Positions 1 to 63,752 of a stretch of 63,752 nt of DNA are shown here, in pieces (within the stretch, counting starts at the first letter, position 1; the number at the start of each line of letters is the position of its first letter). Position numbers and translations under genes: made by a program. The notes below the pieces were generated by a model. The model had not been told where the DNA came from, ran no database searches, and saw nothing but the letters and a program-made list of their open reading frames with translations. The DNA lies in the NCBI GenBank assembly GCA_031289095.1, contig JAITQD010000082.1, positions 1 through 63,752 on the forward strand, read 5' to 3'. The DNA is from Azoarcus sp. (GTDB lineage Bacteria > Pseudomonadota > Gammaproteobacteria > Burkholderiales > Rhodocyclaceae).

Positions 1-2
1 TG

Positions 3-326
3 ACGTCCCCCATGATGCAGGCCGGCAGCATCGACGTGCCTTCAGCTGGGCCGCTCGTCGCGCCGTCTGAGGAAGCCGCAGTCATCGAAGTCGACAAAGA
101 CGGCAAAATCGCCCTGCGCCAGAGCGCCAACGCCAAGGCGCTGCCGCTGTCGTTCGTCGACTTCCAGCGTGAGCTGAAAACATTGATCGCCACCGACCGG
201 CCCGTTCTCGTCGCCGCCCACAACGAATTGCCCTACCAAAAAGTCATCGACGTGCTCGAAGAAGCGCGCAAACAGGGCGTGAAGAAAATCAGCCTGCAAA
301 CGAAGTCGAGCAGCGCGGGCCAATGA
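3..326 (+). CDS. tolR: TolR (ExbD family), 5' truncated by window edge
   Basis: This is the C-terminal part of TolR, the inner-membrane partner of TolQ in the proton-motive-force-driven Tol-Pal complex. The reading frame runs open to the first base of the window, so the ATG at 12 is internal. The visible start (TSPMMQAGSIDVPSAG) matches the region just after the single membrane helix of TolR, and the rest is the periplasmic ExbD-type domain (VDKDGKIAL, then the VLEEARKQGVKKISL helix and strand). The stop overlaps the tolA start as ATGA, so the two are translationally coupled. The missing N-terminus would carry the membrane segment with the conserved Asp. The family call is secure. Confidence 0.93.
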   Translation, partial: TSPMMQAGSIDVPSAGPLVAPSEEAAVIEVDKDGKIALRQSANAKALPLSFVDFQRELKTLIATDRPVLVAAHNELPYQKVIDVLEEARKQGVKKISLQTKSSSAGQ

Positions 327-1108
327 AAGATTTCCAGAAGGATCACCGTCCTGCCAACGAACAGCCGCGGCAATTCCTGTCGCTCGTCCTCACCGTCATC
401 GTCCACATCGGGCTGCTGGCGTTACTGTTTTTCGGCATCAACTGGCAAAGCAAACCCCTGGGCACGCTCGAAGTCGGCCTGGTAGGCCCTTCCAGTCCCG
501 CGCCCAAGCCGCCCAGGCCCGAGCCGCCGCCTGAACCGCCCAAACCCGAACCCCCCAAACCCGAGCCGCCCAAACCCGTGGCCGAGGAACCCGCGCCGCA
601 ACCCAAGCCGGAAATCGCCACAAAAAAAGAAAAACCCAAGAAGCCTCCGGAGAAGCCCAAGGAACCTCCAAAACCGGAAAAGCCCAAGCCGGAGAAACCG
701 CGCGAACTCAAGCAAATAGATCTCAACAGAACGCTCGAAAAGGAAATCGCCCGCAGCGCGGAAACACAAAAGGCCAATGACCTCCTGAACGGCCCGCGCG
801 GCGCGGCGGCGGCCAGTCCGGGTGAACTCGACGCTTACCGGGCAGCGGTCGCCGCCAAGATCCGACGCAACCTGGTGGCGCCTCCCGACCTTTCCGGCAA
901 TCCGGAAGCCATGTTCGAGATCGAACAGCTTCTCGGCAACGGCGGCGGTGAAGTCGTCAACGTCAAGCTCAAACATTCTTCGGGCAACCGCGCGCTCGAC
1001 GAAGCAATCGTGCGCGCCATCCGCAAATCCAGCCCGCTGCCCCTGCCCGAGAACCGCAACCTGTTCGAGCGCAAGCTGAATCTCACCTTCCGACCGTTGG
1101 GGGAATGA
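323..1108 (+). CDS. tolA: TolA, Tol-Pal envelope protein with TonB-like C-terminus
   Basis: TolA spans the periplasm and links TolQR to Pal and TolB during envelope constriction. The 261-residue product has one N-terminal membrane helix (about residues 18-40). A long Pro/Lys/Glu-rich stretch follows (about 48-130, repeated PEPPKP units). The C-terminal TonB/TolA domain lies at about 165-261 and begins ELDAYRAAVAAKIRRNL. It is shorter than enterobacterial TolA because the Ala-rich helical domain II is replaced by the proline-rich linker, which is common in betaproteobacteria. The start overlaps the tolR stop and tolB follows after 94 bases. The strand-reversed frames here are long only because of the repetitive GC-rich linker. 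Confidence 0.94.
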   Translation: MKDFQKDHRPANEQPRQFLSLVLTVIVHIGLLALLFFGINWQSKPLGTLEVGLVGPSSPAPKPPRPEPPPEPPKPEPPKPEPPKPVAEEPAPQPKPEIATKKEKPKKPPEKPKEPPKPEKPKPEKPRELKQIDLNRTLEKEIARSAETQKANDLLNGPRGAAAASPGELDAYRAAVAAKIRRNLVAPPDLSGNPEAMFEIEQLLGNGGGEVVNVKLKHSSGNRALDEAIVRAIRKSSPLPLPENRNLFERKLNLTFRPLGE

Positions 1109-1202
1109 AACAGATTTCCGCGAATTTGCATTTCCCGCCGCATTTCGCCCATCCCAATACGCATTCTGCCTATAATCCCACCACTCTTTGCACGCACCAA
1201 CC

Positions 1203-2516
1203 ATGACAATGCCCCGCTCCAGCCCTTTCGACGCCTTTGGCAACCTGTTCCGCTTGCTGTGCGTCCTCCTTTTCGCCTGCCTGACCACGAACGCGCACGC
1301 CGACATAGACATTACCGTCACCGGCACCGGCACACGGCTCTTTCCGCTCATCGTCCCGGTCTTTGAAAACGAAGGCGACCTGCCGAAACCCATCTCCGAC
1401 ATCGTGCGCGCCGACCTCCAGCGCAGTGGCCGTTTCAGTCTCGTTGACCTCGGCCCCCTGACCCTGCCGGAATCGAGAATGCCAGACCTTGCCGCCATGG
1501 CCACACGCGGGGCCGACGCGGTGCTCGCCGCCTCGGTGCGCCCATCGCCCAACGGACGCTTTGAAATCCGCTTCCGCCTGTTCGACACCACCCGCAGGGA
1601 AAGCAACCCCGAACTGGGCGGCATGGTGCTACAGGTGTCGCCAGCGCAGCACCGCCTCGCCGCTCATCGCATCGCTGATTTCATCTACGAAAAGCTCACC
1701 GGCATTCCCGGCTATTTCGCAACCCGCATCGCCTACGTGGTCAAGAGCGGCAGCCGTTACGAACTACAAATCGCCGACTCCGACGGCATGAGCGCCCAGA
1801 CGGCGCTGCGTTCCCCCGAGTCGATCATCTCGCCATCCTGGTCGCCCGACGGCCAGCACATCGCCTACGTCTCGTTCGAGGCCCGCAAACCGGTCATCTA
1901 CGTGCACACGCTCGCCACCGGTCAGCGCAGGGTGCTCGCCAATTTCAAGGGTTCCAACTCGGCCCCGGCCTGGGCTCCGGATGGCAAACGGCTCGCGGTC
2001 GTGCTGACCAAGGATGGCCTGTCACAAATCTACCTGATCAACGCCGACGGCTCCGGCGCACGCCGGCTGATCACGTCGTCCGGCATCGACACCGAGCCGG
2101 CATGGTCGCCCGAGGGGCAATGGATCTATTTCACCTCCGACCGTAGCGGCGACCCGCAAATCTACCGGGTTTCCGCCACTGGAGGCGCCGCCGAGCGCGT
2201 CACCTTCGAGGCCCCCTACAACGTGACGCCGCGCCCGTCGCCCGATGGCAAGAAGCTGGTTTTCGTGACTCGCCACGAAGGGCGCTTCCGGGTCGCTGCA
2301 ATAGATCTCGCCACCCGTCAGACCGCTATTCTCACCGACTCGGGGCGCGACGAATCGCCCAGTTTCGCGCCCAACAGCAACATGATACTTTATGCTACCG
2401 ACATCGGAGGCAGAGGCGTACTGTCAGCCGTTTCCGCCGATGGCTTCGTGAAGCAACGCCTTTCGATACAGGCAGCCGACGTCCGGGAACCCGCTTGGGG
2501 GCCGTTACAGCAGTAA
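1203..2516 (+). CDS. tolB: TolB, periplasmic Tol-Pal beta-propeller protein
   Basis: TolB is a soluble periplasmic protein that binds Pal and receives TolA. The frame opens at a TTG (1188), but I prefer ATG 1203 or 1209, which gives a normal Sec signal (hydrophobic LLCVLLFACL ending at NAHA) and about 437 residues, the usual size. The N-terminal TolB_N domain (about 32-160) is followed by WD40-like PD40 propeller repeats such as SWSPDGQHIAYVSFE, AWAPDGKRLAVVL and AWSPEGQWIYFTSD. The gene lies between tolA and pal with no room for a separate terminator. Confidence 0.95.
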   Translation: MTMPRSSPFDAFGNLFRLLCVLLFACLTTNAHADIDITVTGTGTRLFPLIVPVFENEGDLPKPISDIVRADLQRSGRFSLVDLGPLTLPESRMPDLAAMATRGADAVLAASVRPSPNGRFEIRFRLFDTTRRESNPELGGMVLQVSPAQHRLAAHRIADFIYEKLTGIPGYFATRIAYVVKSGSRYELQIADSDGMSAQTALRSPESIISPSWSPDGQHIAYVSFEARKPVIYVHTLATGQRRVLANFKGSNSAPAWAPDGKRLAVVLTKDGLSQIYLINADGSGARRLITSSGIDTEPAWSPEGQWIYFTSDRSGDPQIYRVSATGGAAERVTFEAPYNVTPRPSPDGKKLVFVTRHEGRFRVAAIDLATRQTAILTDSGRDESPSFAPNSNMILYATDIGGRGVLSAVSADGFVKQRLSIQAADVREPAWGPLQQ

Positions 2517-2560
2517 CCTCCCCTTCCATCCTTTTTTGTTCAACCGACTGGAGAAACTCC

Positions 2561-3079
2561 ATGAAAAAACTGCTGCTTCCTTCATTATTGATTCTTGCCC
2601 TTGCCGCCTGCGAAAGCGATCCGGTGGTCGACAACACCGCCATGACCGATCCGGGAGGGAGCACTGCCTCGACCGGCGGTGTCGCCACCGTGAACGTGAA
2701 TCCGAGCAACAACGCCACCGGCTTGCCCCCCTGGGCGCTCGACTCCGCCGGCAACAGCGTGTATTTCGATTACGACAGCTACGTCATCCGCAGCGAAGCT
2801 CGGTCATTGATCGACGCCCACGCCAAGCTCCTGGCCCAGCAGCCCAACCGCAAAGCGACCATCCAGGGCACTGCCGACGAACGCGGCAGCCGCGAGTACA
2901 ACCTCGCCCTGGGTCAAAAGCGCGCCGAGGCCGTGCGCCGCGCCTTGCGCCTGCTGGGCGCGCGCGATGCGCAGATCGAAGCGGTCAGCCTGGGCGAGGA
3001 ACACCCGGCATGCACCGAGGCCACGGAATCGTGCTACGCTCGAAACCGGCGTGGCGATTTCGTTTACCTGGGCCGGTAA
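2561..3079 (+). CDS. pal: Pal, peptidoglycan-associated lipoprotein
   Basis: Pal is an outer-membrane lipoprotein that binds peptidoglycan and the Tol machinery. The start at 2561 is chosen because it gives a lipoprotein signal with lipobox LALAAC (Cys17); the frame extends 5' into the end of tolB without signal features. The OmpA-like domain (about 60-172) begins VYFDYDSYVIR and contains the peptidoglycan-binding stretch TADERGSREYNLALGQKRA. The 172-residue length is typical. It sits 45 bases after tolB, and a strong stem-loop with a T-run follows the stop (3124-3152). Confidence 0.96.
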   Translation: MKKLLLPSLLILALAACESDPVVDNTAMTDPGGSTASTGGVATVNVNPSNNATGLPPWALDSAGNSVYFDYDSYVIRSEARSLIDAHAKLLAQQPNRKATIQGTADERGSREYNLALGQKRAEAVRRALRLLGARDAQIEAVSLGEEHPACTEATESCYARNRRGDFVYLGR

Positions 3080-3123
3080 AAGCACAGGCAGCGGGTATTC
3101 ATGACCGCTGCGCCTGACAGATC

Positions 3124-3152
3124 GGGAAAGGAACTGTTCCTTTCCCATTTTT
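3124..3152 (+). terminator. Rho-independent terminator after pal
   Basis: A perfect 10-bp inverted repeat (GGGAAAGGAA, loop CTG, TTCCTTTCCC) is followed within one base by a run of Ts. It lies 45 bases after the pal stop and ahead of cpoB, so it could end the tolRAB-pal transcript or attenuate read-through into cpoB-queE-queC. Confidence 0.75.
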
Positions 3153-3208
3153 CGCTTGTACGGGGCGGAAACACCGACGCATGAATCGGGGTTTCTTCGG
3201 TCTTTGCG

Positions 3209-3224
3209 CCGCCCTGAAGGGCGG
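3209..3224 (+). other. Short GC hairpin in the cpoB leader
   Basis: CCGCCC-TGAA-GGGCGG can form a stable 6-bp stem with a tetraloop about 27 bases before the cpoB start. There is no T-run after it, so it is more likely an mRNA leader structure or a processing or stability element than a terminator. No function is known. Confidence 0.35.
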
Positions 3225-3250
3225 AGTTTCAAACCGGAGCCTTTTGTACG

Positions 3251-3964
3251 ATGAAACGCCTCCTGCCCCTGGCAATATTCGCTGCCTTTTCCCTGGCCGG
3301 GCCTGCCCAGGCGGGCCTGTTCGACGACGCAGGCGCTCGCCAGCAGATCGACAACCTGAAGCAGGAGCTTCAGGGCCGACTCGAAACCGTCACCAATGGA
3401 CAACTGGAACTGGCCGGTCAGAACGAAGAATTACGCGCCGAAGTCGCCCGGCTGCGCGGACAGGTCGAGGTGCTGCTCAACGAAATCGAGTCGCTCAAAT
3501 CACGGCAACATGATTTTTATCTCGATCTCAACAACCGCCTGAGCAAGTTCGAGGCAAACGCCCAAGCCGCGGCAGCGGCTGCGGCGCCTCCCGCCAGCAG
3601 CGGCGGCAGCTACGAGGCTGCGCTCAATTTTCTGAAGGAAGGCCGCGCCGCCGAGGCACTGGCCGAGTTCAACAATTACATCAACACTCACCCGGACAGC
3701 GACAACCTGTCCGATGCCAGTTTTTGGGCTGGCACCGCCGCATTGCAGGCCAAGGACGTCGCCGCCGCGAGCAAGCACTTCAACACCGTGCTCGGACGCT
3801 GGCCCAAGAGTTCCGTGGCCCCTGACGCCATGCTCGGTCTGGCCAACGGCCAGATCGCCATCGGCGACCAGCGCACTGCCCGGCGCACCCTGAATTCGCT
3901 GATCGAGCGCTATCCCTCGTCCGAAGCGGCCAAAACGGCGAAACAACATCTGTCGGCACGGTAA
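3251..3964 (+). CDS. cpoB: CpoB/YbgF, Tol-Pal-associated periplasmic TPR protein
   Basis: CpoB coordinates peptidoglycan synthesis with Tol-driven outer-membrane constriction. The 237-residue product has a signal peptide (MKRLLPLAIFAAFSLAGPAQA) and an N-terminal coiled coil (about 22-100, heptads such as LRAEVARLRGQVEVLLNEIE) that trimerises the protein. A short Ala-rich linker follows, then a C-terminal TPR domain (about 115-237) with YEAALNFLKEGRAAEALAEF and related repeats. The length and order are those of the family. queE follows 7 bases after the stop, so the que genes may be read from this transcript. Confidence 0.94.
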   Translation: MKRLLPLAIFAAFSLAGPAQAGLFDDAGARQQIDNLKQELQGRLETVTNGQLELAGQNEELRAEVARLRGQVEVLLNEIESLKSRQHDFYLDLNNRLSKFEANAQAAAAAAAPPASSGGSYEAALNFLKEGRAAEALAEFNNYINTHPDSDNLSDASFWAGTAALQAKDVAAASKHFNTVLGRWPKSSVAPDAMLGLANGQIAIGDQRTARRTLNSLIERYPSSEAAKTAKQHLSAR

Positions 3965-3971
3965 ACAACAA

Positions 3972-4634
3972 GTGGCGCCTTCCAGGCAAACCGCGTCCCC
4001 CCTGCGAGTGTCCGAGATTTTCGCCTCGCTGCAAGGCGAATCGACGCGGGCGGGGCTGCCCACCGTGTTCGTGCGCCTGACCGGCTGTCCGTTGCGTTGC
4101 ACCTGGTGCGATACCGAATACGCTTTCCGGGGCGGTGAACTGCTCGACCTGCAAGCCGTGCTCGACGACGTCGCCGCGCACGATCTGCATTACGTCTGCG
4201 TCACCGGCGGTGAACCGCTCGCGCAAGCCTCCTGTCTGACACTGCTCACCGCCCTGTGCGATGCCGGGCACTCGGTGTCACTGGAAACCAGCGGCGCGCT
4301 CGACATCGGCAGCGTCGACCCGCGCGTGTCCCGCATCGTCGACCTCAAAGCGCCAAGCTCGGGCGAAGCCGAACGCAACCGCACCGAAAACATTGCGCTG
4401 ATCACCGAACGCGACGAAATCAAAATCGTCCTCGCCGACGAGGCCGATTACCACTGGGCCGAGCAACAGATCGCGGCTCATCGTCTGTCGGAACGCTGCC
4501 CGGTGCTGCTTTCCCCGGTTGCGGGGCAGCTCCATCCCGCGCGCCTGGCGGAGTGGATCGTGCGCGACCGCCTGCCGGTGCGGTTTCAACTGCAACTGCA
4601 CAAAGTGCTGTGGAAGGACGCCAGGGGCCGCTGA
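3972..4634 (+). CDS. queE: QueE, 7-carboxy-7-deazaguanine synthase (radical SAM)
   Basis: QueE converts 6-carboxy-tetrahydropterin to 7-carboxy-7-deazaguanine, the second-to-last step to preQ0 for queuosine. The GTG at 3972 starts a 220-residue product. The radical-SAM cluster motif Cx3Cx2C is seen as CPLRCTWC, preceded by SLQGESTRAGLPTVFVRLTG, which is diagnostic of QueE. VTGGEPL is the SAM-binding GGE motif. It lies 7 bases after cpoB and 75 bases before queC, whose product uses the QueE product as substrate. The ATP-grasp and QueD partners are not in the window. Confidence 0.95.
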   Translation: MAPSRQTASPLRVSEIFASLQGESTRAGLPTVFVRLTGCPLRCTWCDTEYAFRGGELLDLQAVLDDVAAHDLHYVCVTGGEPLAQASCLTLLTALCDAGHSVSLETSGALDIGSVDPRVSRIVDLKAPSSGEAERNRTENIALITERDEIKIVLADEADYHWAEQQIAAHRLSERCPVLLSPVAGQLHPARLAEWIVRDRLPVRFQLQLHKVLWKDARGR

Positions 4635-4709
4635 CGCTGCGCCAGTGGTCAACCCAGGCGATGGCGGCCTATCATTGGGAACAACGCTTTCTGTTTTCCA
4701 CGCTCCGCC

Positions 4710-5399
4710 ATGCCTGCCCTGCCCCCTGCCGTCGTCCTGCTTTCGGGCGGACTCGATTCTGCGACCTGTCTTGCCATTGCCCGCGCACAAGGTTTCGCCC
4801 CCCATGCCCTTTCGGTGGCCTATGGTCAGCGCCACGCCGCCGAACTCGTTGCCGCGCGCCGCACCGCCGCTGCGCTCGGCGCCCGCGAACACCGCTTGGC
4901 CCACGTCGAACTCGGCCAGTTCGGCGGCTCGGCGCTCACCGATCCCGGCATCGCCGTTCCCGAGGACCGCGAAGGCGACGACATCCCCATCACCTACGTC
5001 CCCGCCCGCAACACTGTGATGCTGTCGATGGCGCTGGCCTGGGCCGAAACGCTCGGCGCAAACGACATTTTCATCGGCGTCAACGCCGTCGACTACTCCG
5101 GCTACCCCGACTGCCGCCCGGCATTCATCGCCGCTTTCGAGACTATGGCCAAACTCGCCACCCGGGCGGGCGTCGAGGGCCACCCCCTCACCATTCACGC
5201 GCCGCTGATCAATCTCTCCAAAGCCGAAATCATTCGCCTGGGCGTCGCCCTGGGCGTCGATTACGGTCTGACCGTCTCGTGCTATCAGGCCGACGACGAG
5301 GGACGAGCCTGCGGCCACTGCGACGCCTGCCGTCTGCGGTGCGCCGGATTCGCGGTTGCCGGCATCGCCGATCCGACGCCATACCGTCCCAAAACCTGA
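4710..5399 (+). CDS. queC: QueC, 7-cyano-7-deazaguanine synthase
   Basis: QueC uses ATP and ammonia to turn 7-carboxy-7-deazaguanine into preQ0. The 229-residue product opens with the PP-loop pyrophosphatase motif [12 protein letters not shown] and ends with the zinc site [16 protein letters not shown]. The length fits the family. It follows queE in the same direction. I see no preQ1 riboswitch upstream of either gene. Confidence 0.96.
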
Positions 5400-5516
5400 A
5401 CGATCGACGCCGCGCGCGGAATCTCTCTCACTGCGCTTCATACGTTCCGGTATAGAGTGGACGATCATGAGGCCCATCCCGGCTTGACGCAGTTCCCCCC
5501 AACGTCCGCCCCAAAC

Positions 5517-7688
5517 ATGGACGAAACATCAATAACAAGTCTCTATCCCGACCTCGTTGAACAGGCATCCAATGCCATCGTAGTGGTCGATGAAAACGAC
5601 AGGATCGTGCTGTTCAACGGCGCCGCCGAGCAATTGTGGGGACGCAACAGGGACGAAGTGATCGGCGCGAGCATCTCGAAGCTGATGCCCCCCATGAAGG
5701 ACGGGCAACACGCCTTCACCCAGTCCGAGATCGACCACCTCGTCGGCCACAACGTGGAACTGCCCATCGAGCGCCCCAACAATACGCGGGTATGGGCCGA
5801 AATCTCCGTCTCTCACGTCCAGGCCGACAACAAAACCATGCGCCTGGTCACCGCCAGGAACATCACGCTCACCAAGGTACACAAAGCCTTTCGCTACGAA
5901 ATTCTCCGGGCCATGGCGCAGACGAACTCGCTGCCGGAGATCATGACCCTGCTCTGCCAGGAAATCGAGCGCATTGCCCCCGAGATTTCCGCCACCATCG
6001 CCAAGGTTGACGATGGTCGTCTGCATTCCCTGGTTGCGCCGGACTTTCCGAGTGAGCACGCGCATCTCATCGACGGTCTCGAAATCGGCCCCAAGACTTC
6101 GTCCCAGGGTATCGCGGCCTTTCGCGGTGAATCCGTGCTGGTCAGGGATATTGAACACGATCCGTGCTGGAACGTTGGCAGACAGGAAACGCTGGCGCTG
6201 GGCTACAAAGCATGCTGGTCGATGCCGATCAAAACGCGCGACAGCCGCATGATCGGCGTCCTGACCTTTTACTACCGCGTCTGCCGCCGCCCAAACAAAC
6301 TGCATGCGCGGCTGGCCGAAATCGCCATCTCCCTGTGCGTACTGGCGATGGAGCGGGCAGAATCGTTTTCTCGCATCCATCACCTGGCCTTTTTCGACGA
6401 CCTCACCAGTCTGCCCAATCGCAGCCTGCTGCAAGTCCAGGCCAACCAGGCCATCGCACAGGCCACCCGCCACAACGAGCGACTCGCGGTACTGTTCATC
6501 GACATCGACCGTTTCAAGCAGGTCAACGACTCCCTCGGCCACCCCGCTGGCGACAGCCTGCTGCGCACCGTCGCCTCCCGCCTGCGCGAAGCAATACGCG
6601 AAGTCGACATTCTCGGGCGCTACTCGGGCGACGAATTCGTCATCGTCCTCACGCAGTGCGACAACGTCCATGCCAGCGAACTCGCCGGGCGGCTGCTCGT
6701 CGCGCTCTCCGCGCCCTGCCGGATCGGCGAAGTCACCCTGAACCCGGCAGCCAGTATCGGCATCAGCCTGTTCCCCGAAAACGGGCGCGACATGGAGACC
6801 CTGGTGCACGAAGCGGACATGGCCATGTACCAGGCCAAACAAAAAGGCCGCGGCTGCTTCAGCTTCTTCACCGGACAGTTGAACCAGATCGCCAAGGATC
6901 GTCTCACCCTCGAAACCGCCTTGCGCGACGCGATTTCCGCCAACGAACTGGAAATCTATTACCAGCCGCAGGTCAACATCGAAACCCACCAGTTGCACGG
7001 CGTCGAAGCCCTCGTGCGCTGGAACAGCAACCAGCTTGGAAAAATTCCCCCTGCCCGTTTCATCCCACTGGCCGAGGAAAGCGGCCTGATAAGCACCCTG
7101 AGCCAATGGGTGCTGAACGAAGCCTGTCGCCAGCTCTCGCAATGGCGGCTACGCGGCCTCGCCATCCCGTCAATATCGGTCAACCTGTCGCCCACCGATT
7201 TCCACAACCTGAACCTGAAGTTGCCCCAGTATCTCGAAGCCATCCTGCGTTCCCATGGTCTGCGGCCCAACGACCTTCTGGTGGAGATCACCGAAGGCGT
7301 ACTGATGGACTCCAACCCCAGCACGATGAGAACCCTGAACGAAATCCACGCCCTCGGCGTGCGCCTGTCGATCGACGACTTCGGTACCGGCTACTCCAGC
7401 CTCGGCTACCTGCGCCACCTGCCGGTGCACGAACTCAAGCTCGACCAGTCCTTCGTGCGCGATCTCGACGACCGCGCCACGCGCGCGCTGACCAATGCTG
7501 TCATGCACATCGGCGACAGCATGGAACTCACGGTCATCGCCGAAGGTGTCGAACACCCTACGCAACGCAACCTGCTCAAGGCCCAGGGCTACCAGATCAT
7601 CCAGGGCTACCTGTTCTCGCCCCCATTGCCCCCGACGGCGCTGGAGCGCTGGCTCGACGAAAACATGTCCTTCACCCAATGGGAATAG
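5517..7688 (+). CDS. PAS-GAF-GGDEF-EAL cyclic-di-GMP signalling protein
   Basis: This is a soluble bifunctional-type cyclic-di-GMP enzyme. From ATG 5517 (723 residues; a GTG at 5457 is the alternative) it carries a PAS domain (about 5-130, IVVVDENDRIVLFNGAAEQLWG) and a GAF domain (about 140-285). The GGDEF domain (about 300-465) has the signature residues SGDEF instead of GGDEF. The EAL domain (about 480-720) keeps GVEALVRW, the DDFGTGYSS loop and the FVRD segment. The EAL residues look competent for phosphodiesterase activity. The first signature Gly being Ser may lower or remove cyclase activity, although some S/AGDEF enzymes work. No membrane helix or signal peptide is seen, so it is probably cytoplasmic. 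It stands alone, ending just before the tRNA-Lys promoter. Confidence 0.93.
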   Translation: MDETSITSLYPDLVEQASNAIVVVDENDRIVLFNGAAEQLWGRNRDEVIGASISKLMPPMKDGQHAFTQSEIDHLVGHNVELPIERPNNTRVWAEISVSHVQADNKTMRLVTARNITLTKVHKAFRYEILRAMAQTNSLPEIMTLLCQEIERIAPEISATIAKVDDGRLHSLVAPDFPSEHAHLIDGLEIGPKTSSQGIAAFRGESVLVRDIEHDPCWNVGRQETLALGYKACWSMPIKTRDSRMIGVLTFYYRVCRRPNKLHARLAEIAISLCVLAMERAESFSRIHHLAFFDDLTSLPNRSLLQVQANQAIAQATRHNERLAVLFIDIDRFKQVNDSLGHPAGDSLLRTVASRLREAIREVDILGRYSGDEFVIVLTQCDNVHASELAGRLLVALSAPCRIGEVTLNPAASIGISLFPENGRDMETLVHEADMAMYQAKQKGRGCFSFFTGQLNQIAKDRLTLETALRDAISANELEIYYQPQVNIETHQLHGVEALVRWNSNQLGKIPPARFIPLAEESGLISTLSQWVLNEACRQLSQWRLRGLAIPSISVNLSPTDFHNLNLKLPQYLEAILRSHGLRPNDLLVEITEGVLMDSNPSTMRTLNEIHALGVRLSIDDFGTGYSSLGYLRHLPVHELKLDQSFVRDLDDRATRALTNAVMHIGDSMELTVIAEGVEHPTQRNLLKAQGYQIIQGYLFSPPLPPTALERWLDENMSFTQWE

Positions 7689-7707
7689 AAACACGGCAAA
7701 GTCGGCG

Positions 7708-7736
7708 TTGACGGAAACCCTGTCCCCAACTATCAT
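7708..7736 (+). promoter_or_regulatory. Sigma-70 promoter of tRNA-Lys
   Basis: TTGACG (7708-7713) and TATCAT (7731-7736) are separated by exactly 17 bases, and the mature tRNA begins 16 bases after the -10 element. This is a near-consensus housekeeping promoter as expected for a single tRNA gene. Confidence 0.72.
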
Positions 7737-7751
7737 CGCCGGTTCTTTCGG

Positions 7752-7827
7752 GGGTCGTTAGCTCAGTCGGTAGAGCAGCGGACTTTTAATCCGTTGGTCG
7801 TGCGTTCAAGTCGCACACGACCCACCA
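7752..7827 (+). tRNA. tRNA-Lys (anticodon UUU)
   Basis: The 76-base gene folds as a full cloverleaf. The acceptor stem is GGGTCGT paired with ACGACCC, followed by discriminator A and an encoded CCA. The anticodon loop is CTTTTAA with anticodon TTT, and the T loop is GTTCAAGT. It differs only modestly from the E. coli tRNA-Lys sequence as I recall it. Two broken antitoxin genes lie just downstream, consistent with the tRNA having been an integration or rearrangement point. Confidence 0.98.
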
Positions 7828-7842
7828 ACTTATCCAGTAACG

Positions 7843-7863
7843 ACGCGCCTTTCACGGGCGCGT
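7843..7863 (+). terminator. Stem-loop after tRNA-Lys, probable terminator
   Basis: ACGCGCC and GGCGCGT form a 7-bp GC-rich stem with a 7-base loop 16 bases after the tRNA CCA end, followed by a short T-containing stretch (TGTCAT). The tail is weak for an intrinsic terminator. Confidence 0.45.
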
Positions 7864-7963
7864 TGTCATATCGGTTATGACGAGTTGCGGTAACGTTTCC
7901 GCAACCATGGCACGTTTTACCGTATCGGCATAACGGTCTCACCCCTACGACCCCGCTGAAGAT

Positions 7964-8209
7964 TTGACTTCGCCGGCGGCCATCGCCGAATTCATGGCCG
8001 ATGCCATGGAGAGCAACGACGCGGCTTATATTGCCAACGCCATCGGCGTGGTAGCGCGCGCCAGGGGCATGAGCGACATCGCGCACGACACCGGCTTATC
8101 GCGTGAACAGCTTTATCGTTCGTTCAGCGCCGGGGGCAATCCCACGCTGAAAAGCATCATCGCGGTCATGAGGGCGCTGGGCGTCAAAATCACCGCGCGG
8201 GCGGCGTGA
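7964..8209 (+). CDS. Addiction-module antidote (HI1420-like HTH), N-terminus damaged
   Basis: The product resembles the XRE-like antidote family typified by HI1420: AIAEFMADAME, then IGVVARARGMSDIAHDTGLSREQLYRSF (the helix-turn-helix) and a C-terminal MRALGVKI. Homologues usually start with a short segment ending in PYDPAE. That segment is present here in frame (7943-7960) but is cut off from the nearest ATG (7907) by an in-frame TAA at 7931. Only a TTG at 7964 or a non-canonical start could express it. No toxin gene is visible on either side. It is either a shortened orphan regulator or a pseudogene. Its 3' end overlaps the opposing mqsA-like fragment by 20 bases. Confidence 0.55.
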   Translation: MTSPAAIAEFMADAMESNDAAYIANAIGVVARARGMSDIAHDTGLSREQLYRSFSAGGNPTLKSIIAVMRALGVKITARAA

Positions 8210-8333
8210 ATGGGCGCCCGCACGCATCGGAAAGGCCCGCGATGTCGCGCGCTTTTACGGTGACATCCTTGACCGCCAGTTCCATCTCCGTGCCATCGTC
8301 GCACTGGAGACAGTATTTCGGTTTCCGATTCAT
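8190..8333 (-). pseudogene. Truncated MqsA/YgiT-type antitoxin N-terminus
   Basis: A 47-codon frame begins at 8333 behind a good ribosome site (GGAG, 8 bases before the ATG). It encodes MNRKPKYCLQCDDGTEMEL, the start of the MqsA/YgiT-type zinc-finger antitoxins with the first Cys-x-x-Cys (CLQC). VKDVTVKARDIAGL follows as in the family. After this the match ends. The second zinc-binding Cys pair (normally in a WHCPVCGE segment) and the whole helix-turn-helix half are missing, and the frame stops inside the opposite gene. No MqsR-like toxin is present. It is a 5' remnant left by a deletion or rearrangement. Confidence 0.6.
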
Positions 8334-8530
8334 TTTTATTTCTCCTTGAACTGGCTGCCCATCACTGACCTACATGATGACCCAACTATAAAACCTCGTG
8401 GATGCGGCGGGTTTTCTGCTGTCGTGACTGAGTGCGCACTTTTCACAACAAGCGGCATCAAGCCCTGCCAGCATGATCCGTAAAGAGGTCAGAGGAAGAA
8501 AGAAACCAAACAAATATGACGGAGGAAAGC

Positions 8531-8728
8531 ATGATGATTGTCATGGACATGGAAGACGGCCACATCGTCCGCGCACCTGCGGCGTTCGCGCCTGAAGCTC
8601 ATGCAGAATGGCAACAGGCCCTCCGTTACCCCCAACTGGGATTACAGGAAGTCAGTCTCCCTCCCAAGGCGGTTTGCCCGCCGCCTCCCTTGGATATCGA
8701 TGCCTTCTTTGCGGCCTTCGATGATTGA
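8531..8728 (+). CDS. Small orphan protein of unknown function
   Basis: I do not recognise this 65-residue protein. The ATG at 8531 (a second at 8534) is preceded at the right distance by a strong ribosome site, GGAGGA at 8521-8526; an earlier ATG at 8516 would overlap that site. The product is acidic, with a C-terminal PPPPLDIDAFFAAFDD segment, one Cys, and no signal peptide or membrane helix. A textbook intrinsic terminator begins 16 bases after the stop. Strong translation and termination signals around a free-standing short gene argue that it is really expressed. Confidence 0.6.
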   Translation: MMIVMDMEDGHIVRAPAAFAPEAHAEWQQALRYPQLGLQEVSLPPKAVCPPPPLDIDAFFAAFDD

Positions 8729-8743
8729 ATCAAGGGTTTTGAG

Positions 8744-8779
8744 ACCGGCCACAGGGAAACCTGCGGCCGGCTTTTTTTT
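8744..8779 (+). terminator. Strong rho-independent terminator after the small orphan gene
   Basis: CCGGCCACAGG and CCTGCGGCCGG pair as a long stem with one mismatch and a GAAA-type loop, followed directly by C and eight Ts (8772-8779). Confidence 0.85.
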
Positions 8780-8847
8780 GCGTCGAGCAAAACCGCAGAA
8801 TGCCGCGCACCGGCTGATGAGGCGCGCCTTCGGCCCGGATCGCACGT

Positions 8848-10026
8848 TCATAACGCATGGGTGCGATCGCCGCTGGCAAACCCCAGCAGCGGCGCGTCGA
8901 TGCCGCGTCCCAACGCCAGAACCTTGAAAACTTCCCCCATCTCGCGCGGCAGGGTCAGCCTTTGCACCGCACCCGCCGCGCGGATGTAATCGGCGCTGTC
9001 CTGCGGGCCGCGCCGCGCCAGGCAGTCGAGCAGACCGCAATTGAGCAGAAACTGCCCCTGGCTCGCGTAGCCGAGCACATCCAGCCCGGCATCGAACCCC
9101 GCCTCGGCCATCGCAGTGAAATCCACCGAGCCAGTCACATCGGCAAGCCCTGGCCAAAGGAAAGGATCGTCGTGAGCACGATGGCGATAGTGGCACATCA
9201 GCGTGCCACAGGCGCGCGACGGCAGGTAGAACTCGTCACGCGGGTAGCCGTAATCAATCAGCAGCATCGCCCCTTTGCGCAAGCGCCCACTCCAGGCCGA
9301 AATCCACGCCGCTGCGGCAAGGTTGATCTCGGTCACGTACTCACCGCCAACCCCGTCGCCCGGCGGCAAGGGCAAACGCAGCGCCGCGTCCAGTACTGCA
9401 CCCCGCGCCGGGCGATCCGCCCAGACGAACGCCCGCGCCGCATCCGACGCCGCCAGCGCCACCCCGCGCTCGAAAATCGTCCCGTCACGCACCGCGATCA
9501 CGTGCAGCGGCATGGCGTCGAGTACTTCGTTCGCCACCACTACGCCGGAAAACGTTTCCGGCAAGGTATCGAGCCAATGTACACGCGCCGCCAGACGAGG
9601 AATGCGCCGGGCGAGCATCTCGCGCTGACGCGCACGCAACTCCGCTGACAGTTCGAGAATGCCGTAACGCTCCGGCAGACAATCCCGCCGTTCGAGTTCG
9701 AGCAGCAGATCGGCGGCAAGATGTCCGCTACCAGCGCCGACCTCGATCATGTCACGGGCGCTCGCGCGCATGATCTCCCCGGCCTGCGCCGCCAATGCCT
9801 GGCCGAACAGCGGCGTCAGTTCGGGCGCAGTGACGAAATCGCCCCCGGCGCCGAACTTGGACATACCGCCAGCATAATAACCCAGTCCCGGCGCATGCAG
9901 CGCCAGTTCCATGTAGCGGTAAAACGGCATCCATCCGCCAAAGGCGGCGATCTCGTCCCTCATCAGGGCCACGAGGCGGGAGCTTTGTTCGAGCGCATCG
10001 GCGTCGGGAGCGGGAAAATCCAGCAT
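8848..10026 (-). CDS. Class I SAM-dependent methyltransferase, MidA/NDUFAF7 family
   Basis: The protein (about 392 residues from ATG 10026; a GTG at 10044 adds six) belongs to the COG1565/MidA family. The mitochondrial member, NDUFAF7, methylates an arginine of a complex I subunit; the bacterial substrate is not established. The family start GGWMPFYRYMELALHAPGLGYYAGG is evident, and DMIEVGAGSGHLAADLL is SAM motif I. VVANEVLDAMPLHV follows as in the family, and LLIDYGYPRDEFY lies in the C-terminal half. It stands alone and convergent with the small orphan gene. The substrate assignment is inference only. Confidence 0.85.
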   Translation of the reverse strand: MLDFPAPDADALEQSSRLVALMRDEIAAFGGWMPFYRYMELALHAPGLGYYAGGMSKFGAGGDFVTAPELTPLFGQALAAQAGEIMRASARDMIEVGAGSGHLAADLLLELERRDCLPERYGILELSAELRARQREMLARRIPRLAARVHWLDTLPETFSGVVVANEVLDAMPLHVIAVRDGTIFERGVALAASDAARAFVWADRPARGAVLDAALRLPLPPGDGVGGEYVTEINLAAAAWISAWSGRLRKGAMLLIDYGYPRDEFYLPSRACGTLMCHYRHRAHDDPFLWPGLADVTGSVDFTAMAEAGFDAGLDVLGYASQGQFLLNCGLLDCLARRGPQDSADYIRAAGAVQRLTLPREMGEVFKVLALGRGIDAPLLGFASGDRTHAL

Positions 10027-10178
10027 GAAGGGCGCGGAAACCACAAAATGGAAACGGTCGCCATTGTAGCTTCCAAGTACCTTTCCCCGGCTTTACCGTG
10101 TCATTTTGCCTGGATAGGAACTGCGCACTTCGCTAGAGTCATATATCACATGTTCAATGAAAATTGAATACTCTTGAA

Positions 10179-12308
10179 ATGAGTTCCATGTCCTCCCCCC
10201 TCGCATTCATCCCGCCCTTTTCGCCCGCGCACTGTAGCGCCATTTTCTACGACTGCCCAATCCCTTTCATCATCACCACGCTCGAAGAGGGACGGTTCGT
10301 CGAGGTCAATGCGGCGTTCGAGCGCACTTTTGGCTGGAAACGTGAAGAACTGCGCGAGAAAACGTCGTTCGACGTCGGCATCTGGACGAACCGGGAGGAG
10401 CGCAGCGTCTTGCTGAACCGGATCGCGCTTGAAGGCAACATGTACTCGGCTGCGGTCATCGTGGCCTGCCGCGACGACGCCCCTCGCCACTACCGCATGT
10501 TCGCCATGCGCCTGGACTGCGGCGCCGTCTCCTACCTCTTCACCGCCTTCAACGACATCCAGGGGCAACTCGACGCCGAAAAGGACGCGCAGAGCAACCG
10601 GAACCGCTTCCTGCATCTTTACAACACCATGCTGGACGGCTATGCCCGCGTTGACACGAACAGGCATTTCCTGGAATGCAACCGCTCCTTCCGGGAAATG
10701 CTGGGATACACCGAGGAAGAACTCCTGCAACTCACAGCCAGTGACATCACGCCGGCAGAATGGCACGCCCTGGATATCCGCATCGAACTGGAACAACTGG
10801 CGCACCGCGGTTATTCGGACATCTACGAAAAAGAACACATCCGCAAGGATGGCTCGATTTTCCCTGTCGAACTACAGCTTTACCGCAGCATCGACACCAA
10901 TGGCAATTTCGACGGGTTCTGGGGCGTCGTACGCGACATCTCCGAACGCAAGCGGCAACAGGCGAGCATCGACTACCTCGCTTATCACGACCCGCTCACC
11001 CAGTTGCCCAACCGCATCCTGCTCCTGGAAAAACTGGAACATACCCTGAAACGGGCCAAGCGCCTCGCCAACGAGCACGCGCCGGAGATGCCGCCGGGGG
11101 AAGCCGACCATCAGGCTTCCCAGGTGGCGTTGCTTTTCGTCGACCTCGATCACTTCAAGAACGTCAACGACACCATGGGACATCCCGTGGGCGACACGCT
11201 CCTGCAAATCGCGGCCAGCAAGATGAGCCACCTCCTGCGCGAAAGCGATTTTCTCGCCCGGGCCGGCGGCGACGAATTCATCATCCTGCTGGAAGCCCCG
11301 ATTACCACTGCCTCTGCCGCAGGCGTGGCCAACCGCGTCCTGGCCCTGTTCGCCGCGCCGATCATGGTGCAGGATCAGGAAATCTACATGTCGGCCAGCA
11401 TCGGCATCAGCCTGTTCCCCAAGGACGGGGACGACAGCGAATCCATGATCAAACACGCCGATCTCGCCATGTTCAAGGCCAAGGACGAGGGGCGCAGCAC
11501 CTTCCGCTTCTATGGCGCCGAGCTTGGCGCAGGCATCCTGGAACGCATGACCCTGGAACATGCGCTGCGCGGCGCACTGCAACGAAACGAACTCATTCTT
11601 TACTACCAGCCCCAGATCAGCCTCGCCAGCGGGCAAATTGTCGGCGTGGAAGCCCTGGTGCGCTGGAGGCATCCCGAGCGGGGCATCATCCCGCCCGGCC
11701 ATTTCATTCCGATTGCCGAGGATATCGGCATCATCAGCGACATCGGCGGCTGGGTGTTACAGGAAGCCTGCCGCCAGATGGCGGAATGGCGCGATGAAAG
11801 CCTGCCGATCCTGAGCATGTCAGTCAACATTTCCGCACAGCAATTCGAGCGCAGCAACCTCGTCGCCATCGTCCAGGAGCAACTGGAAAAACACCGCCTG
11901 CCCCCACACATGTTGGAACTGGAAGTCACCGAATCCATCCTCATGCACAAGACGGAGCACACCCTCTCTGCCCTGGGGGGCCTCAAGAAGCTGGGCGTCC
12001 GCCTGGCTATCGACGACTTCGGCACCGGCTACTCATCACTCGGCTACCTCAAGAGCCTGCCTGTGCAGCGCCTGAAGATCGACTATTCCTTTGTCCGGGA
12101 CATCGGTCACGACAGCAACGACGAAGCCATCACCCGCGCCGTGATTGCGCTCTCGACCAACCTGAGCCTGGAAACCGTGGCCGAAGGCGTGGAACGCGAA
12201 GAACAAGAAAAATTCCTGCGCGACGCAGGTTGCCAGATCGCGCAGGGTTTCCGCTACGCCCACCCCCTGCCCGCAACCGAAATCCGGGCGATGTTCGACG
12301 AAAAATAG
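10179..12308 (+). CDS. PAS-PAS-GGDEF-EAL cyclic-di-GMP signalling protein
   Basis: A second cytoplasmic cyclic-di-GMP protein of about 709 residues (start 10179 or 10188; a TTG at 10164 is less likely). Two PAS domains (about 15-125 and 140-255, the second ending at the SERKR segment) precede a GGDEF domain (about 265-445). That domain has an intact AGGDEFIILL signature and an insertion rich in charged residues after the first helix. The EAL domain (about 455-705) has intact GVEALVRW, DDFGTGYSS and the C-terminal GFRYAHPLPA. Both catalytic signatures look functional. PAS sensing ahead of both enzymes suggests response to a small ligand or redox signal. It differs from the first EAL protein by a second PAS in place of the GAF domain. 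Confidence 0.93.
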   Translation: MSSMSSPLAFIPPFSPAHCSAIFYDCPIPFIITTLEEGRFVEVNAAFERTFGWKREELREKTSFDVGIWTNREERSVLLNRIALEGNMYSAAVIVACRDDAPRHYRMFAMRLDCGAVSYLFTAFNDIQGQLDAEKDAQSNRNRFLHLYNTMLDGYARVDTNRHFLECNRSFREMLGYTEEELLQLTASDITPAEWHALDIRIELEQLAHRGYSDIYEKEHIRKDGSIFPVELQLYRSIDTNGNFDGFWGVVRDISERKRQQASIDYLAYHDPLTQLPNRILLLEKLEHTLKRAKRLANEHAPEMPPGEADHQASQVALLFVDLDHFKNVNDTMGHPVGDTLLQIAASKMSHLLRESDFLARAGGDEFIILLEAPITTASAAGVANRVLALFAAPIMVQDQEIYMSASIGISLFPKDGDDSESMIKHADLAMFKAKDEGRSTFRFYGAELGAGILERMTLEHALRGALQRNELILYYQPQISLASGQIVGVEALVRWRHPERGIIPPGHFIPIAEDIGIISDIGGWVLQEACRQMAEWRDESLPILSMSVNISAQQFERSNLVAIVQEQLEKHRLPPHMLELEVTESILMHKTEHTLSALGGLKKLGVRLAIDDFGTGYSSLGYLKSLPVQRLKIDYSFVRDIGHDSNDEAITRAVIALSTNLSLETVAEGVEREEQEKFLRDAGCQIAQGFRYAHPLPATEIRAMFDEK

Positions 12309-12439
12309 GCGAAAAGCCAATCTTCGCGGCATGTTCCGTGCAATTTATCGTACGGGTCCAGCCAGTCAGACAACGACGGGCAGGCGATTGACCATAAAAT
12401 TTTACTAATAAAAATATTTTTTATTAAATAAATTCATAC

Positions 12440-12452
12440 ATAAAAAACACAC
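12440..12452 (+). repeat. 13-mer ATAAAAAACACAC shared with the amt upstream region
   Basis: ATAAAAAACACAC occurs here and again at 21221-21233, in each case in the AT-rich block upstream of an NtrC-type palindrome. Exact sharing across 8.8 kb in otherwise unrelated non-coding DNA suggests a common binding site. The protein is unknown. Confidence 0.5.
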
Positions 12453-12462
12453 TATATGCCAC

Positions 12463-12476
12463 AGTGAAAATTCACT
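12463..12476. promoter_or_regulatory. Palindrome AGTGAA-AA-TTCACT, possible operator
   Basis: A perfect 6-bp inverted repeat with a 2-base centre lies at the edge of the AT-rich block upstream of gmaS. It could be an operator for the IclR regulator at 30010 or another dimeric factor. This is inference from symmetry only. Confidence 0.35.
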
Positions 12477-12551
12477 TGTGCGCAATGGCAATCAAATCTT
12501 AAAAAGCCCCATCCGCCTTGCGCACCACGCTCGTCCATGGAGCGCGCCGCC

Positions 12552-12566
12552 GCACCAAAGCAGTGC
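12552..12566 (+). promoter_or_regulatory. NtrC-type binding site upstream of gmaS
   Basis: GCACCAAAGCAGTGC fits the NtrC consensus (GCACC-N5-GGTGC type) with dyad symmetry. It lies about 92 bases before the sigma-54 promoter, a normal enhancer distance. A further GCACC half-site occurs 30 bases upstream (12522-12526). A nearly identical site precedes amt. Confidence 0.7.
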
Positions 12567-12657
12567 ATGCCATGACTGGGCGAATCCCGCCCACATCGCA
12601 ATGGCTCCCCCCCAAAAACTCAAGCGCCGCACGGCTTTCGGGTGAATCCGCACGGCT

Positions 12658-12672
12658 TGGCATGCGCCTTGC
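12658..12672 (+). promoter_or_regulatory. Sigma-54 promoter of gmaS-mgsABC
   Basis: TGGCATGCGCCTTGC has the invariant GG and GC of sigma-54 (-24/-12) promoters with exactly 10 bases between them. The ATG of gmaS lies about 59 bases after the predicted start of transcription. With the upstream NtrC-type site this predicts induction under nitrogen limitation. Confidence 0.75.
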
Positions 12673-12742
12673 CTTGAGAGGAGCGCCTTACCTCTTTTCA
12701 TCGCCCCGCGACATCTCCAGATTCCCGCCGAAAGGACTTTCC

Positions 12743-14107
12743 ATGTCTTCGCAAACACCCAAAAACCGCTTGAAAGCGCTGCCGCCCGAGACGCAACGCA
12801 TCATTGAAGAACACGGCATCAAGTACGTGCTCACCCAGTTCGTCGATATACACGGCGTCGCCAAAACCAAGTCCGTGCCTGTCAGCGCCCTGGCGGACGC
12901 GATCAAGAACGGCGCGGGTTTCGCCGGGTTCGCGCTCGCCGGCATGGGCATGGCGCCGCACGGGCCGGATCTGATGGCCTTCGGCGATCTGTCAACCCTG
13001 ACCCCCCTGCCCTGGCAACCCGGTTACGCGCGTGTCTCCTGCATCTGCCATGTGAACGGCAAGCCGCACCCTTACGACAGCCGTTACGTGTTGATGCAGC
13101 AGATCGAACGCCTGAAGGAACGCGGCTGGCGCCTCAACACTGGCCTGGAACCGGAATTCAGCCTTTTCCAGCGCAATCCCGACGGCAGCCTGAGTCCGGA
13201 AGCCTCTGACGTGCTCGACAAGCCCTGCTACGACTACAAGGGCCTGTCGCGGGCGCGGGGCTTTCTGGAACGCCTGACCGAATCGCTGCAACAGATCGGC
13301 TACGACATTTTCCAGATCGACCACGAGGACGCGCCGGGCCAGTTCGAGATCAACTACACCTACAGCGAGGCGCTGGAATCCGCCGACCGTTTCGTGCTCT
13401 TTCGCATGGCGGCCTCCGAGATCGCCAACAGCATGGGCATGGTGTGCTCCTTCATGCCCAAGCCGAACCCGCAACGCGCCGGCAACGGCATGCACATCCA
13501 CCTTTCCATCGGCGACAAGGAGGGCAACAACCTGTTCCACGACGCGACGGACAAGCGCCACATGGGACTCTCGAAGCTCGCCTACCACTTCGCCGCCGGC
13601 CTGCTCAAACACGCGCCCGCGCTGTGCGCCTTTGCCGCGCCCACGGTGAATTCCTACAAACGGCTGGTGGTGGGGCGGTCGCTGTCCGGCGCGACCTGGG
13701 CGCCGGTGTTCGTTACCTACGGCCTCAACAACCGCTCGGCGATGATCCGCGTGCCTTACGGACGGCTCGAATACCGCCTGCCCGATTCCGGCTGCAATCC
13801 TTACCTGATGAGCGCCGCCATCATCGCCGCCGGACTCGACGGCGTCGACCGCGAACTCGACCCCGGCCAGCCCTGCAACGAAAACCTCTACCGGATGGGG
13901 GTGGAAAACATCATCGCGCGCGGCATCGAAATTCTGCCGCAGTCCCTGAACGAAGCCATTCGTGCGCTGGAATATGACGATCTGTTCCGCAATACGCTGG
14001 GCAATGAAATCGTCAACGAATTCATCAAGGAAAAGCGAATGGAATGGGTGGAATACAACCGCTATGTCACCGACTGGGAATTCAAGCGGTACGCCGAATT
14101 TTTCTGA
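12743..14107 (+). CDS. gmaS: Glutamate--methylamine ligase GmaS (glutamine-synthetase family)
   Basis: GmaS ligates methylamine to glutamate with ATP, giving gamma-glutamylmethylamide, the first step of the indirect N-methylglutamate route. The start at 12743 has an AAGGA site before it and gives 454 residues; the open frame upstream is non-coding. The fold is that of glutamine synthetase. A beta-grasp N-domain is followed by GLEPEFSLF (metal Glu), GQFEINY, the ATP/metal NGMHIHLS motif, NSYKRLV and [15 protein letters not shown]. Sequence alone cannot fully separate GmaS from other GlnA-type III enzymes. The three mgs genes directly downstream and mgdABCD nearby make GmaS the natural call. 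Promoter elements are sigma-54/NtrC-like. Confidence 0.9.
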
Positions 14108-14151
14108 CCCCCAGGATTTTCCCGACATTTTTGCAAAAGGAGTCGTATGTC

Positions 14152-15051
14152 ATGTGCGGAATCGTAGGTCTCTATCTCAAGAACAAGGCGCTGGAGCCAA
14201 AGCTGGGCGCGCTCTTCGAGCCGATGCTGCTCTCCATGACCGATCGTGGCCCGGACAGCGCAGGCTTTGCGATCTACGGGGACGAAGTTCCCGACGGCAC
14301 GATCAAGCTCACCCTGCAAACGCAGGATGAAGCCTTCGACTGGAAGACGCTCGTCGCCAGTCTCGAAAAAAAGCTCGGCCAGCCCATCGACTGGTTCCAG
14401 AATGCCACCGCCGCCGTATTGAAGACGAAAGCGCCGGAAGCCGATGTGCGCACGGCGCTCGCCGAACTCGCACCGACGGTGCATGTGATGAGCGTGGGGC
14501 AGAGTATCGAAATACTGAAAGGCATCGGTCTACCCACCGAAGTAACCGAGCGTTTCACGCTCAAAAAAATGAAGGGATCGCACATCATCGGGCACACGCG
14601 CATGGCAACCGAGAGCGCGGTAACAATGGAAGGCAGCCATCCCTTTTCGACCGGCGCGGATCTGTGCCTGGTGCATAACGGCTCGCTCTCCAACCACTTC
14701 CTGTTGCGGCAGGACTTGCGCCGCGAAGGCATCGTCTTCGAGACGGACAACGATTCCGAGGTGGCCGCCGGCTATCTCACCTGGCGTCTGCGCAAGGGCG
14801 ACACGCTCGCCGAGGCGCTGGATGGCGCGTTGCAAGACCTCGACGGCTTTTTCACGTTCGCCATCGGCACACGCGACGGCTTCGCGGTCATCCGCGATCC
14901 CGTCGCCTGCAAGCCTGCCGTGCTCGCTGAAACCGACGATTACGTGGCAATGGCCTCCGAATACCGGGCCTTCGCCACCTTGCCGGGCATTGAGGACGCA
15001 AAGGTATGGGAACCAGAACCGGCCACGCTTTACGTGTGGGAACGCAACTGA
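14152..15051 (+). CDS. mgsA: N-methylglutamate synthase subunit A (class II glutamine amidotransferase)
   Basis: This is the glutaminase-like subunit of the three-part N-methylglutamate synthase, which releases methylamine from gamma-glutamylmethylamide and passes it to 2-oxoglutarate. The start at 14152 is fixed by the Ntn-hydrolase requirement: it gives MCGIVGLY, with Cys2 as catalytic nucleophile, behind AGGAG at 14138. Further amidotransferase motifs are GHTRMATESAVTMEGSHPF, VHNGSLSNH and ETDNDSEV. Length is 299 residues, close to the glutamine-amidotransferase domain of GltB alone. It is 44 bases after gmaS and 25 before mgsB. The related GlxB proteins cannot be excluded from sequence alone. 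Confidence 0.88.
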   Translation: MCGIVGLYLKNKALEPKLGALFEPMLLSMTDRGPDSAGFAIYGDEVPDGTIKLTLQTQDEAFDWKTLVASLEKKLGQPIDWFQNATAAVLKTKAPEADVRTALAELAPTVHVMSVGQSIEILKGIGLPTEVTERFTLKKMKGSHIIGHTRMATESAVTMEGSHPFSTGADLCLVHNGSLSNHFLLRQDLRREGIVFETDNDSEVAAGYLTWRLRKGDTLAEALDGALQDLDGFFTFAIGTRDGFAVIRDPVACKPAVLAETDDYVAMASEYRAFATLPGIEDAKVWEPEPATLYVWERN

Positions 15052-15076
15052 CCAAGAATGGGAAAGGAAAACATCC

Positions 15077-15760
15077 ATGAAAAACGTTGATCTCTCCACC
15101 ACTGCCGTCCGCGAACTGAACCAGGCGCTGCACGAGCAGGCGAAACAGCTCACCGAGCGCGAATGGGCGGTGACGCATCCCGCCGGCCAGCACAACATCG
15201 CCGCTGGCGTCGATGAGGCGCTGAAAATCGACATCCATGGCCATGCCGGCTACTACTGCGCAGGCATGAACAAGAAGGCCGACGTGACCATTCACGGCAA
15301 CGTCGGCGTGGGCGTGGCGGAAAACATGATGTCTGGCGTCGTGCGCGTAAAAGGCAGCGCCTCGCAGTCGGCGGGCGCGACTGCGCACGGCGGGCTGCTG
15401 GTCATCGAGGGCGACGCGGGCGCGCGTTGCGGCATCTCCATGAAAGGCGTCGATATTGTCGTGCGCGGCGACGCCGGGCACATGAGCTGTTTTCTGGGAC
15501 AGGCAGGCCGCTTCGTCGTCTGCGGCGACGTGGGCGAAAACCTGGGCGACTCGCTCTACGAAGTGCACATCTACGTCAAGGGCAAGGTGAAGTCGCTTGG
15601 CTCGGACTGCATCGAAAAGGAAATGCGTCCGGAACACTTGCAGGAACTGACGGAACTGCTGGCGCGCGCCAGCGTGGAGGAAGACCCGAAAGCCTTCCGG
15701 CGCTACGGCTCCGCCCGCCAGCTCTACAACTTCAAGGTCGACAACGCCCACGCCTACTAA
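15077..15760 (+). CDS. mgsB: N-methylglutamate synthase subunit B (GXGXG domain)
   Basis: The 227-residue product is a free-standing right-handed beta-helix of the GltB C-terminal (GXGXG) type. Repeated Gly-rich turns are visible (HGHAGYYCAG, HGNVGVGVAENM, AHGGLLVIEGDAGARCG, CGDVGENLGDSLYE). In glutamate synthases this domain structures the tunnel region; in MgsABC it is a separate subunit. The ATG at 15077 is 25 bases after mgsA behind a GGAAAGGAAA site. Its position between mgsA and mgsC matches known mgsABC operons. Confidence 0.88.
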   Translation: MKNVDLSTTAVRELNQALHEQAKQLTEREWAVTHPAGQHNIAAGVDEALKIDIHGHAGYYCAGMNKKADVTIHGNVGVGVAENMMSGVVRVKGSASQSAGATAHGGLLVIEGDAGARCGISMKGVDIVVRGDAGHMSCFLGQAGRFVVCGDVGENLGDSLYEVHIYVKGKVKSLGSDCIEKEMRPEHLQELTELLARASVEEDPKAFRRYGSARQLYNFKVDNAHAY

Positions 15761-15803
15761 AGCGGCGCGAACCTTCCCGGAACTTCATGAAACGGACGAC
15801 AAA

Positions 15804-17126
15804 ATGAGCAAAAATCCTCCCATCCTGCGCGAATCGGCCACCTTCGACCGCCTGACCATCCAGGAAATCCACCGCGCCGCCGAAACTGGCATCTACGACA
15901 TTCGCGGCGGCGGCACCAAGCGGCGCGTGCCGCACTTTGACGATCTCCTGTTGCTCGGTTCGAGCATATCGCGCTACCCACTCGAAGGCTACCGCGAAAA
16001 ATGCGGCACTGATGTCATTTTGGGAGACCGCTACGCCAGTAAGCCCCTGCACCTCAAGATTCCCATCACCATCGCCGGGATGAGCTTCGGCTCGCTCTCC
16101 GCGCAGGCGAAGGAAGCTCTGGGGCGCGGCGCGACCATCGTCGGCACCAGCACCACGACGGGCGACGGCGGCATGACGCCGGAAGAACGCGGCCAGTCGG
16201 AGACACTGGTCTACCAGTATCTGCCTTCGCGCTACGGCATGAATCCGGACGACATCCGCAAGGCCGACGCCATTGAAGTCGTGCTCGGCCAAGGCGCAAA
16301 GCCGGGCGGCGGTGGCATGCTGCTGGGCATGAAAGTCACCGAACGGGTGGCCGGCATGCGCACGCTGCCCATCGGCGTCGACCAGCGGAGCGCCTGCCGT
16401 CACCCGGACTGGACGGGGCCGGACGATCTCGCCATCAAGATCGCGGAACTGCGTGAGATCACCGACTGGGAAAAGCCCATCTACGTGAAGATCGGCGCGA
16501 CGCGCACCTATTACGACGTCAAGCTCGCGGTCAAGGCCGGCGCGGACGTGATTGTGCTCGACGGCATGCAGGGCGGCACTGCGGCGACGCAGGAAGTGTT
16601 CATCGAACACGTCGGTATTCCCATCTTGCCCGCCATTCCGCTCGCCGTGCGCGCCTTGCAGGAAATGGGGATGCACCGCAAGGTACAGCTCATCGTCTCC
16701 GGCGGCATCCGCACCGGCGCGGACGTCGCCAAGGCGATGGCGCTGGGGGCGGACGCGGTATCCATTGGCACGGCAGCGCTGATCGCGCTGGGCGACAACC
16801 ATCCCAGCCTCGACGAGGAACTGCACAAGATCGGCTCCGCCGCCGGCTTCTACGACGACTGGCACGAAGGCAAAGACCCCGCTGGCATCACCACACAAGA
16901 CCCGGTGCTTTCCAAGCGGCTCGACCCGGTACTGGCTGGGCACCGGCTCGCCAACTACCTGCGCGTGCTGGTGCTGGAAGCGCAAACGATGGCGCGCGCC
17001 TGCGGCAAGTCGCACCTGCGCAACCTCGACACCGACGACCTGGTGGCGCTCACCGTCGAAGCCGCCGCGATGGCGCGGGTGCCGCTGGCGGGCACGAGCT
17101 GGATTCCCGGACAACAGGGATATTGA
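15804..17126 (+). CDS. mgsC: N-methylglutamate synthase subunit C (FMN-binding glutamate synthase domain)
   Basis: This is the synthase subunit (440 residues), an FMN TIM-barrel like the central domain of GltB. Seen are PITIAGMSFGSLSAQAKEAL, the barrel segments YVKIGATRTYYDVKLAVKAG and VIVLDGMQGGTAATQEVF, and the phosphate-binding LIVSGGIRTGADVAKAMALGA. Where GltB has the cysteines of its 3Fe-4S cluster, this protein has ALIALGDNHPSLDEEL and no Cys cluster. So either the cluster is absent in this family or electrons arrive differently. A stem-loop follows the stop at 17134. Confidence 0.88.
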   Translation: MSKNPPILRESATFDRLTIQEIHRAAETGIYDIRGGGTKRRVPHFDDLLLLGSSISRYPLEGYREKCGTDVILGDRYASKPLHLKIPITIAGMSFGSLSAQAKEALGRGATIVGTSTTTGDGGMTPEERGQSETLVYQYLPSRYGMNPDDIRKADAIEVVLGQGAKPGGGGMLLGMKVTERVAGMRTLPIGVDQRSACRHPDWTGPDDLAIKIAELREITDWEKPIYVKIGATRTYYDVKLAVKAGADVIVLDGMQGGTAATQEVFIEHVGIPILPAIPLAVRALQEMGMHRKVQLIVSGGIRTGADVAKAMALGADAVSIGTAALIALGDNHPSLDEELHKIGSAAGFYDDWHEGKDPAGITTQDPVLSKRLDPVLAGHRLANYLRVLVLEAQTMARACGKSHLRNLDTDDLVALTVEAAAMARVPLAGTSWIPGQQGY

Positions 17127-17133
17127 TGGCGCA

Positions 17134-17157
17134 ATGCACGGGCGGACGCCCGTGCAT
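17134..17157. terminator. Bidirectional stem-loop between mgsC and the convergent operon
   Basis: ATGCACGGGC-GGAC-GCCCGTGCAT is a perfect 10-bp stem with a 4-base loop between two convergent genes. There is no long T-run on either strand, so termination efficiency is uncertain. Confidence 0.5.
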
Positions 17158-17173
17158 GCCAACGCGCCCCCTG

Positions 17174-17737
17174 TCAGGCCGTTTTGGCGCGCGTCGCCAC
17201 GGCGTGACCAAGCGCGGCGATGATCAGGGGCACGTCCAGCAGGTAATCCCACAGGTTCGTGGAATCCAGCCAGTGCAGCCGCCAGCCGGACAGCGCGGCG
17301 AGAAGGGCGAGCGAAAGCGCACGGTTGCCGCGATACCAGAAAAGGCATGCAAGGCCGCCGACAAGGCAAGGCAGAATGGCGGAGTCATACCCCGGTTCGT
17401 AGGGGTCGAGGGGCAACAGGCCAAAACCGCAAAGGGAAAAGGCCAGCCCCAGAGAGGCAAAGATGCGAACTTGCAGCAAGGTGACGATGCTTTGCCGCCG
17501 GTGCTGGATAAAAAAAACGCCCAGCAGGACGAGACTGACGAGGGAAAGGTCTCCCAGCGCACCGCGCAGCAGCACCAGAAGCGTGATGCCCGCGACGGGC
17601 AGGTGCAGGAGGGCGCAGACCGCCGCCAGCGCCAGCGCCTTGCGTCCGGGACGGGCGCGCAGAGCAGGCGCGCACCGGAAAAAGAAAAGGGTCAGCGCCA
17701 GGCCATAGGCGAAAGTAGCAAGGATGGCCGGAATCAC
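17174..17737 (-). CDS. Uncharacterised polytopic membrane protein
   Basis: I do not recognise the family. The likely start is the GTG at 17737, which overlaps the stop of the upstream sialidase-like gene as GTGA and is preceded by GGAGG. It gives 187 residues with about five or six membrane helices (for example ILATFAYGLALTLFFF, LALAAVCALLHLPVAGITLLVLL, LSLVSLVLLGVFFI). Only short loops lie between them, and the C-terminus is TRAKTA. It is the last gene of a three-gene minus-strand operon with an LtaS-like sulfatase and a BNR protein, so a role in envelope glycan or lipid modification is plausible but unproven. Confidence 0.7.
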   Translation of the reverse strand: MIPAILATFAYGLALTLFFFRCAPALRARPGRKALALAAVCALLHLPVAGITLLVLLRGALGDLSLVSLVLLGVFFIQHRRQSIVTLLQVRIFASLGLAFSLCGFGLLPLDPYEPGYDSAILPCLVGGLACLFWYRGNRALSLALLAALSGWRLHWLDSTNLWDYLLDVPLIIAALGHAVATRAKTA

Positions 17738-19008
17738 AGCTTTTCCTCCAGCCATGCCCGATTGAAGCGCAAGTGGCGAATGAAGCTGCCGTTCCAGGTG
17801 TAGACCAGGTGAAAATCGCCATCGGCGGCGCGGATCAGGTAGGGATAGTCGTACCGCCAACCACAGCGGGGTTTGCAAAGATTGCGTTCGACGTTGCGGA
17901 TGATCTCCGCCGGGTCTGGCGCGCGGCCAAGGGTTTGGATGTCTTCCGTCAGGCGTGTGCGAAAGGCGGCGGCGTCCGGCGATTGCTGCAAGAAGTCTTC
18001 TTTGTCCTCAAAACGGTGCAGGACGCGCCAATGCCAACCGTCATCGGCGCTCACCAGCAGCGAGAGGCGAAGCCGTTCGTTTTCCACGTCGTTGGCGACC
18101 GCCAGCAGCTTGCCGTCTTCGAGCCGCAAGGCGGCGAGCGCCGAATTCGGGTTGGGCAGGTCGGTTTGCGCCAGGGGCGACCAGCGCCGCCCGGCATCGG
18201 TCGTTTCTGTACGCCAGACGCGGTGCGGCGGACGGTCGTCGCTGTCGCGCAGCAGGGCTACGGCGCGGGCGGGTGTTTCCGCCATTACGATGGGTTGCAG
18301 CGAGCGCGAGCCGTAGTCCATGCGCGTGACGCGCCGCACGTCGCCCTGGGGCGACAGGATGAGCAACTCGCCCTGCTTGCCCCCCAACTCGAAATAGACG
18401 GGAAGACCGGTGTCGCCATTTTCAAAAAACACCGGGTACCCTTTGACCAGGGTCGAGAGGTTGAGAAAAGGCGCGGTGATGAGCCGCCGGGCGGGCCGCC
18501 AGCTTTTGCCCAGGTCGGGCGAAGTGATGAGATTCAGTTGGCTGGTGGCCCAGCCGCCCAGCGCGACGCTGACGTAGACGACCCACAGTTCGCCCTGCGG
18601 CGTGACGAAGGCGACGGGGTTGCCGAGCTTGCGCACGAATCTGCCGGTATCCGCCGTCGTTTGCGCCGTGGTCGCCAGCACGCGCTGCGGCGACCATGCG
18701 CCATTCTGGTTATCGGCGGCATAAATTTTGACGTCCATGCTGCCCTCGCGCAGCCCGCCAAACCAGACGGCAAAAAGCCGCCCATCCGGCAGCGCGGCAA
18801 TGGAGGCGGCATGGACACTCAACGGATCGGGCGGGTTGATGAGGGTGCTTTCCAGCCGGGGCGTTTCTTCGGCCTGGGCCGCGACAGGATGCGGGGGCAA
18901 GACGAAGCGCGACGGCGGCAGCTCAAAAAAACCAGGCCAGCCCGCCCAGAGGGTCAGGCAGGCGATGAGCGCAAGCGGCAAGGCGCGGCGAAGACAGGCG
19001 CGGTTCAA
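17734..19008 (-). CDS. Secreted or anchored sialidase-like BNR/Asp-box protein
   Basis: The 424-residue product begins with a signal or anchor (LALIACLTLWAGWPGFF). It folds as a BNR beta-propeller, with three well-formed Asp-boxes of pattern S/T-x-D-x-G-x-x-W: SPDLGKSW, TTDAGRRW and SADDGWHW. RIP-like motifs of true exo-sialidases are not obvious, so the substrate need not be sialic acid. The ATG overlaps the sulfatase stop (ATGA) and its own stop overlaps the next gene (GTGA), so all three genes are translationally coupled. Its likely place is the periplasm. Confidence 0.78.
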   Translation of the reverse strand: MNRACLRRALPLALIACLTLWAGWPGFFELPPSRFVLPPHPVAAQAEETPRLESTLINPPDPLSVHAASIAALPDGRLFAVWFGGLREGSMDVKIYAADNQNGAWSPQRVLATTAQTTADTGRFVRKLGNPVAFVTPQGELWVVYVSVALGGWATSQLNLITSPDLGKSWRPARRLITAPFLNLSTLVKGYPVFFENGDTGLPVYFELGGKQGELLILSPQGDVRRVTRMDYGSRSLQPIVMAETPARAVALLRDSDDRPPHRVWRTETTDAGRRWSPLAQTDLPNPNSALAALRLEDGKLLAVANDVENERLRLSLLVSADDGWHWRVLHRFEDKEDFLQQSPDAAAFRTRLTEDIQTLGRAPDPAEIIRNVERNLCKPRCGWRYDYPYLIRAADGDFHLVYTWNGSFIRHLRFNRAWLEEKL

Positions 19009-21065
19009 TGCGCCTTCTCTGTTTCGGCTTTGTTGCTGTAGAGCATCACCCGCGCGGCTTCGTGCAGGTCGCGCGCAAGGGTGGAGAGGCGGGCGAATTC
19101 CTGCGGGTTTTCGGCGGCAAGGTTTTTTACATCGTCGGCATCGACCGCATACAGCCCGGCGTCGGTGCCGTCGGCATTCATGCTGAGAAGATAGCGGCTC
19201 GTCACGACGCCGATCAGCGGAAAGGCGCCTTCACGCAGGATCACCGGCACAGCGCGTTCGCCCTCGGGGGCCGGGATCTGGATGTCGCGTCCCAGTGTGG
19301 CGGTACGGTATTCCAACCCCAGCAGCCCCGCCAGAGTGGGCATGAAATCGACGAGGCTCGTGGCCTCGCCGGTGACGTGCGGGGCAATCAGGCGGGGCGC
19401 GTGAATGATGCCGGGCACATGCAGGCTTTCCAGATTGAGGTCGGAATAGGCTTTGGGCTTGAACGGCAATTCCGCCACGCGACCGTTGTGGTCGCCGTAG
19501 AGCACGAAAATGGTGTCGTCGTAATAGCCGCTTTTTTTCGCCATCTCGAAGAAACGCCAAACGGAATGGTCGAGAAAGCGCACGGCGTTGTACTGGGCGT
19601 TGCTGCGAAAACCCGAACGGTGCAACACGTCGTCCGGCAGGGTCTTGCGCTCGAAATTGTCGTTATCCTCGGGAATCGTGAAAGGCGGATGGTTATCGGC
19701 GGTCTGGATGAAGGCGACGAAGGGGCGATCCCTGGGCTGTTGGCGCAGGAGCGCGTCCACCTCCTTGAACAGCGCGAGATCGGAGATACCCCACACGTCG
19801 ATGTTGGACGAGCGCCACTCGCCCTCCTCGTGCATGCGGATGTCGGGGACGCTGCTCTTGATGAGCGCGCTCATGTTCGCCCAGCCCGCGCTACCGCCGA
19901 TGGCATAGTGTTTGTCATAACCCGTGAAGGCGTTCAGGATGCTTTGTTGCGGCAGGAGAAAGGGATTCCGGGTGGCGCTTTTCGTACGCGACACGTCGGG
20001 GATGTGGGTGAAAAGCCCCCATACCGTTTTCGCGGTGCCCGTGACCGGGACGTAAAAATTGCGCAGAAACCAGCTTTCCCGCGCGATCCGATCCAGATGC
20101 GGCGTGGGATCCAGGGGGTTACCGTGCATCCCGGTCACGCTGCCGCCCAATGACTCCAGGTGAATAAAAATGACGTTGGGTTTTGTGGCGAATTTGAGCC
20201 GGTACGGTTGCGGCGGAACATGTCGTTCAAAGCGGGGCAAGTCCTCGCCCGTCGTGACCGGAACCGGCGCATCCAGGTAAGCGGCGATTTCTTTGGCATG
20301 ATCCCGCACGTAGGCAAGGTCGTAATGGTCGGGCGAGGTCGACCAGGTATCCCAAATAAATATCACCGGATTCAGCCCCAGCGCGCCCATATGGGTATTG
20401 CCGGAAAAGAAGGCGTCGCTCCAGCGCAGGGGCACGGGGTTTTCCAGATTGATGTTGCTCACGCGCCCCAGAATACCCAGCACGCCACCAACGCAGACGA
20501 GCGCCACGACCGCTGCAACGCCCCGGCGGCGCACCGGCAGCGCCGGGCGATCGAGCGTCCGGCGCTCCAGCCAGACGAAGCCCGCAAAAAGCGCCGCAGA
20601 AGCGAACAGCCACAACAAGGCGAGACTGATTACGGGGTAATGCTCCCATACCAGCTTTGCCGAAATGTCGGGGTTGCTGAAAAACCTGAACACGCTCGCA
20701 TTGAGCCGCAGCCCCAGCCAGTCGTAATAGCCAAAATCGACGATATACACCAGCCCCACCGCCAGCAAGGCAACCCCCAACCACGTCCGCATTCCCCGGC
20801 GCAGCCCGCGCGTGTTTTGCGCGTTCCGGCGCGGCAGGATCAGCAGGAGCGCGGGCGGCAGCATCAGCAGGATCGCCAGCCGCAGATCGAACCTGAACCC
20901 GATGCCCAGTGTTTCCAGGAGTACGGCGGCGTCCCCGGAAGGGGGAATGGTGACTTCGGAGGCGCCGAACAGGAACCCCATGCGCAGCGCGGCGAACAGC
21001 ACGAACAACGCCGCCATGCCGGCCAGGAGATAACGCAAACGCGGGAAAGTCATGGAAGCCGCCAT
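19005..21065 (-). CDS. LtaS/MdoB-like membrane sulfatase-family phosphotransferase
   Basis: The 686-residue product has about five N-terminal membrane helices (residues 1-190) and a large periplasmic sulfatase-fold domain (about 270-650). The catalytic region reads PNVIFIHLESLGG, with a likely nucleophilic Thr in the segment VTGTAKTVWGL. This is typical of LtaS-type phosphoglycerol or phosphoethanolamine transferases rather than formylglycine sulfatases (no C-x-P-x-R). Metal ligands are visible in FVLYGDHNGR. It probably transfers a head group from phospholipid to a periplasmic or surface glycan. It heads the coupled operon with the BNR and membrane proteins and is divergent from amt. Confidence 0.82.
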   Translation of the reverse strand: MAASMTFPRLRYLLAGMAALFVLFAALRMGFLFGASEVTIPPSGDAAVLLETLGIGFRFDLRLAILLMLPPALLLILPRRNAQNTRGLRRGMRTWLGVALLAVGLVYIVDFGYYDWLGLRLNASVFRFFSNPDISAKLVWEHYPVISLALLWLFASAALFAGFVWLERRTLDRPALPVRRRGVAAVVALVCVGGVLGILGRVSNINLENPVPLRWSDAFFSGNTHMGALGLNPVIFIWDTWSTSPDHYDLAYVRDHAKEIAAYLDAPVPVTTGEDLPRFERHVPPQPYRLKFATKPNVIFIHLESLGGSVTGMHGNPLDPTPHLDRIARESWFLRNFYVPVTGTAKTVWGLFTHIPDVSRTKSATRNPFLLPQQSILNAFTGYDKHYAIGGSAGWANMSALIKSSVPDIRMHEEGEWRSSNIDVWGISDLALFKEVDALLRQQPRDRPFVAFIQTADNHPPFTIPEDNDNFERKTLPDDVLHRSGFRSNAQYNAVRFLDHSVWRFFEMAKKSGYYDDTIFVLYGDHNGRVAELPFKPKAYSDLNLESLHVPGIIHAPRLIAPHVTGEATSLVDFMPTLAGLLGLEYRTATLGRDIQIPAPEGERAVPVILREGAFPLIGVVTSRYLLSMNADGTDAGLYAVDADDVKNLAAENPQEFARLSTLARDLHEAARVMLYSNKAETEKAH

Positions 21066-21220
21066 CAGCCGTGAGTAAACGGATGATGCTACCTGAGTCG
21101 GACAGCACGTTCAACGAGCCTGCAAGGGTGCGAAGCGCCGGAAATCGCCAATGGAAATATTTTTTATATACGAACATAAAAGGCGTGAAATTTTATTTTT
21201 TACCACAGAATCATGAATCA

Positions 21221-21233
21221 ATAAAAAACACAC
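21221..21233 (+). repeat. 13-mer ATAAAAAACACAC, second copy
   Basis: This is an exact copy of the element at 12440-12452. Here it lies 55 bases before the NtrC-type palindrome, compared with about 112 upstream of gmaS. Confidence 0.5.
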
Positions 21234-21275
21234 CAGCCCATACCGCACCATTAATGGCTTGCAAACGCCCTGTTC

Positions 21276-21290
21276 GCACCAAAGAAGTGC
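21276..21290 (+). promoter_or_regulatory. NtrC-type binding site upstream of amt
   Basis: GCACCAAAGAAGTGC differs by one base from the site upstream of gmaS and has the NtrC dyad. It lies about 93 bases before the sigma-54 element. The outer flanks extend the symmetry to TCGCAC and GTGCGA. Confidence 0.7.
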
Positions 21291-21382
21291 GACCGGCCCG
21301 CGTGCCGCAACACCCGTCCCCATTGCGTGACAAGCCGCCAAACCGTGACTGTTACGCCGGTTGCGAGCCAGACGCGCGGGGG

Positions 21383-21397
21383 TGGCATACGGCTTGC
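21383..21397 (+). promoter_or_regulatory. Sigma-54 promoter of amt
   Basis: TGGCATACGGCTTGC keeps the GG-N10-GC spacing of sigma-54 promoters and matches the gmaS promoter at 11 of 15 bases. The amt ATG is about 45 bases after the expected transcription start. Confidence 0.75.
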
Positions 21398-21453
21398 GTC
21401 AGGCGTGTCATCCCCACCCGATACGGTTTCCCCGACCACGAGAAGGAAATGAC

Positions 21454-22776
21454 ATGAATGCTTCCGATTTTCTGAAAAAGGCGCTGCTTCTGCTGCCGTT
21501 CCTGTTGTGTTTCGCTGCACCGCCGGCCTTCGCACAGGAGACGCTGGACACCGGCACCACGGCCTGGATGATGACCGCCGCCGCGCTCGTCATCATGATG
21601 TGCATCCCCGGACTGGCCATGTTCTACGCCGGTATGCTGCGCGCCGCCAACCTGCTCTCGGTCTTCGCGCAGTTCTTCGCGGGCGCGGGCCTCATCGCCA
21701 TCCTGTGGGTGGTCTTCGGCTACAGCATCGTGACCGACGCGACCGGCATGGTGGCGGGCGAATACAACCTCCACAGCTTCATCGGCGGTCTGGCCTCGTT
21801 CCTCCTGCTCGACCTCAAGCCCGACAGCATCACGCTCGGCATGCCGACCAGCGTCTTCATCACGTTCCAGCTTTCGTTCGCCATCATCACCCCGGCCATC
21901 GTCGCGGGTGCTTTTGCGGAGCGGATCAAGTTCAGCGCCGCCATCCTGTTTCTCGCGTTCTGGTTCGCGCTCGTCTATGCGCCGATGGCGCACATGGTCT
22001 GGGGCGGGCCGGGGTCGCTGATGGCCAACTGGGGCGCGCTCGATTTTGCAGGCGGCACTGCGGTGCACATCAATTCCGGCGTCGCCGCGCTCGCCGCCTG
22101 CCTCGTCGTCGGCAAGCGCCAGGGCTATCTCACGCATTCGATGCCGCCGCACAACCTGGGGCTGTGCCTCGCTGGCGCGGGCTTCGTCTGGCTGGGATGG
22201 TTCGGCTTCAACGCGGGTTCCGCTGCGGCGGTCAGTGGCGTGACCGGCATGGCGATGTTGAACACGCAACTCGCCGCCTGCACCGGCGTGCTGGGCTGGA
22301 TGGCCGTGGAATGGATTCGTAATGGCCGCCCGAGCGCACTCGGTATCGCTTCCGGCGCACTGGCGGGACTCGTCGGCGTCACGCCCGGATGCGCCTACGT
22401 CGGCCCCATCGGCGCGCTCATCATCGGCATCGTCTCCGGCGCGGTGTGCTTCTACTTCGTCGCTGTCGTGAAACGCAAGTTTGGTTACGACGACACGCTG
22501 GACGTCTTCGGCCTGCACGGCGTGGGCGGCATGGTGGGGGCAATCCTCACCGGCGTCTTCGCCTCCACCGCGCTGGGCGGTACGGAAGAAATCGAGATCG
22601 CGACACAGCTTTGGGCGCAGTTCAAGAGCGTTGTCTTCACCATCGCCTATAGCTTCGCCATCAGCCTTGTCATCCTGAAGTTGCTCGACTGGACGATTGG
22701 CCTGCGCGTCGATCAGGAAGCGGAAGCGATGGGCCTCGACCAAGCCGAACACCGCGAAACCGGCTACAACCTCTAA
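21454..22776 (+). CDS. amt: Amt-family ammonium/methylammonium transporter
   Basis: Amt moves ammonium, and commonly methylammonium, across the inner membrane. The start at 21454 (GAAGGAA before it) gives 440 residues with a cleavable-type signal (LLPFLLCFAAPPAFA) and 11 membrane helices. The pore histidines are visible in GTAVHINSG and FGLHGVGG, with the family segments GLAMFYAGMLRAANLLSV and PHNLGLCLAGAGFVWLGWFGFNAGS. No glnK lies beside it, which is unusual for amt. Its position between the mgs and mgd halves of the cluster, with the same promoter type as gmaS, suggests methylamine uptake for this pathway. Confidence 0.93.
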   Translation: MNASDFLKKALLLLPFLLCFAAPPAFAQETLDTGTTAWMMTAAALVIMMCIPGLAMFYAGMLRAANLLSVFAQFFAGAGLIAILWVVFGYSIVTDATGMVAGEYNLHSFIGGLASFLLLDLKPDSITLGMPTSVFITFQLSFAIITPAIVAGAFAERIKFSAAILFLAFWFALVYAPMAHMVWGGPGSLMANWGALDFAGGTAVHINSGVAALAACLVVGKRQGYLTHSMPPHNLGLCLAGAGFVWLGWFGFNAGSAAAVSGVTGMAMLNTQLAACTGVLGWMAVEWIRNGRPSALGIASGALAGLVGVTPGCAYVGPIGALIIGIVSGAVCFYFVAVVKRKFGYDDTLDVFGLHGVGGMVGAILTGVFASTALGGTEEIEIATQLWAQFKSVVFTIAYSFAISLVILKLLDWTIGLRVDQEAEAMGLDQAEHRETGYNL

Positions 22777-22940
22777 TCCAGACCGCCCGCCGGCCACGCC
22801 GGCGGGCCGGTGCCTCCCCCCTCCCCGCCCTTTTTTCGCAGGTGACGCCATGAGCAAAATTTCGACGCCTCAAGTATTTTTTGAAAAAAAATTTCACCTG
22901 TGGAACGAATTGACTGAAAATAGCCTTCATAAACAATAGT

Positions 22941-22964
22941 AAATTTTACTGAAGCGTAAAATTT
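22941..22964. promoter_or_regulatory. Perfect inverted repeat upstream of purU, probable operator
   Basis: AAATTTTAC and GTAAAATTT form a perfect 9-bp inverted repeat around TGAAGC, 29 bases before the purU start. The spacing between half-sites is about two helical turns centre to centre. The same half-site (AAATTTTACT) occurs upstream of gmaS and, with one change, upstream of amt. The IclR protein encoded after mgdD is an obvious candidate ligand. Inference. Confidence 0.5.
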
Positions 22965-22992
22965 CCAAATTAACCCCCTGGAGCGTCTTCTC

Positions 22993-23877
22993 ATGCCACA
23001 CACGAACTCCCCGGCCACGAGCGAACGGGAAAATTTCATCGTCAAGATCACCTGCCCGGCAACGACCGGCATCGTCGCGGCGGTGACGTCCTTTCTGGCC
23101 GAGCGCAAGTGCTACATCAGCGAAATGTCGCAGTTCGACGACGAGGAAAGCAGCCGCTTTTTCATGCGCGCGGTCTTCCATTTCACGACGGAGACAAACG
23201 ACGAAGCGGCGCTGCGGCGCGAATTCGCCCCCGTGGCGCAGCGGTTCCAGATGCAATGGGACTTGTACAGTTCCCGCCGCCCGATGCGCGTCGTCATTAT
23301 GGTGAGCAAGTACGACCACTGCTTCGCCGATCTGCTCTACCGCTTCCACAAAGGCGAGCTGGAGATGGAGATCGCCGCCGTCGTCTCCAATCACCTCGAC
23401 CTGCGCCCGATGGCCGAACGCGAGGGCATTCGCTTCATCTACCTGCCGGTGACAAAGGAAAACAAGGCGGCGCAAGAAAAAGAACTGCTGAAGATCATCG
23501 AGGAAACCGGCGCCGGCCTCGTAGTACTGGCGCGCTACATGCAGATATTGTCCAACGATCTGTGCCGGACGCTTTCGGGGCGCGCCATCAACATCCATCA
23601 CTCCTTCCTGCCCGGTTTCAAGGGCGCGAAGCCCTATCACCAGGCTTATGACCGCGGCGTGAAGCTGATCGGCGCGACCGCCCACTACGTGACCCCCGAC
23701 CTCGACGAAGGCCCGATCATCGAACAGGAAGTGCAGCGCGTCGACCACACCTATTCGCCCGACGACCTGGTGGTGGTCGGGCGCAACACCGAAACCGTGG
23801 CGCTTTCCAGGGCGGTACGCGACTACCTGCAACACCGCGTCTTTCTCAACGGTTCCCGCACGGTGGTCTTCAAATGA
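22993..23877 (+). CDS. purU: PurU, formyltetrahydrofolate deformylase
   Basis: PurU hydrolyses 10-formyl-THF to formate and THF. The 294-residue product has an N-terminal ACT domain (about 12-90) and a formyltransferase-type domain (about 95-290). The catalytic region has [21 protein letters not shown] and [10 protein letters not shown]. It heads the purU-folD-mgdABCD transcript and its stop overlaps folD (ATGA). Next to N-methylglutamate dehydrogenase its likely task is to release as formate the C1 unit taken from methylamine, freeing THF. A perfect AT-rich inverted repeat lies just upstream. Confidence 0.95.
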
Positions 23878-24740
23878 GCGCCCGGATCATCGACGGCAAG
23901 GCAATTGCCCAGAAAGTGCTGGAAGAAGCCCGTGCGGGCGCGGCGCGGCTACGGGAACGCGGCATCGAACCGGGACTCGCGGTGGTGCTGGTCGGGGAAG
24001 ACCCGGCCAGCCAGGTTTACGTGCGCAACAAGGTGCTGAAGGCCGCCGAGGCAGGCATCCTGTCTTTCGAGCACCGCCTGTCCACCACGACCTCCGAAGC
24101 CGATGTGCTCGCGCTCATCGACGAACTCAACCGCCGCGACGACGTGCACGGCATCCTCGTACAACTGCCGCTGCCACGGCACATCGACGAACAGAAAATC
24201 ATCGAGGCGATCCGGTACGACAAGGACGTCGACGGCTTTCACGCCCTCAACGCCGGTGCACTGCAACAGGGCCGCCCCGCCCTCGTCGCCTGCACGCCCT
24301 GGGGTTGCCTGCGGTTGCTGAAGGAAACCCTGGGCAATCTGGACGGCAAGCATGCCGTCGTCGTGGGACGCTCCAACATCGTCGGCAAACCGATGGCGGC
24401 GCTGCTCCTGCGGGAAAACTGCGCCGTCACCATCGTGCATTCCAGGGTGCCGGACGCCGCCGCTCTCGCCCGGCAGGCCGATATCGTCGTGGCCGCCGTC
24501 GGGCGTCCGCGCCTTGTCGACGCGCACTGGATCAAGCCCGGCGCAACAGTGATCGACGTGGGCATCAACCGCATCGAGGAAAACGGCAAAAGCCGGCTCG
24601 TGGGCGATGTCGATTTCGAGCAGGTCAAGAATATCGCCGCCGCAATCACCCCCGTGCCCGGCGGCGTCGGCCCCATGACCATCGCCTGCCTCATGCAGAA
24701 CACCGTGAGCGCGGCCACGGCGCAGCACGCCATCTACTGA
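23874..24740 (+). CDS. folD: FolD, methylene-THF dehydrogenase/cyclohydrolase
   Basis: FolD oxidises 5,10-methylene-THF to methenyl-THF with NADP and hydrolyses it to 10-formyl-THF. The 288-residue product shows the folate and active-site segments [17 protein letters not shown] and [10 protein letters not shown]. The nucleotide segment is [14 protein letters not shown], and the C-terminal signature is [11 protein letters not shown]. It overlaps purU and is followed after 14 bases by mgdA, so its product feeds PurU directly. It may be a pathway-dedicated copy in addition to a housekeeping folD elsewhere, which the window cannot show. Confidence 0.95.
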
Positions 24741-24754
24741 CAGGAGGCATCACC

Positions 24755-25993
24755 ATGCCGTTCTCCCTTCTTCGCCACGGTCTGTCGTCCGAGCTTCGCG
24801 TCGAACCGGATTTTCCACCCCCGCCGCCGTTGCGGGACGCCTACGATGTCGTCATCATCGGCGGCGGCGGTCACGGCATGGCCACCGCCTACTACCTCGC
24901 CAAACACCATGGCGTGACCCGGATCGCCGTGCTGGAAAAAGGCTATCTCGGCGGCGGCAACACGGCGCGCAACACGGCGGTCATCCGCTCCAATTACCTG
25001 ACGCCCGAAAGCGTCAAGTTCTACATCGCGTCGGTGAACCTCTACCGCAATCTTTCCAACGAATTCGATTTCAACATCATGTATTCCGAACGCGGCCAGC
25101 TCACCCTGGCGCACACGGACGGCGCGGTGCGCGCCTTCCGCCAGCGCGCCGAAGTCAACCGGCACCTCGGTGGCCGTTCGGAAATGCTCGACCGCCAGCA
25201 AATCAAGGAACTCGTCCCGCTCCTCAACCTCGATCCCGGCCACCCGGTACTGGCCGGCCTTTGGCACATCGACGGCGCGACCGCCCGCCACGACGCCATC
25301 GCCTGGGGTTACGCCCGGGGCGCGGTGCGGCGCGGGGTGGAATTCCATCCGCTCACCGAAGCGCAGGATTTCGTCGTCGACAAAAACCGCGTCGTCGCCA
25401 TCAAGACCAATCGCGGCCCCATCAAGTGCGGCTGCGTGGTGCAGGCCGTCGCCGGTTCGAGTTCCATCCTGCTCAACAAACTGAACATCCGCGCCCCGAT
25501 CCACACCTATCCGTTGCAGGCCATGGTGACGCAGCCGGTGAAGCCCTTCCTTGATCCGCTCGTCAGTTCATCGGCCCTGCACTGCTATGTGCAGCAGACC
25601 GGACGCGGCGAAATTCTGATTGGCGGCGGCTCCGACCCCTACCCGCTCTACGGCACGCGCTCGACCCTCGACCTGAAGGAAGGACTGCTCGCCCACGCCA
25701 TCGAAATGTTCCCCTTCCTCGCCAACGCCAAGCTGATGCGGCAATGGTCGGGCATCACCGACATGACACCGGACTACAGCCCGATCATGGGACTCTCCCC
25801 CGTCGACAACTACTACCTCGACGCTGGCTGGGGTACCTACGGTTTCAAGGCAACGCCCATCTGCGGCGTCACCATGGCCGAACTCGTGGCCAGTGGCGGC
25901 AAAGTGCCCGAACTCATCCAGCCCTTCAGCCTGGATCGCTTCTCGCGTTTCCGGCAGATCAACGAAATGGGCGCCACGGCGGCCAGCCACTGA
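24755..25993 (+). CDS. mgdA: N-methylglutamate dehydrogenase subunit A (sarcosine-oxidase beta-like)
   Basis: This FAD-dependent amine oxidoreductase subunit (412 residues) carries the dinucleotide fold VVIIGGGGHGMATAYYLAKHHG. NTARNTAVIRSNYLTPES, ATARHDAIAWGYARGA and the C-terminal GWGTYGFKATPICG complete the DAO/SoxB pattern. Start 24755 has AGGAGG before it. With MgdBCD it oxidises N-methylglutamate to glutamate plus a C1 unit. A heterotetrameric sarcosine oxidase would look alike; gmaS and mgsABC in the same cluster favour N-methylglutamate. Confidence 0.88.
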   Translation: MPFSLLRHGLSSELRVEPDFPPPPPLRDAYDVVIIGGGGHGMATAYYLAKHHGVTRIAVLEKGYLGGGNTARNTAVIRSNYLTPESVKFYIASVNLYRNLSNEFDFNIMYSERGQLTLAHTDGAVRAFRQRAEVNRHLGGRSEMLDRQQIKELVPLLNLDPGHPVLAGLWHIDGATARHDAIAWGYARGAVRRGVEFHPLTEAQDFVVDKNRVVAIKTNRGPIKCGCVVQAVAGSSSILLNKLNIRAPIHTYPLQAMVTQPVKPFLDPLVSSSALHCYVQQTGRGEILIGGGSDPYPLYGTRSTLDLKEGLLAHAIEMFPFLANAKLMRQWSGITDMTPDYSPIMGLSPVDNYYLDAGWGTYGFKATPICGVTMAELVASGGKVPELIQPFSLDRFSRFRQINEMGATAASH

Positions 25994-26019
25994 CGCGCCG
26001 CCTTCAAAAGAGATTCCCC

Positions 26020-26334
26020 ATGAAAATCATGCCCTGCCCCCTGAACGGCCCGCGCAACATCACCGAATTCACCTACGGCGGCGAAGTCAGCGCCATGCCC
26101 GACCCGGCGGCCTGCACCGACGCCGAATGGGCCAATTACGTCTTCAACAAGTCGAACCCCGCCGGGTTCGTGCGGGAATGGTGGCTGCACAACGCATCGA
26201 GCTACTGGTTCATCGCCGAGCGCGACGCCGTGACCGACATCATTCTGCGCACCTACGACCCAAGCGAAATCTTCCGGACGCGCGTCGACTTCGCCGCGCC
26301 CCGGACAACTTCCAGCCAGGAGAACCCGGCATGA
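26020..26334 (+). CDS. mgdB: N-methylglutamate dehydrogenase subunit B (SoxD-like)
   Basis: The small delta-type subunit (104 residues) begins MKIMPCPLNGPRNITEF and continues FTYGGEV and FVREWWLHNASSYWFIAERD, as in the SoxD family. Many SoxD proteins have Cys-x-x-Cys at the start that binds zinc; here the second Cys is Asn (CPLNG) and the later Cys of SoxD is not evident. So zinc is bound differently or not at all. It lies 26 bases after mgdA and its stop overlaps the mgdC start (ATGA). Confidence 0.87.
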   Translation: MKIMPCPLNGPRNITEFTYGGEVSAMPDPAACTDAEWANYVFNKSNPAGFVREWWLHNASSYWFIAERDAVTDIILRTYDPSEIFRTRVDFAAPRTTSSQENPA

Positions 26335-29255
26335 ACGCCCCGCTTGCTTCCGCCCGCCTGCCCGCGCCCTGGGGATGCCTGATCGACCGCGCCAACCCCG
26401 TGCGCTTCTCCTTTGAAGGCCGGACATACGACGGCCTCCAGGGCGACACCATCGCCAGCGCCCTGCTTGCCAACGAACGCTGGCTCCTGTCGCGCTCATT
26501 CAAATACCACCGCGCGCGCGGCCCGCTCACCCTGGCCGGACAAGAGGCCAACACCCTCGTGCAACTCCCCGACGAAGCCAACGTGCTGGCCGACCTCCAC
26601 CCCATCGCGCCGGGCCTCGCCGTCACAGGACAAAACGTCAACGGCTCGCTCGACCACGACCGCGACGCGATCCTGGGCAAATTCTCGCGCTTCATGCCCG
26701 TCGGCTTCTACTACCGCGCCTTTTTCAAGCCCCGTGGCATCTGGAAACACTGGGAGCCGTTCATCCGCAAAAAAGCAGGACTGGGCAAACTCGACCTCGC
26801 ATTCCAGCCGCATTACCACGACAAGGCCTACTTGTTCGCCGACGTGGCCGTCATCGGCAGCGGCCCGGCGGGACTCGCGGCGGCGCTCGCAGCGGCGGAA
26901 GCCGGTGCAAAAGTGCTGCTCGTCGAACAGGAACCGATCCTGGGCGGCTCGCTCAACTGGGCGCGCTTTGATCTTGCCGGGACAGCGGCGGCGCAAGCGC
27001 GCGAGCTGATCGGACGAGTCACGGCGCATCCCAACGTCCGCGTGCTCACCCACGCCACCTGCAATGCCTGGTTCGCCGACAACTTCCTGCCCGTCATCAG
27101 CGGCACGCGCCTCTACAAAGTACGCGCCAAACAATGCGTGCTCGCCACCGGCGCGTTCGACCAGCCCGTCATCTTCCGCAACAACGACCTGCCGGGCGTC
27201 CTCCTCACCAGCGCTGCGCAGCGGCTCATGCGGCTCTACGGCGTCGCGCCGGGCAAACGCGCCGCCCTCCTCACCGGCAACGACGACGGCTACCACGCCG
27301 CGCTCGACCTACTGGAAGCGGGCCTCGCAGTCGCGGCGTTGATCGACATGCGCCCCGAGGGCGACGCCGCCGCCCTGCGCCAGACACTCGAAAAGAAAGG
27401 CGTGCGCGTTCTCGCCGGTTCGACGGTTTTCGAGGCGATTCCCGGCAAGGATCATGGCCGGGTCACGGGCATCGACGTGCGGCGCATCCGCGCCCGGGGC
27501 GAGGTCGCGCCGGAAGGCGAAACCATCGCCTGCGACGCGCTCCTCATGTCGGCGGGCTACATGCCCGTCTGGCAACTGCCCTGCCAGGCGGGCGGCAAGC
27601 TCGCCTACGACGACGCCAGCGCGAACTTCACCTTCTCCGGCCTGCCGGACATCCTCGCCCTTGCCGGCTCGACAAACGGCCTGTTCGCGCTCCCGAACGT
27701 CCTCGCCGACGGCAAGGCGGCGGGACAGCGCGCCGCCGCAGCCGCGCAGGGACGCCCCATCGAAACCCCCGCGCCGGCCCTGCAAGCGGAAGCCCCCGTC
27801 AATCACCCCTGGCCGATCTTCCCGCACCCCAAGGGCAAGGAATTTGTCGACTACGACGAAGACCTGCAAATCCGCGACATCGTCAACGCCACCCGTTACG
27901 GCTACCGCGACATCCAGTTGGTCAAACGGTTTTCCACCGTCGGCATGGGGCCGTTACAAGGGCGGCAATCGGCCCTGCCCGCCGCGCGGCTGGTCGCCGA
28001 CGCCACGGGCCGCACAGTATCGGAAACCGGCATCACCACCGCCCGCCCGCCCTTCGCGCCAGAAAAATTCGCGCACGTCGCCGGACGCGCCTTCACGCCC
28101 CTGCGCCTCACTGCCATGCACCGCCGCCACGCCGAAGCGGGCGCGCAGTTCATGCCGGCGGGCGCATGGCTGCGGACCGCCTACTACGGCGACCCCGCCG
28201 CGCGCGAGCGGCTCATCCAGGAAGAAGCCACCGCCGTACGCACCGGCGTCGGCCTGATCGACGTCTCCACCCTCGGCGGCCTGGAAATACGCGGCCCGGA
28301 CGCGGTGGAACTGCTGGAACGCGTCTACACCTTCGCCTTCGCCAAGCAACCTGTCGGGCGTTCGCGCTACGCCCTCATGACCGCAGACGATGGCGTCATC
28401 ATCGACGACGGCGTGTGCTGCCGCCTGGGCGAAACCCACTTCTACGTCACGGCCACCACCGGCGGCGTGGATCGCGTCTACCGCAGCCTCACCAAATGGA
28501 ACGCGCAATGGCGGCTCGACGTAGACATCGCCAACGTGAGTGCCGCCTGGGCCGCCGTCAACCTCGCCGGCCCCGGATCGCGCGACGTGCTCACCAAAGT
28601 ATGCAGCGACCTCGACCTGTCGCCCCAAGGTTTTCCCTACCTCGCGGTACGCACCGGCACCGTGGTGGACATTCCGGCGCGGCTCGTCCGCGTCGGCTTT
28701 GTCGGCGAACTGGGCTATGAAATCCACGTCCCCGCCCGCTACGGCGAACACCTCTGGGACGCCCTGATGCGGGCCGGTGCGGACGCCGACATTCGCCCCT
28801 TCGGCGTCGAAAGCCAGCGTCTGCTGCGTCTCGAAAAAGGCCACATCATCATCACCCAGGACACCGACGGCATGACCCACCCCGCCGAAGTCGGCATGGG
28901 CTGGGCCATCGGGCGCAAAAAACCGTTCTTCGTGGGCAAACGCTCCATCGAAATCCTCGAAGCGCAACCTCCGCTGCGCAAACTGGTCGGTTTCATCTTG
29001 CCCAAAGACGGCCCCAGTCCGCTCGAAGGCCAGCTCATCCTGAACGAACGCAACGACATCACCGGCGCAATCACCTCATGCAGCTATTCCGGCACACTGC
29101 AAAAAATCATCGGCCTCGCCTACTGCGCCCCGGAACAGGCCACCGTCGGCGCACGCCTGCCAATTCGCCACGAAAGCGCCCCTGGCGGACGGATCTACGC
29201 CGAAATCGTCGAACTCCCGTTCTTCGACCCCACCCACAAACGCCAGGAGTCCTGA
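26331..29255 (+). CDS. mgdC: N-methylglutamate dehydrogenase subunit C (SoxA-like)
   Basis: The 974-residue alpha-type subunit has an N-terminal Fer2_4-like domain (about 15-100) without iron-sulfur cysteines. A two-dinucleotide-binding oxidoreductase region (about 150-480) starts VAVIGSGPAGLAAALAAAEAG. The C-terminal aminomethyltransferase/GcvT domain (about 590-965) includes DVSTLGGLEIRGPDAVELLERV, FVGELGYEIHVPARYGEHLW and LRLEKGHIIITQDTDG. The GcvT domain binds THF in sarcosine oxidase, so the methyl-derived C1 probably leaves as methylene-THF, the substrate of the co-encoded FolD. Overlaps mgdB by four bases. Confidence 0.9.
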   Translation: MNAPLASARLPAPWGCLIDRANPVRFSFEGRTYDGLQGDTIASALLANERWLLSRSFKYHRARGPLTLAGQEANTLVQLPDEANVLADLHPIAPGLAVTGQNVNGSLDHDRDAILGKFSRFMPVGFYYRAFFKPRGIWKHWEPFIRKKAGLGKLDLAFQPHYHDKAYLFADVAVIGSGPAGLAAALAAAEAGAKVLLVEQEPILGGSLNWARFDLAGTAAAQARELIGRVTAHPNVRVLTHATCNAWFADNFLPVISGTRLYKVRAKQCVLATGAFDQPVIFRNNDLPGVLLTSAAQRLMRLYGVAPGKRAALLTGNDDGYHAALDLLEAGLAVAALIDMRPEGDAAALRQTLEKKGVRVLAGSTVFEAIPGKDHGRVTGIDVRRIRARGEVAPEGETIACDALLMSAGYMPVWQLPCQAGGKLAYDDASANFTFSGLPDILALAGSTNGLFALPNVLADGKAAGQRAAAAAQGRPIETPAPALQAEAPVNHPWPIFPHPKGKEFVDYDEDLQIRDIVNATRYGYRDIQLVKRFSTVGMGPLQGRQSALPAARLVADATGRTVSETGITTARPPFAPEKFAHVAGRAFTPLRLTAMHRRHAEAGAQFMPAGAWLRTAYYGDPAARERLIQEEATAVRTGVGLIDVSTLGGLEIRGPDAVELLERVYTFAFAKQPVGRSRYALMTADDGVIIDDGVCCRLGETHFYVTATTGGVDRVYRSLTKWNAQWRLDVDIANVSAAWAAVNLAGPGSRDVLTKVCSDLDLSPQGFPYLAVRTGTVVDIPARLVRVGFVGELGYEIHVPARYGEHLWDALMRAGADADIRPFGVESQRLLRLEKGHIIITQDTDGMTHPAEVGMGWAIGRKKPFFVGKRSIEILEAQPPLRKLVGFILPKDGPSPLEGQLILNERNDITGAITSCSYSGTLQKIIGLAYCAPEQATVGARLPIRHESAPGGRIYAEIVELPFFDPTHKRQES

Positions 29256-29257
29256 CC

Positions 29258-29932
29258 ATGACCGCGACATCCCCCGCGCGCCACCGCGAGCGCGCGCCGC
29301 TCGACCACGCTGGCGCGTCCTTCCTCGACATCGGCCACGCCGTGCTCGTCGACCGCTACCGGGAAACGGAAAGCATCGACGCCTGCGCCCTTGCCGATCT
29401 CACCAACCTGCCGCGCCTCGGCCTGCGCGGACGCGCAGCGGCGGAACGCCTCATCGCGGAAGGTTTTCGCCTGCCCGAAGCCCCCAACCGGCTCGTCCGC
29501 GCGGCCTCGGGCGAAGCCCTGCTGCGCCTCTCGCAAAGCGAATACCTGCTGCTGGGCAGTCCGGCGGACAAGGGCGCAAGCGTTCGCGCCCTCGAAAGCG
29601 GACTCCCCAACGCAGGAGAAAACGGCCTCTACACCCTGCCCCGGCAGGACAGTCACGCCTGGTTCTGGCTTGGTGGCCCACGCCGTTTCGAGGTCATGGC
29701 CAAGCTCTGCGGCGTCGACCTCTCGCCCGCCGCCTTCGCCGGGGATGGCGTCGCACAAACCTCGGTCGCGCGCATCAATGCCATCGTCGCCAACGACGAC
29801 CAGGGTAGCGGCGCATTCCACCTCTTGTTCGACCGCCCTTCCGCCGTCTATTTCTGGGATGCGCTGCTCGACGCCATGCAGGAATTCGGCGGCAAACCAG
29901 TCGGCTTTACCGCCGTGACAAAGGGAATTTGA
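29258..29932 (+). CDS. mgdD: N-methylglutamate dehydrogenase subunit D (SoxG-like)
   Basis: The gamma-type subunit (224 residues) follows mgdC after two bases, with start 29258 behind CCAGGAGTCC. It resembles SoxG, a GcvT-like half protein without its own folate site: ADLTNLPRLGLRGRAAAERL, EYLLLGSP, RQDSHAWFWLGG and VAQTSVARINAIV are visible. Together with MgdA-C it completes the heterotetramer. The IclR regulator starts 77 bases downstream. Confidence 0.87.
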   Translation: MTATSPARHRERAPLDHAGASFLDIGHAVLVDRYRETESIDACALADLTNLPRLGLRGRAAAERLIAEGFRLPEAPNRLVRAASGEALLRLSQSEYLLLGSPADKGASVRALESGLPNAGENGLYTLPRQDSHAWFWLGGPRRFEVMAKLCGVDLSPAAFAGDGVAQTSVARINAIVANDDQGSGAFHLLFDRPSAVYFWDALLDAMQEFGGKPVGFTAVTKGI

Positions 29933-30009
29933 CGCCGAAACCCGCGACCACCGACTTCCATCGGCCAGAACGATAGAATGCCGTTTTCACGGAAAAGCAC
30001 GGCACGGCG

Positions 30010-30795
30010 ATGAAAAAACCAGACGACGAGACCGGGAACAGCTACCACGTCCCCGCGCTGGAACGCGGGCTGTCCATCATCGAGATGTTCAGCGCCGCCG
30101 AACGCACCCTGTCGATGGCCGACATCGCCGCACGTCTTGGCCTGACGCAATCGGCAATCTATCGCATCGTGCAGACCCTGACCGAGCGCGGCTACCTGCG
30201 CAAAACCGCCAAAACCGCCTACGAACTCGGGCCGCGCGTCGTGTCGGGCGGCTTCGCATGGCTGGCGAGCCGCGACGTTACCGAAATCGCCATGCCCTGG
30301 CTCAACGCCCTGCGCGACCGCACTTCGCTCTCCTGCCACCTCGCCATCCGCGAACTAACCGAAGCCGTCTACATCTACCGCGCTTTTGCGCAACAGCGAC
30401 TCACCGTCAACATCCCCATCGGCAGCCGCCTGCCCTGTCACTGCTCGGCGCTGGGCCGCGTCCTGCTGTCCGGTCTCGCCGACGACGAGCTTCACGCCCT
30501 GTACCGCGACATCCGCCTCGACGACTACCCGCCGCCTGCGCCAAAAACCTTTCCCGAGCTCCAGATTCTCCTGAAAACCGATCGGGAAAACGGCTGGGCG
30601 GTGAGCCGTTCAGATTATTCCACCGCCATCGCCGCCCCCATCCGCGACCACCAGGGCCGCATCGCCGCCGCCATCAACCTTTCCGGCCCGGACGCCATCA
30701 TGCAGACCGGCATCCTCGATCATTCGCGCACACTCCTGCTGGAGTGCGCAAAAGAAATCTCGGCGGAACTGGGGTGCCAGATCACAGGCCGCTGA
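30010..30795 (+). CDS. IclR-family transcriptional regulator
   Basis: The 261-residue protein has an N-terminal winged helix-turn-helix (about 14-75, VPALERGLSIIEMFSAAE then LGLTQSAIYRIVQTLTERGYL) and a C-terminal IclR effector-binding domain (about 90-255). That domain includes GSRLPCHCSALGRVLLSGL and GWAVSRSDYSTAIAAPIRD. It lies downstream of mgdD in the same direction, and a possible weak promoter (GATAGAAT) lies between them. The likely role is control of the purU-folD-mgd operon, perhaps through the AT-rich palindrome at 22941. The effector could be a pathway intermediate such as N-methylglutamate (inference). Confidence 0.88.
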   Translation: MKKPDDETGNSYHVPALERGLSIIEMFSAAERTLSMADIAARLGLTQSAIYRIVQTLTERGYLRKTAKTAYELGPRVVSGGFAWLASRDVTEIAMPWLNALRDRTSLSCHLAIRELTEAVYIYRAFAQQRLTVNIPIGSRLPCHCSALGRVLLSGLADDELHALYRDIRLDDYPPPAPKTFPELQILLKTDRENGWAVSRSDYSTAIAAPIRDHQGRIAAAINLSGPDAIMQTGILDHSRTLLLECAKEISAELGCQITGR

Positions 30796-30912
30796 CGCAC
30801 CGCGCGGCAAGCGGGCGATGAGTGTCAATTTCCCGTCACAACTCGCCTTTGAAAGCGCGGTCAAGGATGGCGGGAAGCAGCGCGTCCAACTCGACCGTTT
30901 CCCATCCTCTTT

Positions 30913-32004
30913 TCACAACATCCCACCTTCCAGCGCCAGCCGCTGTTCATCGAGATAGCGTTGCAAAACTTCCGTACCGGGCAATTCCAACTGGTATTTG
31001 GAGACAAAAAGGCGGTTGTCCATGCCCGCCAGGGCGTATTCCGCCAGCGCCCGGTTTTTGTCCGCGCAGAGCAGGATGCCGACGGGCGGCTGATCGCCCT
31101 CAGCCATTTCATGTTTGCGATAATAAGCGACATAGGTATTGAGCTGCCCCAGGTGTTCATGGCTGAACGCGCCCACCTTGAGTTCCACCAGCACATGACA
31201 CTTGAGCAGGCGGTGATAGAACACCAGATCCACAAAAAAATGCTCCCCGCCGATAAGCAGCCGCTTTTGCCGGGCTTCAAAACAGAAACCACGTCCGAGT
31301 TCCAGCAGAAAATCCCGCATTTTTTCGATCAGGGCGGCTTCCAGATCGGATTCCGGCAGAACCTCGCCGGGCCGTAAGCCGAGGAATTCAAAAATGTAGG
31401 GATCGCGGATGACCAACGCGGGATCATCCTGAATAGCCTCCGTGTTGGCCATTTCCGAAAGTTTGGCCGGATTTTTCGACAGACCGGAACGCTCAAAATA
31501 CAGGCTGCCGATCTGCCGCTTGAGTTCCCGCACGGACCAGTTGCCTTTGGCGCACTCAATCTCGTAAAAAGAACGCTTAATGGGCGGCTCAAGTTCCATA
31601 AGCAGATCGAAATGGGAGAAAGAAAGCCTATCTATAAGCAATCCGCCGGTCAAGGCCAAAACGGGAGACACCGTCTCCCGTTTTGGCGGGAGCGAGCGGG
31701 CGGAAAGAAAATGGGGAGACAGCGTCTCCCGAATCTGCGGGTAGGACAGATAAAAAAGCCGGGGCCGACGCAGTTCGCGGGCGTCGCTCCTGGGAAGGCC
31801 GCATTGTTGGAGATGGTCAGCCAGCCGGGGCAAAAGCCTGTCGCCATAGGCGGCGCGATCCTCGCCCTGTTGCTCAAATTCCACGATATACGCGCCGATA
31901 AGCCAGTTACGCAAAGTCAACGCGGAATTGACGGTTTTTGAGGCCATGCCGCCGGCGACATGGTGAACCTCGGCAATGACCCGCACGAGCGCATTAAAAT
32001 TCAT
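30913..32004 (-). CDS. YhcG/DUF1016 PD-(D/E)XK nuclease-domain protein
   Basis: The 363-residue protein matches the YhcG/DUF1016 family often found beside type I restriction genes. It has an N-terminal winged-helix-like domain (about 1-100) and a C-terminal PDDEXK nuclease-like domain (about 200-350). The nuclease active-site strand reads FFVDLVFYHRLLKCHVLVELKVG, the D and E-L-K of the motif. It looks full length. The ATG at 32004 overlaps, as ATGA, the stop of an out-of-frame tail (KERRIAEIVGN type) left from an upstream gene, so it was once coupled to that gene. The linker (about residues 95-120) is encoded by two near-identical DNA palindromes. Confidence 0.82.
   Translation of the reverse strand: MNFNALVRVIAEVHHVAGGMASKTVNSALTLRNWLIGAYIVEFEQQGEDRAAYGDRLLPRLADHLQQCGLPRSDARELRRPRLFYLSYPQIRETLSPHFLSARSLPPKRETVSPVLALTGGLLIDRLSFSHFDLLMELEPPIKRSFYEIECAKGNWSVRELKRQIGSLYFERSGLSKNPAKLSEMANTEAIQDDPALVIRDPYIFEFLGLRPGEVLPESDLEAALIEKMRDFLLELGRGFCFEARQKRLLIGGEHFFVDLVFYHRLLKCHVLVELKVGAFSHEHLGQLNTYVAYYRKHEMAEGDQPPVGILLCADKNRALAEYALAGMDNRLFVSKYQLELPGTEVLQRYLDEQRLALEGGML
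31655..31687. repeat. 15-bp perfect palindrome inside the YhcG gene
   Basis: GCCAAAACGGGAGAC and GTCTCCCGTTTTGGC flank a 3-base ACC loop. Its core GGGAGAC-N3-GTCTCCC recurs 44 bases downstream. It encodes part of the inter-domain linker (around ETVSP). Confidence 0.7.
31714..31730. repeat. Second copy of the GGGAGAC-N3-GTCTCCC palindrome
   Basis: The 7-bp arms are identical to the core of the palindrome at 31655-31687, with AGC in place of ACC at the centre. It encodes the ETLSP segment of the YhcG linker. Confidence 0.65.
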
Positions 32005-32923
32005 GTCTTGCCCTCCGCCAGCAAGCGCTGAATGTTCCCCACGATTTCCGCGATGCGCCGCTCCTTTGCTTGAAGCGCAGCGCATTGCCGGGGTCGATGC
32101 GCGGCGCGTCGAGACCGTGCAGCAAAAGATTCATCTGGCAAAGGAGATACGGCAAGGGCTTCGGTTCGCAGCCCCGCAACGATTCTTCCTGCAAAACCTT
32201 GCGGTCGGCGACGGTTTTGACCTGTTGCGAGAGATGCCGATAAGCCTCGACGAGAAAGCCGCCGGTACCGCTAGCGGGGTCAAGCACGGTTTCGCCCAGA
32301 CGCGGATCGGTAACGGCGACCATGAAGCGCACGACGGCGCGCGGCGTATAAAACTCGCCGGAATCGCCCGCCGCGTCGCGCATTTCGCGCAGCATGGATT
32401 CGTAAAGCGCGCCCAGCGTGTGCAATTCGTCGCTGGAGGTAAAGTGAATGCCGCCGATTTTGTTGATGACATCGCGCAGGAGATAACCGCTTTTCATCCG
32501 GTTATCCACGCCCCGGAACACGGTGGCAATGACGTGGCGGCGGTCGTCGCGGTCGTCCTGCCCGTCGCTGCTGGAACCGGCAAGCGTGCGCAAGGTGTTG
32601 AACAGCCCCGCGCCCCATTCGCCATTCGGGAGGATAGTGTCCTCGTGGTTGATGAAGCCGAGCAATTCGTCGCCGGTAATGCCCTCCGGCTTCGACGCCC
32701 AGTCGCGCCAGCGATAAGGCGCATCAATAACCGGCCTGAACTTGATCCCGGCCAACACCGCCTCGTCTTCGCGCTGCAATTCCAGATCGTCTAGGAATTT
32801 CAGGAACATGATCCAGGTGAGCATCGGCAAGCGATCAAGATCGCCGTTCAAGCCCTTGTCCTTCCGCATGATGTCGCGGGCGGACTTGAGGAGGGAGGAG
32901 AGGGATTGGGCGGTAGTTGTCAT
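31994..32923 (-). pseudogene. hsdM: Truncated type I restriction methylase subunit HsdM
   Basis: The first about 285 codons are a good HsdM: N-terminal HsdM_N helices (LNGDLDRLPMLTWIMFLKFLDDLE), then SGEFYTPRAVVRFMV and SAM motif I, VLDPASGTGGFLVEAYRHL. The catalytic NPPF motif, which should follow about 40 residues after the end of the match (ALRFK), and the C-terminal third are absent. The last 24 codons are unrelated and out of frame relative to an alternative reading KERRIAEIVGNIQRLLAEGKT. A deletion near 32068 joined hsdM to the tail of another gene. It cannot be an active methylase. Confidence 0.85.
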
Positions 32924-32974
32924 GACAGTTTTTGATTCTCGGCATCAGTGTTACTCAAATATAATTATTTGATG

Positions 32975-33421
32975 TCATAGAACTACTTCCTTGGCCAGCA
33001 ACACCAAGACAACAAGTGCTCCATAAAATCCCCAAATAGAGAATGATTTCAACGCATCTACTTGGTGGTGAGACATTTCACCTTTTGGTATTACCGTAAA
33101 CAAATCATCGACGAAAGCCTGAGCACCATGCAATTTTTTAATGAATTCGTTGTATGAAACACGAAATGCGCGCTCCAACGCGAGGTAATACGCGTCAAGA
33201 GCCAAGAACAAGACTGAAGGAAGCAAGGCCAGCCAAGCTAATTCAGGCTTTCCTTTATCTGCAATCAGAACAAGGATCGCCGAGACGATAGTGATACACC
33301 ATGATTTGCATGATGTGCTGTTACCAGCCATGCGTTGGATGACGCTTTGAAGAATCTGAAGGTGCGCTTGAACTGCTACAGACTCTTCCGATAGTGAATT
33401 ACCCTGATTGTCCGTCGTCAT
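32975..33421 (-). CDS. Small three-helix membrane protein paired with the TIR-like gene
   Basis: The 148-residue protein has a polar N-terminus ending in an amphipathic helix (LQILQSVIQRMAGNSTSCK) and two closely spaced membrane helices (SWCITIVSAILVLIADKG; AWLALLPSVLFLALDAYYLAL). A cytoplasmic-type middle region follows, then a C-terminal helix (GFYGALVVLVLLA). I recall similar uncharacterised membrane proteins next to TIR-like genes, but no function is assigned. Its ATG overlaps the TIR stop as TAATG, so expression is coupled. A membrane effector activated by a TIR-made nucleotide is one hypothesis. It is not recognisably a Macro-ThsA, as no sensor domain is seen. Confidence 0.75.
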   Translation of the reverse strand: MTTDNQGNSLSEESVAVQAHLQILQSVIQRMAGNSTSCKSWCITIVSAILVLIADKGKPELAWLALLPSVLFLALDAYYLALERAFRVSYNEFIKKLHGAQAFVDDLFTVIPKGEMSHHQVDALKSFSIWGFYGALVVLVLLAKEVVL

Positions 33422-34002
33422 TAGCCTACCCATGTTACGAAGTTATTGAATCCATCGTCACCAACCCAGTCATAGACCGAATAAAATCGACTAAGATTAT
33501 AGGAATTGCCTTGATACTCCTTTTTGACATTAACGCGGTATGAAGCAGATCCATCAATTTTATCGTACTCAAGCCACTTGCCATTTGTTTTTTCCCAAAG
33601 CGTAGCCGTTAAGCCTGAGTCAGAGTATGAAACGGCCACATATTCAAGAGGATTTGCTCCCTTGTTTTTGGTTGTTCCATCCTTTGCCCTGATTGAGTTA
33701 ATATGCACCCCGAAAATGTGATTTCCTTTCTTGAAACTTTTTAGAAGTTCGTAACGAACCCATGGACGCTCAAATGTTTGACTTCCAATTAAAACGCAGG
33801 TATTAGATGTTTGCTCTAACCCATCGTTGATGAGACGCTTTAGCGCGATATCGCCCTGCTTCCTTGCCGATTCCCATATCGACGCGTCATAGTAACCACG
33901 GCTTTCACGATCTGGTTTTGTCATCCAGTGATTGCGAACCACGTTTGCTCGAAAGTCAACGACATCCTTGTAATGAAAACTGAAAAAAACTCTCTTAGCC
34001 AT
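33421..34002 (-). CDS. TIR-like (DUF1863/ThsB-type) protein
   Basis: The 193-residue protein starts MAKRVFFSFHYKDVVDFRANV, the opening of the MTH538/DUF1863 TIR-like family to which Thoeris ThsB belongs. It continues with GYYDASIWESARKQGD, the strand TCVLIGSQTFERPWVRYELLKS and GNHIFGVHINSIRAKDG. The Glu in RPWVRYEL sits where TIR NADases carry their catalytic Glu. The start is supported by AAGGAG nine bases upstream; the longer frame to 34101 belongs to the hsdR tail. It is visibly AT-richer than the flanks. It probably senses infection or makes an NAD-derived signal for the coupled membrane protein (inference). Confidence 0.82.
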   Translation of the reverse strand: MAKRVFFSFHYKDVVDFRANVVRNHWMTKPDRESRGYYDASIWESARKQGDIALKRLINDGLEQTSNTCVLIGSQTFERPWVRYELLKSFKKGNHIFGVHINSIRAKDGTTKNKGANPLEYVAVSYSDSGLTATLWEKTNGKWLEYDKIDGSASYRVNVKKEYQGNSYNLSRFYSVYDWVGDDGFNNFVTWVG

Positions 34003-34024
34003 GATCAATTTCTCCTTGGCGGTG

Positions 34025-35188
34025 TCACGCCGCATACAGCAGCATTTGCAATTGCCCCACAGCGGCGCTGAGTTGCCCCAGACCGCCAAACTTTCCCGCA
34101 ATCTCCGTCACGTTGCCATGCCGGTTAATTGGCGGAATTTGCAGAATGGCGGGGAGTATAAACTGAAGCTCCCCGTCAATGGCATACTTCTCCAGCAACT
34201 CGCCCAGAACCTCGCGGGCTTCCGGGCTGTAGGTTGCCAAGAACGCGGCCTGTTCCCTTTTCACCCGGTCGGCGCGTTGGCGGCGGGTGAGCATGGGGGC
34301 GTTGAAGGCGAGATGGCAGAGCAGGTCGAAGGAGTCGGCGTCCGGCTGTCCTGCCTGTTCGGCGACGGCGGCGAAGTCGATGCCGCGCTCGCCAAGTTGC
34401 TGGACGATCCGGGCGCGCTGGAGGGCGTCACTCCAGCGGGCGCGCAGGTCGTCCGGGCTGGCGCAGAGGGTGCGGACGTTTTCGGCGGTGTAGTCGGTGA
34501 GTTTGACGACGCGCAATTGTTTGCCGTTGGCGTCGAGTTCATAGACGAGTTCGGCGGCAATTTCTACCTGACCGCCGTCGAAATAAAACTTGTGGGGTTC
34601 TCCGATGGGCGGATCGACGAGGATAGGCGGGCCTTCTGTATCTTCGCCTTCTCCGGTTTCTCTGCTTTCCCCGGTTTCCGGTTCTTCGGGTGTTTCGATT
34701 TCGGTGTTTGTGGTTTGGCCGTATGCGTCGATTTCTTCCTGCGTGGCAAAGGCGGGATCACCGTCGAAATCCCGCCTATGCGTGATCGCGCCGCCTTCGA
34801 TTTTGTGACGGGCATCGCCAAAGATGGCAAAGGTTTTGTCCTTGGGGTCGTCTACGAGAAAATTGCGGTCGGCTAGATAAAGGATGCGCGGTTTGCGGGT
34901 GGGGTCGTTTTGGGCGTTCCATTTGGAAGACCAGAGTTTCCAGCAAATCTGGAAGGCGACGATTGTCTTGCCGGTGGCGAGGGTGAGCAATACGCGCTTT
35001 TGGCCCTGGGCGATGGCTTGTATGGCGCGGTCGATGGCGATGCGCTGGTAGTAGCGCGGTGCTTTGCCGGTGGTGACTTCGGCAGGGGTGAGCAGGCGGC
35101 GGGCGACGTCATCGGTGAGATTTTGCGCGGCGCGCGGCGGAACGCCTCGTTGGCGGCTACCCGAACGACCGTTTCAAGTCGAATTATC
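34025..35188 (-). pseudogene. hsdR: hsdR remnant: type I restriction subunit with internal deletion and broken Walker A
   Basis: The readable frame starts after a stop near 35188 and gives RAAQNLTDDVARRLL and YYQRIAIDRAIQAIAQGQKR. Helicase motif I then reads LTLATGKTIVAFQ where the family has LATGTGKT, a two-residue loss. After FGDARHKIEGG it jumps straight to the C-terminal HsdR region (GEPHKFYFDGGQVEIAAELVYELD to LSAAVGQLQMLLYAA). DECH/DEAH and motifs III-VI are therefore missing, as is the N-terminal nuclease domain. The gene is dead. Its end lies 22 bases before the TIR-like gene on the same strand. Confidence 0.85.
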
Positions 35189-35400
35189 CGGCTGGTTTTG
35201 GCACTGTGGTCTGAGCGAATGCGTGAGAAGCCACGCAGCAGGAGCGGGCGATGGGCATATACGGGCTATCATGCCGGTTTGCAACAAAGAAAGAGGTCAT
35301 TTGAAATGTTCCCTCCCGTCATGCTGCGAGAAGTCGCAACATCCATTGACGACGCAACAAGCGCGCTGACCACATGGCGCAGCAAAATTGGAGCCCCACC

Positions 35401-35757
35401 ATGCCCGACACGCTGGCGGATTTGACCCGCGCCGTACTTGCTTTCCGGGACGAGCGCGACTGGGCGCAGTTCCACGGACTCAAGCATTTGATTGTGTCGC
35501 TTTGCCTGGAAGCTGGCGAAGTACTGGAACTGACGCAGTGGAAAAGCGACGCCGAAGTGGAAGCCCTGCCCCGCGACACTGCGGGCCGCGAGGCGCTCGC
35601 CGACGAATGCGCCGACGTACTCGCCTATCTGCTGCTCGCCGCCGACAAAGCCAACATCGACCTCGGTACAGCATTGCGGCACAAGCTCGCCAAGAACGCG
35701 CTGAAATACCCGGTGGAAAAGAGCCGGGGCCGACGGGAAAAATATTCGCAACTGTAG
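35401..35757 (+). CDS. MazG-like nucleotide pyrophosphohydrolase
   Basis: The 118-residue protein resembles RS21-C6/iMazG dCTP pyrophosphatases: AVLAFRDERDWAQFHGLKHL, LEAGEVLELTQW (metal-binding E-x-x-E) and ALADECADVLAYLLLAADK (the second E-x-x-D helix). It probably removes pyrophosphate from a modified or excess deoxynucleotide. ATG 35401 matches family starts; the open frame begins earlier at 35374. It is divergent from the hsdR remnant and 12 bases before the radical SAM gene. Confidence 0.85.
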   Translation: MPDTLADLTRAVLAFRDERDWAQFHGLKHLIVSLCLEAGEVLELTQWKSDAEVEALPRDTAGREALADECADVLAYLLLAADKANIDLGTALRHKLAKNALKYPVEKSRGRREKYSQL

Positions 35758-35769
35758 GACAGGACGCAC

Positions 35770-36675
35770 ATGTTTGGCGACGCCTTTCCCATCCGTTACA
35801 TCGAGCCGGTTTACCGCCCGCCGAGCGAGGCTGAATCGCTCATCCTGCCCATCACCGACGGCTGTTCCTGGAACCGCTGTCTTTTTTGCGAGATGTACAC
35901 CGCACCGCAGAAAAAATTCCGCGCCCGCGACGAGGCGGAAGTGCTGGAAAGCCTGCGGCGGCTGGGCGGACATCCCTACGGGCAGACGGCGCGCCGAGTT
36001 TTTCTGGCCGATGGCGACGCGCTGGCGTTGCCGACCCGGCGACTGCTGGCGACGCTGGCTGCGATCCGCGAGCACCTGCCCGCCGTGCACCGCGTTTCGT
36101 CCTATTGCCTGCCGCGCAACCTGCGGAAAAAAAGCGTGGTCGAGTTGAAGGAACTCGCCGACGCCGGGCTGAAGCTCGCCTACGTAGGCGCGGAATCGGG
36201 CGACGACACGGTGCTGGAACGGGTGGAAAAAGGCGAAACCTTTGCCAGCACCGTGGAAGCACTGAACAAACTGCGCGACGCAGGCATCGTCCGTTCGGTG
36301 ATGATCCTCAATGGTCTGGGCGGCGTGCATCACAGCGCGGCTCACGCCGAACATTCCGCCGATCTCGCCAACGCCACGCAGCCCGAATTTCTGGCGGCGC
36401 TGGTCGTGAGTTTCCCCAACGGCGAGCAACGTTTCAAAACGGCTTTTCCGGAATGGACGCCGCTCGACATTTCCGGCCTGCTGGCCGAGATGGAACAATT
36501 CGTCGCCCGACTGACCCTGAAACGCACGATATTCCGCAGCGATCACGCCTCCAACTGGCTGGCGCTGCGCGGCAACCTGCCACAAGACAAAGAAAAACTG
36601 CTGACGCAACTGCGCACCGCCATCGCCACACCGGCATCCGCACCTTTGCGGCCAGCGTGGGCGCGGGGACTTTGA
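35770..36675 (+). CDS. Radical SAM protein of unknown substrate
   Basis: The 301-residue protein has a radical SAM core (about 25-230). The cluster motif is CSWNRCLFC (Cx4Cx2C, the spacing of the GCSxNxCxFC subgroup), and it continues RVFLADGDALALPTRRL, YVGAESGDDTVLERVEKGE and VMILNGLGG. No B12-binding or SPASM domain is visible. It is probably co-transcribed with the MazG-like gene 12 bases upstream, although a functional link is not evident. Substrate unknown. Confidence 0.82.
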   Translation: MFGDAFPIRYIEPVYRPPSEAESLILPITDGCSWNRCLFCEMYTAPQKKFRARDEAEVLESLRRLGGHPYGQTARRVFLADGDALALPTRRLLATLAAIREHLPAVHRVSSYCLPRNLRKKSVVELKELADAGLKLAYVGAESGDDTVLERVEKGETFASTVEALNKLRDAGIVRSVMILNGLGGVHHSAAHAEHSADLANATQPEFLAALVVSFPNGEQRFKTAFPEWTPLDISGLLAEMEQFVARLTLKRTIFRSDHASNWLALRGNLPQDKEKLLTQLRTAIATPASAPLRPAWARGL

Positions 36676-36852
36676 GCCAAAGCACGAGAAACGACGGAAG
36701 AATATTCGTTTCCCGGAAACCTGTAACCCCGACACAAAAATAATGAACCACCTCCGTCCGGCGCATAACCGGGCGGCTGGCGGCGAAACCGTAAAGTATT
36801 GGTACTCCCGGCCTTCTCGAAATCAGCGTTTCCTTAGCGGCAGTATCACGCC

Positions 36853-37320
36853 TCAAAACGGCTTATTCACCATCAAAAAGAAAATCACCGTTACCGCGAT
36901 AAAAGCCGGGTAGCCGAGGGCTTCCCAAAGTCGGGCGATGCGCCAGTAGCGGGGTGGGAGGGCGGTTTTTCCGGTTTGGGCGGTTTTCGCCATGTCGCGC
37001 AGTTTCAGTTGCAGCCAGACGACCGGCAGCCAGCAGACGCCCGCGAGGAAAAAGAGCGCCAGCGACACGAGTATCCAGCCGGTGGTGAAAGTCAATCCCG
37101 TCTCGTGCATCAGCCAGAGGCCGGACAGGGGCTGGAAGATGACGGCGGGCGTGGTGAACCAGGTGTCGGCGCGCACGACGAGGCGACTGACTTCGGCAAT
37201 GGCTTCTACGTTGCGGGTGCGATTGACGAAAAAGAGATAAAAGGCCGTGCCAAAACCGGTGCCGACCATCAGCACGGAAGAGAGGATGTGCAGCCATTTG
37301 ATGATGAGGTAGGTATTCAT
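36853..37320 (-). CDS. DUF2269-family membrane protein
   Basis: The 155-residue protein starts MNTYLIIKWLHILSSVLMVGTG and has four predicted membrane helices, ending VTVIFFLMVNKPF. This is the DUF2269 integral membrane family of unknown function, with the conserved H-I-x-S segment in helix 1. Its start overlaps the stop of the SDR-DoxX gene (ATGA), so the two work from one transcript. The pairing suggests a membrane-bound redox or lipid role, unproven. Confidence 0.82.
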   Translation of the reverse strand: MNTYLIIKWLHILSSVLMVGTGFGTAFYLFFVNRTRNVEAIAEVSRLVVRADTWFTTPAVIFQPLSGLWLMHETGLTFTTGWILVSLALFFLAGVCWLPVVWLQLKLRDMAKTAQTGKTALPPRYWRIARLWEALGYPAFIAVTVIFFLMVNKPF

Positions 37321-38603
37321 GCTGTTGGCTCTTTGGCAGGTTCTTCGGAAAAAAGTTGAATCAATAGCGCGCCGACCGCAAGGTTCTTCAATACCGGGCC
37401 GAAGGGGTGAAACAGGAATTCCGGCAGACGCCAGGCAATCAGGACGGTATAGCCGATGATGAGGACAAGCTGAAACAGCCAGAGGCGGCGACCGGGGCGG
37501 GCAAAGGTCAGGAACCCCATGAGGGCGTCGAGCACCACTGCAAAGGCGAGCACGCCCAGCGCAGTGCTTCCCGACAGGCCTAACGGGGCAAGAAGTTCCA
37601 GACTTTGCGCGCGAGAAAAAAGCGGGAAAATCCCGGCAGAGACAAGCGCCGTCAGGAGCCAGATTGCGGCCAACACGCCACGGAGCAAGAGGCGTCGCCA
37701 GACGGCGAACGCCTTGAGGCGCAGTCCTTCCGCTTCCCCGGTTGTGGCGAAATCCGCCGGGTCGCGCAGGGGACGCTCCAGAAAGGCCGTGGCGTCCGCC
37801 GCGTCGGCGCAGTTGCCTTGCGCCATCATGCGCCAGGTGTCGCGGCAGAGGATGGAGGCGCGAAACAGTCCGGCGAAACGCGCCGTCGCTTCCATGACAA
37901 ACGCTGGTATAGGCAGATGCGGCGCAGGTGGCAAGCCCATCAGATGGCGGTATGTTTCGATCCAATCAGCATAATTCATTGCGCGCGGGCCAGGAAGATA
38001 GAGCACGCGGGTTGGCGCTACGGAATCTGTCAGGCTTTTCACCACGGCGGCGGCCACGTCTTCCACATGCACGGGCTGCACTTGGCCGACGCCGTGCGGA
38101 ATGGAGAGCACGGGAAGGCTGGCCAGCGCCATGAAGAAGCGCGTCGAATCTCCATCCGTACCAAAGGTAAGCGCGGGGCGCAGAATCAGGGCGTTTTCCG
38201 GCATGGCCTTCAGAAGCGCCGCGTCCGCCGCGTATTTGCTGGCGAGATAGGGGGTCATTTGCGCGTCTGCCGCCAGCGAATTCAGGGCGGAAATCTGCAC
38301 GACTTTTTTCATGCCTACGTTGGCGCAGGCGCGAAACAGGGCAGCGGGTGCGCGATGGTGGATGCGCTCGAAATCGCCCGCTTCGCGCTCGCGCAAAATG
38401 CCAACGGCATTGATGACGCCATCCACCTCTTTCAGGTGGGGGAGCCAGTCTTCCGGTTTCACGTCCGTGCGGTAGTCGATGGTGATGTCGCCGGGTTGCC
38501 GGGGATGATGCACGCCGCGAATGACGCGATGCCCGGATGCGATCAGCACCCGCTGGATGGCGCCCCCCAAAAAGCCGTCTGCGCCACAAAGCAGGATGTT
38601 CAT
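37317..38603 (-). CDS. NAD(P)-binding SDR protein fused to a DoxX-like membrane domain
   Basis: The 428-residue product has an N-terminal atypical short-chain-dehydrogenase domain (about 1-290). It opens with the Rossmann start MNILLCGADGFLGGAIQRVL, then VDGVINAVGILR and YLASKYAADAALL. A C-terminal DoxX-like four-helix membrane domain (about 300-425) follows. Start 38603 is chosen because the Rossmann motif begins there. This fusion is known in proteobacteria without a defined substrate. It is coupled to the DUF2269 gene downstream and overlaps a 35-codon reading frame upstream. Confidence 0.85.
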   Translation of the reverse strand: MNILLCGADGFLGGAIQRVLIASGHRVIRGVHHPRQPGDITIDYRTDVKPEDWLPHLKEVDGVINAVGILREREAGDFERIHHRAPAALFRACANVGMKKVVQISALNSLAADAQMTPYLASKYAADAALLKAMPENALILRPALTFGTDGDSTRFFMALASLPVLSIPHGVGQVQPVHVEDVAAAVVKSLTDSVAPTRVLYLPGPRAMNYADWIETYRHLMGLPPAPHLPIPAFVMEATARFAGLFRASILCRDTWRMMAQGNCADAADATAFLERPLRDPADFATTGEAEGLRLKAFAVWRRLLLRGVLAAIWLLTALVSAGIFPLFSRAQSLELLAPLGLSGSTALGVLAFAVVLDALMGFLTFARPGRRLWLFQLVLIIGYTVLIAWRLPEFLFHPFGPVLKNLAVGALLIQLFSEEPAKEPTA

Positions 38604-38707
38604 TTTGGGTCTCCCGCTCGTGGCGAGCGGGCAAGCGAGCAGACGCCCCACTCGCCATCCGGCGCGGCGACGTCGATGAATTCCAACGGATAGATGTGTT
38701 CGTCCAT
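38600..38707 (-). CDS. Possible 35-residue leader-type ORF upstream of the SDR-DoxX gene
   Basis: A short frame beginning MDEHIYPLEFIDVAAPDGEW ends with a TGA that overlaps the SDR start as ATGA, the arrangement of a translationally coupled gene. No clear ribosome site precedes it and I do not recognise the peptide. It may be a genuine small protein, the 3' remnant of a lost gene, or chance. Confidence 0.3.
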   Translation of the reverse strand: MDEHIYPLEFIDVAAPDGEWGVCSLARSPRAGDPK

Positions 38708-38764
38708 GATTTCATTCTTTCGTTTATATCGGAAGTTTCAGTAAAAAATGAAATTTCCGGGTTT

Positions 38765-38786
38765 TAAAAAAGGCGGAAAACCGCCT
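38765..38786 (-). terminator. Rho-independent terminator of the GbsR-type gene (minus strand)
   Basis: Read on the minus strand, AGGCGG-TTTT-CCGCCT is followed by a run of six Ts. It ends the regulator transcript 43 bases after its stop. Confidence 0.75.
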
Positions 38787-38828
38787 CCCCTGTGGTTCAC
38801 GTAGTCAGGCGTCCGCCTTGAAGTTGGG

Positions 38829-39359
38829 TCATGGCTTGTTTCCCCGCACAAAATTGTGAATCTTCGCCCCCATTTTCAGGAGCTTCATCAGTGTTTCCGG
38901 TTCTTGCCGCAGCATTTCATCCGCCCAAGTGGTGAGAATCTGAATGAATTCCCGCGTCTCCTGGATGCGCTGACGGGCAACCGGTGATTCTTGCGTCATG
39001 CTGGGGCTTTCCAGGCATTCGCCGAGCATCGCCAGCGTCGGCGCTATCTCCCGCTGCATCCGGCCTTCGACGATCAGCTTGAACAAGGCCCAGACATCCC
39101 CGACGGTCTCGAAGTGATCGCGCCGGTCGCCCATCAGGTGCGTCACCTTCACTAGCCGCCAAGAGAGCAGTTCCTTCAGGCTCATGCTGACATTGGAGCG
39201 GGCCACCGAGAGCGTTTCGGCAATTTCGTCCGCCGCCAGCGGCGCGCCCGCCAGAAAGAGGAGCGCATGGATTTGCGCCACCGTGCGATTGACGCCCCAA
39301 CGCGCGCCCATCTCGCCCCAGTGGAGGATAAAACGTTCGGTGATGGGTGTGAGTTTCAT
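38829..39359 (-). CDS. GbsR/MarR-family transcriptional regulator
   Basis: The 176-residue protein begins MKLTPITERFILHWGEMGARWG, typical of GbsR-like MarR proteins. The winged helix-turn-helix is at about 30-85 (LAADEIAETLSVARSNVSMSLKEL and the wing HLMGDRRDHFE), and the C-terminal half is helical and dimerising (about 95-170). The start at 39359 is preferred over an upstream in-frame ATG (39395), which adds an atypical Tyr-rich stretch. It probably controls the SDR-DoxX/DUF2269 operon next to it, or itself. Ligand unknown. Confidence 0.85.
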   Translation of the reverse strand: MKLTPITERFILHWGEMGARWGVNRTVAQIHALLFLAGAPLAADEIAETLSVARSNVSMSLKELLSWRLVKVTHLMGDRRDHFETVGDVWALFKLIVEGRMQREIAPTLAMLGECLESPSMTQESPVARQRIQETREFIQILTTWADEMLRQEPETLMKLLKMGAKIHNFVRGNKP

Positions 39360-39635
39360 GGGACGGAAGTATAGATATTCATAAATTTCTGTCAAGAATG
39401 AAAATCACCGTCTCCGTCCTCAACAAATTATGGGCGACCTGGCGCAGACGCGGCTCGGTGCAGATTGAACACACGCTGGCGAAAAGCTCTGGAGCAAGCT
39501 CCACGGTGATGCAAAGAATAATGTAACCGAGCAGTCCAACGGAGTACTCCGCCCAGACAATCGAATTCACCGCAATTCCCATACCGCGTAGCGACAATCT
39601 TGACTGTCCATGCGTCTCTCTGTTACAAAGCCAGA

Positions 39636-40025
39636 ATGCGCGCCCGGAAATTCCTGTCCTTCCTGCTGGCCTTGTCCATTGTGTTCGCCCCGTTTCCGGG
39701 CAGCATGGCGTTGGCTTTCGCCGCAGCGGAAAGCGCCGGCGCACATGCCATGGCGGGCTGCCATGAAGCCATGATGGCGCATGTCGACGCACTTCCTTCC
39801 TCCCACGACGGCCATGACGCTACCTTGCACGCGCGCCATAACCACGGCACAAAAGGTTCACCGCAATTGCAGCATGACTGCTGCACCGGCGTTGTGGGAC
39901 TCGTCTCTTTCGTAGATTTTTCTCCCGTCGTCCAGAACGCGCAGGAGGCCATTCCTTTCCGGCCTTCCCTGCGGCTTGTCTCGAACATGACGGGCATCTA
40001 CCACCCGCCCCGCCAAAACGCCTGA
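39636..40025 (+). CDS. His-rich periplasmic protein at the head of the cus-type operon
   Basis: The 129-residue protein has a signal peptide (KFLSFLLALSIVFAPFPGSMALAFA) and a mature part rich in His, Met and Cys (CHEAMMAHVDALPSSHDGHD, HARHNHGTKG, HDCC). It is the kind of small metal-binding protein found ahead of heavy-metal RND operons. No enzymatic motif is seen. The 95-base gap to cusC and the same orientation suggest one operon. It is likely a copper or silver scavenger or chaperone (inference). Confidence 0.72.
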   Translation: MRARKFLSFLLALSIVFAPFPGSMALAFAAAESAGAHAMAGCHEAMMAHVDALPSSHDGHDATLHARHNHGTKGSPQLQHDCCTGVVGLVSFVDFSPVVQNAQEAIPFRPSLRLVSNMTGIYHPPRQNA

Positions 40026-40120
40026 TTCCAGTCGGTTGTCCGGACGATTTCCGCCTACGCGGAGTCGTTCCCCGGTGTTCGCGCTGACACCGTTCGCCTG
40101 ACGTTTCAGGAGTTTTTTCC

Positions 40121-41371
40121 ATGTTTCCGAATCGAATGGCCGGTCTCCTGATCGGTCTGCTCTGCCTCGTCCGGGGGGAAGCCATGGCGCTTTCTCTCGA
40201 TGAGGCCCTGACGCGCGCTGCCCTGGCGCCGGACGTCCTCTCCAGCCGGGCGGACGAAGAAGCGGCGCAAGCCCTTGCGAGCGCGGCGGGGCAATTGCCC
40301 GATCCGCGCCTCGTCCTGACGGTGGACGATTTCATGCTGGAAGGCGAGAGCCGATACCGCTTTGACGGCAGCAAACGCATGCTCGGCGTGATGCAGGAAC
40401 TTCCCGCCGCTACCAAGCGGGAAGCCGAACGACAAAAGGCGGAGGCGGTGCGCGAAGGCAGCGCCCGCGCACGGGAATTCGCCCAGCTCGCCGCGCGGCG
40501 GGAAGTGAGCTTGCTCTGGTTGAAACTGCATTTCCTGACCCGCAAGGAAGCGCTCCTGAAAGTGAGTGCCGACGAAATCCAGCGTCGACACAAAGTGAGC
40601 GTCGCCACGCTCGCGGGCGGCGGCGGCGCGGACATGGCGCTGGAGCCGCTTTTCGACCGGCAGGAAGTCGACGACGCCTTCGACCTGCTGACACGCGATC
40701 TTCAGGTCGTGCGCGCCGGTCTGGCGCGCTGGATCGGGCCGCTTGTCCCCAATGAAACCGCTAGCGGCGAGCTACCCGCCTGGGCGCGGGAGGCGGTGGT
40801 TTCTTCTGCGGATGCGGCGCGCGCGCCGGGCGACGCCGACCCGGAAACCGAGTTGCGCGCGAGCAAGGCGCGCATTGGCGTGGCCGAAGCGGAATGGCTG
40901 ATGGCCCGCGCCGATAAAAGCCTGGACTGGAGCGTGGAAATCGGTTTTGGCCGGGATGCGATGGGCCAGTCCATGATGATGGCGAAAGTCGGCCTTTCCC
41001 TGCCCGTATTTCCCGACAGCCGCCAGACCCCCCGCATCACGGCGGCGCGCGCCATGCTGGTGAGCGCCGAGGCCGAGCACGCCATGCGAAAAGCGGAATT
41101 CACGCGCCAGCGCGAAGAACTACTGGCCGATGAAACCGCCCTCTGCGCACGCCTCGACCGCCTCGCGGTGGAAACCCTGCCCTTGCTGGATCGCGCCATC
41201 TCGCTTGCCGAAGCGGCCTTTTCCAGCGGCAAGGGTTCCGCCGTCGCGCTCATCATGGCCCGCGAAAAGCGGCTTGCGGCCCAGATGCGCGTCATCGACC
41301 TTGAAGCAGAGCGCGCCGCCGTGCGCACCCGTCTCCACTTTCTGCAACAGCGCGGCGGAGAAACATCATGA
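40121..41371 (+). CDS. cusC: CusC-like outer-membrane factor (TolC family)
   Basis: This is the outer-membrane channel of the tripartite metal efflux pump, 416 residues with a signal peptide ending at GEAMA and the long coiled-coil helices of TolC proteins. AAQALASAAGQLPDPRLVLTVDDFM is the typical N-terminal segment of HME-type channels. There is no Cys after the signal, so unlike many CusC/CzcC proteins it is probably not lipidated. Its stop overlaps the cusB start (ATGA). Confidence 0.87.
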   Translation: MFPNRMAGLLIGLLCLVRGEAMALSLDEALTRAALAPDVLSSRADEEAAQALASAAGQLPDPRLVLTVDDFMLEGESRYRFDGSKRMLGVMQELPAATKREAERQKAEAVREGSARAREFAQLAARREVSLLWLKLHFLTRKEALLKVSADEIQRRHKVSVATLAGGGGADMALEPLFDRQEVDDAFDLLTRDLQVVRAGLARWIGPLVPNETASGELPAWAREAVVSSADAARAPGDADPETELRASKARIGVAEAEWLMARADKSLDWSVEIGFGRDAMGQSMMMAKVGLSLPVFPDSRQTPRITAARAMLVSAEAEHAMRKAEFTRQREELLADETALCARLDRLAVETLPLLDRAISLAEAAFSSGKGSAVALIMAREKRLAAQMRVIDLEAERAAVRTRLHFLQQRGGETS

Positions 41372-42861
41372 CCGGAAACCGCCTCACCCTGCGCAGCGCG
41401 CTTTTCTTCGCTTTCATCACCCTGGCGGCGGGCCTTTTCCTCGGCTGGCGTCTGGGTGCGTCCGGCCCGGCGGTACAAGCCGCCCCGGAGAGCGCGCGCA
41501 AAATCCTCTATTGGTACGACCCGATGAAGCCGGACGCGCATTTCGAGCGCCCCGGCAAATCCCCCTTCATGGACATGGAACTCTTGCCGCGCTACGCCGA
41601 CGAGACAAGTACCGCCGATACCGGCCTGGGACTCGCGCCCGCCTTCACGCAAAACCTCGGCGTCAGACTGGGGACGGTGGAAAAAGGCCGTCTGGATCGC
41701 GCCACCGAAGTTTCCGGCAGCGTCGCTTTCGACGAGCACGCCATCTCCGTCGTGCAGGCGAGGACGGGCGGCATCGTCGAACGCGCCTATCCGCTCGCCG
41801 TCGGCGACCGCGTGCGCGCGGGCGCAGCGTTGGTGGATGTCCGCGTGCCGGAATGGTTCGCGGCGCAAAGCGAATACCTGGCCTTGCGGGACGAACCGCG
41901 CCTGGCCGCCGCCGCCCGCGAACGTCTGCTGCAACTGGGCATGAGCACTGCCCAGGTCGACGCCCTGGAGCGACGCGGCAAGCCGGACGCCATCGTCACC
42001 TTTCACGCGCCGCGCGCCGGTATGCTGTCGGAATTCGATCTGCGTCAGGGCATGACGGTCATGCCCGGCCAGACCCTGGCGCGCATCAACGGCATCGGGC
42101 GCGTCTGGATCGAAGCGCAGGCGCCTGAAACCGAGATGTCCCGGCTTGCCATCGGCGGCAAGGCGACGGTGCGGCTCACCGCCCTGCCTGGCCAGGCACT
42201 GGAGGGGAAAATCGCCGCCCTGATTCCGGAACTCAAACGGGAAACGCGCACCCTGCGCGTCCGCGTCGAACTGTCCAACCCGGACGGCATTCTTAAACCC
42301 GGCATGCTGGCCTTCATCCGTCTGCGGGATGTGAACGATGAACCGGCCAGCCTGCTCGTTCCCACCGAGGCGGTATTGGCGACCGGCAAGCATCACATCA
42401 TCATCGCCGCGTCCCCGGACGGGCGTTTCGTCCCCGTGGAAGTCGCGCCGGTCGGGGAAGCGGGCGACAGGACGGAAATCCGCGCGGGCGACCTCCAGGA
42501 AGGCGATCGCATCGTCGTTTCCGGCCAGTTCATGATCGACTCCGAAGCCTCCCTGCGCGGCGTGCTGGCGCGCATGCGCGCGGACGAGGGCGATGGGCCG
42601 CCCGTCGCCGCCCACGTTCACGCCAACGCCCACACCGGCATCGGCGTCGTGGAATCGACGGCGGACGACGAAATCGTGCTCGCGCACGACCCCATCCCCG
42701 AGCTCTCCTGGCCCGCCATGACCATGCCGTTCGCGCTCTCGAAACCCGGTCTCGCCAAGGGTTTCGCGCCCGGCCAGAAAGTGCGCTTCCACTTCGCAGA
42801 AACAAAGGAAGGCCCGGTCATCGAGCGCCTGGAAGCCCTGCCGCCCGGAGGTGCGTCATGA
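41368..42861 (+). CDS. cusB: CusB-like periplasmic adaptor with fused CusF domain
   Basis: The 497-residue membrane-fusion protein has a membrane anchor (about 8-28) and a heavy-metal-binding segment ([20 protein letters not shown] then [10 protein letters not shown]). Barrel-sandwich, beta-barrel and membrane-proximal domains follow (about 100-405). An extra C-terminal CusF-type domain (about 415-495) holds the Cu/Ag-binding pattern [18 protein letters not shown]. The fused metallochaperone would hand Cu(I)/Ag(I) directly to the pump. The stop overlaps cusA (ATGA). Confidence 0.9.
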
Positions 42862-45800
42862 TCGCCCGCATCATTTCCGGCTCTATCGCCAACCGTCTGC
42901 TCGTGCTGCTCGCCGCGCTCGCCCTCACTGCCTGGGGCGTGTGGGCGGTGCGCTCGATGCCGCTGGACGCCCTGCCGGATCTGTCCGACGTCCAGGTCAT
43001 CATTCGCACCCCTTTCCCTGGACAGGCCCCGAGAATCGTCGAAGATCAGGTCACTTACCCGCTTTCCGCCGCCATGCTCTCGGTGCCGGGCGTGAAGACC
43101 GTGCGGGGATTCTCGTTTTTCGGCGACTCCTTCGTCTATGTGCTCTTCGACGATGCCACTGACCTGTACTGGGCGCGCTCGCGGGTGCTGGAATACCTGA
43201 ACCAGGCGGCGGGACAGTTGCCGGCGGGGCTCGCGCCTTCTCTCGGGCCGGACGCCACCGGCGTGGGCTGGATTTACGAATACGCCCTCATCGACCGGAG
43301 CGGTCGCCACAGCCTCGCGGACTTGCGCGCCTTGCAGGACTGGTTTCTCAAGTACGAACTGAAAACCGTGCCCAACGTCGCCGAAGTCGCCACCATCGGC
43401 GGCATGGTCAAGCAATACCAGATCATCCCCGACCCGGTGAAGCTCGCGGCCTTCGGCATCACACAGGCCGATATTGAAATGGCCGTGCGCGCCAACAACC
43501 GCGAGACCGGCGGCGCGTCGCTGGAACTGGCGGAAACGGAATACATGGTGCGCGCCACCGGCTACCTGCAAAGCCTGGCCGATTTTCGCGCCATCCCGCT
43601 GAAGACGGACGCCTCCGGCACCGTGCTGCGGCTTGCTGACGTCGCCCGGATTCAACTGGGGCCGGAAATGCGGCGCGGCATCGCGGAACTGGACGGCGAA
43701 GGCGAAGTGGCAGGCGCGGTGGTGATTTTGCGCAACGGCAAGAACGCCTTCGACACCATCGCCGAAGTGAAGACGCGCCTCGCGCGCCTGCAAAAGAGTC
43801 TGCCGGAAGGGGTGGAGATTGTGCCGGTGTATGACCGCAGCGCGCTCATCGAAGCCTCGGTCGAGAACCTCGCCCGAAAGCTGGTGGAAGAATTCCTGGT
43901 TGTCACCCTGGTGTGCGCTATTTTCCTGTGGCATCTGCGTTCGGCGCTGGTGGCGATTGTCGCGCTGCCGCTCGGGGTGCTCGCGGCCTTTGTCGTGATG
44001 CGCTACCAGGGCGTGAGCGCCAACATGATGTCGCTGGGCGGCATCGCCATCGCCATCGGCGCGATGGTCGACGCCGCCATCGTGATGATCGAGAACGCCC
44101 ACAAAAAGCTGGAAGCCTGGCAGACGGCGCATCCGGGCGCACTCCTGGCCGGTGCGGAACGCTGGCGCGTCATCGGCGAAGCGGCGGCTGCGGTGGGGCC
44201 GGCGTTGTTCTTCAGCCTGCTCATCATCACGCTTTCCTTCATTCCCGTGTTCGCGCTGGAAGCGCAGGAGGGACGGCTTTTTTCGCCGCTCGCCTACACC
44301 AAGACCTTCGCCATGGCCGCTGCCGCTGTGCTCTCGATCACCCTGATCCCGGTGCTGATGGGCTACTGGATACGCGGACGCATTCCGCCGGAGGAAAAAA
44401 ACCCCATCAGCCGTCTGCTCGTACGCGCCTATTCCGGTTGGCTCGATGCGGCGCTCGCCCGCCCCAAAACCACGCTCGCCCTGGCCGCGCTCGTCTTTCT
44501 CACGACGCTCTGGCCGCTAACGCGGCTGGGGGGCGAATTCCTGCCCGCCATCGACGAAGGCGACCTGCTCTACATGCCGACGGCGCTGCCCGGCCTGTCG
44601 GTCGGCAAGGCGGGCGAACTGTTGCAGCAAACCGACCGCCTGATAAAAACCGTGCCCGAAGTCGCCCGCGTCTTCGGCAAGGCGGGCCGGGCGGAAACGG
44701 CCACCGATCCCGCGCCGCTGGAAATGTTCGAGACCGTGATCCGCTTCAAGCCCCGTGAAGAATGGCGTCCCGGCATGACCCCGGAAAAGCTCGTGCGGGA
44801 ACTGGATGCCGCCGTGCGCATTCCTGGTCTCGCCAACCTGTGGATTCCGCCGATCAGGAACCGCATTGACATGCTGGCGACCGGCATCAAAAGCCCCATC
44901 GGCATCAAGGTGGCGGGTGCCGACCTGAAGACGGTGGAGGCGACGGCCATCGCCATCGAAGAAGCGGTCAGGGACGTACCGGGCGTGAGCTCGGCGCTGG
45001 CCGAACGGCTGACCGGCGGGCGCTATATCGACGTCGACATCCAGCGCGACGCCGCCGGGCGCTACGGCATGAGCATCGCCGACGTACAGGGCGCGGTCGC
45101 CCTGCTCGTCGGCGGCATGAATATCGGCGAGACCATCGAAGGCACGGCGCGCTACCCGATCAACCTGCGTTATCCACGCGAATGGCGCGATTCGTTCGAC
45201 GCCCTGAAACGCCTGCCCATCGTCACCCCGCGCGGCGAACTCGTGACGCTGGAGACGCTCGCCACGGTGAAGATCGTCGATGGTCCGCCGATGCTGAAAA
45301 GCGAAAACGGACGGCTTTCCTCGTGGATTTACGTCGACGCACGCGGGCGCGATCTTGTCGCCGTGGTGCACGACATCCAGGCCAGGGTACAGGAGCGGGT
45401 CACGCTGCCGCCCGGTGTCAGCGTCGCCTATTCCGGCCAGTTCGAGTACCTGGAGCGGGCCAACGCCAAGCTCCGGCAGGTGGTGCCGGTGACGCTCCTC
45501 ATCATCTTCCTGCTGCTCTACCTCACCTTTTCGCGCGTCGACGAAGCGATCCTCATCATGGCGAGTCTGCCGTTTGCACTCGTGGGCGGCTTCTGGTTTC
45601 TCTACCTGCTGGACTATCATTTTTCGATTGCCGTCGGGGTCGGCTTTATCGCGCTTGCCGGGGTCGCGGCGGAGTTCGGCGTCGTCATGCTCCTGTACCT
45701 GAAGGAAGCGCTTTCCAAAACGCCCGACTGGCAGACGCGCCCCGAGCGCGAAGCCATTCTCGTCGCCGCCATCCGCGAAGGCGCGGTGCAGCGGGTGCGC

Positions 45801-46052
45801 CCCAAGGCGATGACGGTGGCCGTCATCGTCGCCGGGCTGCTGCCTATCTTTCTCGGCAAGGGCGCGGGTTCCGAGGTCATGAGCCGCATCGCAGCCCCGA
45901 TGGTCGGCGGCATGCTCTCCGCGCCGCTCCTGTCCCTGTTCGTGATTCCGGCGTTGTATCTCTTGCTGCGCCGCCGGGAAGCGAACCGGCTTTATCGCAA
46001 TTCAGTCTCAACCACGGAGGTCATCCCCCATGAAACGCCAAGCCAGCCCTGA
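42858..46052 (+). CDS. cusA: CusA-like heavy-metal RND efflux transporter
   Basis: The 1064-residue inner-membrane RND protein has the HME-family start ([27 protein letters not shown]) and 12 membrane helices in two blocks. The proton-relay helix reads [19 protein letters not shown]. The porter domains include [20 protein letters not shown]. The CusB/CusF partners indicate Cu(I)/Ag(I) rather than Zn/Co/Cd. Its end overlaps the cusF start by 23 bases. Confidence 0.93.
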
Positions 46053-46413
46053 AATCCGCCGCAACGCAAAAGCGCACCTCACCCGCGCCGTCACTGTCCT
46101 GTGCCTGCCGGTCTGCCTCCTCGCCATTGCGCCGCCCGCCCTGGCGCACGACGGTCACGACCACGGCCATCACGCCGCGCCGCAAACCGTGCTGGCGAGC
46201 GGACAAGGCGTCGTGGAAAAAATCGACCTCGACAAGCAACGCCTCACCCTGAGCCACGACCCCATCCCGACACTCAATTGGCCGGGAATGACCATGCCTT
46301 TCAACGTGGCCGATCCGGCGCTGCTGAAAAACCTGAAAGTCGGCGACAAGGTAGCGTTCGATCTGGCGGACGAGCGGACGATCGGGCAGATCAGGGTGCA
46401 GGGGAAGAATTAG
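46030..46413 (+). CDS. cusF: CusF-like periplasmic copper/silver chaperone
   Basis: The 127-residue protein has a signal peptide ending near ALA, a His-rich linker (HDGHDHGHH) and a CusF OB-fold. That fold carries the metal site [20 protein letters not shown], the His, Trp and two Met pattern of CusF. It is homologous to the C-terminal domain of the CusB in this operon, so the operon encodes two CusF units. The start lies inside the cusA end, implying coupling. Confidence 0.9.
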
Positions 46414-46473
46414 CGGGTGACATGGGCATTGGCAGCGGCGCGCACCGGGCTGAAATCACCCGTTGCCGCTGCC
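46414..46473 (+). other. Interleaved inverted repeats between cusF and bioA
   Basis: CGGGTGA (46414-46420) pairs with TCACCCG (46456-46462), and GGCAGCGGC (46431-46439) pairs with GCCGCTGCC (46465-46473). The order a-b-a'-b' allows either two alternative hairpins or an H-type pseudoknot. There is no T-run. It could be a transcript end, a regulatory RNA or chance in GC-rich DNA. Confidence 0.35.
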
Positions 46474-46610
46474 CGCCCGGCATTTCTTGAACACGGGTCG
46501 AGCGCAATCCATCCGGGGTCAGCGAGACAAAGCGTGATGGGAAACCAGAAGCTTCCCCTGAATCGTATCGAGGAATCCCCCCTGGCTGGGATGACTCAAA
46601 GTTTCCGGGT

Positions 46611-46639
46611 TTGACACACCCCCGCCGATTCCCCAACAT
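46611..46639 (+). promoter_or_regulatory. Probable sigma-70 promoter of the bio operon
   Basis: TTGACA (46611-46616) is followed after 17 bases by CAACAT (46634-46639), 31 bases before the bioA start. The -35 is consensus and the -10 weak. I see no convincing BirA operator. Confidence 0.45.
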
Positions 46640-46669
46640 CCCTGGTTTTCCACCCCGCTCCGCCGACCG

Positions 46670-47986
46670 ATGTCCGCTACGCTCCTGCAACGCTCGCTTG
46701 CCGCTGTCTGGCATCCGTGCACCCAGATGAAACATCACGAAACGCTGCCGCCGGTGCCGATCGTCGGCGGCGAAGGGCCGTGGCTCATCACCGAAAATGG
46801 CCAACGCTTGCTCGACGGCATCAGTTCGTGGTGGGTCAATCTTTTCGGGCATTGCAATCCGCGTATCAACGCCGCTTTGCGCGATCAGCTCGACCGGCTG
46901 GAGCATGCAATGCTCGCCGGGTTCACTCATCCGCCAGTGGTCGAACTCTCCGAACGGCTGGCCGCGCTCACGGGCGGGGCGCTCGGACACGCGTTCTATG
47001 CCTCGGACGGCGCGTCCGCCACCGAGATCGCTCTCAAGATGAGCTTTCACGCTTGGCGCAATCTGGGGCTGCCGCAAAAAAATCGCTTTGTGTGCCTGGA
47101 AGGCGGCTATCACGGCGAAACCGTCGGCGCGCTCGCCGTCACCGATGTGGCGCTGTTCCGGGATGCCTACGCACCGCTCGTGCGACTGGCCGATACGGTA
47201 CCGTCACCGGATGCGCGCCGCGCCGCGCCGGGTGAGTCCGCCGCCGATGTCGCCCGGCGCGCCGCCGGCGCGCTGGCGGCCAAGCTCGACGCCGAAGGCG
47301 AACATATCGCCGCCTTCATCCTCGAACCCTTGGTGCAGGGTGCGGCGGGAATGGCGATGTACGACCCGGAATACCTGCGCCTCGCCCGCGCCCTGTGCGA
47401 CCGCCACCGCGTGCACCTGATCTGCGACGAGATCGCCGTCGGCTGTGGCCGCACCGGCACGTTTTTCGCCCACGAACAGGCGGACATCCGCCCCGATCTG
47501 TTGTGCTTGTCCAAAGGCATTTCCGGCGGCTATCTGCCGTTGTCCGTCGTGCTGTGCCGCGACGACATTTTCCGCGCTTTCTACGACGACGATATGCGCC
47601 GGGGCTTTCTGCATTCGCATTCGTACACCGGTAATCCGCTCGCCTGCCGCGCCGCGCTGGCGACGCTGGACATCTTCGCCGAAGACGACGTGCTTGCCGC
47701 CAACCGGGAACGCGCCGCACTGCTGGGACGGCTGCTCGCAGAAACTTTTCCCGGTCACGCGAAGGTGCGCCATCCGCGCCAGCGCGGCATGATCGCCGCC
47801 TTCGACGTCGAGGATGCGCCGCCGGACTTTTCCCGCCGCTTCTTCGCCGCCGCGCTCGCCGCTGGCGCGCTGCTGCGGCCCATCGGCAACACCGTGTATT
47901 TCATGCCGCCCTACGTCATGGGCGATGCCGAATTGCGCGCGCTGTTCGCCGCCGCCGCGCACGCGCTCGAAGGATCACTACCATGA
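46670..47986 (+). CDS. bioA: BioA, adenosylmethionine-8-amino-7-oxononanoate aminotransferase
   Basis: BioA transaminates KAPA to DAPA using SAM as amino donor. The 438-residue class III aminotransferase begins with the family segment WHPCTQMKHHETLPPVPIVG. It has SSWWVNLFGHCNPRINAAL, DGASATEIALKMSFHAW, LICDEIAVGCGRTGTFFA and the PLP lysine in LSKGISGGYLPLS. HSHSYTGNPLACRAAL completes the pattern. It heads bioA-F-H-C-D, and its stop overlaps the bioF start. Confidence 0.96.
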   Translation: MSATLLQRSLAAVWHPCTQMKHHETLPPVPIVGGEGPWLITENGQRLLDGISSWWVNLFGHCNPRINAALRDQLDRLEHAMLAGFTHPPVVELSERLAALTGGALGHAFYASDGASATEIALKMSFHAWRNLGLPQKNRFVCLEGGYHGETVGALAVTDVALFRDAYAPLVRLADTVPSPDARRAAPGESAADVARRAAGALAAKLDAEGEHIAAFILEPLVQGAAGMAMYDPEYLRLARALCDRHRVHLICDEIAVGCGRTGTFFAHEQADIRPDLLCLSKGISGGYLPLSVVLCRDDIFRAFYDDDMRRGFLHSHSYTGNPLACRAALATLDIFAEDDVLAANRERAALLGRLLAETFPGHAKVRHPRQRGMIAAFDVEDAPPDFSRRFFAAALAAGALLRPIGNTVYFMPPYVMGDAELRALFAAAAHALEGSLP

Positions 47987-49161
47987 ACCGGCTCGACCGT
48001 CTGCGCGCCGCGCTCGCCGCACTCGACCGCGACCACCTGCGTCGCATCCGGCGCGACATCGAAACCCCCTGCTCGCCCCACGTCGTCATCGACGGCAAGA
48101 AATACCTCGCCTTTTGCAGCAACGATTATCTTGGCCTGGCCGGAGACCCCCGGCTTGCCGAAGCGCTCGCGGCAGGGGCGCGGCGCTGGGGCGCAGGGGC
48201 CGGCGGTTCGCACTTGGTGTCCGGTCATTACACAGTGCAAAGCGAACTCGAACAGCGGCTCGCGGCTTTCGCCGGGCGCGAACGGGCGCTCGTCTTTCCC
48301 GCCGGTTACATGGCCAACAGCGGCATCGTCCCGGCGTTGGCCGGACGCGGCGACGCTATTTTCGCCGACCGCCTGAACCACGCTTCGCTCATCGACGGTA
48401 TGTTGCTATCACGCGCCGACGCGCAGCGTTATCCACATCTCGATCTCGTCGCGCTCGAACGCCTGCTCGCCGCAAGCGCCGCGCCAAACAAGCTGATCGT
48501 CAGCGACGCCGTGTTCAGCATGGACGGCGACCTCGCCCCCTTGCGCAAACTGATGTCGCTCGCCGAACGGTTCGACGCCTGGCTGCTCATCGACGACGCC
48601 CACGGCTTTGGCGTGCTCGGGCCGCAAGGACGCGGCGCACTGGCCGAAGCGGGACTGCCCGCTGCGTCTTCCGAAAGCTGGCGGCTGATCCAGGTCGGCA
48701 CGCTTTCCAAGGCCGCCGGTCTGGCCGGGGCCTTTGTCGCCGGGGCGTCCGAAGTCGTCGAATGGCTGATGCAGAAGACGCGCACTTACATTTTTACCAC
48801 CGGCTCGCCCCCAGCCCTGGCGCAAACCCTGCTCGCCAGCATCGACCTCATCGAGATGGGCGACGAGCGCCGCGAGCGCCTCGCCGCGCTGGGCGCGCGC
48901 CTTGCCAGCGGCCTCGCCCAGAAACGCTGGAAGCTGCTGCCCTCGCGCACGCCCATCCAGCCGCTCATCGTCGGCGACAACGCCACCGCTCTCGCGCTCG
49001 CCGCCGCGCTGATGGACGAAGGATTATGGGTTCCCGCAATCCGCCCGCCCACAGTGCCCGCCGGCAGCGCACGACTGCGCATTTCGCTGTCGGCAGCGCA
49101 CACCCTGGACGACGCCGACCGTCTGATCGAAGCCATCAACCGGCTGGAAGACACCTTTTGA
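47983..49161 (+). CDS. bioF: BioF, 8-amino-7-oxononanoate synthase
   Basis: BioF condenses pimeloyl-ACP (or -CoA) with L-alanine to KAPA. The 392-residue PLP enzyme shows FCSNDYLGLAGDPRL, GAGAGGSHLVSGH, DRLNHASLIDG, LIDDAHGFGVLG and the lysine segment QVGTLSKAAGLAGAF. It overlaps bioA by four bases (ATGA) and its stop overlaps the bioH TTG (TTGA). Confidence 0.96.
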   Translation: MNRLDRLRAALAALDRDHLRRIRRDIETPCSPHVVIDGKKYLAFCSNDYLGLAGDPRLAEALAAGARRWGAGAGGSHLVSGHYTVQSELEQRLAAFAGRERALVFPAGYMANSGIVPALAGRGDAIFADRLNHASLIDGMLLSRADAQRYPHLDLVALERLLAASAAPNKLIVSDAVFSMDGDLAPLRKLMSLAERFDAWLLIDDAHGFGVLGPQGRGALAEAGLPAASSESWRLIQVGTLSKAAGLAGAFVAGASEVVEWLMQKTRTYIFTTGSPPALAQTLLASIDLIEMGDERRERLAALGARLASGLAQKRWKLLPSRTPIQPLIVGDNATALALAAALMDEGLWVPAIRPPTVPAGSARLRISLSAAHTLDDADRLIEAINRLEDTF

Positions 49162-49925
49162 ACAGCCCGGCAAATACGCCGCTGGTGTTCCTGCACGGCT
49201 GGGCAATGACTCCGGCGGTGTGGCGGCCACTGCTCGCCGCCCTGGGCGGGGCCGCCTCCGAAATCCACACGCCCGCCCTGCCCGGCCACGATGGCGGCGC
49301 AGCGCGACCGCCCGCCACGCTCGCCGCCTGGGCCGAAGCGCTCGCGCCCGCCTTGCCGCCCAACGCCGTCCTCATCGGCTGGTCGCTGGGCGCGCTGCTC
49401 GCGCTCGAAATCGCCCGCCTCCGGCCCGGGTGCGCCGCCCGCCTGATCCTGTTCGGCGCCACGCCCCGCTTCGTCGCCAGCCCCGGCTGGCCACACGGAC
49501 TGGAGGCCGCGACGGTCGCGGCTTTTGTCGATGGCTACGAGCACGATCCAGCGGCGGCGCTGCGCCGTGTCCTCGCCCTGCAAACGCTGGGCGACGACGC
49601 CCGCCGCCAGTTGCTTCCCGCACTCGAAGCCGCCAGCGCGCCTCGCGCCGGGCAGGCCCTGCCCGCGCTCGCCGACGGGTTGCGCATCCTGGCCTCCGCC
49701 GATCTCCGCCCCCATCTCGCGGCCATCGCATCGCCTGTCCGCCTCATCCACGGCGACGGCGACGCGCTGATGCCGCCTGCCGCCGCACGCTGGCTCGCCG
49801 AAGCCCTGCCACGCGCTCGCCTCACGGTGCTGGAAAAGCGCGGTCATGCGCCAATGCTCTCGGACGCCGCCGCGTGCGCGGCGGCGATTCGCGCCTGCCT
49901 GGGCACGGAAGGAAGCTCGCCGTGA
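49158..49925 (+). CDS. bioH: BioH, pimeloyl-ACP methyl ester carboxylesterase
   Basis: BioH removes the methyl group that BioC adds, releasing pimeloyl-ACP for BioF. The product is an alpha/beta hydrolase of about 255 residues: VFLHGWAMTPAVWRPL, the nucleophile elbow IGWSLGALLALEIA (Ser), the Asp in IHGDGDALMP and the His in KRGHAPM. The likely start is TTG 49158, overlapping the bioF stop; GTG 49182 is an alternative. The stop overlaps the bioC GTG. Being beside bioC supports BioH rather than a generic esterase. Confidence 0.92.
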   Translation: MNSPANTPLVFLHGWAMTPAVWRPLLAALGGAASEIHTPALPGHDGGAARPPATLAAWAEALAPALPPNAVLIGWSLGALLALEIARLRPGCAARLILFGATPRFVASPGWPHGLEAATVAAFVDGYEHDPAAALRRVLALQTLGDDARRQLLPALEAASAPRAGQALPALADGLRILASADLRPHLAAIASPVRLIHGDGDALMPPAAARWLAEALPRARLTVLEKRGHAPMLSDAAACAAAIRACLGTEGSSP

Positions 49926-50716
49926 GCGCCAACGACGACACCCGCAAAAGCGAAATCCGCCGAGCTTTCGGGCGCGCCGCCTCCACTTACGACAACGCCG
50001 CGAGCGTGCAGCGCGCCGCAGTGGCGCGTCTTTTCGCTTTCACCCGGGCGCTGCCGCCAGCCATGCCCGTGCGCTACACGCTCGACGCCGGTTGCGGCAC
50101 CGGACAGGCGCTGCCCGGACTGGCGGTGCGTTTCCCGCACGCACACCGCATCGCCCTCGATTTTTCCGCCGCGATGCTCGCCCACGTCCGCACGCCCGGC
50201 GTCCTGCCCGTCTGCGCCGACATCGAACGTCTACCGTTCGCCGACGCCGCCATCGAACTCTACTGGTCGAGTCTTGCCCTGCAATGGTGCGACCCAGCGG
50301 CGGCGCTCGCCGAGGCCGCCCGCGTCCTGAGGCCGGGAGGCATGGCGTGGATTGCCACACTCGGCCCGCGTACGCTGTACGAATTGCGCACCGCTTTCGC
50401 CACTGTGGACGAAGATTCTCACGTCATAGATTTTTTCCCCATCTCCCATTGGCTCGCCGCTGCCGGGGATGCCGGCCTCATCGTCGCGGCCCACGCACGG
50501 GAGCCGCTGCACGACCTTGCCGCCGATTTACGTGAACTCCTTGGTAACATCAAGGCTATTGGCGCACGCAGCGTCGGAGATGGACGGCGGCGGCGGACGC
50601 TTGGGCGGCAGGGTTGGCAACTTCTCCAGTCCGCTTACGAAGCGTTTCGCCTACCCGGCGGCATGCTGCCCGCAACTTACGATCTGATTTTGCTCGCCCT
50701 GAGGAAGCCCGCATGA
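49922..50716 (+). CDS. bioC: BioC, malonyl-ACP O-methyltransferase
   Basis: BioC methylates the free carboxyl of malonyl-ACP so that it can enter fatty-acid elongation to the pimeloyl stage. The 264-residue methyltransferase has the BioC-specific start VRRAFGRAASTYD-like (IRRAFGRAASTYDNAASVQR) and SAM motif I LDAGCGTGQALPGLA. ADIERLPFADAAIELYWSSL and WCDPAAALAEAARVLRPGG follow. Start is GTG 49922 overlapping the bioH stop (GTGA), and the stop overlaps bioD (ATGA). Confidence 0.94.
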   Translation: MSANDDTRKSEIRRAFGRAASTYDNAASVQRAAVARLFAFTRALPPAMPVRYTLDAGCGTGQALPGLAVRFPHAHRIALDFSAAMLAHVRTPGVLPVCADIERLPFADAAIELYWSSLALQWCDPAAALAEAARVLRPGGMAWIATLGPRTLYELRTAFATVDEDSHVIDFFPISHWLAAAGDAGLIVAAHAREPLHDLAADLRELLGNIKAIGARSVGDGRRRRTLGRQGWQLLQSAYEAFRLPGGMLPATYDLILLALRKPA

Positions 50717-51393
50717 ATCATCCGTTTCGTGCCTGGTTCGTCACCGGAACCGATACCGGGGTCGGCAAGACTTTTGCCACCTGCGCGCTCATCCACGCCG
50801 CGCGGGCACAGGGCTATGTCACGCTCGGTATGAAACCGGTTGCAGCGGGTGCTGAAAGTATCGACGGCCAGCTTACCAACGAGGACACCGCCCGCCTGCG
50901 CGCCGCCGGCAGTTTCGATCCGGGGCAGGAACTCATCACCCCGTATTGCCTGCGTACGCCGGTTTCGCCACAGATCGCGGCATGGGAAGAAAAAGTCCGG
51001 ATCGAAACCGGGCCTGTCCTCCAGGCATTCAACAACCTGCAACAGCGTTGCGAACGCCTGTTCGTCGAAGGCGTGGGCGGCCTGCTCGTTCCATTGGGCG
51101 ATGACATCGACGCTGCTGACATCGCCCGCGAACTGCGATTGCCTGTCATTCTCGTGGTCGGCATGCGGCTGGGCTGCATCAACCACACCCTTCTCACCGT
51201 CGAGGCCCTCGCCGCCCGCAACCTGCGGCTGGCGGGATGGATTGCCAACGCCCTCGAACCGGACATGCCGTACCGGCAAAAGAACATCGACATTCTGCGC
51301 CAGCGCCTCGACGCGCCGCTTCTGGGCGTACTGCCTTACGCGCCCGAGACGGCCCACGACGCGCTGGCGCGCTTCATTACATTACCCGCCTGA
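50713..51393 (+). CDS. bioD: BioD, dethiobiotin synthetase
   Basis: BioD closes the ureido ring of dethiobiotin with CO2 and ATP. The 226-residue protein shows the P-loop VTGTDTGVGKTFATCAL, the substrate region LGMKPVAAGAE, FVEGVGGLLVPLGDD and VVGMRLGCINHTLLT. It ends the coupled bioA-F-H-C-D run; no bioB is present in the window, so that gene must be elsewhere. The TPR gene starts 35 bases later. Confidence 0.95.
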   Translation: MNHPFRAWFVTGTDTGVGKTFATCALIHAARAQGYVTLGMKPVAAGAESIDGQLTNEDTARLRAAGSFDPGQELITPYCLRTPVSPQIAAWEEKVRIETGPVLQAFNNLQQRCERLFVEGVGGLLVPLGDDIDAADIARELRLPVILVVGMRLGCINHTLLTVEALAARNLRLAGWIANALEPDMPYRQKNIDILRQRLDAPLLGVLPYAPETAHDALARFITLPA

Positions 51394-51428
51394 CCGATGC
51401 ACTCTCACACACTCTCCCGAGGTCTCCC

Positions 51429-52574
51429 ATGAACACGGAAAACACCCCCGAGCAGCAAAAACCCGCCGAGCAGCAAGACACGGTCATGCCCGAGCCGCCC
51501 GCCAGCCCGAACTCGAACGTGGGCGCAGGAATGCTGCCGGTCATTGCGATCCTGATCGTCGCTGTGGCCGCGCTTGCGATTTACTTCCTGTATTTCCAGG
51601 AAGACGAAACGCAGCCGCCGCCGGCCCCGATCACGCAACCGGAGCCACAACCGGAGCCGGAACCTGTCGTGCAGACGACGCCGCCGAAACCCACGCCCGA
51701 AATCCTGCCGGCAACCCCCAATGCAAGGATATTGAGCACCGCCGAGTTCGATAAGCTCGACAAGGAAGCGGGCGCATTGAGCACCGGCGCCGACAAGCAC
51801 TACCAACAGGGCAATTACGCCAATGCGCTGACCGGGTATCAAAAAGCCCTTGCCATTTTCGAGACGGAACTGGGGCATTTTGAAAAACAACTGGCGCGAT
51901 TCGAGGAAAAGCTCGGCCCCGATCACGACGCCACGGTCGGAACCCGGAACAACATCGCCAAAACGCATGACAACATCGCCAAGACCTATAGCAACATCGG
52001 CGAAACATACCGCAACCAAAAGAAGTACGGGGAAGCGTTGAACTGGCTGCAAAAGGCGCTGGCAATCCGGGACAAGACAGGCAATGAAGACGCCAGCGCC
52101 GCTGTGACCTACAACAACATCGCCCTCGTATACGATAACCAGCGCAATTACGAGCAGGCTCTGAAGTGGTACCAGAAAGATCTGGCGATCAGCGAGAAAG
52201 CGCAAAATCCCGATACGGCCACGACCTACAACAACATCGGCATGGTGTACTTCCACCAGGGCGACATCGTCAGCGCGCTGGAATGGTACCGGAAAGCATT
52301 GGCGATCCAGGAAAAGGCGCTGGGCGAGGACAGCCTCGACACGGCCATCACCTACAGCAACATCGGTGAGGCGTACCGCTCCCAAGGCGATTACGGCAGC
52401 GCGCTGCCCGAGCTTCTGAAGGCATACCGGATCATGGCGGCCAAACACGGTGAAAAGAGCCAGGACGCCATGGCGGTCAGGAGAAACCTGGCCCGGGCCT
52501 ACGACAAAACCGACAACGGCAAGCCCTTCGCCGAGTGGCTGGCCGAGTCATTGCACACTGAGAGAGCGCCATGA
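51429..52574 (+). CDS. Membrane-anchored TPR (kinesin-light-chain-like) protein
   Basis: The 381-residue protein has a polar 35-residue N-terminus and one membrane helix (about 39-59, LPVIAILIVAVAALAIYFLYF). A Pro/Glu/Gln-rich spacer (about 60-100) leads into a TPR array. Repeats of about 40 residues such as TYNNIALVYDNQRNYEQALKWYQKDL and TYNNIGMVYFHQGDIVSALEWYRKAL mark TPR_10/12 type repeats. It probably projects into the periplasm as a scaffold. The stop overlaps the next TPR gene (ATGA). Function and partners unknown. Confidence 0.8.
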   Translation: MNTENTPEQQKPAEQQDTVMPEPPASPNSNVGAGMLPVIAILIVAVAALAIYFLYFQEDETQPPPAPITQPEPQPEPEPVVQTTPPKPTPEILPATPNARILSTAEFDKLDKEAGALSTGADKHYQQGNYANALTGYQKALAIFETELGHFEKQLARFEEKLGPDHDATVGTRNNIAKTHDNIAKTYSNIGETYRNQKKYGEALNWLQKALAIRDKTGNEDASAAVTYNNIALVYDNQRNYEQALKWYQKDLAISEKAQNPDTATTYNNIGMVYFHQGDIVSALEWYRKALAIQEKALGEDSLDTAITYSNIGEAYRSQGDYGSALPELLKAYRIMAAKHGEKSQDAMAVRRNLARAYDKTDNGKPFAEWLAESLHTERAP

Positions 52575-53668
52575 AACCAGTTTTGAGTTATCTGACTATC
52601 GCGCTTGCCGTCGGCATTCTCGCCCAGACGGGTTGCACCACCACGGACGACGGCGCTACCGCACGCCTGGGCGGCACGGGCGCGGCGCTTGCCGAAACTG
52701 CCACGCCCCACGATGTCGCCGCCGGGGAGTATCGCACCCGGGGCGACTACGCGAACGCGCTGGAGGAATACCACAGGGCACTGGAGATTCGTGAAAAGGC
52801 GCTGGGCGCGGAGCATCCGGACGTGGCGAAAACCTGCGACGAGATCGCCCTGCTCCACGTCGCCCAAGGCGATTATGCGCAGGCGTTGGAATGGTACGGA
52901 AAAGCACTGGCGATCCGGAAGACACTGGGGCCGAACCACCCCGACGTCGCCGCAACCTACGACAGCCTCGGCTGGACAAGCCTCAGCAAAGGCGAGCACG
53001 CCGAGGCAGTGGCCTGGTATCTGAAGGCGCTGGCGATCCGGGAGGAAGCGCCCGGCAGGGAGCGGAACGCCGTGCTCAATGCGCATCGCCAGATCGCCAT
53101 TGTGTATCAGCGTCAGGGCGACATCGCCAAGGCCCTGGAGTGGTATCGGAGAGTCCTGGAAATCCGTGAGCGGGAGCAAGGCCCGGAACACCCGGACACC
53201 GTCAGGGATTACAGCTTCATCGCCGCGATCCACGACAGTCAGGGCGATCATGCCAGCGCGCTGACCTGGTACCGGAAGGCCTTGGCCATCCGGGAAAAGA
53301 CAGTGGGCGCGGCTCACCCCGAAACCGCCGCAATCTACAACAGCATCGCCACGGCGTACAGCGGTCAGGACGACTACAGAAACGCGCTGGCGTGGTACGA
53401 CAAGGCCCTGACCGCCTACGAAAAGACGCTGGGCAAGAATCATCCCCACGCCGCCGCAGTGCATAACAACATCGCCAGGGTCTATTACAACCAGGGCGAA
53501 TACAGCAAGGCGCTTTTTGAATGTCTGTCGGCTTACAAGACGCTCGTAAACAAGCTCGGCGCATCGTACCCGGACACCAGGCTGGTCAAGGCCAACCTGG
53601 CGGAAATCTACCGGGCGACCACGTATCCTCAGCCTTTCGATACGTGGCTCGCCGAAGCCTCACGTTGA
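52571..53668 (+). CDS. TPR lipoprotein (kinesin-light-chain-like repeats)
   Basis: The 365-residue protein has a lipoprotein signal with the Cys at residue 22 (LAQTGC) and about seven TPR repeats (residues 50-350). Examples are DYANALEEYHRALEIREKALG, DYAQALEWYGKALAIRKTLG and DYRNALAWYDKALTAYEKTLG. It resembles its upstream neighbour in repeat type and in the C-terminal motif (QPFDTWLAEAS against KPFAEWLAES), so the pair probably arose by duplication. One member is inner-membrane anchored and the other lipidated, which suggests a trans-envelope pair. Function unknown. Confidence 0.8.
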   Translation: MKPVLSYLTIALAVGILAQTGCTTTDDGATARLGGTGAALAETATPHDVAAGEYRTRGDYANALEEYHRALEIREKALGAEHPDVAKTCDEIALLHVAQGDYAQALEWYGKALAIRKTLGPNHPDVAATYDSLGWTSLSKGEHAEAVAWYLKALAIREEAPGRERNAVLNAHRQIAIVYQRQGDIAKALEWYRRVLEIREREQGPEHPDTVRDYSFIAAIHDSQGDHASALTWYRKALAIREKTVGAAHPETAAIYNSIATAYSGQDDYRNALAWYDKALTAYEKTLGKNHPHAAAVHNNIARVYYNQGEYSKALFECLSAYKTLVNKLGASYPDTRLVKANLAEIYRATTYPQPFDTWLAEASR

Positions 53669-53743
53669 TCCGCCCCTGAAAGCCGGACGATGCGACGCTC
53701 CCCCGCCCACGTGGAGGAGCGTCTTTCACACGCCAGGACTGCC

Positions 53744-54817
53744 ATGTTTCCCCGTTTCCACATCGCCGCACCCGACACCGCGCTCGCCCCCGCGCTGCGG
53801 CAAAAAATCGACCGCAAGACCAAACCCCTGGGCGCGCTGGGCCGTCTGGAAGACTTGGCGTTCCAGGCCGGACTCGTGCAGCAGCGCCTGACACCCGCGC
53901 TCGTCAAGCCCCGCATGCTGGTGTTCGCGGGCGACCATGGCGCGGCCCGTGCCGGGGTTTCCGCCTATCCGCAAGAAGTCACCTGGCAGATGGTGCGCAA
54001 CTTTCTTGCCGGCGGTGCGGCGATCAATATGTTCTGCAAAACGGCAGGGCTGGCGTTGTCGGTGGTCGATGCGGGCGTCGCGCACGATTTTTCCGATGTC
54101 GCCGGCCATCCCGCCTTCATTTCCGCCAAGGTCGCGCCAGGCACGGCCAACTACCTCGAACATCCGGCCATGCGACGGGACGAAATGGCGCTGGCGGTAA
54201 GACGCGGCGCGGAACTGGCGCGAGGCCTGGCGGCTGACGGCTGCAACGCGCTCGCCTTCGGCGAAATGGGTATCGGCAACACGGCCTCGGCGTCGCTCAT
54301 CGCGCACGCGCTGACCGGCGTTGCCCTCGCCGAGTGCGTCGGACGCGGCACGGGCCTTGACGATGCCGGTCTGGCGCGCAAGCGCGATCTGCTCGCGCAA
54401 GCCGTGGCGCGCGCCGGATTGCCCGCCGGACGCACCGAACCGCTTGCCGCGCTCGCCGAATTCGGCGGCTTTGAAATCGCCATGATGGCCGGGGCGATGC
54501 TCGCCGGGGCGGAGACTGGCATGCTGCTTTTGATCGACGGCTACATCGTCAGCGCCGCCGCGCTCGTCGCGGTGCGGCTCTACCCGGCGCTTACCGCATA
54601 CTGCGTGTTCTGCCACCGTTCCGCAGAACCCGGCCACCGCGCCGTACTGGCGGCGTTGCAGGCCGACCCCCTGCTCGACCTCGGGCTGCGCCTGGGCGAA
54701 GGCACCGGTGCGGCGCTCGCCTGGCCGCTCCTTGATGCCGCCGTGGCTTTCCTGAACGGGATGGCGAGTTTTGACGATGCTGGCGTGACCGGCAAAAGCG
54801 CGGGAAACACGCAATGA
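53744..54817 (+). CDS. cobT: CobT, nicotinate-nucleotide--dimethylbenzimidazole phosphoribosyltransferase
   Basis: CobT activates the lower ligand of cobalamin to alpha-ribazole phosphate. The 357-residue protein has [49 protein letters not shown] and [10 protein letters not shown]. The catalytic Glu lies in [17 protein letters not shown]. The start at 53744 is preferred over the upstream ATG 53690. The stop overlaps cobS. Only 75 bases separate it from the TPR gene, and I find no cobalamin riboswitch there. Confidence 0.95.
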
Positions 54818-55584
54818 CGTTGCGCGGAGAAGTGGAACTTTTCTTCGGCGCGCTTCGCTTCTTCACCCGTCTGCCCGTGCCCGCCTGGGTGGGGCACAGC
54901 CCGGAAAAACTCGACCGCGCCTCGCGCTACTTTCCCGCCGTCGGGCTGATCGTGGGCGGCATCGGCGCGGCGGCATGGTGGATTGCGCACTGGTTCTGGC
55001 CGCCAACCGTCGCGGTGCTGTTCGCGCTCGCCGCCACCGTGTGGACGACCGGCGCTTTCCACGAAGACGGCCTTACCGACACCGCCGACGGCTTTGGCGG
55101 CGGCTGGGACAAATTGCGCATCCTCGACATCATGAAGGATTCCCGCGTCGGCGCTTTCGGCCTGATCGCGTTCGTCTTTGTGCTGCTCGGGCGCTTTCTG
55201 GCGCTCGCTTCCCTGCCCGCGCACCTGATCGTGCCCACCCTGTTTGCCGCGCATGCCGCGTCCCGCTTTTTCGCCATCGTGCTGCTGCGTGTCATGGACT
55301 ACGTGCGCGAAGACGCACTCGCCAAGTCCAAGCCGCTCGCCACCCACATCGCCTGGGCCGACCTGTGTTTCGCCGCGCTCACCGCGCTCGCGCCCTGCCT
55401 TTTCCTGCCATTCGGCAAACTGGCGTGCGCCCTGGCCCTGGCCGTCCTCGTGGTGTTCTACCTTGCCCGTCTTTTCCGGCGCTGGCTTGGCGGCTACACC
55501 GGAGACTGCCTCGGGGCCGTGCAGCAGGCAACGGAACTCGCTTTCTATCTGGGCGTGCTCGCGCACGCGCCGCAGGCGGCGTGA
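54814..55584 (+). CDS. cobS: CobS, adenosylcobinamide-GDP ribazoletransferase
   Basis: CobS is the inner-membrane cobalamin synthase joining AdoCbi-GDP to alpha-ribazole (phosphate). The 256-residue polytopic protein shows [12 protein letters not shown], the metal-binding [18 protein letters not shown] and [17 protein letters not shown]. It overlaps cobT (ATGA) and its stop overlaps cobC (GTGA), so the three are coupled. Confidence 0.95.
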
Positions 55585-56117
55585 CGCTCTACCTCGTGCG
55601 TCATCCGCGCCCGCGCATCCCGTCCGGCACCTGTTATGGCCGGCTCGATGCGCCGCTCGACGCGCCCGCCTCTACCGCCGCGCAGCGCATCCGCACCCAC
55701 CTGCCGCCGGCATTCGTCACGTGGCCGCTTTGGACGAGTCCGGCTCGCCGTTGCCGCGACCTTGCCGCCGCGCTCCATCCCGCGCCCCGCATGGATGAGC
55801 GTCTGCACGAAATGGATTTCGGCGACTGGGAAGGCCGCAGCTGGAATGACATCGGCCCCGCCGCGCTCGACGCCTGGGCCGCAAATCCGCTGGACTTCAC
55901 GCCCCCCGGCGGCGAAAGCGCCCACAACGTACGCGCGCGCATCCTCGCCTTTGTGCGGGATTTCAAGCGGGACGGCGTACGCGACGCCGTCTGCATCACC
56001 CACGCAGGTGTCATGCGCATGCTGTGCGCGACGCGGCTGGAAATGCCGGAAACATGGCTGGGACGCGATTTTCCCTATGAGATGGTGCTGAAAATCGAGC
56101 AGGAACCCATAATGTAA
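55581..56117 (+). CDS. cobC: CobC-type alpha-ribazole phosphatase (histidine phosphatase family)
   Basis: The 178-residue product is a histidine phosphatase whose phosphohistidine motif reads LVRHPRPRIPSGTCYGRLD, with RHP in place of the usual RHG as in many cobalamin-cluster members. It continues MDFGDWEGRSWNDIG and has the second His in ITHAGVMRML. Start is GTG 55581 overlapping the cobS stop. The position after cobTS supports removal of the 5' phosphate from alpha-ribazole phosphate or cobalamin phosphate. Confidence 0.9.
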   Translation: MTLYLVRHPRPRIPSGTCYGRLDAPLDAPASTAAQRIRTHLPPAFVTWPLWTSPARRCRDLAAALHPAPRMDERLHEMDFGDWEGRSWNDIGPAALDAWAANPLDFTPPGGESAHNVRARILAFVRDFKRDGVRDAVCITHAGVMRMLCATRLEMPETWLGRDFPYEMVLKIEQEPIM

Positions 56118-56127
56118 CCGCGCGCGG

Positions 56128-56375
56128 TCAGGTTTGCCGGGACGAACCAGCGGAAAGGCGTAATTGCCGATTATGCAGACGTGATAGCAGGAGCAGCGAG
56201 GAGACTGCGCCGAGCAGGCAAAGGAACATGTCCCATTGCGTATCCCACGGGTCGCCCTGAAGCGCGAGAAAGGCATCCGCGTCCTCGCCGAACGCCAGCG
56301 CCGCCCACCATTCCAGCAACTCGAAAAACGCCGCGAAGCTCAGACAGGGCCGATGCGCAGCTTGCTGTCGCGCGG
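56128..56375 (-). pseudogene. 3' fragment of a DUF2238 (YjdF-like) membrane protein gene
   Basis: The minus-strand frame ends with about 70 residues recognisable as the C-terminus of DUF2238 proteins: FAAFFELLEWWAALAFGED, GDPWDTQWDMFLCLLG and SRLHNRQL. The N-terminal membrane helices are absent, because the frame runs upstream into the intact rsmE gene in another phase. There may also be a frameshift near 56343. It is a leftover of a deleted gene abutting the rsmE stop. Confidence 0.65.
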
Positions 56376-57095
56376 TCAAAAATCTCCCGCGCCTGCCTGC
56401 AAGGCGGCAATCGCCGCCAGCCCCGCCGTTTCGGTGCGCAGGATGCGCGGCCCCAGCCCGACCGCATGGCAGCCAGCGCGCAGGCAAAGCGCCTGTTCTT
56501 CTTCGCTCCAGCCGCCTTCGGGGCCGACCAGGAGATGGACGGGCGCGAGGCCGGGCCGGATCGTCGAAAGACGTACGCCGCCGGGCGCGAGGTTCAGGCG
56601 CATGGCGTCGGAATATTGCCCGAGATAGGCGGCGAGGTTCTGCACTGGCGCGACGAAAGGTAAACGATTGCGTCCGCATTGTTCGCAGGCGGCGATAACA
56701 ACCTGCCGCCAGTGTTCGAGCTTTTTATCGGCGCGCTCTCCGTCGAGGCGCAGCAGCGAACGCGTCGTCCTCAGCGGAACGATGCCTGCCGCGCCGAGTT
56801 CCACCGCTTTCTGGATCGCCCAGTCCATCTTGTCCGCACCCGTCAGCGCTTGCACCAGCACGACGGCCAGCGGCGATTCCCGATCCGCCTCCAGCCATTG
56901 CCCTTCGACCGCGTAAGCCTTGCGGGCGCGGATGTCGAGGCGGGCGCGCAATTCTCCACCGCTGCCATCGAAAAGCGCCAGCTCATCGCCGAGGGCGAGA
57001 CGCAAGACTTTGAGCGCATGATGCGCCGCCGCCGCCGGGAGTTCGACCTCTCCGTCGTGTGGCAGGGCACCGGGAAAATAAAAGCGCGAAATCAT
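56376..57095 (-). CDS. rsmE: RsmE, 16S rRNA (uracil-1498-N3)-methyltransferase
   Basis: RsmE methylates N3 of U1498 in 16S rRNA. The 239-residue SPOUT enzyme has the N-terminal PUA-like domain (RFYFPGALPHDGEVELPAAAAHH) and QALTGADKMDWAIQKAVELG. It ends with the knot region LLVGPEGGWSEEEQA and LGPRILRTETAGLAAIAAL. Length and motifs are typical. It lies downstream of icd on the same strand with an 84-base gap. Confidence 0.95.
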   Translation of the reverse strand: MISRFYFPGALPHDGEVELPAAAAHHALKVLRLALGDELALFDGSGGELRARLDIRARKAYAVEGQWLEADRESPLAVVLVQALTGADKMDWAIQKAVELGAAGIVPLRTTRSLLRLDGERADKKLEHWRQVVIAACEQCGRNRLPFVAPVQNLAAYLGQYSDAMRLNLAPGGVRLSTIRPGLAPVHLLVGPEGGWSEEEQALCLRAGCHAVGLGPRILRTETAGLAAIAALQAGAGDF

Positions 57096-57179
57096 CGTGA
57101 CAGGCCTGTTTGCGGGGTCGTTTGACCCCGCAGAATGTCGCCGTCGTCCCGCGCTTGCAGAGGCTGCGGGGCGATGAGG

Positions 57180-59414
57180 CTATCCCAACGCCGCCAGCGC
57201 TGCGTTGAAGGTTGCGCTCGGGCGCATGACCTCGCTGCATTTGGCCGGATCGACGCAGTAGTAGCCGCCCAGATCGACAGGTTTGCCTTGCACTGCCTTG
57301 AATTCGGCGACGATCTCCTGCTCGTTGGCGGCCAGGTTCTGCGCCAGCGGCGCAAAACGGGCGGCAAGTTCCTTGTCCTCTCGCTGCGCGGCGAGTGCCT
57401 GCGCCCAGTAGAGCGCCAGGTAAAACTGGCTGCCGCGGTTGTCGAGTTCGCCGGTGCGGCGCGAGGGCGATTTGTCCTGGTCGAGCAGCTTGCCAGTGGC
57501 TTCGTCGAGCGTTCTGGCAAGCACTTTGGCGCAGACGTTGCCGGTTTTGAGGCCAAGGTCTTCGAGCGAGACCGCAAGCGCGAGAAATTCGCCGAGCGAA
57601 TCCCAGCGCAGGTGGTTTTCCTCGGTGAGTTGCTGCACGTGCTTGGGGGCGGAGCCGCCCGCACCGGTTTCGTACATGCCGCCGCCGGCCATCAACGGTA
57701 CGATGGAAAGCATTTTGGCGCTGGTGCCCAGTTCCATGATCGGGAACAGGTCGGTGAGGTAGTCGCGCAGGATGTTGCCGGTGACGGCAATGGTGTTGAG
57801 GCCGCGCACGACGCGCTCCAGTGTGTAACGCATGGCCCGAACCTGCGACATGATGCGGATGTTCAGGCCGCTGGTGTCGTGCTCCAGAAGGTAGGTTCTC
57901 ACTTTTTTGATGAGTTCGACTTCGTGCGGACGATAGCCGTCGAGCCAGAAGACCGCTGTCATGCCGGAATTGCGGGCGCGGGTGACGGCAAGCTTTACCC
58001 AGTCGCGCACGGCGGCGTCCTTGACCTGACACATGCGCCAGATGTCGCCTTCTTCGACGCGCTGCGACAAAAGCACTTCGCCGGTGTCAATGTCGACGAT
58101 GTTGGCGATGCCGTCTTCGGAAATTTCAAAGGTTTTGTCGTGCGAGCCGTATTCTTCGGCCTGCTGCGCCATCAACCCGACATTGGGTACGGAACCCATG
58201 GTGGCGGGGTCGAAGTTGCCGTTGGTCTTGCAGAAGTTGATGACTTCCTGGTAGATGCGGGCGAAGGTCGATTCCGGCATCACCGCTTTTACGTCGCGCT
58301 GCTTGCCGTCCGCACCCCACATTTTGCCGCCGTTGCGGATCATCGCCGGCATGGAGGCGTCGACGATGACGTCGTTGGGCGAATGGAAATTGCTGATGCC
58401 CTTGGCCGAATCCACCATCGCCAGATCGGGCCGCAGTTCGTGACAGGCGTGCAGGTCACGGATGATTTCGTCGCGCTGCGATTCCGGCAGGGTGGCGATT
58501 TTTTCCTCCAGATCGGCCATGCCGTTGTTGACGTTGACGCCCAGATCCTTGAAGACCCGCGCGTGTTTGGCAAAGGCTTCCTTGTAGTAGATCCGGACGC
58601 AGTGGCCAAACACGATGGGGTGCGAGACTTTCATCATCGTCGCCTTGACGTGCAGCGAAAACAGGACGCCGGCATCTCTGGCGTCGTCCATCTGTGCTTC
58701 GTAGAACGCGCACAGCGCCTTTTTGCTCATGAACATGGCGTCGATGATCTCGCCTTCGAGCAACGACACCTTGGGTTTGAGGAGGAGGGTTTTGCCGCTT
58801 TTGGTGACCAGTTCCATTTTCACGTCGCGGGCGCGGTCGAGCGTCAGCGATTTTTCGCCGTGGTAGAAGTCGCCGTTGCGCATGAACGAGGCATGGGTAC
58901 GGGAGGCCTGTTTCCATTTGCCCATCGAATGCGGGTGCTTGCGCGCGTAATTTTTCACCGACTGCGGCGCACGCCGGTCGGAATTGCCCTCGCGCAGCAC
59001 CGGGTTCACCGCCGACCCCAGGCAGCGGGCGTAACGCGCCTTGATCGCTTCTTCTTCTTTCGTTTTCGGGGCCGCCGGATAGTCGGGCACCTTGTAGCCC
59101 TTGCCCTGCAACTCACGGATTGCCGCCGCCAACTGCGGCACCGAGGCGCTGATGTTGGGCAACTTGACGATGTTGGTATCAGGCCGCCGCGTCAGTTGCC
59201 CCAGATCCGCGAGGATGTCGGGCACTTTCTGGTCGTCGGCAAGAAAGTCGGGAAACTCGGCAAGGATGCGCGCGCCCAGCGAAATATCGGCTTCGGCGAT
59301 GCGAATACCCGCTGGCGCAGTAAAGGCGCGAACCACCGGCAAAAAGGCGGCGGTCGCCAGCATCGGGGCTTCGTCGGTGAGGGTGTACAGGATGGTCGGC
59401 TTCTCGGATGGCAT
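57180..59414 (-). CDS. icd: Monomeric NADP-dependent isocitrate dehydrogenase
   Basis: The 744-residue protein is the monomeric (IDH-II) type that converts isocitrate to 2-oxoglutarate with NADP. Diagnostic stretches are [10 protein letters not shown]-like ([20 protein letters not shown]), [39 protein letters not shown] and [24 protein letters not shown]-like ([20 protein letters not shown]) follows, and the C-terminal half carries [13 protein letters not shown]. Start 59414 is supported by GGGGAG nine bases upstream; longer in-frame starts at 59438 and 59477 are possible. It would supply 2-oxoglutarate and NADPH. Confidence 0.95.
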
Positions 59415-59573
59415 GGTCGGTGTCTCCCCTGGTGTCATGGTTGAATAGTGGCGGCGACGCTGCGGCGCGATTCGCATGGCGAACCGGCTAACGGCGCATT
59501 ATACCTTGGTGGAATGACTGGCACGTCCGACAAAAATATCTTATAAAAGACAGGGTTATGCCCAGGTCAAAGC

Positions 59574-60002
59574 TCACCAGTCCAGTTCGCGCATCCAGCC
59601 GCCTGCCCCGTTCGCCAGTGCCACCTTGACGTATGGCACCAGATTTTCCGGCAGGCGATCGCGTGCGAACCAGTCGAGCGCACTGCATTTGTCCGGCTCG
59701 CGCAGGCTAGGTTCGCCGCGCCAGCAACGAGCGCGCAGAAAAAAATCAATGCGGTTGGTGTCCGAACGGCGGTGGATGACGCCGAGCCAGTCGAGGTCGC
59801 CGGGTGCGAGAAGCAGCCCGGTTTCTTCCGCCAGTTCGCGCCCCGCCGCCTGACGGATGGATTCGCCTTCTTCGACGTGCCCGCCCGGCAGACTGTAGAG
59901 TCCGTCGAAAAAACCGGTTCCGGCGCGACGCAGCAGCAGGATGCAGCCCTGCCGCTCGCACAGCACATGCACGCCAGTGGGGATGCCCGCGCGCCCGGCC
60001 AT
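59574..60002 (-). CDS. NUDIX hydrolase
   Basis: The 142-residue protein has the Nudix box GGHVEEGESIRQAAGREL then AEETGL, with all metal-binding glutamates. Start 60002 removes an upstream stretch that overlaps dut. The substrate is not evident; proximity to dut suggests nucleotide pool cleaning, but ADP-sugar or other nucleoside diphosphates are equally possible. Spacing to dut is 16 bases. Confidence 0.85.
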   Translation of the reverse strand: MAGRAGIPTGVHVLCERQGCILLLRRAGTGFFDGLYSLPGGHVEEGESIRQAAGRELAEETGLLLAPGDLDWLGVIHRRSDTNRIDFFLRARCWRGEPSLREPDKCSALDWFARDRLPENLVPYVKVALANGAGGWMRELDW

Positions 60003-60018
60003 TGTCAGGCGTCCGCGC

Positions 60019-60468
60019 TCAGTGTTTGCCGGTGCTGCCAAAACCGCCCTCACCGCGTGCGCTGGCGGTGAAATCGTCAACCACGTCGAACGCGGGCCGC
60101 ACGACCGGTACGATCACCAGTTGCGCGATGCGCTCCAGCGGCGCAATGGTGAACGCTTCGCCGCTGCGGTTCCACACCGACACCATGATCTGCCCCTGGT
60201 AGTCCGAATCGATCAGGCCAACGAGGTTGCCCAGCACGATGCCATGCTTGTGCCCAAGTCCCGAACGCGGCAACACGAGCGCCGCCAACCCCGGATCGGC
60301 GAGATGGATGGCGATGCCGCTTGGCACCAGCGCCGTCTCGCCCGGATGCAGCGTCAATGCCGCGTCGAGACAGGCGCGCAGGTCGAGCCCGGCGGAACCG
60401 GCGGTGGCATAGGCCGGCGGTTGCTCGCGCAGACGAGGGTCAAGCAGTTTGATGTCGATGCGGGACAT
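60019..60468 (-). CDS. dut: dUTP diphosphatase (dUTPase)
   Basis: Dut hydrolyses dUTP to dUMP. The 149-residue trimeric-type protein has all five motifs: [30 protein letters not shown] (with the catalytic Asp region), RIAQLVIVP and the C-terminal P-loop-like [10 protein letters not shown]. Start 60468 has GGAGAG before it. It follows coaBC by 15 bases, the usual coaBC-dut order of proteobacteria. Confidence 0.96.
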
Positions 60469-60483
60469 GTTCTCTCCAGGCAT

Positions 60484-61698
60484 TCAGCGCGCCGGCAGCA
60501 GGCGGGCAAGGTGTTCAACGATCTGGCGCGCGATAACCGCCTTGGGTGCGCGCGGCAAGGGGTGGCGGCCTTCGTCGTCGTAGATGACCACCGTATTGTC
60601 GTCGCCGCCCAGGCCGTCGGCGAGCAGGTTGCCGACCAGCATGGGCAGGCGCTTGGCACGGCGCTTGCCTTCGGCATAGGCGTCAAGGTCGTGACTTTCG
60701 GCAGCGAAGCCGACGCAGAACGGCGCATCGGGCAGCGCCGCGACCTCGGCGAGGATGTCCGGATTGGGAATGAGTTCGAGCCGCATGACCGCGCCCGACT
60801 TCTTGAGTTTGTGCGCGGCGGTCTCGACCGGGCGGTAATCGGCAACCGCCGCCACGGCGATGAACACGTCCGCACCGGGCAGCGCCGCAAACACTTCGTC
60901 GCGCATGCGCGACGCGCTCGCCGCCTCCACCCGCCGCACCCCGGCGGGCGCAGGCAAAGCCACCGGCCCGCTTACCAGCGCCACGTCGGCCCCGGCCCGC
61001 GCACAGGCCGTCGCAATGGCATAGCCCATTTTGCCGGAACTGGCATTGGTGATGCCGCGCACCGGGTCAATGGCCTCGAACGTTGGCCCGGCGGTCAGCA
61101 CCACCTTGCGCCCGGCCAACTGTTTCGGGGTGAAGAACGCGAGCAACGCCTCACACAGCGCCTCGGGCGCCAACATCCGCCCGGGGCCGCTTTCGCCGCA
61201 CGCCTGCTCGCCCTCATCCGGGCCGAGAACCATGACGCCATCGCCCCGAAGCGTCGCCACGTTGCGCTGCGTGGCCGGGTGTTCCCACATCTGGCGATTC
61301 ATCGCTGGCGCGACGAGCAAGGGACAATCCCGCGCCAGACAAAGCGTGGCGAGCAGATCGTCGGCCAAGCCGTTGGCGAGGCGGGCGATGAAATCGGCGG
61401 TCGCCGGCGCAACAAGCATGGCGTCGGCCCCGCGTCCGAGGGCGATGTGTGGCATACCGTTTTCCATGCGCTCGTCCCAGGGGCTTGTCCACACCCGGTT
61501 TCCCGATAACGCCTGAAAAGTGAGCGCAGACACGAAACGCGCCCCCGCCTCGGTCAGCGCCACATGGACATCCGCCCCCACTCGCCCCAGCACGCGCGTG
61601 AGTTCGGCAGCTTTGTAAGCCGCAATGCCGCCGGTCACACCGAGCACGATTTTTCGCCCGTGCAAACTATCAATGACGACTGTATAATCTTCCATCAT
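60484..61698 (-). CDS. coaBC: CoaBC, phosphopantothenoylcysteine synthetase/decarboxylase
   Basis: The bifunctional coenzyme A enzyme joins cysteine to phosphopantothenate (CoaB) and decarboxylates the product (CoaC, FMN). From 61698 or 61695 it has about 404 residues. The CoaC domain (1-190) shows [32 protein letters not shown] and the [10 protein letters not shown] loop. The CoaB domain (about 195-400) shows [20 protein letters not shown] and [10 protein letters not shown]. It is divergent from radC with a short shared promoter region. Confidence 0.95.
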
Positions 61699-61717
61699 TC
61701 CACCATTTCCTGACGCC

Positions 61718-62395
61718 ATGGCAATCACCGACTGGCCCGAAGACGAACGCCCGCGCGAAAAACTCCTCGCCCGAGGCCCCCAGGCCCTGACCGACGCCGA
61801 ACTGCTCGCCCTGTTCCTGCGCGTCGGCACGCGCGGGCAAAGCGCTGTCGATCTCGCCCGCAACCTGCTCGCGCGTTTCGGCGCGCTGTCCCGGCTGTGC
61901 AACGCATCTTCCAGCGAATTCGCAGCGGTGCCCGGCGTGGGGCTGGCAAAGTATGCCCAACTCCAGGCAGTGATGGAACTGGCCCGCCGCGCCCTTGCCG
62001 AGCGCCTGGGCAAAGGCGCCCTGTTCGATTCGCCCCTGGTGGTGCGGGACTGGCTGCAACTGCACCTCGCCCACCTCCCCCACGAAACCTTCTGCATCCT
62101 GTTGCTCGATGCGCGCCACTGCCTGATCGAAGCCGTCGACCTCTTTCGCGGCACCCTGAACCAGACCAGCGTCTATCCGCGCGAAGTCGTCAAACTCGTG
62201 CTCGGGCGCAACGCCGCCGCCGTCATCTTCGCCCACAATCACCCTTCGGGCGCCATGGAGCCGAGCGATGCCGACGAGCTGCTTACGCGCGACCTGTGCG
62301 CCGCGCTCGCGCTGATCGACGTCAAGGTGCTCGACCACTTCATTGTTCCGGCGCACAGCGCGCCGCTCTCGTTCGCGGAACGCGGCCTGCTCTGA
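61718..62395 (+). CDS. radC: RadC-family JAMM protein
   Basis: The 225-residue protein has the N-terminal UPF0758 helix-hairpin-helix region ([30 protein letters not shown]) and a C-terminal JAMM metalloprotease-like domain. The zinc motif reads [14 protein letters not shown]. Despite the name, a DNA repair role is not established. It precedes rpmB-rpmG as in many proteobacteria. Confidence 0.93.
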
Positions 62396-62490
62396 CCGGA
62401 GGCGTCCACAGCGAGTGGACTTGCGCTCAGGGTGGTTTTTGTCCTATATTCCCGCGTTTCCAGCAAAACAATTTGTTTCAGGAGCATCCA

Positions 62491-62727
62491 ATGGCTCGCG
62501 TCTGTCAAGTAACCGGCAAGGCCCCCATGGTGGGATACAACGTTTCCCACGCCCACAACAAAACCAAGCGCCGCTTTCTCCCCAACCTGCAAAACCGCCG
62601 GTTCTGGAGCGAAACCGAAAATCGCTGGATACGTCTGCGCGTCACCAACGCCGCCCTGCGCACCATCGACAAGAAAGGGTTCGACGTCGTGGTCGCCGAG
62701 CTTCGCGCACGCGGCCAAAAAATCTAA
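62491..62727 (+). CDS. rpmB: 50S ribosomal protein L28
   Basis: The 78-residue protein begins [20 protein letters not shown] and continues [17 protein letters not shown], unmistakable L28. CAGGAGCATCCA provides the ribosome site. It is followed after 24 bases by rpmG. Confidence 0.98.
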
Positions 62728-62751
62728 CCCACGCACTGAACGGAGATCGCC

Positions 62752-62919
62752 ATGGCCAAAGGCGCACGCGAAAAGATCAAGCTGGAATCAACCGCCGGCA
62801 CAGGGCACTTCTACACCACGTCGAAGAACAAGCGCACCACGCCCGAAAAGCTCGAATTCAGCAAGTACGACCCCGTCGCCCGCAAGCACGTGGTGTACAA
62901 GGAAATCAAGCTGAAGTAA
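62752..62919 (+). CDS. rpmG: 50S ribosomal protein L33
   Basis: A 55-residue frame reading [20 protein letters not shown], then [20 protein letters not shown] and ending VVYKEIKLK is the proteobacterial L33. It lacks the four zinc-binding cysteines, so it is the C-minus form. GGAGATCGCC supplies the ribosome site. It forms the usual rpmB-rpmG pair. Confidence 0.97.
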
Positions 62920-62964
62920 GCGCGCTCGCCGGCGGCAAACCGTCGGCAGAATACCGCACCCCGC

Positions 62965-63000
62965 CGAACCGGCGTCCGGGAAGCTCCTGGACGCCGGTTC
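62965..63000. terminator. Stem-loop after rpmG
   Basis: GAACCGGCGTCC and GGACGCCGGTTC form a perfect 12-bp stem with a 12-base loop, 45 bases after the rpmG stop and before the recA promoter. There is no T-run, so it may work with Rho or as a 3' end stabiliser. Confidence 0.5.
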
Positions 63001-63169
63001 GCTGCTTTGGAGATCGCAACGGGCGAAATCGTGCGCCGCGAACAGCATTATTCACTCTCCGGCGCAAGATGGGCGCGGACACACCCTTCAAACGGTACGC
63101 TGCTTCGTTCCTTGCCTGCAATCTTTGTGCCATAATGAGCATTCACTTTGCAACGAAACGGGACGATTC

Positions 63170-63752
63170 ATGGACGACAACAAGGCCAAGGCGCTGGCTG
63201 CCGCGCTGGCGCAGATCGAAAAGCAGTTCGGCAAGGGTTCGATCATGCGCATGGGCGACGACAGCGTCGAGCGCGACATTCAAACCGTCTCAACGGGGTC
63301 GCTCGGGCTGGACATCGCGCTTGGACTGGGCGGTTTGCCGCGCGGGCGGGTCGTCGAAATCTACGGGCCGGAGTCGTCCGGCAAAACCACCCTCACCCTC
63401 CAGGTGATTGCAGAGATGCAGAAGCTCGGCGGCGTGGCGGCCTTCATCGACGCCGAACACGCGCTTGACGCCGGTTACGCGGAAAAACTCGGGGTCAAGG
63501 TTGCCGATCTTCTGATCTCGCAGCCCGACACTGGCGAACAGGCGCTGGAAATTGCCGACATGCTGGTGCGCTCGGGCGGCGTGGATATCGTCGTCATCGA
63601 CTCGGTGGCGGCGCTCACCCCCAAGGCTGAAATCGAAGGCGAGATGGGCGACCAGCTCCCCGGCCTGCAAGCCCGCCTGATGAGCCAGGCGCTCAGGAAA
63701 CTCACCGCCAATATCAAGCGTACCAATACCCTGGTGATTTTCATCAATCAGA
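63170..63752 (+). CDS. recA: RecA recombinase, 3' truncated by window edge
   Basis: RecA forms filaments on single-stranded DNA for recombination and SOS induction. The first 194 codons are present: [20 protein letters not shown], then GSIMRMGD, Walker [23 protein letters not shown], Walker [13 protein letters not shown] and [19 protein letters not shown] (loop L1 region). The frame runs off the window end. A possible promoter has TTCCTT and CATAAT (63131) spaced by 17 bases. I find no clear CTG-N10-CAG LexA box within 150 bases upstream. Confidence 0.97.

Follow-up and report, generated by a model that had tools for sequence, protein, structure and literature searches.

In a 63,752-nucleotide stretch of DNA from Azoarcus sp. 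(contig JAITQD010000082.1, hereafter the window), two overlapping genes encode a ThsB-type TIR protein and a small membrane protein. We read them, with a probability of about 0.68, as a Thoeris-like unit in which the TIR would make an NAD-derived signal and the membrane protein would replace ThsA as the membrane-damaging effector. The observed basis of this reading is gene linkage, partner exchange and a conserved catalytic Glu. The pair is not a first sighting, as it is already catalogued as the PADLOC candidate PDC-M50, and both components were recognized with PADLOC-DB 2.0.0 (M50A, 4.3e-30, for the membrane protein and M50B, 3.2e-57, for the product of the overlapping TIR gene). The proposal of the first-pass annotation that the membrane protein may be the effector of a minimal TIR-signalling system is partly supported; it gained from the layout of one effector with several TIRs and from alternation with SIR2-SLOG ThsA, and what it lost is novelty. 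New here are the counts of M50A linkage to TIR or SEFIR genes, the varied partner classes and the alternation with SIR2-SLOG ThsA.

The term PDC-M50 was not found in papers of the literature searched. That literature, mostly titles and the beginnings of abstracts, also yielded no description of a system made of ThsB and a small membrane protein, and neither "type III Thoeris" nor "type V Thoeris" occurred in it as a phrase. The main text of the DefensePredictor paper (PMC13092281) contains none of the terms TIR, Thoeris or DUF1863. A preprint on the systematic discovery of TIR-based systems (10.64898/2025.12.03.692087), which is cited in PMC13232231, PMC13142454 and PMC13174449, may already describe the M50A type.

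An intact cassette inside a decayed restriction locus

The TIR gene (33421..34002, minus strand, 193 amino acids) precedes the membrane protein gene (32975..33421, minus strand, 148 amino acids). As the first-pass annotation had read them, both open reading frames (34002 to 33421 and 33421 to 32975) are intact and joined by a TAATG stop-start overlap (33419..33423, minus strand), with one base common to both genes. A ribosome-binding-like motif, AAGGAG (34012..34017, minus strand), lies 9 bases 5' of the TIR start codon. The cassette was also said to be richer in AT than its surroundings, and its GC content is indeed 0.432, against 0.596 in the hsdR remnant on one side and 0.602 in the hsdM remnant on the other. 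It is the most AT-rich kilobase of the window, which has an overall GC content of 0.63; only 0.16% of 1028-base segments taken at 100-base steps have a GC content as low, and at 250-base steps only 3 segments fall below 0.48, all of them overlapping the cassette.

The placement of the pair between two restriction remnants was confirmed, with a truncated hsdR upstream and a truncated hsdM downstream, both on the minus strand. The hsdR remnant (34025..34990, minus strand) is of the EcoAI/EcoEI type and retains the C-terminal part (EcoEI_R_C, 7e-24); it scores 254 bits with the EcoAI-type model NF046051, for which the cut-off is 550, and its best stretch covers positions 538-767 of 768. The hsdM remnant (31994..32923, minus strand) retains the N-terminal part (HsdM_N, 3.4e-07; N6_Mtase positions 4-116 of 311). 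A gene for a YhcG/DUF1016 PD-(D/E)XK nuclease (30913..32085, minus strand; YhcG_C, 6.2e-55), a separate defence candidate named PDC-S02 (7e-123), overlaps the hsdM stump, and a deletion seems to have joined the two. A complete set of hsdR, hsdM and hsdS is absent at the locus; N6_Mtase and hsdS domains occur at two other places in the genome, on contigs C116 and C117, which hold all of its hsdS-domain matches. The pair probably entered an intact restriction operon, which then decayed on both sides of it.

Type I restriction genes were found in the flanks of 4 of 45 other M50A loci, a count made with narrow search seeds and unequal flanks, so that more restriction-linked loci may exist. The gene order is hsdM-hsdS-hsdR-TIR-ThsB-M50A in one of them (L013) and hsdS-M50A-ThsB-hsdR in another (L044), while in the other two the restriction genes lie a few kilobases from the pair (hsdS and hsdR in L043, hsdM in L035). 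PADLOC candidates of the PDC series come from a guilt-by-embedding approach (PMC12988326), an origin which fits this place inside restriction loci.

Retention of the cassette by selection is plausible, given that neither frame is broken and the invariant residues are all in place. With the DNA relatives used, dS was undefined in two comparisons and 2.67 in one, and being saturated or undefined it makes dN/dS unusable.

A ThsB-type TIR with a conserved catalytic glutamate

The product of the first gene had been described as a TIR-like protein of the DUF1863/ThsB type, and Pfam agrees (ThsB_TIR, 63.9 bits with a cut-off of 21.2, 2e-17). In PADLOC, the ThsB model (2.5e-54) scores next to M50B. 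The protein is 60% identical to the ThsB structure 9B7D in the PDB (113 of 189 aligned residues), and entry 6LHY, which is ThsB of the Bacillus cereus MSX-D12 Thoeris system, whose antiphage function has been tested (PMC7272460), gives the same alignment. The Glu of the WVRYE motif, previously assigned to the expected active-site place, is Glu85, and its column is E in 42 of 42 ThsB-like TIRs, a check which, like the TIR tree below, took ThsB hits with E 1e-30 or better and at least 120 amino acids and covers the ThsB-like class only. Because Glu85 is present in all 42, enzyme activity of the TIR is very probably needed. Close DNA relatives in E. coli were limited to 1 of 5426 genomes, in which the match covers the TIR gene only.

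M50A is a predicted three-helix membrane protein

Aligned relatives of the membrane protein all match PADLOC M50A (54 of 54), and Pfam and NCBIfam scans of the window protein gave zero matches. The earlier remark that these 148 residues hold no recognisable sensor domain therefore stands, with no Pfam match and no known ligand-binding domain. Its fold search returned nothing significant either (best E 1.9), and a receptor role is thus without support from homology. Among the 25 of 31 weak families listed for the 54 M50A relatives, the macro family is absent, and SLATT_6, a profile of the SLATT 2TM effectors, matched 1 of the 54 members, weakly (E 0.086 only).

The three hydrophobic helices noted at first are recovered in an AlphaFold2 model, which is helical with a mean pLDDT of 91.2 and predicts main helices at residues 15-56, 59-98 and 127-146. 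Hydrophobic peaks lie near 37-53, 61-77 and 127-143. Since the hydrophobic stretches span just the inner halves of the two long helices, their outer halves are expected to stick out of the membrane, presumably on the cytosolic side. In an alignment of 61 M50A sequences, the window protein included and the relatives being 28-82% identical to it, 11 positions are invariant (Q25, R30, M31, K39, F72, D76, L80, E83, S126, F132 and Y133). Counting from the turn at 57-58 of the predicted model, K39 should face D76 and R30 should lie near E83, and the helix limits suggest that these four charged residues may be linked in a conserved network close to the edge of the membrane.

TIR and SEFIR genes adjoin M50A in several phyla

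The first-pass annotation had named, as one refutation of its proposal, a lack of association between homologues of the membrane protein and TIR-like genes; the counts made here did not refute it. A TIR or SEFIR gene lies within 1.5 kb of M50A in 43 of 46 rows, or 42 of 45 distinct genes, and in the 3 unlinked rows (L017, L022 and L036) the contig ends at a distance of 54, 92 and 154 bases, respectively. Where a TIR or SEFIR gene is linked, it shares the strand of M50A and either overlaps it or lies within 10 bases of it in 39 of 43 rows. Two or three TIRs accompany a single membrane protein in 15 of the 46 rows, among which the second gene of L081 also counts the TIR of the first gene, with one of the TIRs counted for this second M50A gene (L081:10202-11062) having no Pfam match, and the TIRs of L083 lie on the opposite strand.

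The 46 rows join 41 genome-contig loci, found with two peptide patterns and biased to close relatives, with loci from genome searches and from plasmids, minus fragments and repeats; they amount to 45 distinct genes because L031 and L045 carry the same protein. The counts leave out fragments below 110 amino acids (L039-L041), the window's own copies (L001, L002, L047 and L058), repeats (L050, L051, L053, L059 and L075) and L049, in which the membrane gene is split and a TIR adjoins. Some TIR seeds were taken from counted loci, and the main classes, not each row, were later confirmed by Pfam or PADLOC.

Samples drawn in other ways gave a concordant picture. An evenly drawn set of 398 Pseudomonadota genomes held 6 M50A carriers, one with a split M50A gene, and a TIR adjoined in 6 of 6; among plasmids, an annotated TIR gene stood beside M50A in 3 of 3 matching records. 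In a cruder test, in which 120 rows were listed per search, the window's own row was left out and 50 shifted controls were run, 28 of 119 listed membrane-protein rows had exactly the longest-contig size of a listed TIR row, whereas the controls averaged 2.3 and never exceeded 6. For the membrane protein, 1468 relatives were reported by protein search and 2937 when a profile was used; hosts include Pseudomonadota, Bacillota, Actinomycetota, Latescibacterota, Cyanobacteriota and a Thermoplasmata archaeon, as named in its record. Chance neighbourhood was ruled out by linkage of 42 in 45 across several phyla.

Three loci deserve separate mention. The Vibrio chagasii plasmid NZ_AP025467.1 (L081:7998-12209) carries two diverged M50A genes, each with its own TIR class, and these paired units could reveal whether signals stay apart. 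In genome G235 (L049:1465-2006), the M50A gene is split between two reading frames while the adjacent ThsB is intact, which may reflect decay of the effector or an error in the sequence. Finally, an M50A gene at a contig start (L022:595-1308) is followed by a gene for a 237-residue protein, which is hydrophobic at its N-terminus and matches nothing in Pfam or PADLOC.

Exchange of partners points to the membrane protein as the probable effector

The partner TIRs that were scanned are best matched by one of eight PADLOC ThsB models, PDLC00431 (or its twin M50B), 00433, 00426, 00428, 00436, 00418, 00422 and 00419, or by bSEFIR, and for the 558-residue TIR partner in L028 no PADLOC model matched. 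The TIR component of the catalogued PDC-M50 is a single model, but the M50A genes compared here also have other ThsB classes and bSEFIR as neighbours. In two Chromatiaceae (L003:7998-10824 and L006:7998-10576), M50A is followed by a SEFIR/TIR_2 protein of 801 and 731 residues, respectively, with a long TPR region, and these partners would be sensor-like.

Linkage by itself does not separate sensor from effector. The case for the membrane protein as the effector has three parts: it is the constant member of the pair, it alternates with ThsA and its close relatives stand beside different TIRs. Among the 10 genomes of the sample whose M50B-type TIRs are strong matches (E <1e-40), M50A adjoins the TIR in 4, ThsA in another 4 and neither in 2, and the 4 ThsA proteins carry SIR2_2 and STALD domains. 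On a tree of 42 M50B-type TIRs the M50A label takes 7 changes, none of which can be avoided without breaking well-supported branches, and the 4 SIR2 rows are spread over 3 separate places; partners have therefore been exchanged. On the M50A tree, the sisters L007 and L008 (100/98) stand beside different TIR classes, as do L011 and L028, whose M50A proteins are 79% identical, and the nearest rows to the window M50A by path pair with SEFIR-TPR proteins (fork 89/87).

These observations bear directly on the possibility that M50A is a sensor or anchor, which would detect membrane or envelope stress in the course of infection and activate the TIR, and that the TIR is the effector, depleting NAD alone. 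We consider such a division of roles unlikely. M50A is a predicted membrane protein, the gene overlap fits a complex and TIRs can act as NADase effectors, for example in TIR-STING (PMC13142454), but it is M50A that stays constant while the TIRs vary, from the ThsB classes to SEFIR-TPR proteins with a repeat region of their own; moreover, one M50A can be common to several TIRs, and TIRs of the same family adjoin SIR2-SLOG ThsA in other genomes.

On the TIR tree, the M50A label nevertheless shows more clustering than most shuffles produce, with 8 of 500 reaching so low a value. Partner classes, with labels assigned by hand and one broad label as default, are likewise clustered on the M50A tree, where none of 200 shuffles reached so low a value. 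Clustering on both trees therefore indicates some specificity and leaves room for class-specific direct contact, in which an active TIR would bind the cytosolic part of the M50A hairpin and open it with no second messenger. Tight gene coupling and an M50A with no recognised ligand-binding domain would also suit contact activation, which we nevertheless judge improbable, since M50A proteins that are closely related have partners from different TIR classes or SEFIR proteins, a pattern more easily explained by a shared signal, and since Glu85 is invariant in the ThsB-like TIRs.

A role outside phage defence, whether toxin-antitoxin-like or housekeeping, is very improbable for the pair, as is a matter of chance neighbours, because, although the phage records searched gave no match, the linkage is far above chance in several phyla, PADLOC defence models match both genes and restriction genes flank the four other loci described above. 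A phage origin was rejected on the same searches, with no match in 50,697 phage records and none confirmed in the viral contigs of IMG/VR, where two short peptide patterns only were used.

A close relative of the window TIR also occurs in E. coli G3/10 (L080:8679-12276), and another in L055, within multi-TIR loci that include proteins of the SLOG family (LD_cluster3 and LD_cluster2) and in which no M50A or SIR2 ThsA was seen; this is perhaps another TIR-based system.

A proposed mechanism and its relation to Thoeris systems

Bacteria, plants and animals all use TIR signalling in immunity. In the literature consulted, the ThsA proteins that read TIR signals (SIR2-SLOG and TM-macro) have a separate ligand-binding domain. 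In the Thoeris-like unit we favour, infection would be sensed by the ThsB-type TIR, which, given its 60% identity to B. cereus ThsB, would use Glu85 to convert NAD into a small ADP-ribose-derived signal. M50A, for which the confident predicted model suggests an inner-membrane protein made of one long hairpin of helices (15-56/59-98) and a third membrane helix, would receive the signal through invariant residues on the cytosolic side, such as Q25, R30, K39, D76 and E83. It would then oligomerise and perturb the membrane, by analogy with TM-macro ThsA, and the infected cell would be stopped. Cyclic ADP-ribose is the first guess for the signal because B. cereus ThsB produces cyclic ADP-ribose signals (PMC13232231).

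A broader proposal, which we offer tentatively and would not yet bet on, is that M50A is a general minimal receptor-effector, binding a shared NAD-derived molecule through R30, K39, D76 and E83 and then opening the membrane; by TIR homology this molecule would most likely be cyclic ADP-ribose. If so, an M50A of about 120-150 residues would work with several ThsB classes as well as with SEFIR proteins. Its small size would be striking for a Thoeris-like effector, and the same helices would both sense the signal and kill. A protein of fewer than 150 residues that read a signal and damaged the membrane with no ligand domain would be a very simple receptor-effector, and M50A would then be a convenient test case for the gating of a membrane protein by an NAD-derived molecule.

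Among known systems, type IV Thoeris couples TIR signalling to a caspase-like, non-SIR2 effector; the M50A pair would be alike in signalling to a non-SIR2 effector, but M50A is no protease and the partner is a membrane protein. The general Thoeris layout consists of one ThsA and one or multiple ThsB (PMC11204291), with multiple thsB genes in over 50% of systems (PMC7272460). Our pair shares with it a ThsB-type TIR with the catalytic Glu, and the arrangement of a single effector gene accompanied by one or several thsB genes is found, as a layout only, in the 43 of 46 rows with one to three TIR or SEFIR genes. Compared with type I Thoeris of B. cereus MSX-D12, the kind of ThsB and this layout are the same, but the effector there is a SIR2-SLOG ThsA and the window pair has the 148-residue membrane protein instead. 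No SIR2-SLOG ThsA stands beside the window TIR, whose neighbours are the restriction remnants, and a SIR2-SLOG ThsA query gave no match in the window's genome.

Type II Thoeris likewise has a membrane effector fed by TIR proteins, the TM-macro ThsA, for which oligomerisation and membrane perturbation have been proposed (PMC11204291). The type II effector has a two-helix TM domain and a macro domain, whereas M50A has three predicted helices, two of them long, and no macro or recognised ligand domain. Type VI Thoeris signals through 2'cADPR (PMC13232231) and, as far as this description of its signal goes, would resemble the M50A pair, for which a cyclic ADP-ribose signal is proposed, as a TIR system. 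In the 398 sampled Pseudomonadota genomes, M50A was found in 6, and 4 clearly encode a SIR2-SLOG ThsA (E 1e-59 or better), small numbers obtained with one profile and one query protein, respectively, and M50A is therefore no rarer there than the best-studied Thoeris type.
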